NCBI RefSeq assembly: GCF_025999835.1
Contig: NZ_AP025628.1
Location: forward strand, 3,162,001-3,226,000
Direction of reading: 5' to 3'
DNA length: 64,000 bases
From: Caldinitratiruptor microaerophilus
GTDB lineage: Bacteria; Bacillota; Sulfobacillia; Symbiobacteriales; ZC4RG38
Part shown: positions 1 to 64,000 of the stretch, piece after piece
Position numbering within the stretch: the first letter of the stretch is position 1
How the letters are laid out: every line of letters starts with the position of its first letter
Notes under the pieces: generated by a model
The model's input: only the letters and a program-made list of their open reading frames with translations
Told to the model about the DNA's origin: nothing
The model's database searches: none
Position numbers and translations under genes: made by a program

Positions 1-531
1 GACCTGTACACTCAGCTCCTGGAGGAGACCATCCGCGAGCTGAAGGGCGAGGCCCCGCCGCCGCCGGAGTTCCAGCCCACCGTGGAGCTGCCGGTGGACG
101 CCTTCCTGTCGGACCAGTACATCGCCGACCCGCGGCAGAAGATCGAGGCGTACAAGCGCATCAGCGCGATCCGGACCCTGGATGAGGCCCGCGACGTGTA
201 CGACGAGCTGACCGACCGCTTCGGCTCCCTGCCGAAGCCGGCCGCGAACCTGCTGGCCCTGGCCCGGCTCCGGGTGCTGGCCGCGGACGCCGGGGTGACC
301 TCGATCGCCCAGACCCGCGACCGGGTGCACTTCAAGTTCCTGATCGAACAGGGGCCGGACCGGGACGTCATCGCCGACCTCAACCGCAAGTACCGGGGGC
401 GCCTCCAGCTGTCGGTCACGCGGCCGCCCACCCTGACCCTGCGCGCCCACGGGTTCATGCCGGAGGACGTGCTCTACGCCGCCGAGGACATCCTCACCCG
501 GCTGGTCGAGCGCTCCCCGGCCCGGGTGTGA
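1..531 (+). CDS. mfd: Transcription-repair coupling factor Mfd, C-terminal end (partial)
   Basis: This is the last 176 residues of Mfd, the ATP-dependent translocase that removes stalled RNA polymerase and recruits UvrA. The frame is open from base 1 (it begins DLYTQLLEET), so the gene starts upstream of the window. The segment matches the C-terminal TRCF domain: a Pro-rich linker, then VDAFLSDQYIADPRQKIEAY and the regulatory fold that contacts the translocase. The helicase motifs are missing only because of the window edge. It is followed after 13 bases by a foldase gene and then spoVT, the usual Firmicutes order. The identification rests on the domain and on synteny. Confidence 0.93.
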   Translation, partial: DLYTQLLEETIRELKGEAPPPPEFQPTVELPVDAFLSDQYIADPRQKIEAYKRISAIRTLDEARDVYDELTDRFGSLPKPAANLLALARLRVLAADAGVTSIAQTRDRVHFKFLIEQGPDRDVIADLNRKYRGRLQLSVTRPPTLTLRAHGFMPEDVLYAAEDILTRLVERSPARV

Positions 532-544
532 GGGAGGGTAACGG

Positions 545-1543
545 GTGAAGCGCGCGTTCGGGGTCCTGCTTGCCCTCGCCGTGGCCGCCGCCCTCCTGGC
601 CGGGTGCAAGGCGCGGCCCACCTCAGGCCCGGCGGCGGCGCCGGGGCTGCCGCCGGGCGTGGTCGCGGAGGTCGGCGACGTCCGGATCCCGGCCCAGGCT
701 CTCGAGACCCGCCGCAAGGTCCTCACCCTCTACTACCGGGAGGAGGCGGACGAGAGCCGCCTGGTCGACGAGCTCGTCGACCAGGCCCTCCTCGTCGCCG
801 AAGCCCGGCGGCGAGGCCTGTCCGTCTCGGAGGCGGAGGTCGAGGCCGAGCTGGCCCGCTTCGCCGGGGCCCTGGAGGCGCGCTACGGCGGCCGTGCCGA
901 GCTCGAGGCGGCGATGAGCCAGGTGGGGCTCACGTGGGCCGACCTGCGCCGTTTCCTCCCCGACGTGCTCCTGGCCGAGCGGGCGGCCGCGGCCGTGCGC
1001 GGCGGCGTTACCGTCCCCGAGGCAGATCTTGAGGAGTTCTACGAGGAGAACAAGGCGCGCCTCTACACCTTCACCGACGACGTGGTGCGCCTGCGCCACA
1101 TCCTGGTCCCCCCGGAGGCGCGCGATCGGGCCGGCGACGTTCTCCGCCGCGCGCGGGCAGGGGAGGACTTCGCCGCGCTCGCCCGGGAGTTCTCTGCCGA
1201 CCCCGCCAGCCGGGATCACGGCGGCGACCTGGGCTACCTGCGGCGCGCCGACATGGACCCGGACATGGCCGCGGTCGCGTTCGCCCTCATGCCCGGCGAG
1301 GTGGGCGGGCCGGTGAAGAGCGAGTTCGGCTGGCACATTATCAAGGTGGATGAGCGCCGCCCGCCCGGCACGGTCCCCTTTGCCGAGGCCCGGTCGGACG
1401 TCGTGCGGCGCCTCCTGCCGGCTCGCCAGGCCGAGGCGCTCCGCAAGTGGCTCGAAGAGCAGCGCGCGGCGGTGCCGATCCGGCGGGCGACCCCCGCCCC
1501 GGGAGAGACGGCGCCCAGGCGACAGAACGGTGGAAAGGGTTAA
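545..1543 (+). CDS. PrsA/SurA-like peptidyl-prolyl isomerase lipoprotein
   Basis: Extracytoplasmic foldase of 332 residues with a GTG start preceded by GGGAGGG. A signal peptide ends in the lipobox LLAGC, so it is probably a lipoprotein anchored outside the membrane. A SurA-type N-terminal chaperone region (about residues 40-165) is followed by a parvulin domain (about 180-275) with the typical features RHILV, DPASRDHGGDLG and FGWHIIKV. The C-terminus is Pro/Arg-rich. The parvulin assignment is secure; the exact paralogue (PrsA or another SurA_N family member) is not. It lies between mfd and spoVT, a placement common in Clostridia. Confidence 0.9.
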   Translation: MKRAFGVLLALAVAAALLAGCKARPTSGPAAAPGLPPGVVAEVGDVRIPAQALETRRKVLTLYYREEADESRLVDELVDQALLVAEARRRGLSVSEAEVEAELARFAGALEARYGGRAELEAAMSQVGLTWADLRRFLPDVLLAERAAAAVRGGVTVPEADLEEFYEENKARLYTFTDDVVRLRHILVPPEARDRAGDVLRRARAGEDFAALAREFSADPASRDHGGDLGYLRRADMDPDMAAVAFALMPGEVGGPVKSEFGWHIIKVDERRPPGTVPFAEARSDVVRRLLPARQAEALRKWLEEQRAAVPIRRATPAPGETAPRRQNGGKG

Positions 1544-1568
1544 CGGCCCAGTAGCATCCCCGCCAGAA

Positions 1569-1600
1569 TTGAATACGAATGTAAGGGCTGCTATATACTA
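1569..1600 (+). promoter_or_regulatory. Putative promoter of spoVT
   Basis: An AT-rich stretch in a GC-rich gap. TTGAAT (1569-1574) and TATATA (1592-1597) are 17 bases apart, as in a sigma-A promoter. The overlapping GAATA (1571-1575) and TATACTA (1594-1600), 18 bases apart, resemble a sigma-F/sigma-G promoter, the class that drives spoVT in Bacillus subtilis. The sequence alone does not decide between the two readings. Confidence 0.5.
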
Positions 1601-1642
1601 TCATCGCCGAGCCGGTGTGAGGTGACGAAGGAGGGTTGGGAG

Positions 1643-2209
1643 ATGAAGGCCACAGGCATCGTCAGGCGCATCGATGACCTCGGCCGGGTCGTGATTCCGA
1701 AGGAGATCCGACGCACCCTGCGGATCCGGGAAGGCGATCCCCTGGAGATCTTTGTCGACCGCGACGGCGAGGTGATCCTGAAGAAGTACTCCCCCATCGG
1801 GGAGCTGGGGGATTTCGCCAAGGAGTACGCCGATTCCCTGTACGAGACCACGGGCCACATCGCCCTGATCGCGGACCGCGACACGGTCATCGCCGTGGCC
1901 GGCGCGCCGAAGAAGGAGTTCATGAACAAGCCGATCGGCTCCATGGTCGAGCGGGTGATGGAGGACCGGAAGTCCATCCTCGTCAACCGGCCCGGGGAGC
2001 AGAAGAACCTCCGGGGGGCGCTGATCGGCGAAGACGAGGAGGAGAACGCGAAGTACTCGGCGCTGGTGGTGGCTCCCATCGTGGCGGCCGGCGACCCGAT
2101 CGGCGCGGTGATCCTGTGCTCCCGGGAGCCCGGCGTCACCATGGGGGACCTCGAATTGAAGCTGGTGGAGACGGCAGCGGGTTTCCTGGCCAAGCAGATG
2201 GAGCAGTAG
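1643..2209 (+). CDS. spoVT: Stage V sporulation transcription regulator SpoVT
   Basis: AbrB-type regulator that adjusts forespore (sigma-G) gene expression. It has 188 residues: an N-terminal swapped-hairpin AbrB/MazE DNA-binding domain (MKATGIVRRIDDLGRVVIPK, about residues 1-50) and a C-terminal GAF-like domain, as in B. subtilis SpoVT. The ATG at 1643 is chosen because AAGGAGG lies 8 bases upstream; an in-frame GTG at 1622 would overlap that site. Neighbours (mfd before, SpoVB-like flippase and mazG after) match the standard order. Confidence 0.96.
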   Translation: MKATGIVRRIDDLGRVVIPKEIRRTLRIREGDPLEIFVDRDGEVILKKYSPIGELGDFAKEYADSLYETTGHIALIADRDTVIAVAGAPKKEFMNKPIGSMVERVMEDRKSILVNRPGEQKNLRGALIGEDEEENAKYSALVVAPIVAAGDPIGAVILCSREPGVTMGDLELKLVETAAGFLAKQMEQ

Positions 2210-2406
2210 CTCCTTCGGGCCCTCACCCGGCCGGCCTCAAGCGGGCGGGTTCCGCGTGAATCGGGTCAGGAGCCGAACGGAGGGCGGCGGCGGGCAGCTG
2301 CCGCTCTCCTCGCGCCCGGGCGCTGCGGCGCTGCGGGCGCCCTTGCCCGCGGGCGGGCCCGGCGCTACCATGAGGAGGACGTGCTGATGCCAGCAGGAGG
2401 CCTGGG

Positions 2407-4110
2407 ATGGAGGAGCAGTTCCGCAAGGAGGGCCGGGTCGAGAGCTTTGCCCGCGGCGCACTGATCATCACGCTGGCGGTCCTGTTCTCCCGTCTCCTGG
2501 GGGCGCTGTACCGGCCGATCGTGGTGCGGCTGTTCGCGCCCTTCGACGGGCAGCACGGGGAGGCCGGGTTCGGGCTCACCCAGGTGCCGGCGCCGGCCTA
2601 CCTCGTGGTGCTGTCGGTCTCGGCCTTCGGGATCAACATCGCCATCTCCCGCCTGGTGGCCGACCGCGTGGCCCGCGGCCGGTACCGCTCGGCCTGGCGG
2701 GTCTTCCGGCTGTCCCTGGTGCTCATGTCCGCCCTCGGCCTGGTCCTGGGCGCGGCCTTCTACGCCGCGGCCCCGCTTCTCGCCACGGCGGCGGGCCGGC
2801 CGGAGACCGCGCCGGGTTTTCAGGCCATCGCCCCGGCGATCTTCCTGGTCTCCGTCATGGCGGCCTACCGCGGGCTCTTCCAGGGCCTGCAGCGGATGGG
2901 ACCGTACGCCGCCTCGCAGGTCTACGAGCAGATCGTGCGCATCGTGGCCGGCATCGCCCTGGTCTGGCTGCTGGCGCCTCGCAGCGTGCCGCTGGCGGCG
3001 GCGGGCTACAACTTCGGGGCCACCGCGGGGGCGCTGACCGGCCTCGTCTACCTCGTGCTGGTGTTCTGGCGGCAGCGGCGGGAACTCCTGCCCACACTGT
3101 TCGACCCCGCCCGGGCGGACGGCCGCGGCCAGGCAGCCGCGGGCCCGGACGAGGCGGCGTGGCCGGTCCTGAGGGAAGTCCTCAGGCTGGCGGCGCCGAT
3201 CTCGATCATCGGGGCCGTGCAGCCTCTCATCCTCATGACGGACTCGTTCCTGGTCATCACCCGGCTGGAGGCGGCCGGAGTCACCGCCCAGTCGGCCGAC
3301 GCCCTCCTGGGGCAGCTGGCGAACAGCTTCTCGATCGTCTGGTTGCCGGCCATCCTCACGGCGGGTCTCTACACGAGCCTGGTGCCCGCCATCACCGAGT
3401 CCCTGGCCCGCCACAACTGGGCGGAAGCCCGCTCCCGCTCCATCACGGCCTACCGCCTCACCCTGCTCTTCAGCCTGCCGGCGACGGCCGGCATCTGGGT
3501 CCTGGCGGACGGCATCTACAAGCTCTTCTTCCTGAGCGAGGGCGGGCCGGTGCTGCGCGCCCTCGCCCCCGCCACCTTCTTCATGATGCTGCAGCAGACG
3601 AGCTCCGGGGTGCTCCAGGGGGCCGGGGACATCGCCACCCCGGTCCGGAACTTCCTCCTGGGAGCCGGGCTCAAGGTGGTGCTCACCTTCTGGTGGACGG
3701 CGACGGGGCTTGGAGCCCGGGGCGCGGCGTACGCCACGGGCGCTGCCTTCGCCCTGGCGGGCGGCCTCAACGTCCTGGCCGTTCGCCGCCGCTTCGGCGC
3801 CCTCGCCCGGGACCCCGGGGATTGGCTCCGGCCGGCGGCGGCGGCCCTGGTGATGTCGGCGTTCGCGGCGGCGGCCGAGCGTCCGCTGGCCGCCCTCCTG
3901 GGGTCGCAGCGGCTCGGCACTGTTGCCGTGGTGGTGCTGGCAGCCGGCGTGTACGGCGCCGCGCTCCTGGGCGTGCGCGGGATCACCGCCCGGGATCTGC
4001 GCATGCTACCGGGACCGGGGCCGCGGCTGGCCGGGCTGCTCTTGCGCTGGCGGCTGCTCCCGCCGGAGGGAGGCACGGAGACAGGCAGCGGGGGAGGGAC
4101 CGCCCGGTGA
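2407..4110 (+). CDS. SpoVB/MurJ-type polysaccharide flippase
   Basis: Polytopic membrane protein of 567 residues from the MATE/MOP flippase superfamily, probably moving a lipid-linked cell wall or spore cortex precursor across the membrane. It starts EEQFRKEGRVESFARGALII and then has about 14 hydrophobic segments. The position between spoVT and mazG corresponds to B. subtilis yabM, a SpoVB paralogue. An AGGAGG lies 7 bases before the ATG. The last four bases overlap mazG (GTGA), implying translational coupling. Family assignment is secure; the exact substrate is not visible. Confidence 0.88.
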   Translation: MEEQFRKEGRVESFARGALIITLAVLFSRLLGALYRPIVVRLFAPFDGQHGEAGFGLTQVPAPAYLVVLSVSAFGINIAISRLVADRVARGRYRSAWRVFRLSLVLMSALGLVLGAAFYAAAPLLATAAGRPETAPGFQAIAPAIFLVSVMAAYRGLFQGLQRMGPYAASQVYEQIVRIVAGIALVWLLAPRSVPLAAAGYNFGATAGALTGLVYLVLVFWRQRRELLPTLFDPARADGRGQAAAGPDEAAWPVLREVLRLAAPISIIGAVQPLILMTDSFLVITRLEAAGVTAQSADALLGQLANSFSIVWLPAILTAGLYTSLVPAITESLARHNWAEARSRSITAYRLTLLFSLPATAGIWVLADGIYKLFFLSEGGPVLRALAPATFFMMLQQTSSGVLQGAGDIATPVRNFLLGAGLKVVLTFWWTATGLGARGAAYATGAAFALAGGLNVLAVRRRFGALARDPGDWLRPAAAALVMSAFAAAAERPLAALLGSQRLGTVAVVVLAAGVYGAALLGVRGITARDLRMLPGPGPRLAGLLLRWRLLPPEGGTETGSGGGTAR

Positions 4111-4901
4111 CGAGACACCCGTTCGACGAGCTGGTGGAGGTCATGGTGCGCCTCAGGGGACCCGGGGGCTGCCCCTGGGACCGGGAGCAGACCCACCGCA
4201 GCCTGCGGCCCTACCTGATCGAGGAGGCGTACGAGGCTGCCGAGGCGGCCCAGGCCGGCGACGACCGCCACCTGGCGGAGGAGCTGGGGGACGTCCTCCT
4301 CCAGGTGGTGTTCCACGCGCAGATCGCCCGGGAGCGCGGGGCGTTCAGCATCGAGGACGTGGTGCGGCGGCTGACGGAGAAGCTTGTCCGCCGCCATCCG
4401 CACGTGTTCGGGGATGTCCGTGTCGCCGGGGCGGGGGAGGTCGTCCGCAACTGGGAGGCGATCAAGGCCGCCGAGGCGGCCGCCCGGGGCGAGTCGCCCG
4501 GGCCCCGGCGCCTCCTGGAAGGGGTGGGCAAGGGGCAGCCGGCCCTCACCCGGGCCCGGAAAGTGCAGGAGAAGGCGGCTGAAGTGGGGTTCGACTGGAA
4601 GGACATCACCGGCCCGCTGGCGAAGGTGAGCGAAGAGGTGGCCGAGATCGAGCGGGCCCGCCTCCGGGGCGGGCCGGAGGAGATCGAGGCCGAGGTGGGT
4701 GACCTGCTCTTCGCCGCGGTCAACGTGGCCCGGAAGCTGGGCGTCGACCCGGAGCTGGCCCTCAGCGGCGCGATCCGCCGGTTCGAGCGGCGCTTCGCTT
4801 ACATCGAGGACCGGGCGGCGGCCTCCGGAAAGGCTCTCCGCGAGATGAGCCTGGAGGAGATGGATACACTATGGGAGGAAGGAAAACGGGCAGAAAAGTA
4901 G
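4107..4901 (+). CDS. mazG: Nucleoside triphosphate pyrophosphohydrolase MazG
   Basis: MazG/YabN-type house-cleaning NTPase of 264 residues that hydrolyses NTPs to NMP and pyrophosphate. Both tandem MazG domains are visible: the first has EEAYEAAEA with EELGDVLLQVVFHA, the second has SEEVAEIERA with EAEVGDLLFAAVN. These supply the EExxE/ExxD metal-binding sets. The N-terminal methylase domain of Bacillus YabN is absent, so this is the short form. The GTG start overlaps the flippase stop as GTGA. The hup gene follows after 114 bases. Confidence 0.95.
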   Translation: MTRHPFDELVEVMVRLRGPGGCPWDREQTHRSLRPYLIEEAYEAAEAAQAGDDRHLAEELGDVLLQVVFHAQIARERGAFSIEDVVRRLTEKLVRRHPHVFGDVRVAGAGEVVRNWEAIKAAEAAARGESPGPRRLLEGVGKGQPALTRARKVQEKAAEVGFDWKDITGPLAKVSEEVAEIERARLRGGPEEIEAEVGDLLFAAVNVARKLGVDPELALSGAIRRFERRFAYIEDRAAASGKALREMSLEEMDTLWEEGKRAEK

Positions 4902-5015
4902 CATAAGGTGGGTCCTTGACCCCCAGTTTTAGAGGGAACCAGAAGGATTTCTTTCATCTCCCAACGAATAAACGGAACGGATTTCATAGGCTGACGAAGA
5001 AGGGAGAGTCAGGGA

Positions 5016-5291
5016 TTGAACAAGGCGGAGCTTGTGTCGGCAGTCGCGGAGAAAGCAGGGCTCACCAAAAAGGACTCCGAGAAAGCTGTCAACGCGTTCG
5101 TTGAGAGCGTAAAGGAGGCACTTGCGAAGGGCGACAAGGTCTCGCTGGTCGGGTTCGGGACGTTCGAGGTGCGGGAACGCCGGCCGCGCAAGGGCCGCAA
5201 CCCCCAGACGAAGGCCGAGATCACCATCCCCGGCGGCAAGGCCCCAGCGTTCAAGGCCGGCAAGGAGCTGAAGGACGTCGTCTCCCACTGA
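5016..5291 (+). CDS. hup: HU family DNA-binding protein
   Basis: Small histone-like DNA-bending protein of 91 residues, the normal HU length. It carries the signature [20 protein letters not shown] and the beta-arm region preceding KELKDVV. A TTG start is assigned because it gives the canonical MNKAELV N-terminus and has AGGGAG 9 bases upstream. HU between mazG and the S4 gene is a frequent clostridial arrangement. A strong intrinsic terminator follows at 5311. The upstream 110 bases are noticeably AT-richer than the surroundings and probably carry its promoter. Confidence 0.96.
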
Positions 5292-5310
5292 GTTGCCTCT
5301 TTCCTGTTGC

Positions 5311-5340
5311 CGGGCCTCGAACGAGGCCCGCTCGCTTTTT
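5311..5340 (+). terminator. Rho-independent terminator after hup
   Basis: Perfect 8-bp stem (5311-5318 with 5323-5330, arm CGGGCCTC) closed by the tetraloop GAAC, followed after four bases by a five-T run at 5336-5340. It lies 20 bases after the hup stop and before the S4 gene. This is one of the few hairpins in the window with a real T-tract. Confidence 0.85.
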
Positions 5341-5373
5341 CCGCGGACCTTTCCTGTCGGGGGGATCTCGCCG

Positions 5374-5646
5374 GTGCGCCTGGACAAGTTCCTGAAGGTC
5401 TCCCGCCTCATCAAGCGGCGCACGGTGGCCAAGGGCGTCGCGGCAGCGGGCAGGGTCGAGGTGAACGGCCGGCCGGCGAAGCCCGGGACGGACGTCGAGG
5501 TCGGCGACGAGATCACCATCGACTACGGGACCCGGCGGCTGCGGGTCCGCGTGCTCGGCGTCCCGGCGACCGCGCGCGCCGAGGAGGCCACCTCGCTCTA
5601 CGAAGTGCTGGAGGAGACGGCCTCGCCGGAGGGACCGGAGGTCTGA
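5374..5646 (+). CDS. rqcP: S4-domain RNA-binding protein RqcP (YabO)
   Basis: Protein of 90 residues with an N-terminal S4 domain (VRLDKFLKVSRLIKRRTVAK...GRVEVNGRPAKPG). In B. subtilis this YabO/RqcP protein assists RqcH in alanine tailing of stalled nascent chains on the large ribosomal subunit. The GTG at 5374 is chosen over the upstream in-frame ATG at 5293, because the longer form would read through the hup terminator and add 27 residues unlike the family. Synteny (mazG, hup, then rqcP) supports the call. After it the backbone is broken by three minus-strand genes before yabP resumes. Confidence 0.92.
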   Translation: MRLDKFLKVSRLIKRRTVAKGVAAAGRVEVNGRPAKPGTDVEVGDEITIDYGTRRLRVRVLGVPATARAEEATSLYEVLEETASPEGPEV

Positions 5647-5673
5647 GCGGGGAGGCGGAGGAGGTCCGGTCGG

Positions 5674-7137
5674 TCACAGGGGGCGTCGCTGCACCTCGTG
5701 GCCATCGTACGTGTACCGCACCGGCCGGTCCCCCTCGACGGTCTCGAGGTGCACCGGCCTGCCCCAGATGTGGTACACGTGCGGGAGGGTGCGCGTCAGG
5801 TCGTGCGGGTCGAGCTCGACCCCCTCGTAACCGTGGCGCAGGTAGAGCTCCCCGCGTTTCTGGTAATCGTGGTCCTCCGCATAGATGTACGGGAAGCCGC
5901 AGTTCGAGATGAGCCGGACCAGGCCGTCGCGCACCGCCTCCCAGTCGGAGTGGTCCCGGGTCACCTCCCAGCGGTCGCCGTTCTTGCGGAAAAGGTAGAG
6001 GTCAAGTCGTTCGACGAGGTCACGGGTGAGGTAGTTGCGGATGAAGGAGACGTCCGTGTCCACCTCCCGGACCTCGAACAGCTTCTCCGTCCCATAGCGC
6101 GCCTCGATGTCGGAGAAGATGTGCAGCCCCAGGTGGTAGGGGTTGAGGTGGAAGCGGCTCGGCGCCAGCACGGCCGCATGCATCCGGGCGAACTCCAGGG
6201 ACTCTTCGGGCGTCAGGTCCAGGTCCCGCATGATCCGGGCGTGCCACAGCGATGCCCAGCCCTCGTTCATGATCCTGGTCTCGAGCTGCGGCCGGAAGTA
6301 CAGGGACTCGCTGCGAACGCTCGAGAGGATGTCCCGCTGCCAGTCCTCGAGGTCGGGGGCCCGCTCCAGCAGGAAGAGGAGCAGGTCCCGGGTCGGGCGG
6401 CGGGCAGCCCCCCGGGCTCCGGCCTCGGCGCGCGGCGGTTCGCCCCGCGACGCGTCGCCCCGCGCCCCGGGGCCGGCCCCCTCCGGCCGCGGGGCCTCCG
6501 CCGGCGCGGCCGCCGCGGGGATGTAGCGGTCGAGGTTCCAGAGGTCGCCGTAGGGGTCCTGGTCGGAACCGGCCGCCCGGCCGCCGGGCCGCTGGGCGCC
6601 GTCCCGGGACGCGCCGGCCGCGGCGCCGCGGTCCGGGTCGGGAAGCGGGTCGACGTGTTCGTGGATGGCCAGGACCGCGTCCAGGAAGCGCTCCACCCGG
6701 TCCCGGCCGTACTCCTGCTCGTACTGGCGCACCCGCCCGGCGAAGGCGGCCATGGTCCAGACCATCTTGCGGTTCGTGTCCCGGAAGCGCCAGTTGTTCT
6801 TGAAGAAGTCACAGTGTGCCACCACGTGGGCGGCGATCATCTTGTTCTGCAGCAGCGTGTTCGTGTCCAGGAGGAAGGCGTAACAGGGGTCGGAGTTGAT
6901 CACCAGCTCGTAGATCCGGGCCAGGCCGTAGTCGTGGTCCATCTTCATGCGGTGGAAGGCCTTGCCGAAGCTCCAGTGGCTGAAGCGGATCGGCATGCCG
7001 TAGGCCCCGAAGGTGTAGATGATGTCCGCCGGGCAGATCTCGAAGCGCATGTCGAAGAAGTCGAGGCCCGCCTCGCCGGCGCGGTCGATGATGCGGGCGA
7101 TGGCGTCCTCGAGCTCCGCGTGGACGCGCGCGGTCAC
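5674..7137 (-). CDS. spoVR: SpoVR family protein
   Basis: SpoVR/YcgB family member of 487 residues; in Bacillus it is needed for normal cortex formation, but its biochemical role is unknown. Family motifs are clear: DMRFEICPADIIYTFGAYG, DPCYAFLLDTN, AHVVAHCDFFKNN and NEGWASLWH. A Pro/Ala/Arg-rich insert (about residues 165-245) looks like a disordered linker specific to this lineage. The GTG start overlaps the yhbH stop (GTGA), and with prkA it forms the widespread prkA-yhbH-spoVR operon. Confidence 0.95.
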   Translation of the reverse strand: MTARVHAELEDAIARIIDRAGEAGLDFFDMRFEICPADIIYTFGAYGMPIRFSHWSFGKAFHRMKMDHDYGLARIYELVINSDPCYAFLLDTNTLLQNKMIAAHVVAHCDFFKNNWRFRDTNRKMVWTMAAFAGRVRQYEQEYGRDRVERFLDAVLAIHEHVDPLPDPDRGAAAGASRDGAQRPGGRAAGSDQDPYGDLWNLDRYIPAAAAPAEAPRPEGAGPGARGDASRGEPPRAEAGARGAARRPTRDLLLFLLERAPDLEDWQRDILSSVRSESLYFRPQLETRIMNEGWASLWHARIMRDLDLTPEESLEFARMHAAVLAPSRFHLNPYHLGLHIFSDIEARYGTEKLFEVREVDTDVSFIRNYLTRDLVERLDLYLFRKNGDRWEVTRDHSDWEAVRDGLVRLISNCGFPYIYAEDHDYQKRGELYLRHGYEGVELDPHDLTRTLPHVYHIWGRPVHLETVEGDRPVRYTYDGHEVQRRPL

Positions 7138-8324
7138 CGCTCCTCCCTCCCGGCCAGGGCGGCGACCTCCCGCGGGCCGAAGAACGCCCGCAGGGCGTCC
7201 AGCACCTCGTTCCGGCTGCGGATCACCGTCGCCACGAAGCGCGGGTGCCGGATCTCCCGGGTGTACAGGGAGTAGAGGGTGCTGCTGCGGTAGTAGCTGA
7301 GCCCGGCGCCGTGGCCATCGATCTCGCCGTAGCCGAAGAGGTTCGAGACCTCCAGGAGCGCCTTGACGAGCTCGACCGCCCGGGGGTTGTCCGAGGCCAG
7401 GTTGTCCCCGTCGCTGAAGTGGAAGGGGTAGAGGTTGTACTCGCCGGGGGGGTACTCCTCCTCGATCAGCCGCAGCGCCAGCTCGTACACCGAGGAGCAG
7501 CGGGTGCCGCCGGACTCGCCCTTGGTGAAGAACTCCTCCTCGGTGACCTCGCGGGCCTCCGTGGAGTGCGCGAGGAAGCGGATCTGCACGTTGTCGTACT
7601 TCGAGCGGAGGAAGCGCACCATCCAGAAGAAGAACGCGCGGGCGATGTACTTCTCGAACTCGCCCATGGACCCGGAGGTGTCCATCATCGCCAGGACGAC
7701 CGCGGAGGTCTCGGGCCTGTAGCGTTCCTCCCAGGTCTTGTAGCGCAGGTCCTCCGGGATGATGGGGTGGATCCGCGGTACCCCGCGGAGGGAGTTGCGC
7801 TTGAGCGCCTCCAGCATGGTGCGCTTCTTGTCGATGTTCGCCCGCAGCCCCTGCTTGCGCACGTCCTCCCAGCGGTACTGCCGGCTGGTGAGGTCGGGCC
7901 GCTTCCGGGGGTCCAGGTGGGGGAGGCCCAGGTCCTCGAAGATGAGCTCCCCCAGGTCGTCGACGGTGATCTCCGCCTCGTAGTAGTCGTGGCCCGGCAT
8001 GTCGCCTGCGCCCGGCCCCCGGCCCGGGCCCTCGGCGGTGCCGTCCTCCCGCGCGATCACGTCGCCCGCACGCGTGCTGCCGCTGCCCTGGCCCACGTGC
8101 TCCCGCTTCTGCCAGTTGAACCGGAACCGGTACTCGTTCAGCGAGCGGATGGGTACCCGGATGACGCGCCGCCCGTCGCTGGTGATGATGTTCTCCTGGC
8201 TCACGATGTCCGCCAGGTTGTTCTTGATGGCCTCGCGCACCTTCTCCTGGTGCCGCTCCTGGTCCATCTGGCCCTGCCGGTGCAGCGACCAGTCCTCGCT
8301 GGTGACGGTGAACCGAACTGCCAC
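7134..8324 (-). CDS. yhbH: YhbH/YeaH family protein (DUF444, VWA-like)
   Basis: Protein of 396 residues from the DUF444 family (B. subtilis YhbH, E. coli YeaH). The N-terminal half is charged; the C-terminal half has a von Willebrand A-like metal site, LAMMDTSGSMGEFEKYIA, and GGTRCSSVYELAL. Family members are co-transcribed with the kinase PrkA and SpoVR, in sporulation in Bacillus and in stress/stationary phase in enterics. It lies 29 bases after prkA and overlaps spoVR by 4 bases. The molecular function is unknown. Confidence 0.94.
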   Translation of the reverse strand: MAVRFTVTSEDWSLHRQGQMDQERHQEKVREAIKNNLADIVSQENIITSDGRRVIRVPIRSLNEYRFRFNWQKREHVGQGSGSTRAGDVIAREDGTAEGPGRGPGAGDMPGHDYYEAEITVDDLGELIFEDLGLPHLDPRKRPDLTSRQYRWEDVRKQGLRANIDKKRTMLEALKRNSLRGVPRIHPIIPEDLRYKTWEERYRPETSAVVLAMMDTSGSMGEFEKYIARAFFFWMVRFLRSKYDNVQIRFLAHSTEAREVTEEEFFTKGESGGTRCSSVYELALRLIEEEYPPGEYNLYPFHFSDGDNLASDNPRAVELVKALLEVSNLFGYGEIDGHGAGLSYYRSSTLYSLYTREIRHPRFVATVIRSRNEVLDALRAFFGPREVAALAGREER

Positions 8325-8353
8325 GCGCGGTGACCTCCCATCCGCCGCGGGGT

Positions 8354-10261
8354 TCAGCGGCTCAGCAGGCTACCCACGTACTTCAGGAGCTCGTTGGCGC
8401 AGGTGGCGCAGTACCCGTGCTCCTGGATGAGCCGGTCCACCACCTGGTTGATCCGGCGCAGCTGCTCGGCGTCCGGCGTGCGGGTGGAGGTGGTGATCTT
8501 CACCACGTCCTTCAGGTCGGCGAAGAGCTTCTTCTCGATCGCCTCCCGGAGGCGCTCGTGGCTCGTGTACTCGAAGCGCAGGCCCCGGCGGGCGTAGCTC
8601 GACAGCCGGATGAGGATCTCCTCCCGGAACGCCTTCTTGGCGTTCTCGGATACCCCGATCTGCTCCTCGATGGCCCGCATGAGCTTCTCGTCGGGGTCGA
8701 CCATCTCGTCGGTGATCGGATCGCGCACCCGGGTGCCGCTGCAGTAGGCCTCGACGTTGTCGAGGTAGTTGTGCAGAAGCGCCCGGGCCTGCTCCTCGAA
8801 GGAGTAGACGAAGGCCTTCTGGACCTCCTTCTTGGCCAGCTCGTCGAACTCCTGACGGGCGATCGCCAGAAAGCCCAGGAGGCGCTCCCGCTCCTGCGGG
8901 CTGATGCTCGGGTGCTGGTCCAGCCCGTCCTTGAGGCAGCGCAGCACGTCGAGGGCGTTGATGCACGACTTCTCGTTCTCACCCTTGCGGATGAGCGCGG
9001 TGGAGATGCGGTTGATCACGTAGCGGGGGTCGACCCCGGACATCCCCTCGCCCTCGGCCTCCGCCTGGATCTCGGCCAGGTCCTTGTGGGTGAGCCCCTC
9101 GACCTCCTGGCCGTCGTACAGCTTCATCTTCTTGACCAGGTCGAGTCCCGGCTTCTTCGACTCCTTGAGGCGGCTCAGGACGCTGAAGACCGCTGCCGCG
9201 TACAGGGCGTGCGGCGCGATGTGCACGCCCCGCAGGTCGGACTGGCGCACGAGCTTCTCGTAGATCCGCACCTCGTCAGACACGCGCAAGTTGTAGGGAA
9301 TCGGCATCACGATGATGCGGCTTTGCAGAGCTTCGTTCTTCTTGTTGGCAATAAAGTTGCGGTACTCGGTCTCGTTCGTGTGGGCGATGATGAGTTCATC
9401 CGCGGAGATGAGGGCAAAGCGCCCCGCCTTGAAGTTCCCCTCCTGGCTCAGCGAAAGGAGGTTCCACAGGAACTTCTCATCGAGCTTCAGCATCTCCTGA
9501 AACTCCATGAGGCCCCGGTTCGCCTTGTTCAGTTCCCCGTCGAACCGGTAGGCGCGGGGGTCCGACTCGGACCCGTACTCGGCGATGGTGCTGAAGTCGA
9601 TGGACCCGGTCAGGTCGGCGATGTCCTGGCTCTTCGGGTCCGACGGGCTGAAGGTGCCGATCCCGCAGCGGTCGGCCTCGGAGATGAGGACCCGCTCGAC
9701 GCGCACGTCCTCGATCCGCCCGTCGTACTGTTCCCGCACCATGAGGCGGCAGGACGGGCAGAGGTCGCCCTCGATGGTCATGCCGAGCTCCCGCTCGACC
9801 TCCGGCCGCAGCTCCTTCGGGATCAGGTGGAGCGGCTCCTCGTGCATCGGACAGCCCTTGATCCCGTACAGGGCCCCCTCCGGGGTGCGGCTGTACGCCT
9901 CGAGCCCGCGCTTGAGCAGCGTGACGATCGTCGACTTGCCGCCGCTCACGGGGCCCATCAGGAGCAGGATCCGCTTTCGCACGTCGAGCCGGCGGGCCGC
10001 CGGGTGGAAGTACTCCTCGACCAGACGCTCGATCGCCCGGTCGATGCCGAAGATCTCCGAGGAGAAGAAACGGTAGCGCCGGCCCGTGGGGGTCTCCTCC
10101 ACCCCGTGGGAGACGATCATGTCGTAGATCCGGGCGTGCGCGAAGCGCGCGACCCGGGGGTTTTCCGCCACGATGCGAAGGTAATCGGCGAACGTGCCCT
10201 CCCACTGGAGCTCGTTCTCTTGCTGCCGGTGCTCCTGCAGTCGCTTCAAGAGGCTCTGCAT
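8354..10261 (-). CDS. prkA: PrkA family serine protein kinase / AAA+ protein
   Basis: PrkA (YeaG) homologue of 635 residues, close to the family length. An AAA+ core with Walker A GPVSGGKST (about residue 103) is followed by the PrkA C-terminal domain. A CPSC motif (CPSCRLMV) lies around residue 168. In Bacillus the gene is sigma-E dependent and affects sporulation; kinase and Lon-like protease activities have both been reported. The ATG has GGGAGG upstream. It heads the minus-strand operon prkA-yhbH-spoVR and is divergent from yabP. Confidence 0.95.
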   Translation of the reverse strand: MQSLLKRLQEHRQQENELQWEGTFADYLRIVAENPRVARFAHARIYDMIVSHGVEETPTGRRYRFFSSEIFGIDRAIERLVEEYFHPAARRLDVRKRILLLMGPVSGGKSTIVTLLKRGLEAYSRTPEGALYGIKGCPMHEEPLHLIPKELRPEVERELGMTIEGDLCPSCRLMVREQYDGRIEDVRVERVLISEADRCGIGTFSPSDPKSQDIADLTGSIDFSTIAEYGSESDPRAYRFDGELNKANRGLMEFQEMLKLDEKFLWNLLSLSQEGNFKAGRFALISADELIIAHTNETEYRNFIANKKNEALQSRIIVMPIPYNLRVSDEVRIYEKLVRQSDLRGVHIAPHALYAAAVFSVLSRLKESKKPGLDLVKKMKLYDGQEVEGLTHKDLAEIQAEAEGEGMSGVDPRYVINRISTALIRKGENEKSCINALDVLRCLKDGLDQHPSISPQERERLLGFLAIARQEFDELAKKEVQKAFVYSFEEQARALLHNYLDNVEAYCSGTRVRDPITDEMVDPDEKLMRAIEEQIGVSENAKKAFREEILIRLSSYARRGLRFEYTSHERLREAIEKKLFADLKDVVKITTSTRTPDAEQLRRINQVVDRLIQEHGYCATCANELLKYVGSLLSR

Positions 10262-10418
10262 CCGATGACCTCCCTGCCCAACCGCTCACCGGATGGCCGC
10301 GGGGCCATGCCGTTACCCCCCGGCAGATGGCTTCCCTACCCTTTCTTGGGTTATCGCCAGGAACGCCCGCCCATATACATAAGCCGGGCGGGGGGACCGC
10401 CGTCGGGAGGTGGTGGAC

Positions 10419-10736
10419 ATGCGGGAGGAGCGGGGGCTGAGGCCCGGAGAGCCGCGGGCCGGGTCGGACCACACCGTGCTGATCACCAACCGGGAGCAGG
10501 TGCAGATCTCCGGGGTCTCCTCGGTGACGAGCTTCGACGACCAGGAGATCATCCTCGACACGGAGGCCGGCAACCTGACGATCCGCGGGGAAGACCTGCA
10601 CATCAAGCAACTCGACCTGGAGTCGGGCCGGTTCGCCGTCGAGGGCACGGTGACATCGCTCGTGTACACCGACCGGCCGGCCCGGGGGCCCGGACGGGCC
10701 CGCAGCCGGGGGATCCTCGAGCGGCTCCTGAAGTGA
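10419..10736 (+). CDS. yabP: Sporulation protein YabP
   Basis: YabP/YqfC family protein of 105 residues; in B. subtilis YabP works with YabQ in the mother cell under sigma-E and is required for cortex formation. The family core is visible: HTVLITNREQVQISGVSSV, then DLHIKQLDLESGRFAVEGTV. The ATG at 10419 is preferred over GTG 10410, because GGGAGG (10405-10410) lies 8 bases before the ATG and would overlap the GTG. The stop overlaps yabQ (TGATG). The gap from prkA has an AT-rich patch around 10371-10384 that may hold divergent sporulation promoters. Confidence 0.92.
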   Translation: MREERGLRPGEPRAGSDHTVLITNREQVQISGVSSVTSFDDQEIILDTEAGNLTIRGEDLHIKQLDLESGRFAVEGTVTSLVYTDRPARGPGRARSRGILERLLK

Positions 10737-11305
10737 TGCAGGACCTGGGACTGCAGGTCTACGCCTTCTTCTCGCTGGTGCTGGCCGGCAGCGCCGCCGG
10801 CGTGCTGTTCGACCTCCTGCGTGTCCTGAGGCGCCGGCTCGGCCCGCGCAGCGCCTGGGAGGAGGTGCTCGACCTCCTCTTCTGGGGGGGCCTGACGCTG
10901 GTCCTGGGGACGGCGCTCCTCAGCGGCAGCCACGGCAACCTGCGCTCCTACATCCCCGTCGCGCTGGCGCTCGGGGCCTGGCTGTACTTCGCCCTGGCCA
11001 GCCCGACCGCATCGCGCCTCCTGAACCGGGCCGTCACCATCATCGACCGGGCCGCCGGCTGGGCCGTGATCGCCGGGCGCACGGCCTTCCGTCCTCTGGC
11101 GGCAGCGCTGCGGCTCATAGGTACCGCTGCCGCCTTCCTGCTCCGCCCCGCCGTCGCCCTGGGGGTGCCCGTGCTGCGCCGGCTGCGGGGAGCGGCGCAG
11201 CGGCTCGCCCGCCCCGGGAGGGGGACGCCGGGCCGGCTCGCCGGGCGGCTTCGCGCCTGGCTGTTCCCGCCGGGCGATGGCGGTGGTGAGGAGGGCCCTG
11301 AGTAG
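10736..11305 (+). CDS. yabQ: Sporulation membrane protein YabQ
   Basis: Membrane protein of 189 residues. The N-terminal YabQ domain starts MQDLGLQVYAFFSLVLAGSA and has about three transmembrane helices, the family pattern GVLFDLLRVLRR and a short loop before WEEVLDLLFWG. The C-terminal 80 residues are an Arg-rich extension with one more hydrophobic stretch. It is translationally coupled to yabP and followed by a 131-base gap with DnaA-box-like sites. Confidence 0.9.
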   Translation: MQDLGLQVYAFFSLVLAGSAAGVLFDLLRVLRRRLGPRSAWEEVLDLLFWGGLTLVLGTALLSGSHGNLRSYIPVALALGAWLYFALASPTASRLLNRAVTIIDRAAGWAVIAGRTAFRPLAAALRLIGTAAAFLLRPAVALGVPVLRRLRGAAQRLARPGRGTPGRLAGRLRAWLFPPGDGGGEEGPE

Positions 11306-11336
11306 GCAGTTGCAGGAAATCGGCATGCGGCGGAGA

Positions 11337-11424
11337 ATATCCACAGGACGTACCGGCTTTGTACTCAACATGTCCTCAGGATGTCCTGAGATTGTCCACA
11401 GAATCATCCCCAGCCTGTGCATAA
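11337..11424 (+). promoter_or_regulatory. Cluster of DnaA-box-like 9-mers with an inverted repeat
   Basis: Three sites resemble the DnaA box TTATNCACA: ATATCCACA (11337-11345), TTGTCCACA (11392-11400) and, on the other strand, TTATGCACA (11416-11424). Between them is the perfect inverted repeat CTCAGGA-TG-TCCTGAG (11375-11390). All lie in the 131-base gap between yabQ and a small HTH gene ahead of divIC. The sites are seen directly; DnaA binding is inferred. Confidence 0.5.
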
Positions 11425-11436
11425 CCACCGGGACGG

Positions 11437-11673
11437 ATGCCCATGCAGGTGGAGATCCGTGGCGTGGAGCGCCTGAGTTTCCGTGAACGGCAGGTGGTCA
11501 CGCTGAAGGAGATGGGGCTCTCGAACGAGCAGGTCGCCCGGCGGCTCGGGCTCTCTCCCGCCACCGTGGCCACCCTCTACGGGCGCGCCCGGGCGAAGGG
11601 GTACCAGGTCGTCATCGTGCTGCCGGGGGATGCCCTTGGGCTACCCCCGGCGGACGAGGAGGGCGAGGCCTGA
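11437..11673 (+). CDS. Small LuxR/sigma-region-4-like helix-turn-helix protein
   Basis: Protein of 78 residues that is almost only a DNA-binding domain. LSFRERQVVTLKEMGLSNEQ then VARRLGLSPATVATLYGRAR matches the LuxR (GerE)/sigma-70 region 4 helix-turn-helix. No receiver or ligand domain is present. An alternative ATG two codons in (11443) is equally possible. The stop overlaps the divIC start (TGATG), so the two are coupled. It is not part of the Bacillus synteny. The fold is well supported; target and function are unknown. Confidence 0.75.
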   Translation: MPMQVEIRGVERLSFRERQVVTLKEMGLSNEQVARRLGLSPATVATLYGRARAKGYQVVIVLPGDALGLPPADEEGEA

Positions 11674-12089
11674 TGCGCGCCCTTCCCCGGCGGTGGCTGT
11701 CCGGGCTGGTGGCCGTCGGCCTCGGCCTGCTCGTGCTGTCGGCGGCCGTTCGCTTCTCCGCCGGGGCGGCGCGGCTGGAAGCCCTGCGCGCCCAGGAGGC
11801 GGCGGCCGTCCGCCGGCTGGAGGACCTGAAGGCGGAGCGGGCGCGCCTCGAGGCGGAGATCCGGCGCCTCCAGACCGACGAGTACATCGAGACCGTCGCC
11901 CGCCAGCAGCTCGGGTACATCCGCCCGGGGGAGATCCCGTACATGGCCATCCCGCCGGCCCGCACAGGGGCGCCGGAGCCGGGGGCGCCGTCGGAAATGG
12001 GCTCGGGGCCGGCCCCCGCACCGCCTCCGGGGGCCGTGACGCTCCCACAGGCTCCCCAGGGAGGGAAGAGCGGTCCCGCCGGGCCGTGA
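11673..12089 (+). CDS. divIC: Septum formation initiator DivIC/FtsB family
   Basis: Bitopic division protein of 138 residues. A short basic N-terminus, one transmembrane helix (about residues 10-30), a coiled coil (about 35-70, ending RLQTDEYIETVARQQLGYI) and the family motif IRPGEIPY are visible. The last 45 residues are Pro/Gly/Ala-rich and probably disordered. It belongs to the divisome subcomplex with FtsL and DivIB. The position after yabQ matches Bacillus divIC. The next Bacillus gene (yabR, S1 domain) is not here. Confidence 0.93.
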   Translation: MRALPRRWLSGLVAVGLGLLVLSAAVRFSAGAARLEALRAQEAAAVRRLEDLKAERARLEAEIRRLQTDEYIETVARQQLGYIRPGEIPYMAIPPARTGAPEPGAPSEMGSGPAPAPPPGAVTLPQAPQGGKSGPAGP

Positions 12090-12484
12090 GGTCATGCTCG
12101 GGGGCCAGGCCACGCCCGTTGCCTTCGCCGTACGTCCGCGGGGATGCAGGTTGGGGGCCGATTGTGTGGCCGCACAGACAACGATTGTGCGGGTGGGTTC
12201 GTTGTCCGGATCGACCTGCACAATCCTTGTCTCCACTGCGGTCCGGGGCCTGGCACAGAACTTGTTCCGGTGGGGCCGCCAATCGGCTTTCGACCGTCGC
12301 GTCCCCCGGGTGTGGGCCTGAAGCTGGCCGGAAAAGCCGCCTGAGGTAGACGGAATGACACATTATGTTGAACTCAGCCGCCCCGTCCAGGCCTATCTGA
12401 ATACGATTGAACCCACCTACCCCGGGGGGTTTCTGGTACGATTCCTGTCCCGGTGCCCGTTTGATCCGCGGGAAGCAGCCGGAA
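12090..12484. other. Intergenic stretch between divIC and tRNA-Leu promoter
   Basis: About 400 bases without a convincing gene. The open frames here lack a ribosome binding site and family features. Two GATTGTGYGG-like words and one GCACAATC (around 12160-12230) recur, giving a weak inverted pair GATTGTGC / GCACAATC. In Bacillus the S1-domain gene yabR sits at this point; no trace of it is seen. Confidence 0.5.
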
Positions 12485-12514
12485 TTGACGGCCAGCGGGC
12501 GTCTTCCCTATCAT
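12485..12514 (+). promoter_or_regulatory. Sigma-A-type promoter of tRNA-Leu
   Basis: TTGACG (12485-12490) and TATCAT (12509-12514) are 18 bases apart. The predicted start is about 27 bases before the mature tRNA 5' end, a typical short tRNA leader. Confidence 0.65.
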
Positions 12515-12547
12515 GGGGGTGGCGCTTGGCACGGCCGGGATGAATGC

Positions 12548-12635
12548 GCCGGAGTGGCGGAACTGGCAGACGCGCGGGTCTTAAAATCCTGTGCCCCCGA
12601 AGGGCGTGTGGGTTCGACCCCCACCTCCGGCACCA
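12548..12635 (+). tRNA. tRNA-Leu (anticodon TAA)
   Basis: Class II tRNA of 88 bases with an encoded CCA. The acceptor stem GCCGGAG (12548-12554) pairs with CTCCGGC (12625-12631), followed by discriminator A and CCA. The anticodon loop CTTAAAA gives TAA, and the T loop GGTTCGACCC is canonical. A long variable arm lies between. The last anticodon-stem pair looks like a T-T mismatch, which is tolerable. It sits at the divIC edge of the accessory island. Confidence 0.95.
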
Positions 12636-12965
12636 GTCAGGGAGCGGGTTGCAGGGAAGTGGACCATGCAGCCCGCGTTTTTCGTACTTGGTGTGCTCTT
12701 GTACCTTGTTCCGGAGACACCCGCCCGCGAGCGTGGTGCCGGCGTGTGTCCGTGCACGAGCGGCGGCGCCCCGCGGCCGCGGCGAGGGCGGCGGGGCATC
12801 CGCCAGGGTGGCTGGTCAGAACGTTCAGCCGTTCCGCCAGGCCCCCGGGGCTGCGCTTGGGCGGCGGCGGCCGCCATCCGTTGGGGGCGGCCCGGCGTTC
12901 CCGCGAGACAGGGAGCCGCCTTCCGCCGGTCGGCGGGAGGCGGCCCTCCGGTCCTTGCCCTGCGA
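12636..12965. other. Gap between tRNA-Leu and the small Gly/Trp-rich gene
   Basis: About 330 bases. An open frame from an ATG at 12666 begins with a hydrophobic stretch but turns into low-complexity Arg/Gly/Pro sequence that looks like a GC-driven shadow, so it is not called. No clear terminator with a T-run is visible. Confidence 0.4.
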
Positions 12966-13307
12966 CTATGTTCCCTCGTGTGACTTCCCCCGCCCGTCTT
13001 CCTCGTCAAGTTCGGCCAGGCGGCGCCGCACCCGGTCGAGCCGCTCCTGTAGCCAGCTGGCAACCGCCTGGAGGTGGGCTTTCTCGGCCGCCCGCCGCTG
13101 TTCGGGGACGGCCTCGTCAGCCCATGCGGCCCACCCAGACCCTGCCCACGGGGGACCGGCCCACGCAGGCTCGCCCCACAGAGGGCCGGCCCACCCGAGG
13201 CCACCCCACAGGGGGCCGCCGGGCCCGTGTCGGCCTGCTGCCGCCATCCGCAGGGGACCGTGGCCGGGACCGTGCCGGTGCCGCATGCCGCATCCGCCAT
13301 TCCGCAT
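12966..13307 (-). CDS. Small Gly/Trp/Pro-rich protein with C-terminal coiled coil (DUF5320-like)
   Basis: Predicted protein of 113 residues. An N-terminal His/Gly/Cys-containing segment (MRNGGCGMRHRHGPGHG) leads to degenerate GWAGPLWGEPAWAG-type repeats and then a helical tail (EKAHLQAVASWLQERLDRVR). This layout resembles DUF5320 proteins, which often sit beside DUF134 genes and end in a short coiled coil. The start is set by AAGGAGG about 10 bases upstream of the ATG at 13307. It is the last gene of the same-strand pair with the DUF134 gene. The function is unknown. Confidence 0.6.
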   Translation of the reverse strand: MRNGGCGMRHRHGPGHGPLRMAAAGRHGPGGPLWGGLGWAGPLWGEPAWAGPPWAGSGWAAWADEAVPEQRRAAEKAHLQAVASWLQERLDRVRRRLAELDEEDGRGKSHEGT

Positions 13308-13376
13308 CCGCTCGCTTCCTCCTTTCGCAGTGTCAGCGTGCACCACGGGGCGCCCGGCCGGTACTGCGCGAGATGC

Positions 13377-13844
13377 TCACCCGCCGGGTTCGACCTCCGG
13401 GCTGCCGCAAGCCGGGCAGCGGCCCCAAGGCCCGTGCCCATGCCCGCCGTGGCACCGGCCGGCACCGCCGGACCCGCCGCCCGGCGTCCACCCGGGTCCG
13501 CCGTGGCCCCGGCCCCAGCGATGCCCGCAGCGGCCGCACCGCAGCGCCCGCGGCGCGAGCAGGTAATGGCCGCCTGCGATCCGGATGGCCTTGCCCCCGG
13601 TCAGAGCGGCTGCCACCTTCCGGCGGGCCCCGGCCAGGAGGCGCTGAAACGTGCTCTGGCCGACGTTCATCCGGGCCGCACAGGCTTCCTGATCCAGATC
13701 CTCGACGTCCTTGAGGCGAAGGGCCTCGAGCTCGTCCACGGTCAGCTCGACGGTCTCGATGGCGCCTGGGGGCACGCCGGCCGGGAGAAACATCGTGACG
13801 CTCGGTTCGAACTCCACCCACCGCGGTTTGGGTGGACGCGGCAC
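13377..13844 (-). CDS. UPF0251/DUF134 DNA-binding-like protein with zinc-ribbon tail
   Basis: Protein of 155 residues. The DUF134 core is clear: VPRPPKPRWVEFEP, then VELTVDELEALRLKDVEDLD and a helix-turn-helix region QEACAARMNVGQSTFQRLL. The C-terminal extension has two Cys pairs (CGRCGHRW and CPACGSPE) separated by a Gly/His-rich stretch, giving a possible zinc ribbon. The GTG start has a strong AGGAGGT. A perfect palindrome lies just upstream, suggesting autoregulation. The family is treated as a predicted regulator; its regulon is unknown. Confidence 0.85.
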   Translation of the reverse strand: MPRPPKPRWVEFEPSVTMFLPAGVPPGAIETVELTVDELEALRLKDVEDLDQEACAARMNVGQSTFQRLLAGARRKVAAALTGGKAIRIAGGHYLLAPRALRCGRCGHRWGRGHGGPGWTPGGGSGGAGRCHGGHGHGPWGRCPACGSPEVEPGG

Positions 13845-13866
13845 AGGGTAACCTCCTCCCGGGTTA

Positions 13867-13886
13867 TTTCGGGTATATACCCAAAA
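13867..13886 (-). promoter_or_regulatory. Palindrome upstream of the DUF134 gene
   Basis: GGGTATATACCC (13871-13882) is a perfect 12-bp palindrome and extends to TTTCGGGTATATACCCAAAA with a single mismatched pair. It ends 26 bases before the GTG start on the minus strand and includes a TATATA that could serve as a -10. This makes it a likely operator, possibly bound by the DUF134 protein itself. Confidence 0.5.
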
Positions 13887-14064
13887 CCAGTGTGCACCTG
13901 TACCCCTGCGCGTGTCAAGCCCGCCCGGCCGACGGTGCGGTCCGGCCAACGGCCGGCAAAGGAGCGCGGCCGGCAAACGGGCCGTCAGCGAACGCGGTCC
14001 GGCCCCCGGCACCGCTTCGGAGCGGGCCGGGGGCCGGTACCGGACGGGCCTCTTGGGCGATCGC

Positions 14065-15573
14065 TCAACGGGTGGCCGCGAAGAACTCGTTCAGGTTCCT
14101 CTCGGCGACCCCGAGCACCTTGACCGCGTAGTCGAAGTTGTGGACACCCCAGCTGCCGTCCGACTTCACGAAGGACACGTTGGTCCGGGCCACGTCCACC
14201 TTCGCCTTGAGATCCGCCGCGATCCCGGGGCGGGCCTTCAGCCGGGCGTCCGCCTGGGCCAGCTGCTTCTCCAGGGCAGCCACCTTGGCCTTCACGGTGT
14301 TCTGCCACATGTCGAGGTAAGCCTGGCGCACCTCCGGGATGGAGGTCTGGTGGCAGGCGACGCAGCTGTCCTTCCGGTTCGTCCCTGCCACCTCTGCCGG
14401 CTTGATGACCTTGAACATGTGGTTGCCGTCGGTCATGTGGCAGCTCGCGCACGTGACGCCCATCGCGTTGTGCGGGCTCGGGCTCTCACCCGGGACGCCG
14501 ATGGCCCCGACGCCCTTGAACATCTCGGCCATCGGGTGGTGCACCACCGACCCCGGCCGGGCGGTCTGCCCCGCCGGGATGCTGCCGTTGTGGCAGTCCA
14601 TGCAGAGCTCGTTCTGCTCCTCACGGAGCTGGGCCTCGTGGCGGGACGCGTGCGGGTCGTGGCAAGCCACGCACGTGATGCCGTCGTGCAGACCGGCCGT
14701 GTTCACCTTGGCCCCGCGCTCGGCGGCCAGGCGCGCCTCCGTGCTGTGGCACCGGTAGCACGAGTCCTGGGCGTGGCCGCTCGCAACCAGCGACTCCACC
14801 GCAGTGGCGTGCGCGCTGGCCTGGAGCGGGGCGTACTGGCGCAGGTGCAGTGCGGGATCGGGCGGCGGTCCCTTCGGGTCGACGGCCTTCACCTGGAACC
14901 CCGTCTGCGTGAGCGCCATGCCGGGTTTCCACCCGACCGGCCACCGGGTGCCGTCGGGCATCGAGCCCGCCACGTGGCAGGCGCCGCAGGTATCACTGCT
15001 GGAGGAGACCACGATCTTGGAGCGATCCCCCTTGCCCAGGATGTGGTCCCGACCCGGCCCGTGGCAGGACTCGCACCCGATGCCCGCCTCGGCGAACCGG
15101 CCGGAGGCCGGGTTCCATCCCACCGAGTGGCAGCCGGCACAGCTCTTCTCCCAGCTCTCCCCGGCGCGGGCGTACGGCTTGTACGTCTTCGCCGCCGGAT
15201 CGTACACCACGCCGAGGTACACGTACTCGCCCGACGGCGACCGGCCGATGAACCGCTGCCCGGCCACGACGTACAGCGCCCGGTCGAGCTGCGCCCGGAG
15301 CTCCGGCGGCGCCTTGGCCGGATCGGCCGGAAGGTCCGAGGGCTTGAACACCGGCTTGAGCATCTGGGCGTGCCCCGTCCGGGACCAGCTGGCGTACTCG
15401 TCCGGATGGCAACCCATGCAGGCAGCCGAACCGACGTACTCCGGCAGGTCGGCGGGGGCCGGGGTGGCCTGGGCGGGCGAGGCGGCCGCCGCCACGGCGA
15501 TCACGGCGGCCGCGGCGAGGACCCCCACTCCGGTGAGGATGGCTCTCTGGTGCCTCATCCACTTGCGAAGCAT
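14065..15573 (-). CDS. Nine-haem c-type cytochrome (cytochrome c554-like)
   Basis: Exported multihaem cytochrome of 502 residues. An N-terminal signal/anchor (RAILTGVGVLAAAAVIAVAA) is followed by nine CxxCH motifs: CMGCH, CAGCH, CESCH, CGACH, CYRCH, CVACH, CMDCH, CASCH, CVACH. Phrases such as EYVGSAACMGCHPDEYASW and GIGCESCHGPG are typical of the cytochrome c554/multihaem nitrite-reductase-related families. The C-terminal 100 residues are haem-free and helical. The ATG at 15573 has AGGAGGTG upstream. It is the last gene of the cytochrome operon, 51 bases after the 18-haem gene. Role: periplasm-side electron transfer or a terminal reductase; the substrate is not visible. Confidence 0.88.
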   Translation of the reverse strand: MLRKWMRHQRAILTGVGVLAAAAVIAVAAAASPAQATPAPADLPEYVGSAACMGCHPDEYASWSRTGHAQMLKPVFKPSDLPADPAKAPPELRAQLDRALYVVAGQRFIGRSPSGEYVYLGVVYDPAAKTYKPYARAGESWEKSCAGCHSVGWNPASGRFAEAGIGCESCHGPGRDHILGKGDRSKIVVSSSSDTCGACHVAGSMPDGTRWPVGWKPGMALTQTGFQVKAVDPKGPPPDPALHLRQYAPLQASAHATAVESLVASGHAQDSCYRCHSTEARLAAERGAKVNTAGLHDGITCVACHDPHASRHEAQLREEQNELCMDCHNGSIPAGQTARPGSVVHHPMAEMFKGVGAIGVPGESPSPHNAMGVTCASCHMTDGNHMFKVIKPAEVAGTNRKDSCVACHQTSIPEVRQAYLDMWQNTVKAKVAALEKQLAQADARLKARPGIAADLKAKVDVARTNVSFVKSDGSWGVHNFDYAVKVLGVAERNLNEFFAATR

Positions 15574-15624
15574 GCTGTTTTCACCTCCTTCCGATCGGGG
15601 TGGACCCAGTTTCACACCGCGACC

Positions 15625-17397
15625 TCAGTGGGAGCCTGCGAGGTCCCGGTGGCACTGGCTGCAGGACGGACCGGCCCAGGCGTGGCAGCGCAGGCACGTC
15701 TCCACGCCCTGGCGGGCCACCTCGTCTCCGTGCTTGAACCACGCGTAGGGGTCCGGGTGATAGGGGCCGCCCGTGTGGCAGGACGTGCATTCGCCCGGGT
15801 CCGCTCCGGTGTGCGGCGGGCCGCCCGCCCGTCGCCGGGCGCCGGCGTGGCACACGGCACACTCGGGGTTCGGCTGCTCGCGCGTGCCGCCCGCCGCTGC
15901 CACCTCCCGCCCGTGGCGGGCCATCCACCCGTCCGGGTGCCGGTACCGGTCGAGGTGGCAGTCGAGGCAGAAGGTCGGGCGCGCCCATGCCGCCGAGGGG
16001 TTCGCCGGGTTGTCCGGCGAGTGGCAGCGGTTGCAGGCTGCGGTGCCGGCGCTGCCCCGGGCGGCCGCGGCGAGCACGGCCTCGCCGTGCGGGCGGCCCT
16101 CGTAGCCGGGCGGGTGGGGCATCGGTACCCCGGCGTGGCAGGACGTGCAGAAATCCGGGCGGGCGTAGGGGGCATCCGGGCGCACCGGGTTCTGCGGCGA
16201 GTGGCAGAGGGCGCAGGCCGCATCGCCTGCCGCCCGGGCCTCCTGGCCGTGGGTGCGCAGGAAACCGTCGGGGTGCGGGACGTCCGTCCGGTGGCAGTCC
16301 CGGCAACTGCCCTGGTTGGCCAGCCGGGCGGGGTCGCCGCGGAAGGCCAGGTCGAACCCCTGCCCCTCGGTCCCGTGGCAGCGGGCGCAGAGGGCCGGGC
16401 TGTCCCGGTATGCCTCGGTGTGGCGGCGGATCCACCCGTCGGGGTGGGGCATGGGGAGTCCGTGGCACGAGGCACAGTCGCCCTGCGGGGTGACGCCCGG
16501 GACGGGGCGGTAGACGAACTGGTCGGGACCGAAGCCTTCGCATTCGAGCCCGGGCGGGGCGGAGGGGGCCTTCCCGACCGGTGGGCGGGAGGCCGGGACC
16601 GGGATGGGTGACGCCGCCTTCGCCACGCCTCCATGCGGGCCTGCCGGTGACAGGTGACAGCCCGCACAGCTGGCGGCGTCTGTCCGGGCCTCGGCGCCGT
16701 GGCGCTCCCGCCAGTCGCTGCTCCGGTGGCCGGCGGGGGCGACCTGGAGGGGGTCGGCGTGGCAACCTGCGCAGGTCACCGGGCGTGACACGGCCACGGT
16801 GACCTGCTGCCGCTCGTGGCACTCGCGGCAGGTGCGATGCAGTTCCACCTTGCGCTCCGCCGGGTCGGCCGGGCCGTGGGCCACGGCGGCGTGACAGTCG
16901 GCGCACGCGACCGCGGGCCGGGCCCTCGTCAGGTGCACGTCGTGTCCGGCGAGGGCCGTGAGCCACTTCAGCTCCCGGCGCTCCGGCACCGCGCCCGCCC
17001 GGGCGGCGGCGAGGTCGGGCGGCTCCAGGTCCTGCATCACCCACGGCATCTGGGGGGCGTGGCAGGCAGTGCACCGCTGGTCGGGGACGCGGGAAGCGAT
17101 CCGCGCCAGATCGACGTCTCCCGTGCGGGTGGCCAGGGTCATGCGGAGCCGGGCCAGCTGCATGTGGAACCAGCCCCGCACCCCCGGGTCGGCGTGGCAG
17201 GCCGTGCACGCCACTTCGGCGTGGGGCGCCGACTCCCACGTGCGGACGTGCTCTGCCATCTCGTGGCAGGTGCCGCAATCGGCGGCCAGGCGGCGGGGGT
17301 CGGGGGAGACCTCGTTGAGGGACTGGATGGTGGCGAGGCCCGCGATGAAGACGATCATCGCCGCCAGACCGGGAATCGCCAGGTTGAGCCGCCGCAT
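15625..17397 (-). CDS. Eighteen-haem membrane-anchored c-type cytochrome
   Basis: Protein of 590 residues with one N-terminal transmembrane anchor (IPGLAAMIVFIAGLATIQSL) and 18 CxxCH motifs. It starts CGTCH and CTACH and ends CLRCH and CSQCH. The C-terminal half is built of repeats: a CxxCH followed by PHPDGW/F and a His, then CxxCHSPxNP and ARPxFCxSCH. This looks like internal duplication of a di-haem unit of roughly 60 residues. The N-terminus resembles NapC/NrfH-type quinol-linked anchors. It lies 25 bases after the cytochrome b gene. It could form a wire from the membrane across the cell wall. No catalytic site is recognised. Confidence 0.87.
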   Translation of the reverse strand: MRRLNLAIPGLAAMIVFIAGLATIQSLNEVSPDPRRLAADCGTCHEMAEHVRTWESAPHAEVACTACHADPGVRGWFHMQLARLRMTLATRTGDVDLARIASRVPDQRCTACHAPQMPWVMQDLEPPDLAAARAGAVPERRELKWLTALAGHDVHLTRARPAVACADCHAAVAHGPADPAERKVELHRTCRECHERQQVTVAVSRPVTCAGCHADPLQVAPAGHRSSDWRERHGAEARTDAASCAGCHLSPAGPHGGVAKAASPIPVPASRPPVGKAPSAPPGLECEGFGPDQFVYRPVPGVTPQGDCASCHGLPMPHPDGWIRRHTEAYRDSPALCARCHGTEGQGFDLAFRGDPARLANQGSCRDCHRTDVPHPDGFLRTHGQEARAAGDAACALCHSPQNPVRPDAPYARPDFCTSCHAGVPMPHPPGYEGRPHGEAVLAAAARGSAGTAACNRCHSPDNPANPSAAWARPTFCLDCHLDRYRHPDGWMARHGREVAAAGGTREQPNPECAVCHAGARRRAGGPPHTGADPGECTSCHTGGPYHPDPYAWFKHGDEVARQGVETCLRCHAWAGPSCSQCHRDLAGSH

Positions 17398-17422
17398 GCG
17401 CCGCCCCCCTTCCCGCCCCTGG

Positions 17423-18319
17423 TCAGGCGAGCAGCATCGGGATGAACGTGAGGAGGAGGTAGTAGAAGATCGCCGAGTAGATGACGAGCTCCACCACACC
17501 CAGCGCCCGGCGCCAGCCGCGCAGCCGGTGGCAGGGGTCGCCGGCGGGGCGGCCAAGGGCTTCGACCCACCCGGAGGGCAGCCTGCCCGCCTCCGCCAGC
17601 CGCTCCAGCTCGAGGGGGTGCTCCTCGGCCAGGTGCGCGAGGGAGATGCGGCCCGAGTACCAGACCGGGCTCGACGGGAAGACGGCCGGATGGAAGTGGG
17701 CCATGAAGAAGTGGCCGAAGGCCAGCGACAGCAGGGCCACGAACGCCTCGTTGCTGTGGACGACCCGCAGGGCATCGAGCACCCAGCGCCCCGCGAGGCG
17801 GCCGGCGACCTCCGGGAACCACAGCGCCAGCCCGGAGAGGCCCATCACGACCATGCCCCAGAAGATCGCCAGGTACTCGAACTTCTCCAGGTAGCTGTAG
17901 CGGTCGAACCGGGGCGGGTCCCGACGGAGGCCGAGCAGGTACAGGGCGTGGTGCACGGCGTCGAGGGCGTCCTTGCGGGTCGGGCGCATCGACCACGTGA
18001 CCTGCCCGCGGCGCCAGTGGTAGAGGAGGAACCCGAGGTGGTAGAGGGCGACCAGGATGAGCAGGACCGCTGACGCCTTGTGCAGCACGAGCGTGCTGCG
18101 GAACCCGCCGAGCAGGGCGATGACACGCGGCGCCCAGCCGGTGTAGGCGTACTTGATGGACAGGCCCGTGGTGAGGAGCCCGACCATGGAGACCGCCAGG
18201 GCCAGGTGCTGGAGGCGGTGCTGGAGGTTCCAGCGCTCCACGAAGATCTCCTCGGGCCGCGCCAGGGCCCCCGCTGGTGCGGCCGGGACGTCTGCGGCCC
18301 GGGTGTCCACGTCGTCCAT
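17423..18319 (-). CDS. Di-haem cytochrome b subunit (formate dehydrogenase gamma-like)
   Basis: Integral membrane cytochrome b of 298 residues. It begins with a soluble segment and ERWNLQHRLQHLALAVSMVG, then has about five transmembrane helices with paired histidines (for example LVLHKASAVLL, LYHLGFLLYHW, VVHSNEAFVALL, GHFFMAHFHPAVFP), suited to two b haems. This fits Ni-hydrogenase/formate-dehydrogenase-type cytochrome b, which exchanges electrons with the menaquinone pool. It is sandwiched between two multihaem genes (34 and 25 bases), so it is the probable quinone module of the complex. Confidence 0.88.
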   Translation of the reverse strand: MDDVDTRAADVPAAPAGALARPEEIFVERWNLQHRLQHLALAVSMVGLLTTGLSIKYAYTGWAPRVIALLGGFRSTLVLHKASAVLLILVALYHLGFLLYHWRRGQVTWSMRPTRKDALDAVHHALYLLGLRRDPPRFDRYSYLEKFEYLAIFWGMVVMGLSGLALWFPEVAGRLAGRWVLDALRVVHSNEAFVALLSLAFGHFFMAHFHPAVFPSSPVWYSGRISLAHLAEEHPLELERLAEAGRLPSGWVEALGRPAGDPCHRLRGWRRALGVVELVIYSAIFYYLLLTFIPMLLA

Positions 18320-18353
18320 GGCATCGCCTCCTGGCCGTCCGCTGGCGCTCGGG

Positions 18354-19094
18354 TCAGCCCGTCACCCGGCGCAGCAACTCGAACATCACGATCGGACCGT
18401 CCTTCAGCACGTCGAACAGGATAAGGGCCATGAAGAACTTCCAGACCCAGTACACAACGCCGCCCTGGGGCTGCTGCGGCAGGATGTGCTCCCGCCCGTC
18501 CGCAAAGCCGGGCGGCGCGCCGGCGTGACACCCGGACTGGCCACAGGTGGCGGTGAGGTTCGCCGGCGCTGCCGCCGACCGGGGGTCCTCCGGGCGGAGG
18601 ACGTCGTGCACCCCGTGGCAGTCGGCGCAGGTGGCGGCCCGGAGGTCTCCCATCCGCACGGCCGTGCCGTGGAAGCTGTAGGCGTAGCTCTCGGCGTAGA
18701 TCCCGGTGTGACACTTCGTGCAGGTCGAACTGAGCCGCGCCCGGCGCGCCCGGCCTGCCGGCAGGTCGAGCGGCGCCAGCGGCTCCGACTCGTGTCTTGG
18801 CGTCACTTCTTCGTGACAGCGCACGCAGGGCAGGATCCCGTGGACCGACTCACGGTAGCGGGCCTCGTCGACCCGGCCCGAGCGTCGCGCGGCGAGCCCC
18901 TCCTGTGCCCCGGTGCCGTGGCAGGCCAGGCAGGAGTCGATCCCGGTCGGGCTGGCGGGGTCCGCGATGGGACCCGGCGCGCCCGCAGCCTGAGCAGCCG
19001 GCCACCAGAAGAAGAGGAACCACACCCCGCAGGCCAGCAGGGCCCGGACCGCCCACGGCCGCGAGGCGCCACGGTTCGGGCTCCGCACTGCCAC
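18354..19094 (-). CDS. Five-haem c-type cytochrome with C-terminal membrane helix
   Basis: First gene of the cytochrome operon; 246 residues. A signal peptide (ALLACGVWFLFFWWPAAQA) leads to CLACH, CVRCH, CTKCH and CADCH, plus a CX4CH motif (CGQSGCH) of the kind bound in cytochrome c3 proteins. The tail has a transmembrane segment VVYWVWKFFMALILFDVL. The GTG at 19094 is chosen for its AAGGAGGG 7 bases upstream; the longer frame to 19205 has no such site. Layout resembles cytochrome partners of b-type quinone oxidoreductases. Confidence 0.86.
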   Translation of the reverse strand: MAVRSPNRGASRPWAVRALLACGVWFLFFWWPAAQAAGAPGPIADPASPTGIDSCLACHGTGAQEGLAARRSGRVDEARYRESVHGILPCVRCHEEVTPRHESEPLAPLDLPAGRARRARLSSTCTKCHTGIYAESYAYSFHGTAVRMGDLRAATCADCHGVHDVLRPEDPRSAAAPANLTATCGQSGCHAGAPPGFADGREHILPQQPQGGVVYWVWKFFMALILFDVLKDGPIVMFELLRRVTG

Positions 19095-19382
19095 GCGCCT
19101 ACCCTCCTTCCCGTCCGGGACCGCATGCTGGACATGCCTGGACGGAACGCCGAATGCCGCTTTGTGAACGTGAAGCCGTGCACAATCAGCTTCGGGTGGA
19201 AGCACAAGCTGGCTCGTCTTACCCGGCGTCTTGCCCAGCCTATTTCAAAATTTCCCCCTGGTGCACCCCCGCCCTCCAAGTTTTTGCTTATGGCCATGCG
19301 CGTTCGCTTATGGCGGAGATGCCATGGCGGAGAGGGCCTGGGGCCGCTCTCCGCCACCGTACGGTGCCCGCCCGCCGGCGAG

Positions 19383-19790
19383 CTACTGCACCGTCAGCGT
19401 TGCCACCATGCCGGCATCCCGGTGCCCCGGCAGGGTGCAGACGAGCGCGTAGGTACCGGGACCGAGCTTCACCTGGACCGACTCCGCCTTGCCGACGCCC
19501 ACGACGGGGATCTCCGCCACGCTCCGGTCTCCTTGTTCGAGCACCAGGTTGTGTTCGGTGGAGCCCACGTTACGAGCGGTCAGGGTGATCTCGCCGGCGC
19601 CGGCGCTGACCACCTTCGGCTCGATCGCAAACTCCTTGAGCTGGATTTCCACGGCGCCGGCGGGCCGCCCCGCAGGCGCCTTGCCCGTCCCGCAGGCAGA
19701 CGCGAGCAGGCTCAGCGCCGGGAGGACCAGGCCGGCCGCCAGCGCCCGTGCCGCGCGACGACCGATGCTTCGCCCGTGTTGCCGAAACAT
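19383..19790 (-). CDS. Cupredoxin-domain lipoprotein
   Basis: Exported blue-copper-like protein of 135 residues. A signal peptide ends in LLASAC (lipobox Cys33), followed by a plastocyanin/sulfocyanin-like domain. All four type 1 copper ligands are present in order: His80 (STEHNLVLE), Cys118, His123 and Met128 (VCTLPGHRDAGM). It should carry single electrons on the outer face of the membrane. It is 10 bases after the molybdoenzyme gene and transcribed with it, so it is the likely electron acceptor of that enzyme. Confidence 0.9.
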   Translation of the reverse strand: MFRQHGRSIGRRAARALAAGLVLPALSLLASACGTGKAPAGRPAGAVEIQLKEFAIEPKVVSAGAGEITLTARNVGSTEHNLVLEQGDRSVAEIPVVGVGKAESVQVKLGPGTYALVCTLPGHRDAGMVATLTVQ

Positions 19791-19800
19791 GCCCTCTCTC

Positions 19801-21171
19801 TCACCCGACCTTCACGGGGTGTCCGACCACCGCGCCGTACAGGTACCCCTGATCGTTCCACGGCACGCTGTCGGGCTGGGCGTTCCCCTTCTCGTCGGTC
19901 GCTCGCACCCGGATCTCGTACTCCCCCGGCTTGGCGTCCCACTCGAAGTCCCACCGGACCCAGGCGAGGGGGATGTTCGGTTCCTGGAGGCGTGCCGGCA
20001 GCCAGGACTTGCCGCCGTCGAGGCTGTACTCGACCTTGCGGATCCGCCCGTGCCCCGACCAGGACCGGCCCCGGACCGTGTGCCGCCCTGCGGGCAGCTC
20101 GGCCGGCCAGGCCAGCTCCAAGGCGCTCTTGACGACCTGGGTGGTGAGGGCCGGCCCCTTCGCCTTCCCCTCTGGCTTGTAGTCCGGGCCGATCAGCACG
20201 TACGACTCGGTGTTCCAGGGGGAGAACAGGGGCTCCTCGGACACCTCGATTCGTCCGACCCACTTCGTGTTCGCCACCCCGATCCACCCCGGCACCAGCA
20301 GGCGCACGGGGAAGCCGTGGTCCGGCGGCAGCGGTTCCCCGTTCATGGCGAAGACCAGGAGCGTGTCGTCCTCCAGGGCCTTGGCGACGGGGAGAGGCCG
20401 GCGCACCTTGAGGTCGTCGAGGCCTTCGGGCATCACGTCCCGGGCGGTCCTCTTGATCCCCGCGCGCTCGAGCACTTCTCGCAGCGGGACGCCGGTCCAC
20501 TCGGCCACGCCGATGGCGCCGAGCTTCCACTGGGTGCCCTGTGCCTTCTTCCCGTACCGCTGCTCGAAGAAACCCCGGCCGTTGCCCGCGCACTCGACGA
20601 AGCGGATGACGGAGACGGCCGGCAGGGCCAGGAGCTCGTCGTAGGTGAGCTCCAGCGGGCGGCTCACGCCGGACCCCTCGACGCGCAGCTTCCATGTCGC
20701 GGGATCGATTCGGGGCGTCTTGCTGTGGTTGCGGACGAAGAAGAGGTCGTTCGGCACCACGTATCCCCGGTTGTACATCTGGTTCCAGCGCATCTCCTGG
20801 TTGCTGCCGTAGTCGATGAACTTCTCCGGAGGCACGGGCTTGACGATCCCCTTGTCCTTGGGCGCAGGTGCTGCTGCCGCGCCGGGAGCCGGCGCGACGC
20901 CCTGCGCCGGCGTCTGCCCCCCCGACGGTGCGGCCCCGCCAGCCGCGGGCGCCGGCCCGGTACCGGACGCGGTCGTCGGGGCGGATGAGCCCCCGCCCGG
21001 TGACTCCACCCGGGTCGTGCAGGCGCTCAGGAGAGCCCCGGCCCCCGCAGCCGCCATCATCTGAAGCAGCCGTCGCCGGGACACGCCAAGGTCGCGTGCC
21101 CGCAGCCAGAGCCGCTCTTCCCGTCGGGCCGCGTCGTAGGTCGCCTCGTCCCGCAGGTCTTCCTCGTACAT
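19801..21171 (-). CDS. Sulfite-oxidase-family molybdopterin oxidoreductase, Tat-exported
   Basis: Enzyme of 456 residues. N-terminal SRRRLLQMMAAAGAGALLSAC combines a twin-arginine motif (about residues 32-34) with a lipobox Cys51; a long Ala/Pro/Gly linker follows. The Mo-binding domain starts near MRWNQMYNRGYVVPNDLFFV and has the Mo-ligand Cys194 in VIRFVECAGNGRGF; the C-terminal dimerisation domain includes GRIRKVEYSLDGGKSW. This matches SoxC/SorA-type sulfite dehydrogenases, but other substrates occur in the family. The ATG at 21171 has GGAGGGG upstream. It heads an operon with the cupredoxin and is divergent from the sensor kinase. Confidence 0.9.
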   Translation of the reverse strand: MYEEDLRDEATYDAARREERLWLRARDLGVSRRRLLQMMAAAGAGALLSACTTRVESPGGGSSAPTTASGTGPAPAAGGAAPSGGQTPAQGVAPAPGAAAAPAPKDKGIVKPVPPEKFIDYGSNQEMRWNQMYNRGYVVPNDLFFVRNHSKTPRIDPATWKLRVEGSGVSRPLELTYDELLALPAVSVIRFVECAGNGRGFFEQRYGKKAQGTQWKLGAIGVAEWTGVPLREVLERAGIKRTARDVMPEGLDDLKVRRPLPVAKALEDDTLLVFAMNGEPLPPDHGFPVRLLVPGWIGVANTKWVGRIEVSEEPLFSPWNTESYVLIGPDYKPEGKAKGPALTTQVVKSALELAWPAELPAGRHTVRGRSWSGHGRIRKVEYSLDGGKSWLPARLQEPNIPLAWVRWDFEWDAKPGEYEIRVRATDEKGNAQPDSVPWNDQGYLYGAVVGHPVKVG

Positions 21172-21397
21172 GACAGACCCCCCTCCCCTCCGGGCGGTGC
21201 CGGATCCCCCGGCTTCGCCGGATATCCGCTGCTGCATTCGCCCGGTGTGGAGGGGCCGACCTGGTTTGGGTCATATCGGGTACTTTGGATACGTTTTGGA
21301 CGAAAATCGAGCATAAAGTGCAAGCGCGTCCGGGAGGAGGGTCGTCCGACATGGCCAACTACTCACACACGATCCTCCGGTGCGGAGGGGTCGAACC

Positions 21398-23035
21398 GTG
21401 TTTCGGGCCTTGCCGGGCGGGGACAGGCGGCCCCCGCTCAAGCTCGGGACCAAGATCACGCTGCTCGTCACCGGCGTCGCCTGCCTGGCCCTTCTGCTCC
21501 TGGGGGGTGCAGCGGTCTGGACCGCCGGTCTCGCCCACGAGGCGGCCGTGGGGCGCCAGAACCTGAAGCTGGCCCGCCTCCTGGCCGAGATGCCCGAGGT
21601 GCGGGCCGGCCTCGCCGCACCCGACCCCGCCGCGGTGCTGCAGCCGCTGGCAGAGCGGCTGCGCCGCACGCTGGGCGTGGACCTCATCGTGGTCATCGGA
21701 ATGGACCGGATCCGCTACTCGCACTACGACCCCCGATACGTGAAGACCCTCTACTCGGCCGGCGACGAAGCCCGCGCCCTGCGAGGTGAATCCTACGTCT
21801 CCAAGTGCTCCTGCGTCGGGGTCCAGTCGGTCCGGGGGCTGGCTCCCGTGCGGGCGCCGGACGGCCGCCAGGTGGGGGTCGTGGTGGTGGGGACCTTCGT
21901 CGACAACGTGGCCGCGGGCACCCGGCAGCTGCAGGCGGCACTGGGCGTGAGCCTGGCCGTCTCCCTCGCCGTGGCGGCGGCCGCCGCCCGGTGGGTGGCG
22001 CGCAGCATCAAGGCGAGCCTGTTCGGCCTCGAGCCCCCCGAGATCGCCTCCCTCCTGCGGGAGCGGGAACTGATCCTGCAGTCGATCCGCGAGGGGCTCG
22101 TCGCCGTCGGCCGCGACGGACGGATCACTTTGATGAACGAAGCGGCCCGTGCCCTGGCCGGCGTCCAGGGGGATCCCGTGGGCCGGCCGGCGGACGAGGT
22201 GGTGCCGGAACTCCGGCTCGTCGATCTGCTCGCGGGCGACAGCGCGCAGGAGGACGTGGAGGTCTTCCTGGGCCAGCGGGTCGTTCTCCTGAGCCGCATC
22301 CCCGTCACGGAGGGCGGCCGCGTGGTCGGCGCCCTGGTCACCTTCCGGGACAAGACCGAGGTCACCCGGCTGGCGGAGGAGCTCACCGGGGTGCGCCGGT
22401 TCGTCGAGGCCGTCCGGGCGCAGAACCATGAGTTCCTGAACAAGCTGCAGACCCTCGCCGGGCTCATTCACCTGGGGTCCTACGACGAGGCGCTCGCCTT
22501 CATCGCCCAGACGACGCGCGGAAGACAGGAGGCCATGGGGCGGCTCCTGGCGGCGGTGCGGGACGCGGCCACGGTCGGGCTGCTGATGGGCAAGCTGAGC
22601 GAGGCACAGGAGAAGGGGGTCGAGCTCGTCGTCGACCCCGGGAGCCGGGTGAACGCCTTGCCGCCGCACTTCGACTCCAGCGCCATGGTCTGTGTCCTGG
22701 GAAACCTCGTGGAGAACGCCATCGAGGCGCTGGCCGCCGGGCCGCGCGGGGCCCGCCGCGTGACCGTCGCCGTGCGCGAGGAACCCGACCACCTCCACCT
22801 GGAAGTGGCCGACAACGGGCCGGGCATTCCTCCGGACATGCGGACCCGGATCTTCCGCCGCGGGGTCAGCACGAAATCGCCCGGGCGTGGCCTCGGACTG
22901 TACCTCGTGCGCGCCCGGGTCGAGCAGGCCGGAGGCGAGATCACGGTCGACTGCCCGCCGGAGGGCGGCAGCCGGTTCGTGGTGCGGATACCCCGGCAGC
23001 TGCCGGGTTCGGCAGCCGGCGCGGCGGTGGGCTGA
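21398..23035 (+). CDS. CitA/DcuS-type sensor histidine kinase
   Basis: Membrane sensor of 545 residues: TM1 (about 17-41), an extracytoplasmic domain (about 42-173), TM2, a PAS domain (about 225-320), a DHp helix with [17 protein letters not shown] (phospho-acceptor His344) and a C-terminal ATPase domain ([27 protein letters not shown]). This is the citrate/C4-dicarboxylate kinase layout. The sensor segment [15 protein letters not shown] aligns with CitA-like domains but continues CSCVGVQ, giving a CxC pair (Cys137/Cys139) not typical of carboxylate sensors. The GTG at 21398 is chosen because GGAGGGG lies just upstream. It is 14 bases from its response regulator. Confidence 0.9.
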
Positions 23036-23049
23036 GGAGGGGGTCGGAC

Positions 23050-23733
23050 GTGCGGGACCTGGGCGTGCTGGTCGTCGAGGACGACCCGATGGTGGCGAGC
23101 ATCACCCGGCGCCTGGTCGAGCAGGTACCCGGGTTCCGCGTGCTGGGGGTGGTCAGGGCGGCCGAGGAGGCCCTGGCCGCCGTGCAGCGGCTGAGCCCGG
23201 ACCTCGTCCTGCTGGACGTCTATCTCCCCGACGGCAACGGGGTCGACGTCCTCAGGCGGCTCCGGCAGGGGGCCGGGCCGGTCGACGTCGTGCTCATCAC
23301 CGCCGCCCACGACGCTCCGACCGTGGAGGCGGCCATCCGCTACGGGGCCGTCGACTACCTCTTCAAGCCGTTCGACCCACGGCGCCTGCATGCCGCGCTG
23401 GAGCACTTCCGTCGCCTCCGCCAGGCCCTGCGGCCCGGACAGGTTCTGAGCCAGGCGGACTTCGACCGGCTACGCGGCGTGGCCCCTGCCGACGCATACC
23501 CGCTGCCCAAGGGGATCAACCGCGTCACCCTCGCCCAGGTGGTCGAGTTCCTGGGCCGCACGGACGGCCCCGTGACCGCGCGGGACGTGGCCGAAGCCAC
23601 GGGCATGGACCGGACCACGGCGCTGCGGTACCTGGACTTCCTTCAGGCGCGGGGAGACCTGGTCGAGGAGGTCAGCTTCGGGAGCGTGGGCCGTCCGTCC
23701 CGGGTGTTTCGTCCGGTGCGGCCGGCGGGGTGA
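23050..23733 (+). CDS. CitB/DcuR-type response regulator
   Basis: Response regulator of 227 residues. Receiver domain: [10 protein letters not shown] acidic pocket, [11 protein letters not shown] with the phosphorylatable Asp near residue 57, and the Lys in YLFKPFDP. The output domain (about 150-227) is the CitB-family helix-turn-helix ([20 protein letters not shown]). It is partnered with the upstream kinase. The divergent molybdoenzyme/cupredoxin operon next door is the most likely target, by position only. Its 3' end overlaps the convergent methyltransferase gene by 62 bases. Confidence 0.92.
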
Positions 23734-24622
23734 CCTCGGCGAGGTAGCGCCGGGCCAGGTCGCAGTACTCCGGGGAGATGTCGTAGCCCACGTAACGGCG
23801 CCCGTTGCGAGCTGCCGCCACGCAGGTGGCGCCGGAGCCGTTGAAGGGATCGAGGACGACGTCACCCCGGTACGAGTAGAGCCGGATCACCCGCTCCGCC
23901 AGTTCGACCGGGAACGGGGCGGGATGCCCCACCTTCCGGGCCGAAGCGGGCGGGATGTCCCACACGGACAGCGTGGCTTCCATGAACTCCTGGCCCGAGA
24001 TCGTGCTGTCCCCGCGGTCCGGGCGCTGGAACCGCTCCTTGGCGAAGACGAGGATGTACTCGTGCACGTCCCTCAACACCGGGCTCTGGGCCGAGCGCCA
24101 CGACCCCCAGGCGCAGTTGCCGTTCATCCCCTTGCTCTTGCGCCAGATGATCTCGCCGGCCGGCAGGAAGCCCACCGCCGTGTGCACGGCGTAGAAGTAG
24201 GCGTGCATCGGGATGTACGGCTTGCGGCCCAGGTTGGCCACGTTGACGAGGTAGCGGCCGCCGGGCCGCAGCACCCGGTAGACCTCGGCCGCCACCCGCG
24301 CGATGAGGCCCAGGTAGGCGTCGAGGTCGGCGTCCTGGTCGAAGTCCTTTCCGGAGTTGTACGGCGGTGACGTGAAGGCAAGGGCCACCGAGCCGTCCGG
24401 TACGTGGACCATCGCCTCCGACGTGTGGCAGTAGATCCGATCCGCCCACTCCTCGACGGGCCGGGGGGGAACCCGCCGGGCCGGCTCCGGTGCCGGCGGG
24501 GGCGCTGTCAGGTCGACCCGCAGCACGGGCATCCGGGCATACAGGTTGCGGCGGTAGAACTCGGACGCGTCGTGGCCCTCACGCTTCGACGTGCCGAAGG
24601 ACGACGTGCGGGTCCGCGTCAT
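23672..24622 (-). CDS. Site-specific DNA methyltransferase (beta class, solitary)
   Basis: Adomet-dependent DNA methylase of 316 residues. The catalytic motif IV ([15 protein letters not shown]) comes before the AdoMet motif I ([20 protein letters not shown]), the beta-class order; the TSPPY form is usual for N4-cytosine methylases, though N6-adenine cannot be excluded. The ATG at 24622 removes an unsupported N-terminal extension. No restriction endonuclease or specificity gene is adjacent, so it looks like an orphan. It overlaps the 3' end of the response regulator by 62 bases, convergently. Confidence 0.9.
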
Positions 24623-24918
24623 TCTGAATATCCCGCCCCTCGGTTCGTTCCGCGCCGGTAGCCCCCGACTGCCTTCGCCGCCAGGCAACCGGCGCTGTGT
24701 TCACTTTCCGCATCGGCCGGCGCGTTCCTTCCTTCGACACCGGCCCGGTGGGTCTACAGGTGTGCCGGCCGCGACGGCGCACTTGACGGGCAGCGACAAT
24801 AGCTCGAAAGAATGAACCGAAAGGATCATGGCAGTCTATGGTAAGGTACGATACATCGGAGTCGAGAAAGCGGAAGCTGGTGAGGGGAAATCTCCGAAGC
24901 GGAAGGAGGTCGCACACA

Positions 24919-25491
24919 ATGGCAGGCACACGCGTCCCCCGACGGGCCGTTTCCGATCCCCCCTGGGTGGCGTCGCTCCTCGGAGATACCCGCTGGGCCT
25001 GGCTGTGGGCCATCGTCCGGGTGTACGTGGGCTACCAGTGGTTCGAGGCCGGGCTGCACAAGGTGACGGACCCTGCCTGGGTCCGGACCGGCGCCGCCCT
25101 GCAGGCGTACTGGCAGCGGGCCGTCCAGATCCCCGCCCAGGGGAGGCCGCCGGTGACCTACGACTGGTACCGGGAGTTCCTCACCTTCCTGCTGAACAGC
25201 GGGTCGCACACCTGGTTCGCCAAGCTCGTGGCCTACGGCGAGCTCGTCATGGGGATCTTCCTCATCGTGGGGCTGTTCACGGGGTTCGCCGCCTTCTTCG
25301 GAGCCTTCGCGAACTTCAACTTCATGCTCGCGGGGTCGGCGAGCACGAACCCGGTGCTCTTCCTGCTGGCCGTGCTGCTCATGCTGGCCTGGAAGATCGC
25401 AGGGTACTGGGGCCTCGACTACTGGGTGCTCCCGGCGGTGGGCACGCCCTGGAAGTCGGTCCCCACCACCGCACCGGAGCGGGGTGGCTGA
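24919..25491 (+). CDS. DoxX/DoxD family membrane protein
   Basis: Membrane protein of 190 residues. About four transmembrane helices surround DoxX signatures: VRVYVGYQWFEAGLHKVTDP, a loop, AKLVAYGELVMGIFLIVGLF and NFNFMLAGSASTNPVLFL. DoxD-type members are subunits of thiosulfate:quinone oxidoreductase; other DoxX proteins act in oxidative stress. The ATG at 24919 has AAGGAGGT 8 bases upstream. It stands ahead of a CsoR-family regulator and near the sulfite-oxidase-like enzyme, so a sulfur role is plausible but unproven. Confidence 0.85.
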   Translation: MAGTRVPRRAVSDPPWVASLLGDTRWAWLWAIVRVYVGYQWFEAGLHKVTDPAWVRTGAALQAYWQRAVQIPAQGRPPVTYDWYREFLTFLLNSGSHTWFAKLVAYGELVMGIFLIVGLFTGFAAFFGAFANFNFMLAGSASTNPVLFLLAVLLMLAWKIAGYWGLDYWVLPAVGTPWKSVPTTAPERGG

Positions 25492-25648
25492 CCGGTGACG
25501 GGCGGCCGCCCCGGCACCTTGGTGGGGACATGGCGACGGCAGGCGGCACAGGGCGCTGTGCCGCCGCAGCGCGTGTCGCCCCCGGGCGCCGCACGTGCTA
25601 GAATACGGGGTAGGGTAGATCCCTTGGCCTCGCGGGAGGATGCCATCC

Positions 25649-25930
25649 ATGTCCTTTGCCGCAAACCAACCGGAAGTCCTTGCCGACCTCCTCCGGCGCA
25701 TGCGCCGCATCGAAGGCCAGGCTCGGGGTGTACAGCGCATGCTGGAGGAAGGGGCGGACTGTGACGCCATCCTCACTCAGCTCTCGGCGATGCGCTCGGC
25801 ACTGCACCGGGTCGGCCTGAAAGTGCTGGGCTGCCATCTGAGCTCGAAGATGGTCGACGAGGTCCGGCGCGGCGGCTCGGGACTCGACGCCGTCGAGGAG
25901 GCGCTCGAGAGCTTCATGCGGCTCGGATGA
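25649..25930 (+). CDS. CsoR/RcnR/CstR-family (DUF156) repressor
   Basis: All-helical metal/thiol-sensing repressor of 93 residues. The family helix MRRIEGQARGVQRMLEEGADC and Cys38 are clear. In the second site it reads VGLKVLGCHLSSKMVDEV: His63 is kept, but the Cys expected four residues later in CsoR is Lys67, and an extra Cys62 sits right before the His. It therefore does not have the standard Cu(I) Cys-His-Cys set and may sense something else, for example reactive sulfur, another metal or an aldehyde. ATG 25649 is preferred over 25640, which abuts the GGGAGG. TAGAAT at 25599 may be its -10. Confidence 0.87.
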   Translation: MSFAANQPEVLADLLRRMRRIEGQARGVQRMLEEGADCDAILTQLSAMRSALHRVGLKVLGCHLSSKMVDEVRRGGSGLDAVEEALESFMRLG

Positions 25931-25966
25931 CGAGTTCCGGCGCCCCGGGTCCGGCGCCGGAACTCG
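25931..25966 (+). terminator. Perfect 14-bp hairpin after the CsoR-like gene
   Basis: Arms 25931-25944 and 25953-25966 (CGAGTTCCGGCGCC and its exact complement) with an 8-base loop start right at the stop codon. No T-run follows. It is probably a terminator or RNA-stabilising structure isolating the regulator from the tRNA operon. Confidence 0.65.
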
Positions 25967-25976
25967 GGTCCGGGAC

Positions 25977-26004
25977 TTGACCTCCGGCGGCGCTCTGGTA
26001 CAAT
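25977..26004 (+). promoter_or_regulatory. Sigma-A-type promoter of the tRNA-Met/tRNA-Glu pair
   Basis: TTGACC (25977-25982) and TACAAT (25999-26004) with a 16-base spacer, about 40 bases upstream of tRNA-Met. Confidence 0.75.
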
Positions 26005-26043
26005 GAACGATGCTCTGCGAATTCACGCCGCGGAGCTCGGCAC

Positions 26044-26119
26044 GGCGGAGTAGCTCAGCTGGTAGAGCAAGCGGTTCATACCCGCTGCGTCGGGGGTTCG
26101 AGTCCCTCCTCCGCTACCA
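26044..26119 (+). tRNA. tRNA-Met (anticodon CAT)
   Basis: 76 bases including encoded CCA. The acceptor GGCGGAG pairs with CTCCGCT (G-T first pair); anticodon stem AGCGG/CCGCT encloses TTCATAC. The lack of the three G-C anticodon-stem pairs and of a 1-72 mismatch typical of initiators favours elongator Met, although a CAT tRNA-Ile cannot be fully excluded. It lies ahead of tRNA-Glu and spoIIE, the same order as B. subtilis. Confidence 0.93.
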
Positions 26120-26172
26120 CGACGCAAGCACAGCCGGGGGCGCCGGCCAGACGGCGCCCCCCAGTTGCAAAC

Positions 26173-26248
26173 GGCCCCATCGTCTAGAGGCCCAGGACAC
26201 CGCCCTTTCAAGGCGGAGACACGGGTTCGAATCCCGTTGGGGCTACCA
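26173..26248 (+). tRNA. tRNA-Glu (anticodon TTC)
   Basis: 76 bases with encoded CCA. Acceptor GGCCCCA pairs with TGGGGCT; the anticodon arm CCGCC-CTTTCAA-GGCGG gives TTC. It lies 53 bases after tRNA-Met, probably on the same transcript, and upstream of spoIIE. Confidence 0.95.
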
Positions 26249-26395
26249 CGAAGCGCCCAGTCCTGCTCCGACCGGCAGGGCTGGGCGCAAGCGTTTCGGC
26301 AGACCCCGGAGGTCGATCGGGCCGCGCTGCCCACCTGGACTCTGCCGGCGGCGCGGCACGGGGGCCGCCGCCGGGCCGGCGGCCCTTCTGCTTCC

Positions 26396-26429
26396 TTCGA
26401 CAGATCTCGCGGTTCGTGATGGGTACAAT
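26396..26429 (+). promoter_or_regulatory. Spo0A-type promoter of spoIIE
   Basis: TTCGACA (26396-26402) is a perfect 0A box (TGTCGAA) on the opposite strand. Its first six bases sit 22 bases before a -10 element TACAAT (26424-26429). Abnormally long 21-22 base spacing with a 0A box at the -35 is the known design of Spo0A-activated sigma-A promoters such as spoIIE and spoIIG. A second variant box TTCGGCA lies at 26295-26301. Confidence 0.75.
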
Positions 26430-26466
26430 GAGGATGGACAACCGGATGATGGCAGGAGGTGGCGGC

Positions 26467-28791
26467 GTGCCGTCGGTGGAAGGCGCGGCGCGGAGCGGGG
26501 CCGGGCGTCCGGCGTGGACCGCGCGCGTGGCGGCGGTGTGGCCGTGGCCACTCCTGGCGGTGCTGCTCGGCCTTCTCCTGGGAAGGGCGCCGGTCCTGGG
26601 CCACGCGGGGCCCTTCGGGCTCGCGTGGGTGGCGGCCCTGCGGGTGACGGGCGCCCCCACCGGCGTTCTCTCCGCCCTGGCAGCCGCGCTCGGGATGGCG
26701 GCCCAGGGAGGCGGGCTGCGGAGCCTGCCGGCCCTGCGGGCGGTGGTGTCCGTGGTCATCGTCTGGGTCGTCGCCCGTGGCCGCAGGGAAACGGAGCGCG
26801 GGGCGCCGGCGGTGCCCCCGGCCGCGGGGACCGCCACCGCGGCCCTGGCGGCAGGGGTCGCGGCCGCCGTGGGGACGGGGGTGCTCTCGAGCGCCGGGCT
26901 CGACTGGATCCGCACGGCCCTCGAGGCGGGGACGGCCGCCGTGCTGGCGGCGGTGATGGTCCGGGGGCTCACGGTGCGGCCGTCCGGCGCGCGGCCCGCG
27001 CCCGGCGCCGCCGGGTCCCTGCTCACGGTCGTCCTCCTTCTCGGCGTCGTGGCGGGGCTGCAGGACCTGCAGGCAGTGGTTGCGGGTATCCCTCCGGTCC
27101 CCCTGGCGTCGGTGGCGGGAAGCCTGGCCGTCCTCGTGGCGTCGGCGTCGGCCGGGCCGCTGGCCGGAGCGGCCTCGGGCCTCCTCGTGGGGCTGGCCGG
27201 GCTCCTCGCCGGGCCCCCGGGGCTGCCGGGGCTCCTGCGCTTCTCGGCCGAGGGCACCGCCTTCGGGACGGCGGGGCTCCTGGGCGGCGTCTTCCGGGAT
27301 CTCGGCCGGACCGGGAGCGCGCTCGGGTACCTTCTCGCCTACGTCTTCCTGCGGGCGCTGCGGCAGGACGCGCCCCCTTCCTACGTATGGGGTGAGGCCG
27401 CGGCGGCCCTCGTCGCGGCTGCAGGGCTCCTGGTCTTGCCCCGGGGCTGGCTCGTGCAGGCCTCCGGCGGCGTCGTGGCCGGCGCGCTCGCCGCAGCGAC
27501 GGAGCCGGCCGGGCGCACCTCCGGGGGCCACGCCGGCGCGGCCCTCCTCCGGGAGCGAATCGGCGCCGTGGCGCGACTCCTGCGGGACGTCCACCTGGCC
27601 CTCACCGCCGGCCACCGGCCCCCGGCGCAGGCGCCGGCCGTCCCCGACGCCATCGCCCCGCTGGTGGGGCAGGTGGTCGAGCGCGTCTGCCACCAGTGCA
27701 ACCTCTACCGGCACTGCTGGGAGAACGAGTTCTACCGGACCTACCAGGTCTTTCACGACCTCTGGGAGCGTGTCGAGGAGAGCGGGCCGCTTCCGACCCG
27801 CCTGCCGCCGGAGGAATTGCAGCGGTTCTGCGCGTACCCCGGCGAGGTGATCGCCTCCCTCAACGCGGTGCACGACCTGGTGACGGCGGAGGGAGAGGCC
27901 CGCGAGCGGGCGGCGGAGGGGCGGAGCGTCCTGGCGCTGCAGGTTCAGGCGCTCGCCGGGATGCTCGAACACCTCGCCGGCGCGCTGGAGACGGCTCCGG
28001 ACACGGCGCCCCCCAGGTACCGGGTCCGCACCGGCGTCGCCCGCATGGCCAAGCGGGGCAGCCTCGTCTCGGGGGACACCCACCGGGCGCTGCCGCTGAG
28101 GGGGAACCGGTTCCTCCTGGCCCTCTCGGATGGCATGGGAGCCGGGCGCGGGGCCGCCGCCGGCAGCCAGGAGGCGATGGACACGCTGGTGGGGCTCCTG
28201 GAGGCGGGGTACCCCGTCCAGGCGGCGGTGCAGCTGGTCAACGCCGCCCTGGTCCTCAAGGAGCCGGAAGGCGAGCACTTCGCCACCCTGGACATCGCCC
28301 TGATCGACCTGTCCTCCGGGCGCGCCGACTTCGTGAAGGTGGGCGCCCCGCCGTCGATCCTGTGGCGGGGCCGCGACGTCCAGTGGGTCCGGGCCGAGGT
28401 GCCGCCGGCGGGCATCGTGTACCCGTTGCCCCTCGAAGCCGAACTGCGGGCGCTGCGGCCGGGCGACTGGCTCATCCTCGCCACCGACGGCCTGTGGGCG
28501 CGGGAGGGCGAGGCGGCCGGCGATCGCTGGCTGCGGGCGCTGCTGGCCACCCAGGGGCCATCCGGCCCCGAGGAGCTGGCACAGGCCCTCCTGGCCCGCG
28601 CGCTCGCCGGCGACCGGGACGGCCCGGCGGACGACATCACCGTGCTGGTGGCGCATCTCGAGCCGCTGGGTGCCGCGGACCCGGGGCGGACGGGTGAAGC
28701 CCCGCCGGCGACCCTGCCCGCGGCGGCCGCCCGGGCGGATCCGGCAGAGCGGGGGCCCGTGCCGGCACGGCGTGCGCCCCGGGGCCGCTGA
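26467..28791 (+). CDS. spoIIE: Stage II sporulation protein E, serine phosphatase
   Basis: SpoIIE of 774 residues, near the family size. The N-terminal half has about ten hydrophobic helices; a central region with paired Cys (CHQCNLYRHCWENEFYRTY, about residues 410-430) precedes the C-terminal PP2C phosphatase domain with LALSDGMGAGRGAAAGS and the final metal-site motif DDITVLVAH. It dephosphorylates SpoIIAA to release sigma-F in the forespore and interacts with FtsZ. The GTG at 26467 has AGGAGGTGG just upstream. The last 40 residues are an Ala/Pro/Arg tail. Confidence 0.96.
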   Translation: MPSVEGAARSGAGRPAWTARVAAVWPWPLLAVLLGLLLGRAPVLGHAGPFGLAWVAALRVTGAPTGVLSALAAALGMAAQGGGLRSLPALRAVVSVVIVWVVARGRRETERGAPAVPPAAGTATAALAAGVAAAVGTGVLSSAGLDWIRTALEAGTAAVLAAVMVRGLTVRPSGARPAPGAAGSLLTVVLLLGVVAGLQDLQAVVAGIPPVPLASVAGSLAVLVASASAGPLAGAASGLLVGLAGLLAGPPGLPGLLRFSAEGTAFGTAGLLGGVFRDLGRTGSALGYLLAYVFLRALRQDAPPSYVWGEAAAALVAAAGLLVLPRGWLVQASGGVVAGALAAATEPAGRTSGGHAGAALLRERIGAVARLLRDVHLALTAGHRPPAQAPAVPDAIAPLVGQVVERVCHQCNLYRHCWENEFYRTYQVFHDLWERVEESGPLPTRLPPEELQRFCAYPGEVIASLNAVHDLVTAEGEARERAAEGRSVLALQVQALAGMLEHLAGALETAPDTAPPRYRVRTGVARMAKRGSLVSGDTHRALPLRGNRFLLALSDGMGAGRGAAAGSQEAMDTLVGLLEAGYPVQAAVQLVNAALVLKEPEGEHFATLDIALIDLSSGRADFVKVGAPPSILWRGRDVQWVRAEVPPAGIVYPLPLEAELRALRPGDWLILATDGLWAREGEAAGDRWLRALLATQGPSGPEELAQALLARALAGDRDGPADDITVLVAHLEPLGAADPGRTGEAPPATLPAAAARADPAERGPVPARRAPRGR

Positions 28792-28865
28792 GGGGTCGAA
28801 GGGCCGGCCCTCCTCCGCGTCGAAGAGTCCGACGGCCGGCAGGATTGGCGGGGGAGGGGAAGGCC

Positions 28866-30290
28866 GTGCGGGGCGGAAAGGCCGTGCTCGACGAGATCCG
28901 GCGCTTCGTCGCCCGGCGGGGGCTCCTGGAGCCCGGCGACCGGGTCGTCGTCGCGCTGTCCGGCGGCCCGGACTCCCTCGCGCTCACGCTGGCCCTGCAC
29001 CACCTCCGGACGGAATGGGGGCTCGACCTCCACCTGTTTCACCTGCACCACGGTCTGCGGGGGGAGGAGGCGGACCGCGACGCAGCCTTCGTTCGGGAGG
29101 TCGCGGATCGGCTGGGCCTGCCCTGCACCGTGATCCGGCGGGACGTCCGGAGCGAGGCGAGGAGCCTGCGGGCGGGGGTGGAGGCGGCCGGACGGCTCGT
29201 CCGGTACCGGGCCCTTGCCGACCTGGCCGGGCAGCTCGGCGCACGCCGGGTGGCCGTGGGCCACACACGGGACGACCAGGCCGAAACCGTCCTCATGGCC
29301 CTCCTCCGGGGGGCAGGCCGGCGCGGCCTGGGGGGCATGCCGCCCGCCCGTCCACTGGGTTTCGGGGCGGGACCGGAGGTCACGCTCGTCCGGCCCCTCC
29401 TGGCCGTGGGAAGGGAGGACACGCTGGCCCTCTGCCGCGCGGCGGGGCTGGAGCCCCGCCGTGACCTCACGAACGAGGACCCCCGGTTCCTCCGCAGCCG
29501 CATCCGGACAGAGCTCCTGCCGCTCTTGCGCGATCGGTACAGCCCTGCGGTGGTATTCCGGCTGGCCGCGCTGGCGGAGGTCATGAGAGATGAGGAAGGA
29601 TTCCTTCGCCGGGCTGCCGCGGAGGCCGCCGCCCGCCACGGCGTGACGTACGACCCGCGGGAGTCGCGGCTCCCCGTCCCGGCGCTGACGGACGAGCACC
29701 CGGCGCTGGCGCGTCGGATCGTGCGCCTGGCCGGCGAGTCGGCCGGGATGTCCCTCACCGCGCGGCACGTGGAGGCCGTGCTCGACCTCGCCCGGTCGCC
29801 CGGCGGCGGCGAGGTCCACCTCGGCAGGGGTCTGGTGGCCGAGAAGGTGGGGGACGTGGTCCGGGTGCGCCGCCGGGAGCGCGTGGGGAGGGCCGTGACG
29901 GCGGAAGGGGGGCAGCCGGTGCCCCTGCCGGTCCCCGGCTCCGTCGCGTGGGCCTCCGCCGGGCTCACCCTGTCGGCGACGCGGGAGGATCCGGACGCCG
30001 AGCCCGCGGCGGGTCCCTGGGCGGTCGACCTCGACCCCGACCGGTTACCGGGGCCCCTCGCGGTGCGAACCCGGCGCCCGGGAGACCGCATCTTCCCGGT
30101 GGGGATGGACGGGAGCAAGAAGCTCCAGGACCTGTTCGTGGACCTCAAGGTGCCCCGGCCCGATCGGGACCGCGTGCCCGTCGTGGTGGCGGGGGACCAG
30201 GTGGTGTGGGTGGTGGGGTACAGGGCCGACCGGCGGTTCCTCGCCGCCCCCGGCCGCCCCCGGCTGGCGCTGCGGGCCCGGCCGGGCTAG
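28866..30290 (+). CDS. tilS: tRNA(Ile)-lysidine synthase TilS
   Basis: ATP-dependent enzyme of 474 residues that converts C34 of the CAU tRNA-Ile to lysidine. The PP-loop motif SGGPDSLALTLAL is at about residue 33; HHGLRGEEADRD, GHTRDDQAETVLM and RPLL follow. The C-terminal TilS domains include RRPGDRIFPVGMDGSKKLQD and a basic end. The GTG at 28866 is preferred because GGGGAGGGG precedes it. It is located after spoIIE as in Bacillus; hprT, next in Bacillus, is absent and ftsH follows directly. Confidence 0.95.
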   Translation: MRGGKAVLDEIRRFVARRGLLEPGDRVVVALSGGPDSLALTLALHHLRTEWGLDLHLFHLHHGLRGEEADRDAAFVREVADRLGLPCTVIRRDVRSEARSLRAGVEAAGRLVRYRALADLAGQLGARRVAVGHTRDDQAETVLMALLRGAGRRGLGGMPPARPLGFGAGPEVTLVRPLLAVGREDTLALCRAAGLEPRRDLTNEDPRFLRSRIRTELLPLLRDRYSPAVVFRLAALAEVMRDEEGFLRRAAAEAAARHGVTYDPRESRLPVPALTDEHPALARRIVRLAGESAGMSLTARHVEAVLDLARSPGGGEVHLGRGLVAEKVGDVVRVRRRERVGRAVTAEGGQPVPLPVPGSVAWASAGLTLSATREDPDAEPAAGPWAVDLDPDRLPGPLAVRTRRPGDRIFPVGMDGSKKLQDLFVDLKVPRPDRDRVPVVVAGDQVVWVVGYRADRRFLAAPGRPRLALRARPG

Positions 30291-30318
30291 GCCCGGGGCA
30301 CCTGGCCCGGGGCACCTG

Positions 30319-30347
30319 TTGCTGCCCCCGCCCAGATGTGCTATACT
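30319..30347 (+). promoter_or_regulatory. Sigma-A-type promoter of ftsH
   Basis: TTGCTG (30319-30324) and TATACT (30342-30347) separated by 17 bases, 100 bases before the ftsH ATG. It gives ftsH its own transcription start in addition to any read-through from tilS. Confidence 0.75.
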
Positions 30348-30446
30348 ACCGTGGCATCTCGCACGAATAGAGCGCCAACGGAGCACGATCTGCCATGCGC
30401 CGGTCCGGGTCCGGTGCTCCGCCCCCTCGGAAGGAGGGCTTCATAT

Positions 30447-32378
<1,932 letters not shown>

Positions 32379-32392
32379 GCCGATGCCGGAAC

Positions 32393-32422
32393 GAAGCCCC
32401 GGACACGCACGTCCGGGGCTTC
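32393..32422 (+). terminator. Hairpin downstream of ftsH
   Basis: Perfect 12-bp stem: GAAGCCCCGGAC (32393-32404) with GTCCGGGGCTTC (32411-32422) and a 6-base loop, 14 bases after the ftsH stop. There is no T-run. Confidence 0.7.
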
Positions 32423-32545
32423 ACGATCCATCGGCTCCCACTCCGGCTCGCCGTCGCTGGCCAGCCTTTCCAGCGGAGAGGAATAGGGCCACGCGGCTGG
32501 AATCCCTTAAGGACACGCCCGTGGGGTCGAGAGGAGGGGGAACCC

Positions 32546-32980
32546 GTGGGGCGCGAGTACCCGGAGCACCCGCGGCCGTCCTGCCACGCCCTGGTGGTGC
32601 AAGATGGCCGGGTCCTCCTGATCCGCCGGGCCGCCGAGCCGCTGCGAGGCTACTGGGGCCTGCCCGGCGGCGCCGTGGAGCTGGGCGAGACCGTGGTCGA
32701 GGCGCTGCGGCGGGAGGTGCTCGAGGAGACCGGGCTCGAGGTCGAGCCGGAGCGCTACCTGGGCTACCGGGACGCCATCTCGCGCGACGAAGAGGGGCGG
32801 GTGCGGTTCCACTACGTGATCCTCTTCTACAGCGCCCGCCCGGTGGGAGGCGAGATCCACGCGGGGGACGACGCCGCCCAGGTCGACTGGGTGCCGCTGG
32901 ACAGCCTCTCGGGCCTGCAGTTGACCGACAGCGTGCACGAGTGCCTGCGCTGGGCGGGGATCGAGGAGAGTCCGCAGTGA
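32546..32980 (+). CDS. Nudix hydrolase
   Basis: Protein of 144 residues that hydrolyses a nucleoside diphosphate linked to another moiety. The Nudix box is complete: GGAVELGETVVEALRREV continuing LEETGL, matching GX5EX7REUXEEXGU. The N-terminal PEHPRPSCHALVVQDGRVLL strand is typical. The GTG start has GAGGAGG upstream. It overlaps the peptidase gene by 4 bases (GTGA). Substrate unknown; the ADP-ribose or MutT-like subfamily cannot be told from sequence alone. Confidence 0.9.
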   Translation: MGREYPEHPRPSCHALVVQDGRVLLIRRAAEPLRGYWGLPGGAVELGETVVEALRREVLEETGLEVEPERYLGYRDAISRDEEGRVRFHYVILFYSARPVGGEIHAGDDAAQVDWVPLDSLSGLQLTDSVHECLRWAGIEESPQ

Positions 32981-34080
32981 ACGAGCGTATCCTTCGTCTG
33001 CAGGCCCTGCTGCGCGAGCGGGGCATCGACGCGGCCGCCCTCATGCCCGGGCCCAACCTCTACTACTTCACGGGTCTTCGCATGGAGGTGACCGAGCGAC
33101 CGGTGCTCCTCTTCGTCCCGTCCCGGGGGACCCCCTTCGCCTGGGGCCCGGCCTTCGAGGCGGAGCGCCTCCGGGAGGCGGCGGGGCGGGTCTACACCTG
33201 GGGGGAGGTCGAGGGTCCACTGCCGTCCCTCCTGGAAGCCCTGCGCCGGGAAGGCCTGGCGGGGGTCGGGGCGGCCGTACCCGTTGTAGCGGTGGAGTAC
33301 CGGGTGATGCGGGTCCTGGAGTTCGAGCTCCTCCGGGCGTCGGCCGGCGCCGTGAACCACGTGGACGCCGGGCCCCTGTGCGCCCGGCTCCGCTCGGTGA
33401 AGGACGCGGCGGAGGTGGAGCGACTCGAGGGTGCTGCCCGCCTGTGCGACGCCGGGATGGCCGCGGCGGCGGAGGCCATCCGGCCGGGCGCTTCCGAAGC
33501 CCAGGTGGCCGCTTGGGTGAAGGCGGCGCTGGAGAGACTAGGGCACGCGGGAGATTGCCATATCATGGTCGCCTCGGGTCCGCGCTCGGCCGTGCCGCAC
33601 GCCGGGACGAGCGACCGGGTGATGCAGGACGGCGAGCTCTGCTGGGTCGACCTGGTGGTGTACCACGAGGGGTACGTCGGCGATATCACCCGGACGTTCC
33701 CCGTGGGCACCGTGGGGGCGGAGGCGCGCGCCATCTTCGACGCCGTGCTCCAGGCGCAGGCCCTGGGGCGCGCCGCGGCCCGGCCGGGGATCACCGGGGC
33801 CCAGCTGGACCGGCTCGTCCGGGACCACCTGGAGGCGCGAGGGTATGGTCCCTGCTTCACCCACCGCACGGGGCACGGGATCGGGCTCGAGGTGCACGAG
33901 GAGCCCTACATCGTGGGCAGCAACGACGCACCGCTGGAGGCGGGCAACGTCTTCACGGTGGAGCCCGGCGTGTACGTGCCGGGCCTGGGCGGAGTGAGGA
34001 TCGAGGACGACGTGCTCCTGGTTCCGGGTGGGGCCCGGGTCCTCACCCGCTATCCACAGAACACGTTCGGCGGGGCCTGA
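32977..34080 (+). CDS. M24 family Xaa-Pro peptidase
   Basis: Metallopeptidase of 367 residues. The N-terminal creatinase-like domain (about 1-130, with NLYYFTGLRMEV) is followed by the pita-bread catalytic domain with the dinuclear metal ligands: Asp in WVDLVVYHEGYVGDITRTF, His in HRTGHGIGLEVHEEPY, Glu in VFTVEPGVYVPG and the final Glu in GGVRIEDDVLL. It fits Xaa-Pro aminopeptidase/dipeptidase (PepP/PepQ). The GTG overlaps the Nudix stop. Likely role: recycling proline-containing peptides in the cytoplasm. Confidence 0.93.
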   Translation: MNERILRLQALLRERGIDAAALMPGPNLYYFTGLRMEVTERPVLLFVPSRGTPFAWGPAFEAERLREAAGRVYTWGEVEGPLPSLLEALRREGLAGVGAAVPVVAVEYRVMRVLEFELLRASAGAVNHVDAGPLCARLRSVKDAAEVERLEGAARLCDAGMAAAAEAIRPGASEAQVAAWVKAALERLGHAGDCHIMVASGPRSAVPHAGTSDRVMQDGELCWVDLVVYHEGYVGDITRTFPVGTVGAEARAIFDAVLQAQALGRAAARPGITGAQLDRLVRDHLEARGYGPCFTHRTGHGIGLEVHEEPYIVGSNDAPLEAGNVFTVEPGVYVPGLGGVRIEDDVLLVPGGARVLTRYPQNTFGGA

Positions 34081-34112
34081 GGCCCCGGTCCGGAGGAGGG
34101 TGCCGTTCGCCC

Positions 34113-35396
34113 ATGCCGTCTTTCGTCCGGTTCCCCCTGGCCGAAGGGGTGAACCTGTACGTCTATCCGACCGACAAGTTCAAGACCGTCCTGCTGTCCG
34201 TGTACCTGCACCTGCCTCTGGCGAAGGAGACGGTCACGGCGAGCGCCTTGCTGCCGATGGTCATGACCCGGGGCACGGCTCCCCACCCCACCACCCCGGA
34301 GCTGGTGCGCCACCTCGAAGGGCTCTACGGAGCCACCCTGGCCTACGACGTGGGCCGCCGGGGCGAGATCCAGTCGCTCGTGTTCCGGCTCGAGCTGCCG
34401 GCGGAGACGTACCTGCCCGGGGAGAAGAGCCTCCTGGAGCGCGGGGTGGCCACCCTCGCGGAGGTTCTGCTCATGCCCGCCACCGAGGGCCTCGGCGCGG
34501 CGTTCAAGTCCGAGTTCGTCGAGCAGGAGAAGAAGAACCTGCGCGAGATGATCGAGGGCCTCATCAACGACAAGCGCCGCTACGCGCTGAACCGGTGCCG
34601 GGAGATCATGTGCGAGGGCGAGCCCTACGCGCTGTATCACCTCGGCCGGACCGAGGACCTGGCTGACATCACGCCGGCGTCCTTGCTCGCGCACTGGCGA
34701 CGGGTCCTCACCTCGGCGCCGGTCGACGTGCTCGTCGTGGGGGAGGTGGACCCGGACGGGGTGGCTGAGCTGATCGGCCGGCACCTGGCGATCCCGGCGG
34801 GCGGTACCCGGGAGATGCCCACGACGGTCGTCCGGGCGGAGGTGGACGGGGTTCGCCGGGTGCGGGAGGAGCAGAAGGTCAACCAGGGCGTGCTGGTCGT
34901 GGGCATGCGCACCGGCGTGACGGCCCGCGACCCGGACTTCTTCCCCATGGTCGTCGCCAACGGCGTGCTGGGCGCCTTCCCGCACTCGAAGCTGTTCCTC
35001 AACGTGCGCGAGAAGAACAGCCTCGCCTACTACGCGTACTCGTCGATCGAGGCCTTCAAGGGCGTGGGGTTCCTTTACGCCGGGATCGAGTTCGCCAACT
35101 ACGACAAGGCCCTGGAGATCGCCCTGGCCCAGCTCGAGGACCTGAAGCAGGGGAAGATCACCGAGACCGAGCTCGAGGCCACGCGCAAGGCCCTGATCAG
35201 CGACGCCCTGGGGGTGCAGGACAGCCCCGGGCGCCTCGTCGAGGAGTACGTCAGCGGCCTCGTGGCCGGGCGGACCCTGACCACCGAGGAGCGGGTCGCC
35301 GCCTACCAGGCCGTCACCCTGGACCAGGTCGTGGCGGCGGCCCAGAAACTTCAGGTCGACACCATCTACTTCCTCACGAAGGAAGGAGGCGCGTAG
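34113..35396 (+). CDS. M16 family peptidase-like protein lacking the zinc motif
   Basis: Protein of 427 residues of the pitrilysin/processing-peptidase fold (B. subtilis YmfF type). At the position of the zinc site it reads VRHLEGLYGATLAYD, so the second His of HXXEH is missing and it should be catalytically inactive. The C-terminal M16 half (NGVLGAFPHSKLFLNVREKN) is intact. It directly precedes the active paralogue, so the two probably form a heterodimer. The start ATG has GGAGGAGGG upstream. Confidence 0.88.
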   Translation: MPSFVRFPLAEGVNLYVYPTDKFKTVLLSVYLHLPLAKETVTASALLPMVMTRGTAPHPTTPELVRHLEGLYGATLAYDVGRRGEIQSLVFRLELPAETYLPGEKSLLERGVATLAEVLLMPATEGLGAAFKSEFVEQEKKNLREMIEGLINDKRRYALNRCREIMCEGEPYALYHLGRTEDLADITPASLLAHWRRVLTSAPVDVLVVGEVDPDGVAELIGRHLAIPAGGTREMPTTVVRAEVDGVRRVREEQKVNQGVLVVGMRTGVTARDPDFFPMVVANGVLGAFPHSKLFLNVREKNSLAYYAYSSIEAFKGVGFLYAGIEFANYDKALEIALAQLEDLKQGKITETELEATRKALISDALGVQDSPGRLVEEYVSGLVAGRTLTTEERVAAYQAVTLDQVVAAAQKLQVDTIYFLTKEGGA

Positions 35397-35397
35397 C

Positions 35398-36714
35398 GTG
35401 GAGGTCCACCACGACGAGCGGCTGCGGGAGACCATCTACTGGGAGACGCTCCCCTCCGGCCTGCGGGTCGGGGTGCTCCCCCGAAAGGGCTGGCGCGAGA
35501 CCACCGGCCGGGTGGCCGTGAACTACGGCTCGAACGACAGCCGCTGGATCCCGCCCGGCGAGACGGAGCCGGTGGAGGTGCCGGCCGGCATCGCCCACTT
35601 CCTGGAGCACAAGCTGTTCGAGTCGGAGGAAGGCAACGCCTTCGACCGCTTCGCCGCGCTGGGCGCCGACGCGAACGCGTACACGTCCAACCAGCAGACG
35701 GTGTACTACTTCAGCACGACCGACCGGGTGCCGGAGTGCCTCGAGACGCTCCTGGACATGGTGCAGACCCCGTACTTCACGGACCAGACGGTGGAGAAGG
35801 AGCAGGGGATCATCGAGCAGGAGATCCGGATGTACCTGGACCACCCGGAGTGGCGGTCCCGGCAGAACCTCCTGGAGGCGCTCTACCAGAAGCACCCCGT
35901 GCGGATCGACATCGCCGGCACGGTGGAGAGCATCCGGCAGATCACCAAGGAACAGCTGTACCGCTGCCACGCCACGTTCTACCACCCGTCGAACATGATG
36001 GTGTTCGTGGCGGGGGACGTCGACCCGCAGGCGGTCATCCAGCAGGTGGCGGACAACGTGGAGAAGCGCGGCTACCGGCCGCAGCCCCCCGTCCAGCGCC
36101 TGTACGAGCCGGAACCGGCCGAGGTGGCCGAACGGCGCCGGGAGCAGGAGCTGGCGGTCAGCCAGCCGATCTTCCGGCTCGGCTTCAAGGACCGGCGGGT
36201 GGGCGAGACCGGCCGGGACCTGCTGCGCAAGGAGCTCCTGACCAGCGTCGTCCTCGACGGCATCATCGGGAAGGCGACCCCCCTCTACAACGAGCTGTAC
36301 GAGGCGGGGCTGATCGACGGCCGGTTCGGCTTCGACTACACCGGCGAGCCGACCTACGGGTACACCACGTTCGCCGGGCCGACCCGCGATCCGGAGGCCC
36401 TGGAGGCGAGGCTCCTCGAGGGCATCGAGAAGGCGCGCCGGCAGGGCCTCGAGTCCTACGACTTCGAGCGGGCCAAGCGCAAGGCCCTGGGCCGGTTCCT
36501 GAGCATGCTCAACAGCACCGAGATGATCGCCTACGTGGTCAACGACGGCTTCTTCAAGAACATCGGGCTCTTCGACGTCCTCCCCGTCGCCGAGTCGCTG
36601 ACCCTCGACGAGGCCAACGAGCGGCTCAGGGAGCACTTCGACCCGCAGTACGCGGTGACGAGCATCATCTGGCCGCACAAGGGTGCGCAGTCCAAGGCGG
36701 CCGCTGCGAACTAG
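35398..36714 (+). CDS. M16 family zinc peptidase
   Basis: Protein of 438 residues (YmfH type) with the inverted zinc motif HFLEH in AGIAHFLEHKLFESEE and the downstream Glu in EKEQGIIEQEI. The C-terminal M16 domain follows. It begins one base after the inactive paralogue ends, a typical catalytic/non-catalytic pair like those in mitochondria-like processing peptidases and Bacillus ymfFH. Substrate unknown; the family handles peptides and small proteins. Confidence 0.92.
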   Translation: MEVHHDERLRETIYWETLPSGLRVGVLPRKGWRETTGRVAVNYGSNDSRWIPPGETEPVEVPAGIAHFLEHKLFESEEGNAFDRFAALGADANAYTSNQQTVYYFSTTDRVPECLETLLDMVQTPYFTDQTVEKEQGIIEQEIRMYLDHPEWRSRQNLLEALYQKHPVRIDIAGTVESIRQITKEQLYRCHATFYHPSNMMVFVAGDVDPQAVIQQVADNVEKRGYRPQPPVQRLYEPEPAEVAERRREQELAVSQPIFRLGFKDRRVGETGRDLLRKELLTSVVLDGIIGKATPLYNELYEAGLIDGRFGFDYTGEPTYGYTTFAGPTRDPEALEARLLEGIEKARRQGLESYDFERAKRKALGRFLSMLNSTEMIAYVVNDGFFKNIGLFDVLPVAESLTLDEANERLREHFDPQYAVTSIIWPHKGAQSKAAAAN

Positions 36715-36729
36715 ACGGAGGCGGACGCG

Positions 36730-37695
36730 GTGGACCCGGTGAGTCATGCACTCGTGGGGGCGGCGGTGGGGTCGCTGGCGCCCGGCCCCGCCGCGTTCTG
36801 GGCTGCGGTGGCAGGGAGCGTGGTACCGGACGCCGACATCGTGGTCCGGTGGGTGGCCGGAGAGGCCGCCTACCTGGACCATCACCGGGGCGCCACGCAC
36901 TCGCCCTTGGGGGCTGCCGTCCTCGGGAGCGCCGTGGCGGCGGCGGCGCAGGCCCTCTGGCCGGGTTCGGGCTTCGGCCGGGTCTTGTTCTGGGCCGTTC
37001 TGGGCTTTTATTCCCATGTACTGCTTGACCTCACCAACGCGTACGGGACGCAGGCGCTGTGGCCCTGGAGCCGGCGCCGGTACGCGTGGGACTGGACCTC
37101 GGTGATCGACGGCCCGGTACTGGCGCTCGGCGCCCTCCACCTGGCGATGCGCACCGTCGCCCCGGCCCGCGGCGCGCTCTGGGGCGGTCTGACGCTCGCC
37201 GCACTGGCGGTCTACCTCGGGCTGAGGGCGGCGGCGCACGGGAAGGCCGTGGCGGCCGTGCGCCGGCACGCTCCGGCGGCGCGGCGGGTTTCCGTGGTCC
37301 CCGCCTTCCTGCGTCTCGACCGGTGGCGGTACGTGGCGGAGGACGATCGCGGCTACCTGACGGGTTGGGTCCTGGGACCCGGCCGGAAAGTCGGGGAGCC
37401 CCAGGTCCTCGTGCGCCGGGAGGACGCGGTGGTGGGTGCCTCGCTCGCCGCCCCGGCCGTGCAGGTGCTGCGGCGCTTCAGCCGTCACCCCCATGCCGAG
37501 TGGCGGCGAGACGGCGACGGTTACCTCGTGCGGTGGTGGGACGTCCGCTGGGGCGCCGGTCCGATCCCCCCCTTCGCGGCGGAGGTCGTCCTGGATCCGG
37601 CGCTGAAGCTCGTCGACGACCGCCTGATCGCGGGACCCGGGCGGCTCCGGGACGGTGTGCGGTTCGTGTACGAGGAATGGGGCCGCCCGGTGTGA
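36730..37695 (+). CDS. DUF457/YdjM-like membrane-bound metal-dependent hydrolase
   Basis: Protein of 321 residues. The N-terminal domain (about 1-170) has several hydrophobic helices and the family residues MDPVSHALVGAAVGSL, DADIVVRW, DHHRGATHSPLGA and HVLLDLTNAYGTQ, which supply His/Asp metal ligands. The C-terminal 150 residues are soluble and mainly beta. Family members are called inner-membrane hydrolases, but the reaction is uncertain. It lies 15 bases after the M16 gene, in the same transcription direction. Confidence 0.85.
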   Translation: MDPVSHALVGAAVGSLAPGPAAFWAAVAGSVVPDADIVVRWVAGEAAYLDHHRGATHSPLGAAVLGSAVAAAAQALWPGSGFGRVLFWAVLGFYSHVLLDLTNAYGTQALWPWSRRRYAWDWTSVIDGPVLALGALHLAMRTVAPARGALWGGLTLAALAVYLGLRAAAHGKAVAAVRRHAPAARRVSVVPAFLRLDRWRYVAEDDRGYLTGWVLGPGRKVGEPQVLVRREDAVVGASLAAPAVQVLRRFSRHPHAEWRRDGDGYLVRWWDVRWGAGPIPPFAAEVVLDPALKLVDDRLIAGPGRLRDGVRFVYEEWGRPV

Positions 37696-37717
37696 GGGGC
37701 GGGGTGGAGGGGATCCG

Positions 37718-38392
37718 GTGGCGGTACTCCTTCTCTTCGACATCGACGGCACCCTCCTGGCGGGAAAGGCCGGCCGCAGGGCCTTCGCGCGCACCTTCGC
37801 GGTGCTCGCCGGCGACCCGCTGGCGGCGGACGGGATCCGCTTCGCCGGCAGGACGGACGTCTCGATCTTCGAGGACATCGTGTCCCGCAGCGGCCTGGGG
37901 CACCTGAAGCTCGAGGACATCGTCCCCACCTATCTCCGCATGCTCGCGGAGGAGGTGGCGCGCGACCCTGGCCGCCTGTACCCGGGCGTGAGGGAACTCC
38001 TGGACGCTCTCTCCCGGGAGCCCGGCTTCTGCCTGGCGCTCGGCACCGGCAACCTGGAGGCGGGGGCGCGGCTGAAGCTCGAGCCGCACGGCATCTGGCA
38101 CTACTTCCCCACCGGCGGCTTCGCAGACGACTCCCCCGTCCGGGAGGAGCTCATCGCCGCGGGCATCCGCAAGGCGGAGCGGCACTACGGCACCCGGTTC
38201 GACCGTGTGGTTGTCATCGGCGACACCCCCTTGGACGTGGGCTCCGGCCGCGCGAACGGCGCCGCCACCCTGGCCGTCGCCCAGGGCTTCTACGGCGAGG
38301 ACGAGCTGCGCGCCGCCGGCGCCGACCGCGTGCTGCCGAACTTCCAGGACCTGGGTGCCACCCTGGACGCCCTGCGCGCCCTCGCCCGCTGA
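37718..38392 (+). CDS. HAD-superfamily phosphatase
   Basis: Hydrolase of 224 residues. Motif I FDIDGTLLAG (nucleophile Asp near residue 7), motif II region ALGTGNLEAG, a conserved Lys before motif IV, and VVIGDTPLDVGSGRANG are visible. A helical cap between motifs I and II makes it subclass I. This resembles phosphoglycolate phosphatase/beta-phosphoglucomutase-like enzymes. The glycolate oxidase genes follow immediately, so phosphoglycolate is an attractive substrate, by context only. The GTG has GTGGAGGGG upstream. Confidence 0.87.
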   Translation: MAVLLLFDIDGTLLAGKAGRRAFARTFAVLAGDPLAADGIRFAGRTDVSIFEDIVSRSGLGHLKLEDIVPTYLRMLAEEVARDPGRLYPGVRELLDALSREPGFCLALGTGNLEAGARLKLEPHGIWHYFPTGGFADDSPVREELIAAGIRKAERHYGTRFDRVVVIGDTPLDVGSGRANGAATLAVAQGFYGEDELRAAGADRVLPNFQDLGATLDALRALAR

Positions 38393-38497
38393 CCGGGCCC
38401 CTCTCGTTCCCTTCCGGCAGGAATCGCTTCTCCGGGCCGCCAATCCCTCCGGTAGCCGGAATCGTGCCCGTAGTCCCATCACCGGGAGGGTCCGGTC

Positions 38498-39820
38498 ATG
38501 CCCGAACATTCCATTCCAGCGCTCCTGGCGGCGGCGGACGTCGCCGCGGTCCCGGGCCCGCCGTCCGGCTACCGGGTGGACGGACCGGAGCCGGCCTGGC
38601 GGGTGACCCCGCCCGACGAGGAGGGCGTCTGTCGGGTCCTGGCGCTGGCCCGGGCGAACCGGGCCGCGGTCGTGCCGAGGGGCAGCGGGACCCGCGACCG
38701 CGCCGGCAACCCCCTCGACCGCGCCGACATCGTCCTGGAGACGGCCGCCCTGGACCGGGTGGTCGAGTACAACCCGGCCGACCTCACCGTGACCGTCCAG
38801 GCGGGCATGCGCCTGGCGGAACTGCAGCGCGTCCTGGGCGAAGAGGGCCAGTGGCTCCCCGTCGACCCGCCCGGGGCGGAGCGCATGACCGTCGGCGGGT
38901 GGGTGGCCAGCGCCGCGGCCGGCCCGCGGCGGCTCGCCTACGGCGCGCCCCGCGACCTGGTGCTGGGGCTGCGCGTCGCCCTGACTGCCGGGCACGTGAT
39001 CCGCACCGGCGGCCGCGTGGTGAAGAACGTGGCCGGGTACGACCTCACCCGGCTCTTCACCGGGTCGATGGGCACCCTGGGCGTGATCACCGAGGTCAGC
39101 ATGAAGGTGCGGCCGGTGCCGGAGGCGCGCCGGACCCTGGCCTACGGGTTCGGCGAGCCCGAGGCCGCCCGCCGTTTCGCCCGCGCCGTGGTGCAGTCCG
39201 AACTGCTGCCCGCGGCGCTGGAGGTCTTCTGCCCCGGCGCCGCGGAGGCGGTCCGTGCGCCGGGCCCCTGGGCGGTGGCGGTGCTCCTGGAGGAAACCCC
39301 GGCCGCGGTCGCCTACCAGACGGAGCGGCTGCATGCCCTCGCCCGGGAGGCGAGGGCCCGTCACGACCACCGCACGGACGACGGCGAGGCGGCGGCGTTC
39401 TGGAAGCGCCTGTCCCGTCTGTGGGAAGAGGCGGTGGTGGCGGCGCGAGTCCAGGTGCCCCCTGCGGCGGCGGTGGACGTGCTGGTGCGGGCCACGACCC
39501 TCGTGCACAGCCTGGGGCTGCCGCAGGCGCTCGCTCTGCAGGGGACGGCGGGCGCGGGCACCGGCACGGTCCGGCTTCTCCTGTCCGGCACCGTGACCGA
39601 GGAGACCCTGGGGCCCCTCGCTGCCTGGGCGAACGCGCTCGCCGCGGCGGCCCGGGAGCACGAGGGGAGCCTGGTCGTGGAGGCGGCGCCGGCCGGGCTC
39701 AAGTCGCGCATCCAGGTCTGGGGCCCGCCCGGACCAGCCCACGGGCTCATGGTCGGCATCAAGGAGCGCTTCGACCCGGAGCGCGTCCTGAACCCGGGCC
39801 GGTTCGTGGGGGGGATCTGA
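38498..39820 (+). CDS. glcE: Glycolate oxidase FAD-binding subunit GlcE
   Basis: Protein of 440 residues with an N-terminal FAD_binding_4 domain: VVPRGSGTRDRAGNPLDRAD, then MTVGGWVASAAAGPRRLAYG and GRVVKNVAGYDLTRLFTGS. The C-terminal part is shorter than that of GlcD, and the final phrase IKERFDPERVLNPGRF is typical of this family. It is the second flavin-type subunit of the membrane-associated glycolate oxidase. The order here is glcE-glcF-glcD rather than glcDEF. One base separates it from glcF. Confidence 0.93.
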   Translation: MPEHSIPALLAAADVAAVPGPPSGYRVDGPEPAWRVTPPDEEGVCRVLALARANRAAVVPRGSGTRDRAGNPLDRADIVLETAALDRVVEYNPADLTVTVQAGMRLAELQRVLGEEGQWLPVDPPGAERMTVGGWVASAAAGPRRLAYGAPRDLVLGLRVALTAGHVIRTGGRVVKNVAGYDLTRLFTGSMGTLGVITEVSMKVRPVPEARRTLAYGFGEPEAARRFARAVVQSELLPAALEVFCPGAAEAVRAPGPWAVAVLLEETPAAVAYQTERLHALAREARARHDHRTDDGEAAAFWKRLSRLWEEAVVAARVQVPPAAAVDVLVRATTLVHSLGLPQALALQGTAGAGTGTVRLLLSGTVTEETLGPLAAWANALAAAAREHEGSLVVEAAPAGLKSRIQVWGPPGPAHGLMVGIKERFDPERVLNPGRFVGGI

Positions 39821-39821
39821 A

Positions 39822-41165
39822 GTGGCGGCGATCCAGCTCGGGCAGGCCGCCCTCCGGGAACTCGACACGTGCGTGCACTGCGGCCTCTGCCTGCCGGCCT
39901 GCCCCACCTATCGGGAGCTGGGCCAGGAGCCCGACTCACCCCGGGGCCGTATCTACCTGGCCCGGGCGCTCTTCGAGGGACGGCTGGACCCCCGCGGCCC
40001 GGCGCTCGAGCACCTCGACCTCTGCCTGGGCTGCCTGGCCTGCGAGACCGCCTGCCCGTCGGGCGTCCACTACGGCGTGATCCTCGAGGACGTGCGCGCC
40101 GCGACGGAGGCGGTCCGGCCCCGCTCCGTCCTGGTGCGCTGGCTGCGCCACCTCCTGCTGCGCTGGCTCCTGCCTTCCCCGGGGCGGCTGGCGCTGGCGG
40201 CGAGGCTCCTCCGGATCGGCCGGGCGCTCCGGCTCGACGCCCTGGCCCCGCGCCACCTGCGCGAGCTCGGCCGGGCAGCGCCGCCGGTGCCGCCGAGGCC
40301 CTCCCGGGCGCTCCTGCCCGCGGAGCTGCCACCGCCCGCGCCGGCGGCGCCTCTCCGGGTCGGCCTCCTGGCCGGCTGCGTCCAGGACGTCCTCCTGGGG
40401 GAGACGAACCTCTCGACCGCTCGAGTCCTGGGCCTGTATGGCTGCACGGTGGTGAACCCGCCGGGGCAGGTGTGCTGCGGCGCCCTGGCGGCCCACGCCG
40501 GCGACCGCGAGACCGCCCGGGAGCTGGCCCGGCGGAACATCGAGGCTTTCGAGGGCGTCGACTACGTGGTGGTGAACGCCGCCGGGTGCGGTGCCCACAT
40601 GAAGAAGTACGGCCACCTGCTGGCAGACGATCCCGAGTGGGCTGTGCGCGCCGAGGCCTTCAGCCGGCGGGTCCGGGACTTCAGCGAGCTGCTCGCCGCC
40701 CTGGCGGCCGAGGGGCGCGGGCCGGAGCTGCCCGGAGTGGCCGCCGGCGACGGGGCGCGGCCGGCGGTCGCCTACCAGGACGCCTGCCACCTGGCCCACG
40801 GCCAGGGGATCCGGACACAGCCGCGAGCCCTCCTGGGTCAGGTGTGCGAGGTGCGGAACCTGGCCGACGAGGCGTGTTGCGGCAGCGCCGGCTTCTATAA
40901 CCTGGTCCAGCCGGAGATGGCGACCGCGGCGCGGGACCGCAAGGTCGAGCAGATCCGCGCCACGGGTGCCCGCACCGTGGTCACGGGCAACGCCGGCTGC
41001 CTCCTGCAGCTGCGGGCCGGCGTGCGGGCGGCCGGGCTGGACGTCGAGGTCGTCCACATCGCCGACTACCTGGCCCGCCGCTACGACGAGCTGGGCGCGG
41101 CTGCGCGTCCCGCCGGGGCCGGCGGAGGCGCCCAGGTCGCCGGGGCCGCCGCGCGGAGGGAGTGA
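39822..41165 (+). CDS. glcF: Glycolate oxidase iron-sulfur subunit GlcF
   Basis: Protein of 447 residues. Two 4Fe-4S sites near the N-terminus (CVHCGLCLPACPTY and CLGCLACETACPSG) are followed by two CCG domains (VCCGALAAHAGD and ACCGSAGFYNLV), the heterodisulfide-reductase D-like pattern. It carries electrons from the flavin subunits to the quinone pool. The central 40 residues after about 110 are Arg/Leu-rich. The GTG start follows glcE by one base; the stop lies 8 bases before the glcD ATG. Confidence 0.95.
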   Translation: MAAIQLGQAALRELDTCVHCGLCLPACPTYRELGQEPDSPRGRIYLARALFEGRLDPRGPALEHLDLCLGCLACETACPSGVHYGVILEDVRAATEAVRPRSVLVRWLRHLLLRWLLPSPGRLALAARLLRIGRALRLDALAPRHLRELGRAAPPVPPRPSRALLPAELPPPAPAAPLRVGLLAGCVQDVLLGETNLSTARVLGLYGCTVVNPPGQVCCGALAAHAGDRETARELARRNIEAFEGVDYVVVNAAGCGAHMKKYGHLLADDPEWAVRAEAFSRRVRDFSELLAALAAEGRGPELPGVAAGDGARPAVAYQDACHLAHGQGIRTQPRALLGQVCEVRNLADEACCGSAGFYNLVQPEMATAARDRKVEQIRATGARTVVTGNAGCLLQLRAGVRAAGLDVEVVHIADYLARRYDELGAAARPAGAGGGAQVAGAAARRE

Positions 41166-41173
41166 CCGAGGAG

Positions 41174-42625
41174 ATGGCGCACGAGGACGTGATCCGGGAG
41201 CTGCAGGCCATCGTGGGTCCCCGGTGGGTCCTCCACCGCCCGGAGGACCTCCTGGCCTACGAGTGCGACGGCTACACCCTGGAGCGCCGGCCGCCCCTGG
41301 CCGTGGTCCAGCCCGACTCCACCGAGGAGGTCTCCCGGGTCCTGCGGGCGCTCCACCGCCGGCGGATCCCGTTCATCCCCCGGGGGGCCGGCACCGGCCT
41401 GTCCGGCGGGGCGATCCCCCAGGGCGGGGAGGTCGTCATCAGCCTCACCCGGATGAACCGGCTCCTGGAGGTGGACGTCGAGAACCAGCGGGCCGTGGTC
41501 CAGCCGGGCCACGTGAACCTGCACCTGACGCAGAAGGTGCAGGGACACGGGTACTACTACGCGCCCGACCCCTCCAGCCAGTACGCGTGCACGCTCGGGG
41601 GCAACGTGGCGGAGAACGCCGGCGGGCCGCACTGCCTGAAGTACGGGGTGACCATGAACCACGTCCTGGGCCTGACGCTCGTGCTCCCCGACGGCGAGGT
41701 GGTGCGGCTGGGCGGCAAGGCCTGGGACTACCCCGGCTACGACCTGGTCGGGCTCGTGGTCGGCTCCGAGGGGACCATGGGGGTCGTCACCGAGATCGTC
41801 GTGCGGCTCCTCCGCAGGCCTCAGGCCGTCAAGACCTGCCTGGCCCTCTTCGACACGGTGGAGGACGCGAGCCGCACCGTCTCCGGCATCACCGCCCGGG
41901 GGATCATCCCGGCCGCCCTGGAGCTCATGGACCGGCTGGCCATCGACGCCGTCGAGAAGGGGAACTTCCCCGTCGGCTACCCGCCGGACATCCAGGCCGT
42001 CCTCATCGCCGAGGTCGACGGCCTGGCGGCCGGCCTCGACGACCAGATGGAGCGCATCGTTGCCGTCTGCCGGGAGAACAACGTCCGAGAGGTGCGGGTC
42101 GCCCGGACGGACGCCGAGCGGGCGCTGTGGTGGAACAACCGGAAGACCGCCTTCGGGGCGATGGGCAAGCTGGCCCCCGACTACTACGTCCAGGACGGCG
42201 TCATCCCGCGTTCGAAGCTGACCGAGGTCCTGCGCCGCATCGACGAGATCAGCCGGGAGTACGGCCTGCCGGTCGCCAACGTGTTCCACGCCGGCGACGG
42301 CAACCTGCACCCGTTGGTGCTCTACGACCGCCGGCAGCCCGGGGTGGTCGAGAAGGTGGTGAAGGCCGGCTCGGCCATCCTCAAGGCGTGTGTGGACGCC
42401 GGGGGTACCATCTCGGGCGAGCACGGCATCGGCATCGAGAAGCGCGAGGACATGCGCCTGGTCTTCACCCAGGCCGACCTCGACGCCCAGAGCTGCGTCC
42501 GCGAGGTCTTCGACCCGGATGGCCTGGCCAACCCGGGCAAGCTCCTCCCGTCCCCGGCCCGCTGCGTCGACATCCGGGCCCTGCCGGTGGCCGGGGCGGC
42601 CGGGGGCGCGGGCCGGGCCGGTTGA
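41174..42625 (+). CDS. glcD: Glycolate oxidase subunit GlcD (FAD-linked)
   Basis: Catalytic FAD enzyme of 483 residues, oxidising glycolate (or D-lactate) to the 2-oxo acid. PRGAGTGLSGGAIP marks the FAD-binding site; GGNVAENAGGPHCLKYG and the C-terminal HAGDGNLHPLVLYD and GEHGIGIEKRE are diagnostic. The ATG at 41174 is preferred over the GTG at 41162 that overlaps the glcF stop. It is convergent with hutH, whose stop is 4 bases away, with no obvious terminator between. Confidence 0.94.
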   Translation: MAHEDVIRELQAIVGPRWVLHRPEDLLAYECDGYTLERRPPLAVVQPDSTEEVSRVLRALHRRRIPFIPRGAGTGLSGGAIPQGGEVVISLTRMNRLLEVDVENQRAVVQPGHVNLHLTQKVQGHGYYYAPDPSSQYACTLGGNVAENAGGPHCLKYGVTMNHVLGLTLVLPDGEVVRLGGKAWDYPGYDLVGLVVGSEGTMGVVTEIVVRLLRRPQAVKTCLALFDTVEDASRTVSGITARGIIPAALELMDRLAIDAVEKGNFPVGYPPDIQAVLIAEVDGLAAGLDDQMERIVAVCRENNVREVRVARTDAERALWWNNRKTAFGAMGKLAPDYYVQDGVIPRSKLTEVLRRIDEISREYGLPVANVFHAGDGNLHPLVLYDRRQPGVVEKVVKAGSAILKACVDAGGTISGEHGIGIEKREDMRLVFTQADLDAQSCVREVFDPDGLANPGKLLPSPARCVDIRALPVAGAAGGAGRAG

Positions 42626-42629
42626 GGGT

Positions 42630-44153
42630 TCACTCCAGGGGCCCTACCGCCCCCTCGACGGCGCTGAGGAGCGCCCCGGACTCGATGAGCTCGACCGCCC
42701 GGGCGATGTCGGCGTGCTGGAGCCGGTCCTCCGCCAGGGGCGGGATGCGCTCCCGGACGGCCCGGTACGCCGCCCGGGTGCCGGCGCCGAGCCCGCGGGG
42801 GTCGTGGAACTCCACCGCCTGGGCGGCACAGACGAGCTCGATCGCCAGCACGTGGCGGGCGTGCTCCACGATGCGGCGGGCCTTGCGGGCGGCGATCGTC
42901 CCCATGCTGACGTGGTCCTCCTGGTTGGCGGAGGACGGGATCGAGTCCACGCTGGCCGGGTGGGCGAGGACCTTGTTCTCCGAGACCAGCGCCGCCGCGG
43001 TGTACTGCAGGATCATGAGCCCCGAGTTCAGCCCGCCGGCCCGGGTCAGGAAGGCCGGCAGGCCGGAGAGCGTCGGGTTGAGGAGCCGCTCGACCCGGCG
43101 CTCGCTCATGCTGGCCAGTTCCGCCACGGCGATGCCGAGGTAGTCCATCGCCAGGGCCACCGGCTGGCCGTGGAAGTTGCCGCCGGAGAGCACCTCGCCC
43201 TCGTCGGGGAAGAGCAGCGGGTTGTCGGTGACGGCGTTCAGCTCCCAGCCCACGACCTGCGCGACGTGGTCGATCGCCGTCCGGCTCGCCCCGTGCACCT
43301 GGGGGATGCAGCGCAGGGTGTAGGCGTCCTGCACCCGGACCTCGCCGGGGGCGGTGAGGAGCGCGGACCCCTGCGTCAGGCGCCGGAGGTTGGCCGCGGC
43401 CGCAGCCTGGCCCGGATGGCCCCGGAGCTCCTGAATGCGGGGGTCCCAGGCGGTCGGGATCGCTCCCAGGGCCTCGGCGGTGAGGGCGGCGGCCACGTCG
43501 GCCACCTTGAGGAGGTCGAGCGCCCCGGCCAGTGCCAGCGCACCGATCCCGGTCATGATCTGCGTGCCGTTGATGAGGGCCAGGCCCTCCTTGGCCTCCA
43601 GGGTGAGGGGCCTGAGCCCGGCCCGGGCGAGCGCCTCCCGGCCAGGGAGGCGCTCGCCGCGGTAGCGCGCCTCGCCCTCTCCGACCAGCACCAGGGCGAG
43701 GTGCGCCAGCGGGGCCAGATCGCCGCTCGCCCCCAGGGAGCCCTGCGACGGGACGACCGGGTGCACGCCCCGGTTGAGCATCTCGAGGAGGAGGTCGACC
43801 ACCGCCGGCCGCACGCCGGAGTGCCCCTGCGCGAGCGCCTGGGCCCGCAGGAGCATCGCCGCCCGCACGGCGGCGTCGTCGAGGGGCTCGCCGACCCCGG
43901 CGGCGTGGCTGACGAGGAGGTTGTGCTGCAGGCGGGCGACCTCCTCCGGGGAGATCGGGACGTCGCTGAACTTGCCGAAGCCCGTGGTCACCCCGTAGAC
44001 CGGCTGGCGCCGGGCCAGGAGCCGCTGCACCAGGGCCCGGGCGGCCTCCACTCGGGCACGGGCCTCGGGCGCCAGGCGGGCCTGCGCCCTGCCGCCAGCG
44101 ACGGCCACGACCTCTGCCAGCCCGATCGGCCTGCCCACCGGAATCACGTCCAC
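42630..44153 (-). CDS. hutH: Histidine ammonia-lyase
   Basis: Enzyme of 507 residues that deaminates L-histidine to urocanate. The MIO cofactor forms from Ala-Ser-Gly in PSQGSLGASGDLAPLAH; VYGVTTGFGKFSD, ALINGTQIM, GGNFHGQP and SANQEDHVSM are all present. The GTG at 44153 has AGGAGGGG 8 bases upstream; an ATG 36 bases earlier is less likely. None of hutU, hutI or hutG is nearby, so it is isolated here. It is transcribed convergently with glcD and divergently from the dehydrogenase operon. Confidence 0.95.
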   Translation of the reverse strand: MDVIPVGRPIGLAEVVAVAGGRAQARLAPEARARVEAARALVQRLLARRQPVYGVTTGFGKFSDVPISPEEVARLQHNLLVSHAAGVGEPLDDAAVRAAMLLRAQALAQGHSGVRPAVVDLLLEMLNRGVHPVVPSQGSLGASGDLAPLAHLALVLVGEGEARYRGERLPGREALARAGLRPLTLEAKEGLALINGTQIMTGIGALALAGALDLLKVADVAAALTAEALGAIPTAWDPRIQELRGHPGQAAAAANLRRLTQGSALLTAPGEVRVQDAYTLRCIPQVHGASRTAIDHVAQVVGWELNAVTDNPLLFPDEGEVLSGGNFHGQPVALAMDYLGIAVAELASMSERRVERLLNPTLSGLPAFLTRAGGLNSGLMILQYTAAALVSENKVLAHPASVDSIPSSANQEDHVSMGTIAARKARRIVEHARHVLAIELVCAAQAVEFHDPRGLGAGTRAAYRAVRERIPPLAEDRLQHADIARAVELIESGALLSAVEGAVGPLE

Positions 44154-44275
44154 TGTGGTCCCCTCCTGGTGTTCGCTTTCGTTCTCCATCCCAAGGATTG
44201 CGTTGCCGGTGCTTCGCTGCCGCGAGGCAAGCGGCGTTTGGTCTCGGCACCTGCGGCCCCGGGAGGATGGTTCCT

Positions 44276-44304
44276 TTGATGACTCGGAATCGATGGAGTA
44301 TACT
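44276..44304 (+). promoter_or_regulatory. Sigma-A-type promoter of the dehydrogenase-aldolase-kinase operon
   Basis: TTGATG (44276-44281) and TATACT (44299-44304) separated by 17 bases, about 100 bases before the dehydrogenase ATG. Confidence 0.75.
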
Positions 44305-44412
44305 TCTCACGGTGTGCCGCAGGGGCCCGGAGGCCGTCGAGGCGGTGAACCGCTCCCGGCTGGCCGTGGCCCGCCGCAAGACGTGACGGACCCGGGAAAG
44401 GAGCCGCCCGCC

Positions 44413-45504
44413 ATGAAGATCCTTTGCATCGGCGATGCCATGATCCCCGGCGCCTGGTTCACGGAGGCCGCTGAGGGGCTGGGGACGGCCCAGCGCGTCA
44501 CCGCCGACTGGGAGACCGACTGGGGCCGCCTCCAGCACCGGCGGCTGGTGGTCGAGCACGAGGGGCCGGCGGTGGAGGAGGTCCCGCCCGTGTTCCGGGC
44601 CCACCCCGACGCCGAGATCGCGCTCGCCCTCTTCTGCCCCTTCTCCGCCGAGGGCATGGACGCCTTCGAGAACCTGCGCCTCATCGGTGTGGCCCGGGCC
44701 GGGGTGGAGAACGTGGACGTCCGGGCCGCCACGGAGCGGGACATCCTGGTCGTGAACGTCATGGGGCGCAACGCGGAGGCCGTGTCGGACTTCGCGATCG
44801 GCCTTCTCCTCAGCGAGGCCCGGAACATCGCCCGGGCGCACGCCGCCATCAAGAGCGGCACCTGGCGCAAGGAGTTCAGCAACAGCGCCCACATCCCGGA
44901 GCTGAAGGGCAAGACCGTGGGCATCGTCGGCTTCGGCTACATCGGGCGCCTGGTGGCCCGCAAGCTGAGCGGCTTCGACGTCCGGGTCCTGGTCTACGAC
45001 CCCTACGTGCAGCCCCAGGACGTGGAGGGGACCGGGGTGCACCGGGTCGACAAGGAGACCCTGTTCGCCGAGGCCGACTTCGTCACCATCCACGCCCGGC
45101 TCACGCCCGAGAGCCGGGGGCTCGTGGGGCGGGCCGAGCTGGCGAGGATGAAGCCGACCGCCTACCTCATCAACACCGCCCGGGCCGGCCTGGTCGACAC
45201 GGACGCTCTGGTCGAGGCGCTGCGGGAGAAGCGGATCGCCGGCGCCGCCCTCGACGTGTTCGACGTCGAGCCGATCCCGGCCGGCCACCCGCTCCTCGAG
45301 CTCGACAACGTCACCCTGACCTCCCACCTGGCGGGTACCACCCGGGAAGCGCTGACCCGCTCCCCCTACCTCCTGGTGGAGGAGGTGGCCCGGGTCCTGG
45401 ACGGCCAGCCGACCCGCTCCCTCAAGAACCCGGAGGTCCTGGACCGGCCGGCCGTCCAGGCGTGGCTCCGGAAGGCCCGGGCCGAATTGGGGAGGGCCCG
45501 CTGA
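44413..45504 (+). CDS. D-isomer-specific 2-hydroxyacid dehydrogenase
   Basis: NAD(P)-dependent dehydrogenase of 363 residues. The Rossmann motif VGIVGFGYIGRLVARKL (about residue 170), the catalytic Arg region LINTARAGLVD, Glu in EPIPAGHPLLELDNV and the catalytic His in TSHLAG are visible. It resembles phosphoglycerate dehydrogenase/erythronate-type enzymes, but lacks an ACT domain. The N-terminal catalytic segment is longer than usual. It is coupled to the aldolase (TGATG) and with the kinase forms a small catabolic operon for an unidentified sugar acid or polyol. Confidence 0.88.
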   Translation: MKILCIGDAMIPGAWFTEAAEGLGTAQRVTADWETDWGRLQHRRLVVEHEGPAVEEVPPVFRAHPDAEIALALFCPFSAEGMDAFENLRLIGVARAGVENVDVRAATERDILVVNVMGRNAEAVSDFAIGLLLSEARNIARAHAAIKSGTWRKEFSNSAHIPELKGKTVGIVGFGYIGRLVARKLSGFDVRVLVYDPYVQPQDVEGTGVHRVDKETLFAEADFVTIHARLTPESRGLVGRAELARMKPTAYLINTARAGLVDTDALVEALREKRIAGAALDVFDVEPIPAGHPLLELDNVTLTSHLAGTTREALTRSPYLLVEEVARVLDGQPTRSLKNPEVLDRPAVQAWLRKARAELGRAR

Positions 45505-46385
45505 TGCCCGAGCTCGCCCGCTTCTCGTCGATGCTGCGGACGGCGCAGCGGGGTGGCTACGCCGTCGCTGCCTTCAACGTCTACAACCTCGAGTCGATCG
45601 CCGCGGCGCTGCGGGCCGCCATCGCCACCCGGACCCCGGTGATCGTTGCCCTGGGGGAACGGTACTTCCCGAACATGCGCCCGGCCACCGCCCGGGCGAT
45701 CGTGGACACCCTGCTGGCGCAGCACGCCCGGGAGGGGCAGGCGGTGCCGCCGGTGGGGCTGCACCTCGACCACGCCACCTCGCCGGAACACTGCAGCGAG
45801 GCCATCCGGGCCGGCTTCACGTCGGTCATGATCGACGGGTCGCACCTGCCCTACCGGGAGAATGTCCGCCTCACCCGGGCGGTGGTGGAGGAGGCCCACG
45901 CCCACGGCGTCGAGGTGGAGGCCGAGCTGGGGGGACTGGCGGCCGGCGAGGCGAGCCACGAGTTCGCCACGGGCGAGGAGGCGCTGACCGACCCGGATCA
46001 GGCCCGGGAGTTCGTCGCCGAGACCGGGGTGGACGCCCTGGCGGTCTCCGTCGGCACCGTCCACGGGCTGTACCGGGGCGAACCCCGCATCGACCTGGAC
46101 CGCCTGGCTGCCATCCATGCACGGGTGGACGTGCCCCTGGTCCTGCACGGCGGGTCCGGCACCCCCGCCGGGCTCCTCCGGGAATGCGTGGCCCGGGGCG
46201 TCGCCAAGGTGAACGTCAACACCGAGATCTCCCTGGCTGCGGTCCACCGCATCCGGGAGGAGCTGGAGGCGCGCCCCAGGGCCCACTTCGCCGAGCTGGG
46301 GCTCGTGGCCGTTCCCGAGATGGAGGAGGTGATGAAGGACTACATCCGCCGGTTCGGCGCCGCCGGCGTCCTCCCCGGGATCTGA
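45504..46385 (+). CDS. Class II ketose-bisphosphate aldolase
   Basis: Zinc-dependent aldolase of 293 residues, FbaA/GatY/KbaY family. GYAVAAFNVYNLESIAA, the metal-ligand His in LHLDHATSPEHCSEAI, SVMIDGSHLPYRENV, VEAELGGLAA, and the late HGGSGTP and VNVNTEI motifs are present. The substrate could be fructose- or tagatose-bisphosphate or an analogue; the flanking dehydrogenase and kinase suggest a dedicated pathway rather than glycolysis. The ATG overlaps the preceding stop. Confidence 0.92.
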   Translation: MPELARFSSMLRTAQRGGYAVAAFNVYNLESIAAALRAAIATRTPVIVALGERYFPNMRPATARAIVDTLLAQHAREGQAVPPVGLHLDHATSPEHCSEAIRAGFTSVMIDGSHLPYRENVRLTRAVVEEAHAHGVEVEAELGGLAAGEASHEFATGEEALTDPDQAREFVAETGVDALAVSVGTVHGLYRGEPRIDLDRLAAIHARVDVPLVLHGGSGTPAGLLRECVARGVAKVNVNTEISLAAVHRIREELEARPRAHFAELGLVAVPEMEEVMKDYIRRFGAAGVLPGI

Positions 46386-46434
46386 TCCGGCAGCCGGACA
46401 GGCGGGGCCGATTCGAGCGCATCGAGGTGACGAC

Positions 46435-48054
46435 ATGACTTCGCCGACCCCAGCCGCACCATCCGCCGCGGGCGGAGCCCGGATCCTCGCGGTCGACGTG
46501 GGGACGACCGGCACGCGAGCCATGCTGTTCGACCTGGAGGGTCGCCCGCACGGCATGGCCTACCGGGAGTACCGGAGCCACTTCCTGACGCCGTCGGTGA
46601 TCGACCACGACCCGCAGACGTGGCTGGACGCCGTGGACGCGGCGGTTCCGGAGGTGCTCCGGAGCACCGCCACGCCCGGCGAGGCGATCGTGGCCATCGC
46701 GGTGACCAGCCAGCGGGCCACCATCCTCCCCGTGGACGCCGCCGGGCAGCCGCTCAGCCCGGCCATCCTCTGGCAGGACAAGCGGACGCTCGAGCAGTGC
46801 CGCCAGATCGAGGCAACGGTCGGGCCCCAGGAGGTCTACGCCCGCACCGGGCTGCGCATCGACCCGTACTTCTCGCTGCCCAAGCTCCTCTGGTTCCGGC
46901 AGGTGCGACCGGAGGTCTACCGGCAGGCGCACCGGTTTCTCACGGTCCACGACTTCGTCGTGCACCACCTGACGGGCGAGTTCGTCACGGAGTGGACGCA
47001 AGCGTCGCGCACGATGCTCTTCCAGGTGGACCACTTCCGGTGGGACGAAGAGCTGGCCGGGCGCCTGGGGATCGACATCGAGCGGATGCCCAGGGCTTTG
47101 CCCCCGGGGTCCGTCGCCGGCACGCTGACGCGCCAGGCGGCCGAGCGGCTCGGCTTGCCCGCCTCGGTTCCGGTCGTCATGGCCGGCGGTGACCAGCAGT
47201 GCGCGGCGCTCGGCCTCGGCGTCACCCGGCCCGGACTGGCGAAGGTGACCACGGGGACCGGGTCCTTCGTGGTGGCCCCCGTGAACCGGCCGTACCGGGA
47301 CCCGCAGGCCCGGGTCCTCTGCAGCGCCTCGGCGGTGGCGGGCGGGTGGATCCTGGAGGCGGGGATCTTCACCTCGGGCTCGGTATACCGCTGGGTGCGG
47401 GACGAGCTCTCGGTGGCGGAGACCACCGCGGGCGCCACGCTGGGCCTGGACCCGTACGACCTGCTGAACCTGGAGGCGGCGCGCGCCGCACCCGGCGCGG
47501 GCGGACTGGTGGTCATCCCGCACTTCGCCGGCAGCGCCGCGCCGTACTGGAATCCGCTGGCCCGGGGGGTGATCTTCAACCTGGCCCTCGGCCACCGGCG
47601 GGCTGACCTGATCCGGGCGGTTCTCGAGGGGATCGCGCTGGAGGTCGGCAAGAACCTCGCCATCATCGAGGCGCTGGTGGAGGCCGGGGACGCCGGTTCC
47701 GGCCTCCGGGAGATCCGGGTCAGCGGCGGCGCCGTGCGCTCCGACCTGTTCAACCAGATCCAGGCCGACGTCTACGGGCGCCGGGTGGTCCCCGGCAAGC
47801 TCGAGCAGGCCACGGCCCTGGGCGCCGCCATCCTCGCCGCGGCAGCGGTGGGCGCCTACCCCGACGTCCAGACCGCCGCCGGGGCGATGAGCACCGTCGA
47901 CCCCTCGCGGGCCCGCGAGCCGGATCTCCGGCGGCACGCGATCTACCAGGAGATCGCCGCCCTCCACGACGCCGTTTACCGCGCCCTGGCGGACGCGGGC
48001 GTGTACGAGCGGGCCGCGGCGGTGGCCCGCCTGTTGCAGGAGCTGGGGGGGTGA
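46435..48054 (+). CDS. FGGY-family carbohydrate kinase
   Basis: Sugar kinase of 539 residues with the two actin-like ATPase domains. N-terminal ILAVDVGTTGTRAMLFDLEG and TSQRATILPVD, the catalytic Asp region MAGGDQQCAALGLG, and the C-terminal phosphate motif VSGGAVRSDLFNQIQADVYG are typical. It is similar in layout to autoinducer-2 kinase, glycerol kinase and xylulokinase; the substrate cannot be fixed. It is the last gene of the operon, 49 bases after the aldolase. Confidence 0.9.
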   Translation: MTSPTPAAPSAAGGARILAVDVGTTGTRAMLFDLEGRPHGMAYREYRSHFLTPSVIDHDPQTWLDAVDAAVPEVLRSTATPGEAIVAIAVTSQRATILPVDAAGQPLSPAILWQDKRTLEQCRQIEATVGPQEVYARTGLRIDPYFSLPKLLWFRQVRPEVYRQAHRFLTVHDFVVHHLTGEFVTEWTQASRTMLFQVDHFRWDEELAGRLGIDIERMPRALPPGSVAGTLTRQAAERLGLPASVPVVMAGGDQQCAALGLGVTRPGLAKVTTGTGSFVVAPVNRPYRDPQARVLCSASAVAGGWILEAGIFTSGSVYRWVRDELSVAETTAGATLGLDPYDLLNLEAARAAPGAGGLVVIPHFAGSAAPYWNPLARGVIFNLALGHRRADLIRAVLEGIALEVGKNLAIIEALVEAGDAGSGLREIRVSGGAVRSDLFNQIQADVYGRRVVPGKLEQATALGAAILAAAAVGAYPDVQTAAGAMSTVDPSRAREPDLRRHAIYQEIAALHDAVYRALADAGVYERAAAVARLLQELGG

Positions 48055-48429
48055 ATGGCCGGCTCCGTCCCTGACCCGACGTGCGAGCACCCCCGGCGCG
48101 AAGCGCGGCGGGGGTTCGAGCCTTCCGGCTCGCCGCCGGACTTCCCCGCCGTAGCCGGTACACGCCTGCCCATCCCGGCTGCGCCCCTCGAACCATCCGC
48201 TCCTGGCGCCGGCCCGCCGGCGTCGCCGCAATCGAGTCCGCTGGCCGGAACGCCGTTGTCACTGTTGGAACGAAACGCAAAACGTGACAGGCAAAGGTTT
48301 CCGTCGACTGTCAGGTTGTGCGTCCGGCGACCGGCATGGCGACCTGAAGGCGGGGGGACGAAGGGGACAAGATGGCCGCTCATTACCGTAAGTCCATGTT
48401 ATGTCACCGATCGAGGAACGGCTGCCGGA
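48055..48429. other. Intergenic region after the kinase operon
   Basis: About 375 bases without a convincing gene. It contains AAACGCAAAACGTGACAGGC (48273-48292), a near copy of a sequence that recurs at about 48432-48451, suggesting a duplicated element. The rest looks like featureless GC-rich spacer with short AT-richer islands. Confidence 0.5.
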
Positions 48430-48549
48430 CCAAAACGCAAACGTTGACAGGCAACGGCTCGCCTACCAGTGCAACCTTTGCGTTTTGGATACACCCACAT
48501 CCAGATCTGGGTGTAACTGTCGCCCCCGGTCCGCACAGGACCGGGGGCG
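48430..48549. terminator. Three consecutive hairpins between convergent genes
   Basis: Hairpin 1: 17-base arms 48430-48446 (CCAAAACGCAAACGTTG) and 48472-48488, 16 of 17 paired. Hairpin 2: TACACCCA (48490-48497) with TGGGTGTA (48508-48515). Hairpin 3: CGCCCCCGGTCC (48521-48532) with GGACCGGGGGCG (48538-48549), a perfect 12-bp stem with a 5-base loop. The array separates the plus-strand kinase from the minus-strand HesB-like gene, so it may be a bidirectional terminator. An unknown structured RNA is the alternative. Confidence 0.6.
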
Positions 48550-48590
48550 TTCGCTCTGCATAGGCCGACTGGCACATCGCCAGCGCACGC

Positions 48591-48875
48591 CTAGCAACTA
48601 CCCGACGGTGCGCCGTGGAGGCGGAACCCGCCGCCCCAGCGGCTTTCCTCGTAGTCGAGTTCGACCTCGTCACCGAGGTACATGGCGGTGAACCCGTCGA
48701 CGACGACCTTGATCCCGTCGACCTCGGTGACGTTGTCGTTGGGGTGAATGGTCCCGTCCAGGGCCATGCCGAACGACGGGCCCCCTCAACCGGGCATCGC
48801 GTAGATGCGAAGCGCCTTCCCGCTATCCTTGACGATCGAACGGAGCTGCTCGAGTGCAGCGTCCGTGATCCGCAC
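48591..48875 (-). CDS. HesB/IscA-like protein with in-frame TGA, probable selenoprotein
   Basis: Reading 95 codons from GTG 48875 to TAG 48591 gives an IscA/HesB-like protein of 94 residues interrupted only by one TGA at codon 30 (48788-48786). Before it: VRITDAALEQLRSIVKDSGK and LRIYAMPG; after it: GGPSFGMALDGTIHPNDN, TEVDGIKVVVDGFTAMYLGD, then ESRWGGGFRL and a C-terminal Gly-Ser-Cys. Relatives have Cys at the TGA position, and HesB-like proteins are a known prokaryotic selenoprotein family. A GGGCC...GGCCC stem with a 13-base loop starts two bases after the TGA, where a bacterial SECIS would lie. An upstream GAGGTGA and promoter are present. The alternative is a recent nonsense mutation. 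Confidence 0.75.
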
Positions 48876-48917
48876 CAAACCGCTTCACCTCACCCGTACC
48901 CATCGGGGTATGGCAAC

Positions 48918-48946
48918 AGGATAGCGCACGACCTTGCCGGTCGCAA
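48918..48946 (-). promoter_or_regulatory. Sigma-A-type promoter of the HesB-like gene
   Basis: On the minus strand TTGCGA (48946-48941) and TATCCT (48923-48918) are 17 bases apart, about 43 bases before the GTG start. It supports the HesB-like gene being expressed rather than a relic. Confidence 0.6.
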
Positions 48947-49078
48947 GAGGTGGCGGGCAGCCTTGTGGCGGACAGCACGTAGCGGACAGGCCGCGGCGGC
49001 CCGCGTCCGGGGCGGATCCGGCCAGCCCGGCAGGCATCACACGGCCGGTGTTCCGGCTGACGGTACCAGCCGTCACTC

Positions 49079-50134
49079 TCACGGATAGTACAGCTGCAGC
49101 CCTCGCAGCACGTCGCCGGGTCCCAGGCCGCCGGACCCGACGCCCATCACCCGCAGCCGGGCGCCGGGCGGCTCGAACCCCTCGACGTGGGCGATGACCA
49201 CGTCCCCCCGGTTCACCGTGAGGGGCAGGGTCTCCCCGGCGCGCACCGGCCCGAAGACGACGCGGCACCGCACGACCCACGGCGCATCCGGCCCGCCAGC
49301 CGGGCCGGCGAAGGCGGCCGCGCCTCCCTCCCCCGCGCGCCCTGCCGGCGCGGCGCCGGGGAACGGGACGGTCCCGCCCCCGGCGGCAACCGCAGTCCCT
49401 GCCGCCGCGGCCCCGGAAGCTGCAGTGCCGGCAGACGGGGGCAGGTGGAGCCACGCGTCCTCGGGCCCGAAGAGGTCCGGGGGCAAGGACCCCTCGGCGA
49501 CCACCTCCGTCACCACGAGTTCGAGCGGCCGCTTCCGGTGACCGTGCAGGGCGTGGAAACGGGGGGCGTACGCGCGGCGGTTTCCCGTGGGGTCGGCGAC
49601 GGCGGCGGAAGCCAGGTCGAGGAGGTCGCGGAGCTGGGCGGCCTGCTCCTCGGCGTACTGCCGGGCCCAGCCCGGGGCGCCGGCAGGTCGGGGCCAGCGG
49701 GACACCTCCCGGGCGAAGCGGACGACCTCCGAGGCGTACTCGCGCCAGCCGAGGACGACCGGGCCGGCCCCCAGCGTCGCCGTGAAATCCGAAAGAAGCA
49801 CAGCGTCACCCCTGTGGGTGACGCTGAAGTCGTATCTCGCACCGGAGTCGCCCAGGACGCTTCCCTGGAAGAACAGATTTCCGTCGGCTGCCGGGTCCAC
49901 GACGTGGTCTTCGAACACCGTTCGCAACAGGCCGACCGCTGCGGGGAGAGGCCCCGCCGGCCCGCCGGCCGGGATCACCGCGCGCGCACCCTGGACCGTG
50001 AGCACGATGCGCGCCGGAGGTACCGGGTCCCCGAGGCGGCTTCCGGACGTTCCGGCTGCGACTCCGAGCGGGCGCTTCGTACCTGCCGCAAGCCGCAGCC
50101 GGAAGGGGTGGGCTGCCGGGTTCGCCATCTCCAT
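49079..50134 (-). CDS. Hypothetical protein, 351 residues
   Basis: No family recognised. The start MEMANPAAHPFRLRLAAGTK has AGAGGTGG upstream. An N-terminal soluble half contains VFEDHVVDPAADGNLFFQGS, SVTHRGDAVLLSDFTATLG and a helix ASEVVRFAREVSRW; a low-complexity Ala/Gly/Pro linker (about residues 235-280) follows; the C-terminal 70 residues look beta-rich (VVRCRVVFGPVRAGETLPLT). There is no signal peptide or transmembrane helix. Codon pattern and GC3 bias support a real gene. The repeated beta-sheet pattern might suggest a coat or assembly-type protein, but that is a guess. Confidence 0.6.
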   Translation of the reverse strand: MEMANPAAHPFRLRLAAGTKRPLGVAAGTSGSRLGDPVPPARIVLTVQGARAVIPAGGPAGPLPAAVGLLRTVFEDHVVDPAADGNLFFQGSVLGDSGARYDFSVTHRGDAVLLSDFTATLGAGPVVLGWREYASEVVRFAREVSRWPRPAGAPGWARQYAEEQAAQLRDLLDLASAAVADPTGNRRAYAPRFHALHGHRKRPLELVVTEVVAEGSLPPDLFGPEDAWLHLPPSAGTAASGAAAAGTAVAAGGGTVPFPGAAPAGRAGEGGAAAFAGPAGGPDAPWVVRCRVVFGPVRAGETLPLTVNRGDVVIAHVEGFEPPGARLRVMGVGSGGLGPGDVLRGLQLYYP

Positions 50135-50463
50135 CGGCGACCACCTCTCGTGGCCCGTGGTGTGAGAAGATTTGCCGGCGACCGGGGGGTTTCCTGCCGG
50201 GCCTCGCAACGATCCCGTAACCGCCCGTTCACCGGTGGCCTCCGGAAGGGGACGGAGCGGCGAGTCGGGGGTCCGTGCTGGCAAGTCTGGCCCTTTGGTG
50301 CCATCTCCAGTGTCTCCAAAGTCGGCTGTTTGCGACCCACGCCGTTTGCTACGCTGTTCGCGGCGGGCCCGTGGGCCGCTTTGGTGCAGGGAAGTAACCG
50401 GACGGGGTCGAAGGTTGGCCCCTGGCACCGTGCGGGTACCCTGTCAGGCGGGGAGGCGACGTC
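50135..50463. other. Divergent intergenic region upstream of formate-THF ligase
   Basis: About 330 bases between two divergent genes. It contains AT-richer words around 50290-50355 that could be promoter elements, but no spacing is convincing. No THF-riboswitch or T-box motif was recognised. Confidence 0.4.
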
Positions 50464-52254
50464 GTGGCACCGACGGACATCGAGATCGCCCAGGCGCACA
50501 CCCTCCGACCCATCGCCGAGATCGGGGCCAAGCTGGGCCTCGGTCCGGACGACCTGGAACCTTACGGCAAGTACAAGGCGAAGATCGCGCCTCACGTATG
50601 GGAGCGGGTCCGGGGCGCTCCCGACGGGCACCTCATCCTGGTCACGGCGATCACCCCCACCCCGGCGGGTGAGGGGAAGACCACCGTCACCATCGGGCTC
50701 GGAGACGCCCTGAGCCAGCTCGGCGAGCGGACGGCGATCTGCCTGCGGGAGCCCTCCCTCGGCCCGGTGTTCGGCGTGAAGGGCGGGGCGGCGGGCGGTG
50801 GGTACAGCCAGGTCGTCCCGATGGAGGACATCAACCTCCACTTCACCGGCGACTTCCACGCGGTGAGCGCTGCCCACAACCTGCTGGCCGCGGCCCTGGA
50901 CAACCACCTGCACCACGGGAACGCGCTCGGCATCGACCCCCGGGCGATCACCTGGAAGCGCACGGTGGACATGAACGACCGGGCCCTGCGCCAGATCGTG
51001 GTGGGTCTCGGCGGCAAGAGCGGCGGCGTCCCGCGGGAGGACGGCTTCCTCATCACCCCCGCCTCGGAGGTCATGGCCACCCTCTGTCTGGCCTCCGACC
51101 TCGAGGACCTGCGGGAGCGGCTGGGCCGGATCGTCGTGGCGTACACGACGGCCGGCAAGCCCGTCCGGGCGGCCGACCTCAAGGTCCACGGGGCGATGGC
51201 GGCCCTGCTCAGGGACGCCGTGAAGCCGAACCTCGTGCAGACGCTCGGCGGCACGCCGGCCTTCGTTCACGGCGGGCCCTTCGGCAACATCGCCCACGGC
51301 ACGAACGCGATCATCGCCACCCGCCTGGCGCTGAAGCTCGCCGACTACGTGGTCACGGAGGCGGGCTTCGGCGCCGACCTGGGGGCCGAGAAGTTCGTGA
51401 ACATCGTCTCCCGGGTGGCGGGCTTCCGGCCCGTCGTGGCGGTCATCGTGGCGACGGTCCGGGCGCTGAAGCTCCACGGCGGCAAGAAGCTGGAGGAGCT
51501 CACCCAGGAGGACCTGCCGGCGCTCGCCCGCGGCATCGCCAACCTGGAGAAGCACATCGAGAACGTGACCCGGGTGTACGGCCTGCCCGCCGTGGTGGCG
51601 ATCAACCGCTTCCAGAGCGACACCGGCGCCGAGCTGGACCTGCTCGAGGGCCGGGTGCGGAACCTCGGCGTGCCGGTGGCGGTCGTGGACGTGTGGGCCC
51701 GCGGCGGCGCCGGGGCCCTGAACCTCGCCCGGCAGGTGGTCGCCCTGGCGCAGCGGGTACAGAGCCTGCCGGCCGGGAAGGCAGCCGACCCGAAGGGCGA
51801 CGGGCGCAAGGTCCGCCCGCCCGAGGGCGCGGCGGAGGGCCCGGGGCTTGAAGATGCCTATCCGGACGGGTTCCCCGGCGGCCTGCGCTTCACGTACGAG
51901 CTTGACGAGCCCATCAAGGCGAAGATCGAGAAGGTGGCCAAACAGGTCTACGGGGCCGGCAGCGTCGCCTACTCCGCTCAGGCCGAGCGCTCCATCCGCC
52001 GCCTCGAACGCCACGAGCTGGGCAACCTGCCCGTCTGCATGGCGAAGACGCAGTACTCCCTCAGCGACCAGCCCGAGCTGCTCGGGCGTCCCGAGGGCTT
52101 CACGCTGACGGTGCGGGACGTCGTGCCGTCTGCCGGGGCGGGCTTCGTCGTTGCCATCACCGGCGAGATCCTGACGATGCCCGGCCTGCCCAGGGAGCCG
52201 GCGGCGGAGCGGATCGACATCGACCGGACCGGCCGCATCACGGGGCTCTTCTGA
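50464..52254 (+). CDS. fhs: Formate-tetrahydrofolate ligase
   Basis: ATP-dependent one-carbon enzyme of 596 residues producing 10-formyl-THF. The P-loop [54 protein letters not shown] and the C-terminal [16 protein letters not shown] are diagnostic. It is about 40 residues longer than most family members because of a charged, Pro-rich insert at about residues 435-465. GTG start with GGGGAGGCGA upstream. It stands alone here; Wood-Ljungdahl partners are not in the window. Folate biosynthesis genes follow 1.5 kb later. Confidence 0.96.
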
Positions 52255-52392
52255 CGCCCCGCCGTTCCCGACTGGCGCGCCCATCCGGGTGGGTGGGCGC
52301 GCAAACCTTTTGCGCTCGGATCGAGTCTTTCCGAGGGATGCGGGTTGCCCGCAGCGAAGAGGTGTAGCCTGCGGGAGGGAGGAGGAGGCCGC

Positions 52393-53148
52393 GTGAAGAA
52401 GCTCTGGAGACGTGTCCTGACGGTCCTTCTGGCGGTTCTCCTGGCCCTGGCCTGGGCCCTGCCGGCGCTGGCGGCCAGCCGGTCGTTCTCCGGCGGGTCC
52501 TTCTCCAGCCGGGGGTTCAGCTCTGCCACCCGCAGCTTCAGCTCCCGACCCCTGGCCCCCTCGAGGAGCTTCTCGAGCCGGCCTCCCTCGGGCCTCTTCG
52601 GGGGCGGCCCCCGCACCACCCCATCGCCCTCGGTCAGCCCCGTGGCGCCGGCGCCGGGCCGCTCCTTCTCGTCCCCGGCCCGCTCCTTCTCTGCCGGAGC
52701 GGGCAGCTTCTCGACCCGCCGCTTCGACTTCTCCACGGGTGAGCGCGGTTTCTCCACACAGCGGCGGGACTTCCGCACCCCGCCGCCAGGCGGGATGGCG
52801 CCCGGGACGACCGGCACCGTGACCATCGGGGGCAACCCGTACCGCTACCGGACGAACAGTGAGGGCCGGCCGGTGATCGAGTACGACGTGGGCCGGTCCC
52901 GCTACCCGGACCGGCCGCCGGTCGTCGTGATCGGAACCCCGCCGCTCGACCCTTGGGTCTACCAGGACATGTACTGGGGGATGCCGTGGTGGCTGCGGAT
53001 GTGGTACCGGCCGGTCTACACGTACTACGGGCCCTGGTACCACGGCTTCGCGTTCGGTCCGGCGGCCTACGCTGCCGCCTCGGTCGGCGTGGTGGCGGCC
53101 GCGTGGCTCTTCATGCTCTGGGCGAGGAGGCGGTACTTCGGTGTTTGA
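52393..53148 (+). CDS. Exported Ser/Phe/Arg-repeat protein with C-terminal membrane helix
   Basis: Protein of 251 residues with no recognised domain. A signal peptide (VLTVLLAVLLALAWALPALA) is followed by about 110 residues of degenerate SFSS/RSFS repeats (SRSFSGGSFSSRGFSSATRS). A Tyr/Trp/Pro-rich region (WVYQDMYWGMPWWLRMWYRP) and a C-terminal hydrophobic helix follow. The repeat segment is probably disordered and outside the membrane. Similar short S-F-rich proteins exist near small membrane proteins in other Firmicutes. It overlaps the next gene by 8 bases, so it is part of a three-gene set. Confidence 0.75.
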   Translation: MKKLWRRVLTVLLAVLLALAWALPALAASRSFSGGSFSSRGFSSATRSFSSRPLAPSRSFSSRPPSGLFGGGPRTTPSPSVSPVAPAPGRSFSSPARSFSAGAGSFSTRRFDFSTGERGFSTQRRDFRTPPPGGMAPGTTGTVTIGGNPYRYRTNSEGRPVIEYDVGRSRYPDRPPVVVIGTPPLDPWVYQDMYWGMPWWLRMWYRPVYTYYGPWYHGFAFGPAAYAAASVGVVAAAWLFMLWARRRYFGV

Positions 53149-53329
53149 GCTGCAGGGGAAGCGCGTGTGGATCCGCCGGGACGGCGAGGGCGGCGACGGC
53201 TTCGAAGGCACGGTGGAGCGCGTCTCCGGCAAGTGGATCTACGTCAAGGTCGACGACCCGGCCGGGACGACGCTGGGGATCTGGGTGAACACGGACCTGC
53301 AGCGCGAGATCGCCGTTCTGGCCGGCTGA
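53141..53329 (+). CDS. Small beta-barrel-like protein, 62 residues
   Basis: MFELQGKRVWIRRDGEGGDG...GTVERVSGKWIYVKVDDPAG reads like a compact SH3/Sm-like (Hfq- or KOW-like) barrel. The family cannot be named. It starts with GTG inside the end of the previous gene and precedes a DUF350 gene, so it is expressed with them. Short but with a good ribosome binding context and a coding-like codon pattern. Confidence 0.65.
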   Translation: MFELQGKRVWIRRDGEGGDGFEGTVERVSGKWIYVKVDDPAGTTLGIWVNTDLQREIAVLAG

Positions 53330-53353
53330 CCTGGCCGAGAGGAGGTGGCCGCC

Positions 53354-53785
53354 GTGGAAGTCGCCGCTCCGCCGGGGATCCTCGGTGTCCCGTGGGGGGC
53401 CATCGGCTGGACGGTCCTGTTCGCAGGTACCGGAATGCTGCTCATGCTCGCGGCCGTGATCGTGTTCGACCTGCTGTCGCCCGTGCGCGTCCTGCGGGAC
53501 GTCCGCGCCGGGAACCCGGCGGTCGGCTGGACGGTGGCAGGGCTCCTCGTCAGCACCGGGATCGTCATGCATTCGGCCATGCTGCACAACTCCGGCTGGC
53601 TGCAGGCCGTCCTGTACTCGGCCCTCGGCATCGCGCTGGAGTACGCGGCGTTCTTCCTGTGGGAGCTGGCCACCCCGGGCTGGAGCCTGAACCGGGCGCT
53701 GGAAGAGGGCAACACGACCGTGGGGATCATCACCTGTGGCCTCTTCATCGCCATCGGCCTGGTGGTGGCGGGTGCGTTCAGCTAG
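53354..53785 (+). CDS. DUF350 membrane protein
   Basis: Protein of 143 residues with four predicted transmembrane helices, typical of DUF350 (YjfL/UPF0719). Segments include GAIGWTVLFAGTGMLLMLAA, VGWTVAGLLVSTGIVMHSA and EEGNTTVGIITCGLFIAIGL. The GTG at 53354 is preferred over GTG 53345, which overlaps the GGAGGTGG. DUF350 genes often stand with small exported proteins of unknown function, as here. Confidence 0.85.
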   Translation: MEVAAPPGILGVPWGAIGWTVLFAGTGMLLMLAAVIVFDLLSPVRVLRDVRAGNPAVGWTVAGLLVSTGIVMHSAMLHNSGWLQAVLYSALGIALEYAAFFLWELATPGWSLNRALEEGNTTVGIITCGLFIAIGLVVAGAFS

Positions 53786-53800
53786 ACAGGAGGGGCAGGG

Positions 53801-54655
53801 GTGGGGACCTGGCGCATTCCGCTTCGCGACCGTGTCATCGAGCTGGGGCAGCGGACCCTCGTGATGGGGATCCTGAACGTGACCCCGGACTCGTTCTCCG
53901 ACGGCGGCCGGTACCTGGACCCGGGGCGGGCCTGCGAGCGCGCCTGGCAGATGGTCGAGGAGGGCGCCGACATCGTGGACGTGGGCGGGGAGTCCACCCG
54001 CCCCGGCCACACCCCCGTTCCCGCCGAGGTGGAGCGGGAGCGGGTCATCCCCGTCGTCCGCCGGCTGGTGGCCGAAGGGCTGCCCGTGCCGATCTCGGTC
54101 GACACGATGAAGGCCGAGGTGGCCGAGGCGGCGCTGGAGGCCGGCGCGCACATGCTGAACGACGTGTGGGGGCTGCAGCGCGACCCCCGCATGGTCCGGG
54201 TCGCCGCCCGCTACCGGGCGCCCGTGGTGGCCATGCACAACCAGGAGGGGACCGCGTACCGCAGCCTCATGGACGACATCGCGGCGTTCCTGCGGCGGAG
54301 CCTGGAGCTGGCGGCCGAGGCGGGGCTCGGGGAGGAGCTCGTCATCGTCGACCCGGGCATCGGCTTCGGCAAGACCGCGACGCAGAACCTTGACGTCCTC
54401 CGGGACCTGCGCCGGCTCACCGCGCTCGGCCGGCCGATCCTGGTCGGGACCTCGCGCAAGTCGACCATCGGCAAGGTGCTGGGTGGCCTCCCCCCCGGGG
54501 AGCGGCTCGAGGGCACCGCCGCGACGGTGGCGGTGGCCATCGTGGGCGGTGCCGACATCGTGAGGGTCCACGACGTCCGGGCGATGGTTCGGGTGGCCCG
54601 CATGACGGACGCCATCGTGCGCCCCGGCCGCGGCGGCTTTGTGGAGGTGGGGTGA
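53801..54655 (+). CDS. folP: Dihydropteroate synthase
   Basis: Condenses the pterin pyrophosphate with p-aminobenzoate; 284 residues. Signatures: MGILNVTPDSFSDGG, DIVDVGGESTRPG, ISVDTMKAEVAEAAL, LNDVWGLQRDP and the C-terminal GTSRKSTIGKVLGG. It heads the folate block folP-folB-folK, the Bacillus order (sul-folB-folK). The pabA/pabB/pabC genes normally upstream are absent. Stop overlaps the folB start. Confidence 0.96.
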   Translation: MGTWRIPLRDRVIELGQRTLVMGILNVTPDSFSDGGRYLDPGRACERAWQMVEEGADIVDVGGESTRPGHTPVPAEVERERVIPVVRRLVAEGLPVPISVDTMKAEVAEAALEAGAHMLNDVWGLQRDPRMVRVAARYRAPVVAMHNQEGTAYRSLMDDIAAFLRRSLELAAEAGLGEELVIVDPGIGFGKTATQNLDVLRDLRRLTALGRPILVGTSRKSTIGKVLGGLPPGERLEGTAATVAVAIVGGADIVRVHDVRAMVRVARMTDAIVRPGRGGFVEVG

Positions 54656-55038
54656 GCGTGGATCGCATCCTCATCTCGGGCATGCAGTTCTTCGGCCGGC
54701 ACGGGGTGAACGAGCGGGAGGCGGAGCAGGGCCAGGTCTTCGGGGTCGACGCCGAGCTGTTCCTGGACCTCCGCGAAGCCGGCCGGTCGGACGACCTGCG
54801 GCGGACCGTCGACTACGCCGCGGTCTTCCGTGAGGTGCGCGCGGTGGTGGAGGGGCCGGCCGTCCGGCTGGTGGAGACCCTCGCCGAGCGGATCGCCGGG
54901 CGGCTCCTGGACCGCTTCCCCGCCGATGCCGTCACCGTCCGGGTGCACAAGCCCCGGGCCCCCATCCCGGGCACCTTCGCCGACGTGTGCGTGGAGATCC
55001 ACCGGCGACGTGCCGGGGACGGACCGCGCGGGGGGTGA
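54652..55038 (+). CDS. folB: Dihydroneopterin aldolase
   Basis: Protein of 128 residues, converting dihydroneopterin to hydroxymethyl-dihydropterin and glycolaldehyde. ISGMQFFGRHGVNEREAEQG and the Glu/Tyr/Lys active-site set (DYAAVFREV, RVHKPRAPIPGTFADV) are visible. It starts with GTG overlapping the folP stop (or the GTG two codons later). It is followed 6 bases after by folK. Confidence 0.94.
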   Translation: MSVDRILISGMQFFGRHGVNEREAEQGQVFGVDAELFLDLREAGRSDDLRRTVDYAAVFREVRAVVEGPAVRLVETLAERIAGRLLDRFPADAVTVRVHKPRAPIPGTFADVCVEIHRRRAGDGPRGG

Positions 55039-55044
55039 GGCGCC

Positions 55045-55584
55045 GTGCCGCACGAGGACGTGCGGATGGTCCGCGCCTACCTGAGCCTGGGATCCAACCT
55101 GGGCGACCGTCTGGGGCACCTGGTGCGGGGGCTGCGTTACCTCCTGGCCCCCCGCCAGGTGGAGCTGGTCGCCGTGTCGTCCGTGTACGAGACGGCTCCC
55201 TGGGGCCGGACGGACCAGGGCCCCTTCCTCAACGCCGCCGCCCTGGTGCGCACGACGCTCGAGCCCCGGGAGCTCCTCTTCGCGTGTCAGGCGGCGGAGC
55301 GGTCGGAAGGTCGGGAGCGGCTGGAGCGCTGGGGCCCGCGCACCCTGGACGTGGACATCGCGCTGTACGGGGAGGTGTCGATCGCCGAGCCCGACCTGGT
55401 GATCCCGCACCCGCGCCTCGGCGAGCGGGCGTTCGTGCTGGTGCCGCTCCTGGAGCTCGATCCCTCCCTGCGACTGCCCGGCGGACCCGCGCTGTCGCGC
55501 CTCCTGGCGGCGCTGCCGGACCAGGGGGTCCGGCTCCACCTGCCGGCCGCCGTGTTCCTGGAACGGATCCGAAAGGGGTTGTGA
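55045..55584 (+). CDS. folK: HPPK: 2-amino-4-hydroxy-6-hydroxymethyldihydropteridine diphosphokinase
   Basis: Pyrophosphokinase of 179 residues. Motifs: YLSLGSNLGDR, YETAPWGRTDQGPFLNAAAL, ERWGPRTLDVDIALYG and IPHPRLGERAFVLVPL. It completes the folP-folB-folK series. Its stop codon lies inside the first heptamer of a GTGAGTT tandem repeat that begins at 55581. Confidence 0.96.
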   Translation: MPHEDVRMVRAYLSLGSNLGDRLGHLVRGLRYLLAPRQVELVAVSSVYETAPWGRTDQGPFLNAAALVRTTLEPRELLFACQAAERSEGRERLERWGPRTLDVDIALYGEVSIAEPDLVIPHPRLGERAFVLVPLLELDPSLRLPGGPALSRLLAALPDQGVRLHLPAAVFLERIRKGL

Positions 55585-55811
55585 GTTGTGAGTGGTGAGT
55601 GGTGAGTTGTAAAGTGTGAGTTGGCGGGCCGGCCGGCCGCCCGCAGGGCGGTCGTGGGACCTGTCACGCCGGGGCCGCCCCGCCGGCCGTTCCTTCCGGA
55701 TGATCCAACGGAGCGCGCCACGGGCCGCGCTCACGGGCCGCACCCACGGGCCGCGAATGTAGACGGGTGTGTCAAGACTCACAACTCATAACTCACAACT
55801 CACAACTGAGA
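55581..55811. repeat. Inverted pair of heptamer tandem repeats flanking a 154-base segment
   Basis: Left: six heptamers GTGAGTT, GTGAGTG, GTGAGTG, GTGAGTT, GTAAAGT, GTGAGTT at 55581-55622. Right: five heptamers ACTCACA, ACTCATA, ACTCACA, ACTCACA, ACTGAGA at 55777-55811, complementary to the left array. Between them are three near copies of CACGGGCCGC (about 55720-55755). The composition (low GC) is unlike all around it. It lies between folK and nadC. Function unknown; it may fold as a large hairpin. Confidence 0.85.
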
Positions 55812-55832
55812 ACGGATTGGGGGCAGTCGCGC

Positions 55833-56705
55833 GTGTTCCCAAGTCGGCTTGCGTTGGAGCAGACGGTGCGTCAGGCCCTGGCCGAGGACATCGGCCACGG
55901 CGACCTGACCACGGCGGCGCTGGTGCCGCCGGGCCTGCAGGCGGTCGGCGTGGTGGTGGCCCGGGAGGCGGGCCATGTCTGCGGCCACGAGGTGGCCCGG
56001 CTGGCCTTCGAGCTGGTGAGCCCGGCCGTCCGGTACGAGGCGCTGGTGGAGGAAGGTGGGGCGGTGGAGGCCGGAGCGGCCGTCGCCCGGGTCACCGGCC
56101 CGGCCTGGGCGCTGCTCACCGCCGAGCGCACGGCGCTCAACTTCCTGCAGCGGATGAGCGGCATCACCACGGCGACCCGGCGCCTGGCCGAGGGGATCCG
56201 GTACTACAAGGCCAAGCTGGTGGCCACGCGCAAGACAGCTCCCGGGCTGCGGCTCCTGGACAAGTACGCGGTGCAGGTCGGCGGCGGGGCCAGCCACCGC
56301 CTCGGGCTCTACGATGCGGTGGTGATCAAGGCGCAGCACGTCGCCATCGCCGGGGGGGTGCGGGAGGCGATCCTCGCCGCGCGGAGGCACCTGGGGCCCC
56401 TGTCGGCCCGCCTGGGGATCGAGGTGCAGGATCGGGCCGCCCTGGAGGAGGCGCTCGGGGCCGGAGCGGACGTCATCCTGCTGCACAACTTCGACCCCGA
56501 GGAACTCAAGCAGGCGGTCGAGTTCGTGGCCGGCCGCGCGGTGCTCGAGGCGACCGGCCGCGTCACGCCGGAGAACCTGGAGGACATCGCCCGGTCGGGG
56601 GTGGACTACATCGCGGTCGACGCGCTGACCCTCTCCCCGCGGGCCCTCGACCTGAGCCTCGACCTGGTCAGCACCGGCGAGGCCACGGGAGAGGCGGAGG
56701 CGTGA
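55833..56705 (+). CDS. nadC: Nicotinate-nucleotide pyrophosphorylase
   Basis: Quinolinate phosphoribosyltransferase of 290 residues in de novo NAD synthesis. Signatures: ALAEDIGHGDLTTAALVP, LNFLQRMSGITTATRRL, ATRKTAPGLRLLDKYAV, GGGASHRLGLYDAVVIK. GTG 55833 is the chosen start; the longer frame reads into the heptamer repeat. nadA and nadB are not in the window. It overlaps the first coaX by one base. Confidence 0.95.
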   Translation: MFPSRLALEQTVRQALAEDIGHGDLTTAALVPPGLQAVGVVVAREAGHVCGHEVARLAFELVSPAVRYEALVEEGGAVEAGAAVARVTGPAWALLTAERTALNFLQRMSGITTATRRLAEGIRYYKAKLVATRKTAPGLRLLDKYAVQVGGGASHRLGLYDAVVIKAQHVAIAGGVREAILAARRHLGPLSARLGIEVQDRAALEEALGAGADVILLHNFDPEELKQAVEFVAGRAVLEATGRVTPENLEDIARSGVDYIAVDALTLSPRALDLSLDLVSTGEATGEAEA

Positions 56706-57484
56706 TGCTCCTCGCCCTCGACGTCAGCAACACGCACATCACGCTGGGCGTGTACCGGGGATCACGCCTCGCCCACCACTGGCGCATCGCCACGGAGGCG
56801 GGGCGTACCGGCGACGAGTACGGCGTCCTGATCGCGGGCCTGCTCGAGCACGCCGGCATCCGGGCGGGGGACGTGAGCGGGGTCGCGATCTGCTCCGTGG
56901 TGCCGCCGCTCACCCCGACCCTGGAGTCGATGAGCCGGACCTACTTCGGGGTGACGCCGCTCACCGTCGGGCCGGGCGTCCGCACGGGCCTGGTGATCCG
57001 CTACGACAGCCCCCGGGAGGTGGGCGCGGACCGGGTCGCCCTGGCCATCGCCGCCTACGAGCGGTACGGCGGGCCCTGCATCGTCGTCGACTTCAGCACG
57101 GCCACGATCTTCGACTACATCTCCCGGGACGGCGAGTACTGGGGCGGGGTGATCGCGCCCGGGGTGGAGATCGCGGCCGACGCGCTGTTCCGCCACGCGG
57201 CCCGCCTCCCGCGGGTCGAGCTCGCCCGCCCGAAGACCGTGCTGGGGCGCAGCACCACCCACTGCCTGCAGAGCGGCATCGTCTACGGCTTCGCCGGCAT
57301 GGTGGACGGCATCTGCGAGCGGCTCATCGCCGAGAACGGGCCCGCCACCGTGGTGGCGACAGGCGAGACCGCCGACCTCATCGCCCCGGAGTGCCGGAGC
57401 ATCCAGCACGTCGACCCGTGGCTCACGCTGGAGGGGCTCCGGCTCATCTACCAGCGCAACCGCGGGCCCGGAGGGCCGGACTGA
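56705..57484 (+). CDS. Type III pantothenate kinase paralogue (first copy)
   Basis: CoaX-family protein of 259 residues. The catalytic GADR (residues 107-110) and the C-terminal HVDPWLTLEGLRLIY are kept. Two phosphate-binding motifs are changed: DVSNTH instead of DxGNT (residue 8) and DFSTAT instead of DFGTAT (residue 131), Gly to Ser in both. The copy may still bind ATP, may have other specificity or may be regulatory. It is one base from nadC and coupled to the second copy (TGATG). Confidence 0.85.
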   Translation: MLLALDVSNTHITLGVYRGSRLAHHWRIATEAGRTGDEYGVLIAGLLEHAGIRAGDVSGVAICSVVPPLTPTLESMSRTYFGVTPLTVGPGVRTGLVIRYDSPREVGADRVALAIAAYERYGGPCIVVDFSTATIFDYISRDGEYWGGVIAPGVEIAADALFRHAARLPRVELARPKTVLGRSTTHCLQSGIVYGFAGMVDGICERLIAENGPATVVATGETADLIAPECRSIQHVDPWLTLEGLRLIYQRNRGPGGPD

Positions 57485-58317
57485 TGCTGCTGGCGCTCGA
57501 CGTGGGAAACACGAACGTCACGGTCGGCCTCTACGCCGCCGCCCCGGCCGGCGCGGGGGGCGGTGCTCCCCTGCGGTCGTGGCGCCTGGAGACGCGGCGC
57601 GCGCGTACCGCCGACGAGTACGGTCTCTGGCTCGTGCGCGCCTTCCGCCTGGCGGGGCTCGACCCCGGGGCGGTGACGGCGGCGGCGATGGCTTCCGTGG
57701 TGCCCCCCCTCACCCCCGTGCTGGTGGAGATGTGCCGGCGCTACTTCGGCGCCGAGCCCCTGATCGTCTCCAGCCGGCTGCGCTCGCTGCCGGCAGTCCG
57801 CTACGAGGACCCGTCCGCGCTCGGCGCGGACCGGCTCGCCAACGCGGTGGCCGCGTGGGTCCTTCATGGGGGCGGGGACCCGACCGGCGGTGGGGCGCCG
57901 GGGGAGCGGGCCACCGTGGCCGTCGACTTCGGCACCGCCACCAAGCTGGAGGTCGTCGCCGCCGACGGCACGTACCTCGGCGGCAGCATCGCCCCGGGGG
58001 TGGGGATCAGCACGGAGGCGCTGTTCGAGTCGGCGGCGCGCCTGGCCCGGGTGGAGCTGGTCGCCCCGCCCCGGGTGCTGGGGCGCAACAACGCGGCGGC
58101 GATGCAGTCCGGGATCCTCTACGGGTTCGCGGGGCAGGTGGAAGGGCTCCTGCGCCGGGTGCGCGAGGAGCTGGGGGAGGAACTGCGGGTGGTCGGCACC
58201 GGCGGACTCGCCCACGTGGTGGCCCCGCACTGCCGGTGCCTGGACACCGTGGACCCCTGGCTCACGCTGGCCGGGATCCGGCTCATCTGGGAGTGGAACC
58301 GGCCTCCGGGCACATGA
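57484..58317 (+). CDS. coaX: Type III pantothenate kinase (second, canonical copy)
   Basis: CoaX of 277 residues, first step of coenzyme A synthesis. Canonical motifs DVGNTNVTVGLYA, the GADR catalytic segment (ALGADRLANAVA), and VDFGTATKLEVV are intact. An insert of about 15 residues (HGGGDPTGGGAPGERA) follows GADR. It lies right after the divergent first copy. Both keep the DPWLTLxGxRLIxxxNR end. In Bacillus one coaX follows ftsH; here two have moved behind folK/nadC. Confidence 0.94.
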   Translation: MLLALDVGNTNVTVGLYAAAPAGAGGGAPLRSWRLETRRARTADEYGLWLVRAFRLAGLDPGAVTAAAMASVVPPLTPVLVEMCRRYFGAEPLIVSSRLRSLPAVRYEDPSALGADRLANAVAAWVLHGGGDPTGGGAPGERATVAVDFGTATKLEVVAADGTYLGGSIAPGVGISTEALFESAARLARVELVAPPRVLGRNNAAAMQSGILYGFAGQVEGLLRRVREELGEELRVVGTGGLAHVVAPHCRCLDTVDPWLTLAGIRLIWEWNRPPGT

Positions 58318-58342
58318 CCCGGAGGCCGGCGCTGTGTCGGGC

Positions 58343-59029
58343 TCACCGCTTCTCGGGATGCTGCCAGGGCGGGCCGGACTGGGCTCCCACCCATGCCTCG
58401 CCGTTCTCCCAGACCTCTTTCTTCCAGATGGGGACGATCTGCTTGAGCCGGTCGATGGCGTACCGGCAGGCGTCAAAGGCGCCGGCCCGGTGGGGGGTCC
58501 CCACCGCGATGACCACGCTGGCCTCGCCGATCTCGAGCCGGCCCACGCGGTGCGAGATCGCCACCCGGGCTCCGGGCCAGCGCTCGCCGATCTCCCGGGC
58601 GATCCGCTCCATCTCCCGCACCGCCATCTCCGGGTAGGCCTCGTATTCGAGGTGGACCGTGCGCCGGCCGTGCGTCCACTCGCGCACGGTGCCGACGAAC
58701 GTGACCACCGCCCCGATCTCCGGTGCCACCACCTTCCTGGCGACGGCGTCCGCCGAGAGGGGGTGCGTGACCACCTCGAAGAGCGCCTCCTCACCGCCGC
58801 TCACGGGCGGGATCAGGGCCAGTTCGTCCCCGTCCTGCAGCCGGTGATCGGGCTCGACGTACTCCCGGTTGACGGCCAGCGCCAGGGTGGGCGCCAGCGG
58901 CCCCAGGGACGGGAACTGCCGGGCCAGTTCCTGAACGACCTCGCCGGCGGTGAGGCCGGCCCAGTCCCCCGACAGCTCCCGCCGCCCCGCCGCCTGGGCG
59001 GCTCCGGCGAACAGGCGGACCCGTACCAC
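58343..59029 (-). CDS. MoaD-MoaE fusion, molybdopterin synthase
   Basis: Protein of 228 residues with both subunits of molybdopterin synthase in one chain. The MoaD ubiquitin-like part (about 1-79) begins VVRVRLFAGAAQAAG and ends IPPVSGG (Gly78-Gly79); MoaE (about 85-228) has GAVVTFVGTVREWTHGR, HLEYEAYPEMA and VPIWKKEVWENGE with its catalytic lysines. For function the Gly-Gly must become a free C-terminus, so cleavage after Gly79 is expected, as reported for mycobacterial MoaX. GTG 59029 follows AGGAG. Confidence 0.93.
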   Translation of the reverse strand: MVRVRLFAGAAQAAGRRELSGDWAGLTAGEVVQELARQFPSLGPLAPTLALAVNREYVEPDHRLQDGDELALIPPVSGGEEALFEVVTHPLSADAVARKVVAPEIGAVVTFVGTVREWTHGRRTVHLEYEAYPEMAVREMERIAREIGERWPGARVAISHRVGRLEIGEASVVIAVGTPHRAGAFDACRYAIDRLKQIVPIWKKEVWENGEAWVGAQSGPPWQHPEKR

Positions 59030-59092
59030 GTACTTCACTCCTGCTGCGATGTGCTGCCTCGATTCTAGAACCCTGCCCAAGGCGGTGTAAAG

Positions 59093-59122
59093 TTGCTGCG
59101 GCGCGCGGCCGGGCAGTATACT
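59093..59122 (+). promoter_or_regulatory. Sigma-A-type promoter of the DUF151 gene
   Basis: TTGCTG (59093-59098) and TATACT (59117-59122) with an 18-base spacer, 35 bases before the DUF151 ATG. Confidence 0.7.
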
Positions 59123-59156
59123 AGAGTCAAGGCCAGGCCCGGAGGAGGGTGGCGCG

Positions 59157-59609
59157 ATGGTGCGGCTGGAAGTCGTCAGCGTCGGCATCGTTCAGGGCTC
59201 CTCGGACGTGGTCCTGGTGTTCCGCGCGCCGCACACCGGACAGCTGCTGGTCATGGGCATCGGGCCCTTCGAGGGCCGGGCGATCGCCATGGGGATCGAG
59301 CGGACCGAGGTCCCCCGGCCCATGACCCACGACCTGCTCCTGAAGGTCCTGGAAGCGCTGGACGCCAGGGTGCAGCAGGTCCTGATCCGGGACTTCCAGG
59401 ACGGTACGTTCTACGCCTCCCTCTTTCTCGAGCAGAAGGACGGTACGGTCGTCGAGGTCGACTCCCGGCCCAGCGACGCGGTCGCTCTGGCGGTGCGGGC
59501 CGGCGCGCCGGTGTTCTGCGACCCGGTGGTCATGGCCCTGCACGGGGTGCAGCCCGATGCCGAAGAGGAAGATGGGGATGGGGAGGAGGACGACTCCCCG
59601 ATTCACTAG
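59157..59609 (+). CDS. Bifunctional nuclease family protein (DUF151)
   Basis: Protein of 150 residues of the BFN/DUF151 family. Family segments: IGPFEGRAIAMGIERTEVPR, TFYASLFLEQKDGTVVEVDS and RPSDAVALAVRAGAPVF. The C-terminus is strongly acidic (EEEDGDGEEDD). Family members are called bifunctional (RNase/DNase) nucleases based on plant and archaeal work; its role in bacteria is uncertain. GAGGAGG precedes the ATG and a hairpin follows. Confidence 0.9.
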   Translation: MVRLEVVSVGIVQGSSDVVLVFRAPHTGQLLVMGIGPFEGRAIAMGIERTEVPRPMTHDLLLKVLEALDARVQQVLIRDFQDGTFYASLFLEQKDGTVVEVDSRPSDAVALAVRAGAPVFCDPVVMALHGVQPDAEEEDGDGEEDDSPIH

Positions 59610-59630
59610 GGGTCGGTACGGGAATCCGGT

Positions 59631-59661
59631 GGGGCGACCTTGCTCGGAGCAGGGTCGCCCC
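59631..59661 (+). terminator. Hairpin after the DUF151 gene
   Basis: 9-bp stem GGGGCGACC (59631-59639) with GGTCGCCCC (59653-59661), continued by an inner TGC/GCA stem after a T-G mismatch, 22 bases after the stop. No T-run. Confidence 0.65.
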
Positions 59662-60254
59662 CCTGCGTTCCGGCGGCTGCGGCCACCGGACCGGCAGCGG
59701 CGCGCCGCACGGCATCTCCCGCCCCCGGCCGCTCGGCTGCCGCTACGGCAGAACCGGGCGTCACAGCGGTCCACGCGGCGGGACAACGGCAGATTCTGCA
59801 AACCGGTCCCGACAGTTCGTTTGCAAAGACCGCGGTGCTCAGGCCCGTGTAGTCTGTCGGGCAACGCAATAGGCCCCCAAACCGCCCCGGACGCTTGCTG
59901 CTAGAACACACCCGCTGCATTTCGCCGCCCGACGAGCGGTCCTTCGTGCTGTTAATCGCGTGTTTTGCAGAGGCTGCCCCGAACTCCGTTTGCAGAAATC
60001 GCAGTGGGGGCCGCATCGCGGCAGCGCGTTCCGCAGCGGGAAGGCGGAGGACCGCACCGGACGGAGGGATGCCGCGGCGCTGCAGGCAGGTACGGCGAGT
60101 CGACCAACCTCCCGCCGTGGCAGGTTTTCGCGGCGGCTGCGCCGAACCCCTGTCTGGCTGCGCGGGGCGTCCCGGCGGGGGTCCGCCGGGGCTGCCCGGC
60201 GGAACCTGTTCGTACGCTCCCGAACGTGTCCAGTTGCAAGGAGGTCACAGCCCT
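59662..60254. other. Long intergenic region with repeated GTTTGCA motifs
   Basis: About 590 bases upstream of the aminotransferase. Frames here lack coding features. Four related words occur: TTCTGCAAACC (59794-59804, inverted), CGTTTGCAAAGACCGCGG (59818-59835), GTTTTGCAGAGGCTG (about 59962-59976) and CGTTTGCAGAAATCGCAG (59987-60004). TGCAAAC/GTTTGCA at 59797-59803 and 59819-59825 form a short inverted repeat. No known riboswitch consensus was recognised. Confidence 0.45.
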
Positions 60255-61430
60255 GTGTCCCTGCCGGAACTGAGGACCCCGAACCGCCTGCTGCTCGGCC
60301 CGGGGCCCGCCAACGTGGATCCCCGGGTCCTGCGCGCCATGGCGACCCCGGTGATCGGGCACCTCGACCCCGCGTTCCTTGCCGTGATGGACGATGTCAG
60401 CCAGTTTCTTCGCCAGGTGTTCCGCACACGCAACGAGTTCACCCTGCCCCTCTCGGGGACCGGCACGGCGGGCATGGAGGCCGTGATGGTCAACCTGCTC
60501 GAACCTGGGGACGAGGTGCTGGTCGGGGTCGCCGGCTACTTCGGCCAGCGGATGGCGGAGGTGGCCCGGCGCGCCGGAGCCCGGGTGCAGACCGTCGAGG
60601 CCGAGTGGGGAACGCCGCTCGACCCGGATCGCATCGAGGCTGCCCTGCGCGAGCGGCCCGCCCGGGTGGTGGCCTTCGTCCACGCCGAGACCTCCACCGG
60701 CGTGCTGCAGCCGCCCGGCCCCATCGTCGAGGTCGCCCACCGCCACGGGGCGCTGGCGGTGGCGGACTGCGTGACCTCTCTCGGCAGCGTCCCGGTCGAG
60801 GTCGACGCCTGGGGCCTCGATGCGGCCTACTCCTGCTCGCAGAAGGGCCTCGGGGCCCCGCCCGGCATGGCGCCGGTCACGTTCGGCGAGAGGGCGCTGG
60901 AGCGCATCCGCAGCCGCAAGAGCCCCGTGCAGAGCTTCTACCTCGACATGACGCAGCTCATGGCGTACTGGGGGGACGGCGCGCGGGATCGGGCTTATCA
61001 CCACACGGCCCCGATCTCGATGATCTACGCCCTGCGGGAAGCCCTGAGGCTCGTCCTCGAGGAAGGGCTCGAGGCCCGCTGGGAGCGGATCGGGCGGGTC
61101 CACCGGATGCTGGTGGCCGGGTTGGAGGCGATGGGCCTCCGGATGCTGGTTGCCCCCGAGTACCGGCTTGCGCCGCTGAACACGGTCGTCGTCCCGGAGG
61201 GCATCGACGCGGCGGCGGTGCAGCGGCGGCTCCTCGACTTCGACATCGAGATCGCCTCGGGGTTCGGCCCGCTCAAGGGGAAGATCTGGCGGGTCGGCTT
61301 CATGGGCGTGAACGCCGAGCCCAAGAACGTTCTCAGCTTCCTGGCCGCCTTCGAGACGGCGCTGCGGGAGCAGGGGCTGCGCCTCGAGCCGGGGGCCGGG
61401 TTGGCGGCTGCGGCCGCCGCCGCGGGCTAG
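60255..61430 (+). CDS. Class V aminotransferase (alanine-glyoxylate / serine-pyruvate type)
   Basis: PLP enzyme of 391 residues. RLLLGPGPANVDPRVLRAM, LPLSGTGTAGMEAVM, AVADCVTSLGSVPVEVD (Asp contacting PLP) and the PLP-Lys in YSCSQKGLGAPPGM are present. This is the alanine-glyoxylate/serine-pyruvate/phosphoserine-like family. A GTG start with AAGGAGGT 9 bases upstream gives the canonical N-terminus. With the glycolate oxidase and HAD phosphatase at 38-42 kb it could form a glycolate-to-glycine route, though far apart. Confidence 0.92.
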   Translation: MSLPELRTPNRLLLGPGPANVDPRVLRAMATPVIGHLDPAFLAVMDDVSQFLRQVFRTRNEFTLPLSGTGTAGMEAVMVNLLEPGDEVLVGVAGYFGQRMAEVARRAGARVQTVEAEWGTPLDPDRIEAALRERPARVVAFVHAETSTGVLQPPGPIVEVAHRHGALAVADCVTSLGSVPVEVDAWGLDAAYSCSQKGLGAPPGMAPVTFGERALERIRSRKSPVQSFYLDMTQLMAYWGDGARDRAYHHTAPISMIYALREALRLVLEEGLEARWERIGRVHRMLVAGLEAMGLRMLVAPEYRLAPLNTVVVPEGIDAAAVQRRLLDFDIEIASGFGPLKGKIWRVGFMGVNAEPKNVLSFLAAFETALREQGLRLEPGAGLAAAAAAAG

Positions 61431-61475
61431 CTCGGCGGGCAGGTTGTTGTCGTTAACCAGAAGATTCCATTCGCG

Positions 61476-61504
61476 TTGACGCGCTTTTGACACCGGGGTA
61501 CAAT
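61476..61504 (+). promoter_or_regulatory. Sigma-A-type promoter of the sdh operon
   Basis: TTGACG (61476-61481) and TACAAT (61499-61504) with a 17-base spacer, about 150 bases before sdhC. A second TTGACA at 61487-61492 lies inside the spacer. Confidence 0.75.
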
Positions 61505-61656
61505 GGGGCTGATTGCGACGGGCCGGTTCGACCTCCGGAGCCGTGTTGGACCGCCGTTCCGCAGGGCGGATCAGGGGGACGGGAGCCGGGGGGAGCGGTC
61601 GTGCCCGCCATGGAGCCCGGTACAGTCCACACATCCCGGCACGGTGGAGGAAAGGA

Positions 61657-62307
61657 GTGGGCGCGACTTCGATGCGGGAGTTCTTCAAGCGCAACGAGTT
61701 CTTCTGGCGCAGGCTCCACTCACTTCTCGGCGTCGTCCCCGTCGGCGGATTCCTCCTGTTTCATCTGTACACCAATTACGCGGCCAACAAGGGCCCCGAA
61801 GTGTTCAACACGAAGGTCCGGGCGATCAACGAGCTCCCGTTCCTGTGGGCCCTGGAACTCTTCGTCATTATCCTTCCCCTGTATTTCCACGCCTTATACG
61901 GCATCTACATCATCATGGACGCCCGCTTCAACGTGACCCAGTACCCGTGGGCGCGGAACTGGGCCTTCTTCTTCCAGCGCCTCACCGGGCTGATCACGCT
62001 GGCCTTCGTGACCCAGCACCTGTACCACTTCCGCTTCCAGAAGCTCCTCGGGGCGTGGGGGGCGGACGTCAAGTACCCGACCTTCGATATCGTGGCCCGG
62101 GGCCTGGCCAATCCGCTGATGCGGGTCTGGTACGCCATCGGGGTCGTGGCCGCGGCGTACCACCTGGCGAACGGCCTGTACACGTTCCTCATCACCTGGG
62201 GCATCACGGTGGGGCCCCGGAGCCAGCGCGTCTCGAACTGGGTATCGAACGCGGCCTTCGTCGTCATCGCCGCCCTGGGTCTGGCGGCCCTGCGCGCGTT
62301 CCGCTGA
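61657..62307 (+). CDS. sdhC: Succinate dehydrogenase cytochrome b subunit
   Basis: Membrane anchor of 216 residues, B. subtilis SdhC (b558) type with about five transmembrane helices and the haem-ligand His residues (RLHSLLGVVPVGGFLLFHLY, PLYFHALYG, TQHLYHFRF, AAAYHLANGLY). It links SdhA/SdhB to the menaquinone pool. The GTG at 61657 has GGAGG 6 bases before; the ATG at 61672 (MREFFKRNEFF) is the alternative. sdhA follows after 60 bases. Confidence 0.93.
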   Translation: MGATSMREFFKRNEFFWRRLHSLLGVVPVGGFLLFHLYTNYAANKGPEVFNTKVRAINELPFLWALELFVIILPLYFHALYGIYIIMDARFNVTQYPWARNWAFFFQRLTGLITLAFVTQHLYHFRFQKLLGAWGADVKYPTFDIVARGLANPLMRVWYAIGVVAAAYHLANGLYTFLITWGITVGPRSQRVSNWVSNAAFVVIAALGLAALRAFR

Positions 62308-62367
62308 TCGCCGGCCGGCCGCCGGTTCCCAAGCGGCGGCACTCGCTAAGGAGGGATCGCATCCCAG

Positions 62368-64000
62368 ATGGCAGAACCCCGCATCGTCGTGGTCGGGGGC
62401 GGGCTCGCGGGCCTCATGACCACCATCAAGATCGCTGAGGCCGGCCTGAACGTCGACCTCCTCTCGCTGGTTCCCGTCAAGCGTTCCCACTCCGTGTGCG
62501 CCCAGGGCGGCATCAACGGAGCGGTCAACACGAAGGGCGAGGGGGACTCCCCCTGGGAGCACTTCGACGACACGATCTACGGCGGCGACTTCCTCGCCGA
62601 CCAGCCCCCCGTGAAGGGCATGTGTGAGGCGGCGCCCGCCATCATCTACCTCTTCGACCGCATGGGCGTGCCCTTCAACCGCACGCCGGAAGGCCTCATC
62701 GACTTCCGCCGGTTCGGCGGCACCAAGCACCACCGCACCGCGTTCGCCGGCGCCACCACGGGCCAGCAGCTCCTCTATGCGCTCGACGAGCAGGTCCGCC
62801 GCTGGGAGGTGGCGGGCAAGGTCACGAAGTACGAGGGCTGGGACTTCGTCGGCATCGTCCTGCACGAGGGCCGCACCGTGGGCGCCGTGGCGCAGAACCT
62901 CCACACGATGGAGTTCCGCGCGTTCCCGGCAGACGTGGTCGTGATGGCGACCGGCGGCATCGGCGCCATTTTCGGCAAGTCGACCAACTCCGTGATCAAC
63001 ACGGGTGCGGCCGCCGCAGCCGTCTACAAGCAGGGCGCCATCTACGCCAACGGCGAGTTCATCCAGGTCCACCCCACGGCCATCCCGGGCGAGGACAAGC
63101 TGCGGCTCATGTCCGAGTCGATCCGGGGCGAGGGCGGCCGGGTCTGGACCTACAAGGACGGGAAGCCCTGGTACTTCCTGGAGGAGTGGTATCCGGAGTA
63201 CGGCAACCTGGTGCCGCGTGACATCGCGACCCGGGCCATCTTCAAGGTCGTCGTCGAGATGGGCCTCGGCGTCGACGGCAAGAACCAGGTCTACCTCGAC
63301 ATCTCCCACATCCCGCCCGAGGTCGCCCGCCGCAAGCTGGGCGGGGTTCTCGAGATCTACGAGAAGTTCATCGGCGACGACCCCACGAAGGTGCCGATGC
63401 GCATCTTCCCCGGCATGCACTACACGATGGGCGGGCTGTGGATCGACTACGACCACTGGACCAACATCCCGGGCCTCATGGCGGTGGGTGAGGCGGACTT
63501 CGCCTACCACGGCGCCAACCGCCTGGGCGCCAACTCGCTGCTGTCCTGCGTCTACGGCGGCATGGTGGCCGGGCCGAACGCGGTGAAGTACGTGAAGGGC
63601 CTGCCGCGCCTGGCCTCGGAGCTGCCGTCCTCGGTGTTCGAGCCCGAGGTCCGGCGCCACCAAGAGGCATACGAGTCCATCCTGCGCATGGACGGGCCGG
63701 AGAACCCGTACCGCCTGCACGAGGAACTGGGCAAGTGGATGACCGACAACGTGACGGTCGTGCGGTACAACGACCGCCTCGAGAAGACCCTGCAGAAGAT
63801 CAAGGAACTCCAGGAGCGGTGGCACAGGATCGGGGTCCCGGACACGGGTGGCTACGCCAACCAGCCGGCCGTCTTCACCCGGTGGCTCTCCGGCATGCTC
63901 ACGCTGGCGGAGGTCATCACCCTGGGGGCGCTCCTGCGCAACGAGAGCCGCGGGGCCCACTACAAGCCCGAGTTCCCCGACCGCGACGACGAGAACTGGC
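62368..64000 (+). CDS. sdhA: Succinate dehydrogenase/fumarate reductase flavoprotein (partial)
   Basis: First 544 residues of the FAD subunit; the gene continues beyond the window. FAD-binding VVVGGGLAGLMTTIKIAEAG, the covalent-flavin His region KRSHSVCAQGGINGAV, substrate-site HPTAIPG, RGEGGRVW, HYTMGGLWID and ANRLGANSLLS are visible. ATG start with AAGGAGG about 13 bases upstream. It forms the sdhC-sdhA(-sdhB) operon of Gram-positive type; sdhB is expected just downstream. Confidence 0.97.
   Translation, partial: MAEPRIVVVGGGLAGLMTTIKIAEAGLNVDLLSLVPVKRSHSVCAQGGINGAVNTKGEGDSPWEHFDDTIYGGDFLADQPPVKGMCEAAPAIIYLFDRMGVPFNRTPEGLIDFRRFGGTKHHRTAFAGATTGQQLLYALDEQVRRWEVAGKVTKYEGWDFVGIVLHEGRTVGAVAQNLHTMEFRAFPADVVVMATGGIGAIFGKSTNSVINTGAAAAAVYKQGAIYANGEFIQVHPTAIPGEDKLRLMSESIRGEGGRVWTYKDGKPWYFLEEWYPEYGNLVPRDIATRAIFKVVVEMGLGVDGKNQVYLDISHIPPEVARRKLGGVLEIYEKFIGDDPTKVPMRIFPGMHYTMGGLWIDYDHWTNIPGLMAVGEADFAYHGANRLGANSLLSCVYGGMVAGPNAVKYVKGLPRLASELPSSVFEPEVRRHQEAYESILRMDGPENPYRLHEELGKWMTDNVTVVRYNDRLEKTLQKIKELQERWHRIGVPDTGGYANQPAVFTRWLSGMLTLAEVITLGALLRNESRGAHYKPEFPDRDDENW

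Follow-up and report, generated by a model that had tools for sequence, protein, structure and literature searches.

The 64,000-nucleotide stretch of DNA analyzed here (the window) contains on its minus strand, between positions 48591 and 48875, what we consider, with a probability of about 96%, to be a functional HesB-like selenoprotein gene, whose in-frame TGA at codon 30 (48786-48788), judged by sequence comparisons, is almost certainly read as selenocysteine. Translation with read-through from the GTG start at 48875 to the TAG stop at 48593-48591 yields a protein of 94 residues, VRITDAALEQLRSIVKDSGKALRIYAMPG-U-GGPSFGMALDGT...GAPSGSC, with a single internal stop in a UxGP-type motif (GUGGP, residues 29-33) and a C-terminal cysteine (Cys94). 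This bears out the frame coordinates, the lone TGA, the stop and the terminal Cys of the original prediction, and no lesion other than the TGA was recovered in the translated frame. The Shine-Dalgarno-like sequence GAGGTGA (48885-48891, minus strand), 9 nt 5' of the GTG, and a possible promoter with a weak match to the consensus, TTGCGA-17-TATCCT (48918-48946, minus strand), likewise agree with the original description. Just 3' of the stop lies a strong inverted repeat lacking a T run, CGCCCCCGGTCC-TGTGC-GGACCGGGGGCG (48548-48521, minus strand), which is a possible terminator. The neighboring genes, coding for a FGGY kinase, FTHFS, an aldolase and an aromatic lyase, furnished no functional hint for the selenoprotein gene, and the nearest upstream frame (49079-50428, minus strand) had no Pfam match.

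The host genome, a single contig of 3.6 Mb, encodes a complete selenocysteine decoding set. A search for selA, selB, selC (tRNA-Sec) and selD, which had been proposed as a check, recovered all four: the tRNA-Sec scores 70.1 bits against a cut-off of 47 bits and is called SeC with the anticodon TCA by ARAGORN, selB scores above its cut-off, selA attains 595 bits, and two selD genes both exceed their cut-off. One of the selD genes adjoins selA, with the tRNA-Sec about 12 kb away. The two selD genes, which differ from each other (G000:C1:2013538-2014461, L017, and 1648211-1649131, L018), each have an in-frame TGA in a GUxCK motif, followed by a strong hairpin of the form GCGCAG-GUU/GUC-CUGCGC; hence, besides the HesB-like gene, the host is likely to possess at least two other selenoprotein genes. 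Decoding of the window TGA as tryptophan was considered and rejected, as the aligned residue in relatives is Cys and the genome has a tRNA-Sec.

Profile analysis of the read-through protein, with U written as C, recovered a match to the Pfam Fe-S_biosyn domain (PF01521) above the gathering score (E 2.1e-11) and one to TIGR00049 with an E-value of 1.4e-12, though at 47.7 against a cut-off of 58.8. The predicted structure, modeled with 28 homologues, has a mean pLDDT of 86.8, and its best matches among solved structures are IscA and SufA. These profile matches, together with the IscA-type predicted fold, indicate that the frame is not a product of chance, an origin that can be effectively excluded. 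The protein scores below the cut-offs of both NCBI models for selenium-containing HesB proteins, namely TIGR01911 (HesB_rel_seleno; 28.1 versus 66.35 bits) and NF038090 (IscA_HesB_Se; 41.2 versus 85), which are annotation thresholds rather than biological traits. Both thresholds are also missed by the eight other TGA-bearing members that were scanned, among which a few matches were slightly shortened. Hence, the two models cover less than the full range of TGA-bearing homologues, and the earlier claim that ordinary annotation may miss this gene is plausible, because its product lies under both thresholds.

Searches of 41 genomes (the host's own and those of relatives) and a subsequent scan of named genomes revealed how codon 30 is distributed. 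Among the 41 genomes, 11 other matches contain one TGA, in every case at the codon aligned with Sec30, and the scan added TGA members from Fonticella, Tissierella, Soehngenia and other Tissierellales, as well as Cys members from Desulfosporosinus, Chloroflexi and others. In all, about twenty homologues have TGA at this codon, from Symbiobacterium-like genomes, Fonticella and Tissierellaceae, and they span several families of the host's class in addition to the latter two groups. TGA is seen in 18 distinct sequences, including that of the window, and TGC or TGT in 36 others; codon 30 thus aligns with the conserved Cys of ordinary IscA-type relatives, in agreement with the position originally assigned to it. 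The window protein shares 47-48% identity with homologues from its own family that have the same TGA. A sequencing error, with TGC or TGT as the true codon, would need nothing beyond a one-base difference, but the TGA recurs at codon 30 in independent assemblies of other species and, as described below, the TGA genes carry a hairpin that the Cys genes lack, making such an error exceedingly improbable and effectively excluded.

The same distribution bears on whether the gene might be a decayed IscA/HesB paralogue whose Cys codon has mutated to a stop, in a genome relying on an intact Cys copy. Such a copy, coding for a Cys-type A-type carrier, is indeed present (G000:2071619, L040); however, this account is at odds with the otherwise undamaged window frame and with the fact that about twenty homologues retain TGA at the equivalent codon. 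It also conflicts with the purifying selection seen on both sides of the TGA in relatives: L021 and L022, the two closest homologues, differ by 11 synonymous and 5 nonsynonymous codon changes (dN 0.027, dS 0.180), with constraint both before and after the TGA. Finally, the downstream hairpin occurs in TGA members and hardly in Cys members. Because the TGA and this SECIS element are both conserved, decay of the gene is effectively refuted and can be given only a very slight probability. The original prediction had named as fatal to it a lack of selB or tRNA-Sec, or close relatives all having Cys together with further lesions in this copy; the genome has both components, relatives share the TGA and the frame is intact.

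Evidence for a selenocysteine insertion element came from predicted folds of the 60 nt that follow each TGA, which revealed a common hairpin 25 nt downstream, and from then fixing the loop at that place. In the window this hairpin occupies 48767-48748 on the minus strand and has the form AUGG-CCC, loop UGGAC (48760-48756), GGG-(bulged A)-CCAU, with the loop beginning 25 nt after the TGA and a local folding energy of -7.9 kcal/mol. The bacterial SECIS model specifies a loop of 3-9 nt with G among its first two bases, a stem of 4-16 bp, a distance of 16-37 nt after the UGA and an energy of -7.5 kcal/mol or lower (PMC13188914). The window hairpin fits this model with its 5-nt loop, 7 pairs, 25-nt spacing and energy of -7.9, the bulged A splitting the stem into only 3 pairs under the loop and then 4. 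At the fixed place a hairpin is found in 18 of 18 distinct Sec sequences, the window included (-4.5 to -15.3 kcal/mol), with the loop being UGGAN in 17 and UGGGA in one. A comparable hairpin occurs in just one of the 36 Cys sequences (L069, -7.0), the others having none or one of under 3 kcal/mol, even though many of the Cys sequences without it possess the same GMALD/E protein motif. The median energies are -8.8 for Sec and 0.0 for Cys members (p 2.6e-10 in a rank test that ignores kinship). Compensatory changes are seen in the column pairs 26-36, 27-35 and 23-39, which vary on both sides with pairing retained, and the covariation score of 0.273 (0.170 in shuffles) was reached by 0 of 500 shuffles and exceeds that of all slid versions.

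Taken singly the window hairpin is unexceptional: 21 of the 1102 TGA triplets in the window are followed by an equally good one at the same distance, and synonymous shuffles give p = 0.17 for the window sequence alone, as against a median p of 0.034 for the Sec sequences. Hence, the case for the SECIS element rests on its conservation. As a free 45-nt RNA the segment has a different lowest-energy fold (-19.9, versus -12.2 with the SECIS pairing enforced), and the SECIS hairpin becomes the best fold only on omission of at least the first 12 bases, which a ribosome positioned on the UGA would be expected to cover. The alternative lowest-energy fold (CCCGUC/GACGGG) was rejected as a SECIS candidate, being seen in the window only among the sequences folded. 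The original prediction correctly anticipated a SECIS element after the TGA but drew the wrong one: its GGGCC/GGCCC stem (48783-48761) can be formed, yet the loop is 13 nt long and begins 7 nt after the TGA, outside the 3-9 and 16-37 nt ranges, and in 17 distinct sequences none of its pairs has varied in a compensatory manner, the supported element lying further downstream at 48767-48748. The resulting signature, YYC-UGGAN-GRR with the loop 25 nt after the UGA, separates Sec from Cys members and could serve for re-annotating genomes.

The position of this hairpin also bears on the notion that the TGA is a real stop, leaving either a short 29-residue peptide or a separate 58-residue protein. 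An ATG-started frame of 58 aa does exist (48767-48591), but its ATG forms part of the SECIS element and encodes the Met of the conserved GMAL motif; moreover, the homologues align over their full length and the Cys homologues are single proteins without a stop at this point, so that genuine termination here has a negligible probability. Thus, the selenoprotein interpretation is supported by the decoding machinery, the occurrence of TGA or Cys at the codon and the conserved SECIS element.

In a phylogenetic tree, built from a short alignment in which many of the deeper forks are unresolved, the window protein falls in a clade of 7 Sec sequences (support 95/87), which unites members from its own family with those from the family of genome G003, including the G003 protein itself. 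We take G003 to be Symbiobacterium thermophilum. Several other homologues show distinctive arrangements. In one relative, at G019:C344:4353-5089 (L041:1501-1788 and 2061), a Sec copy that retains the C-terminal CGCG motif of A-type carriers sits immediately ahead of its Cys paralogue. Its placement in the tree among carriers of the Cys type suggests that Cys was exchanged for Sec on a separate occasion; the copy has the same UGGAA hairpin. Tissierella creatinophila has two neighboring HesB-like genes (L087:3001-3261 and 3425), in each of which the Sec codon is TGA. In four homologues from Kariarchaeota/Heimdallarchaeota-type archaea (L080, L084, L085, L086) the Sec position is occupied by neither Cys nor TGA, but the C-terminus is still Cys-rich.

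The computed machinery, conserved UGA, conserved SECIS element and predicted fold suggest a plausible decoding mechanism. With selenophosphate supplied by SelD, SelA would turn Ser-tRNA-Sec into Sec-tRNA-Sec, and SelB, bound to the hairpin at 48767-48748, would deliver the latter to the ribosome at the UGA of codon 30; from this we infer that selenium is actually inserted there, giving rise to the 94-residue protein with an IscA-type fold. Sec30, in place of the metal-binding Cys of the A-type Fe-S carriers, might act together with Cys94 in binding Fe, an Fe-S cluster or another metal, or in a redox step; the chances that the pair has a metal or Fe-S role appear to be about even. A more tentative proposal is that the proteins with UGGP and one terminal Cys but no CxC constitute a Sec-dependent family with its own SECIS type (UGGAN, 25 nt) and a job distinct from that of the Fe-S carriers, which may be, for example, Sec/Cys-based metal binding or redox sensing.

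These features place the window protein among known systems at differing distances. With the A-type carriers IscA, SufA and ErpA (TIGR00049, PF01521) it shares the fold and the position of the first ligand. However, those proteins have Cys at the first ligand and two C-terminal Cys in a CGCG motif, whereas the window protein has Sec30 and the lone Cys94, and thereby lacks the three Cys ligands, including a C-terminal CxC, that define an A-type carrier; in the alignment the CGCG is similarly reduced to one terminal Cys in most TGA members. HesB-like selenoproteins, characterized by the UxGP motif, are an established family (PMC13188914), as also attested by TIGR01911 and in line with the original assignment, and one was reported from Symbiobacterium thermophilum in 2006 (PMC1794560). 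The HesB-like protein of Methanococcus maripaludis, whose function is unclear, was identified as a selenoprotein by 75Se labeling (PMC11097638); it shares the family name with the window protein but is archaeal, and hence decoded through an archaeal kind of SECIS element. With the HesB-like family (TIGR01911, NF038090) the window protein has in common the IscA-type domain, the replacement of its first conserved Cys by Sec, the UxGP motif, a bacterial SECIS element, a Sec-decoding host and the lone C-terminal Cys typical of most members examined here, differing in that it scores under both curated cut-offs. It is accordingly a divergent member of a family known for about twenty years, and adds to it a well-supported selenoprotein that the curated models do not catch.
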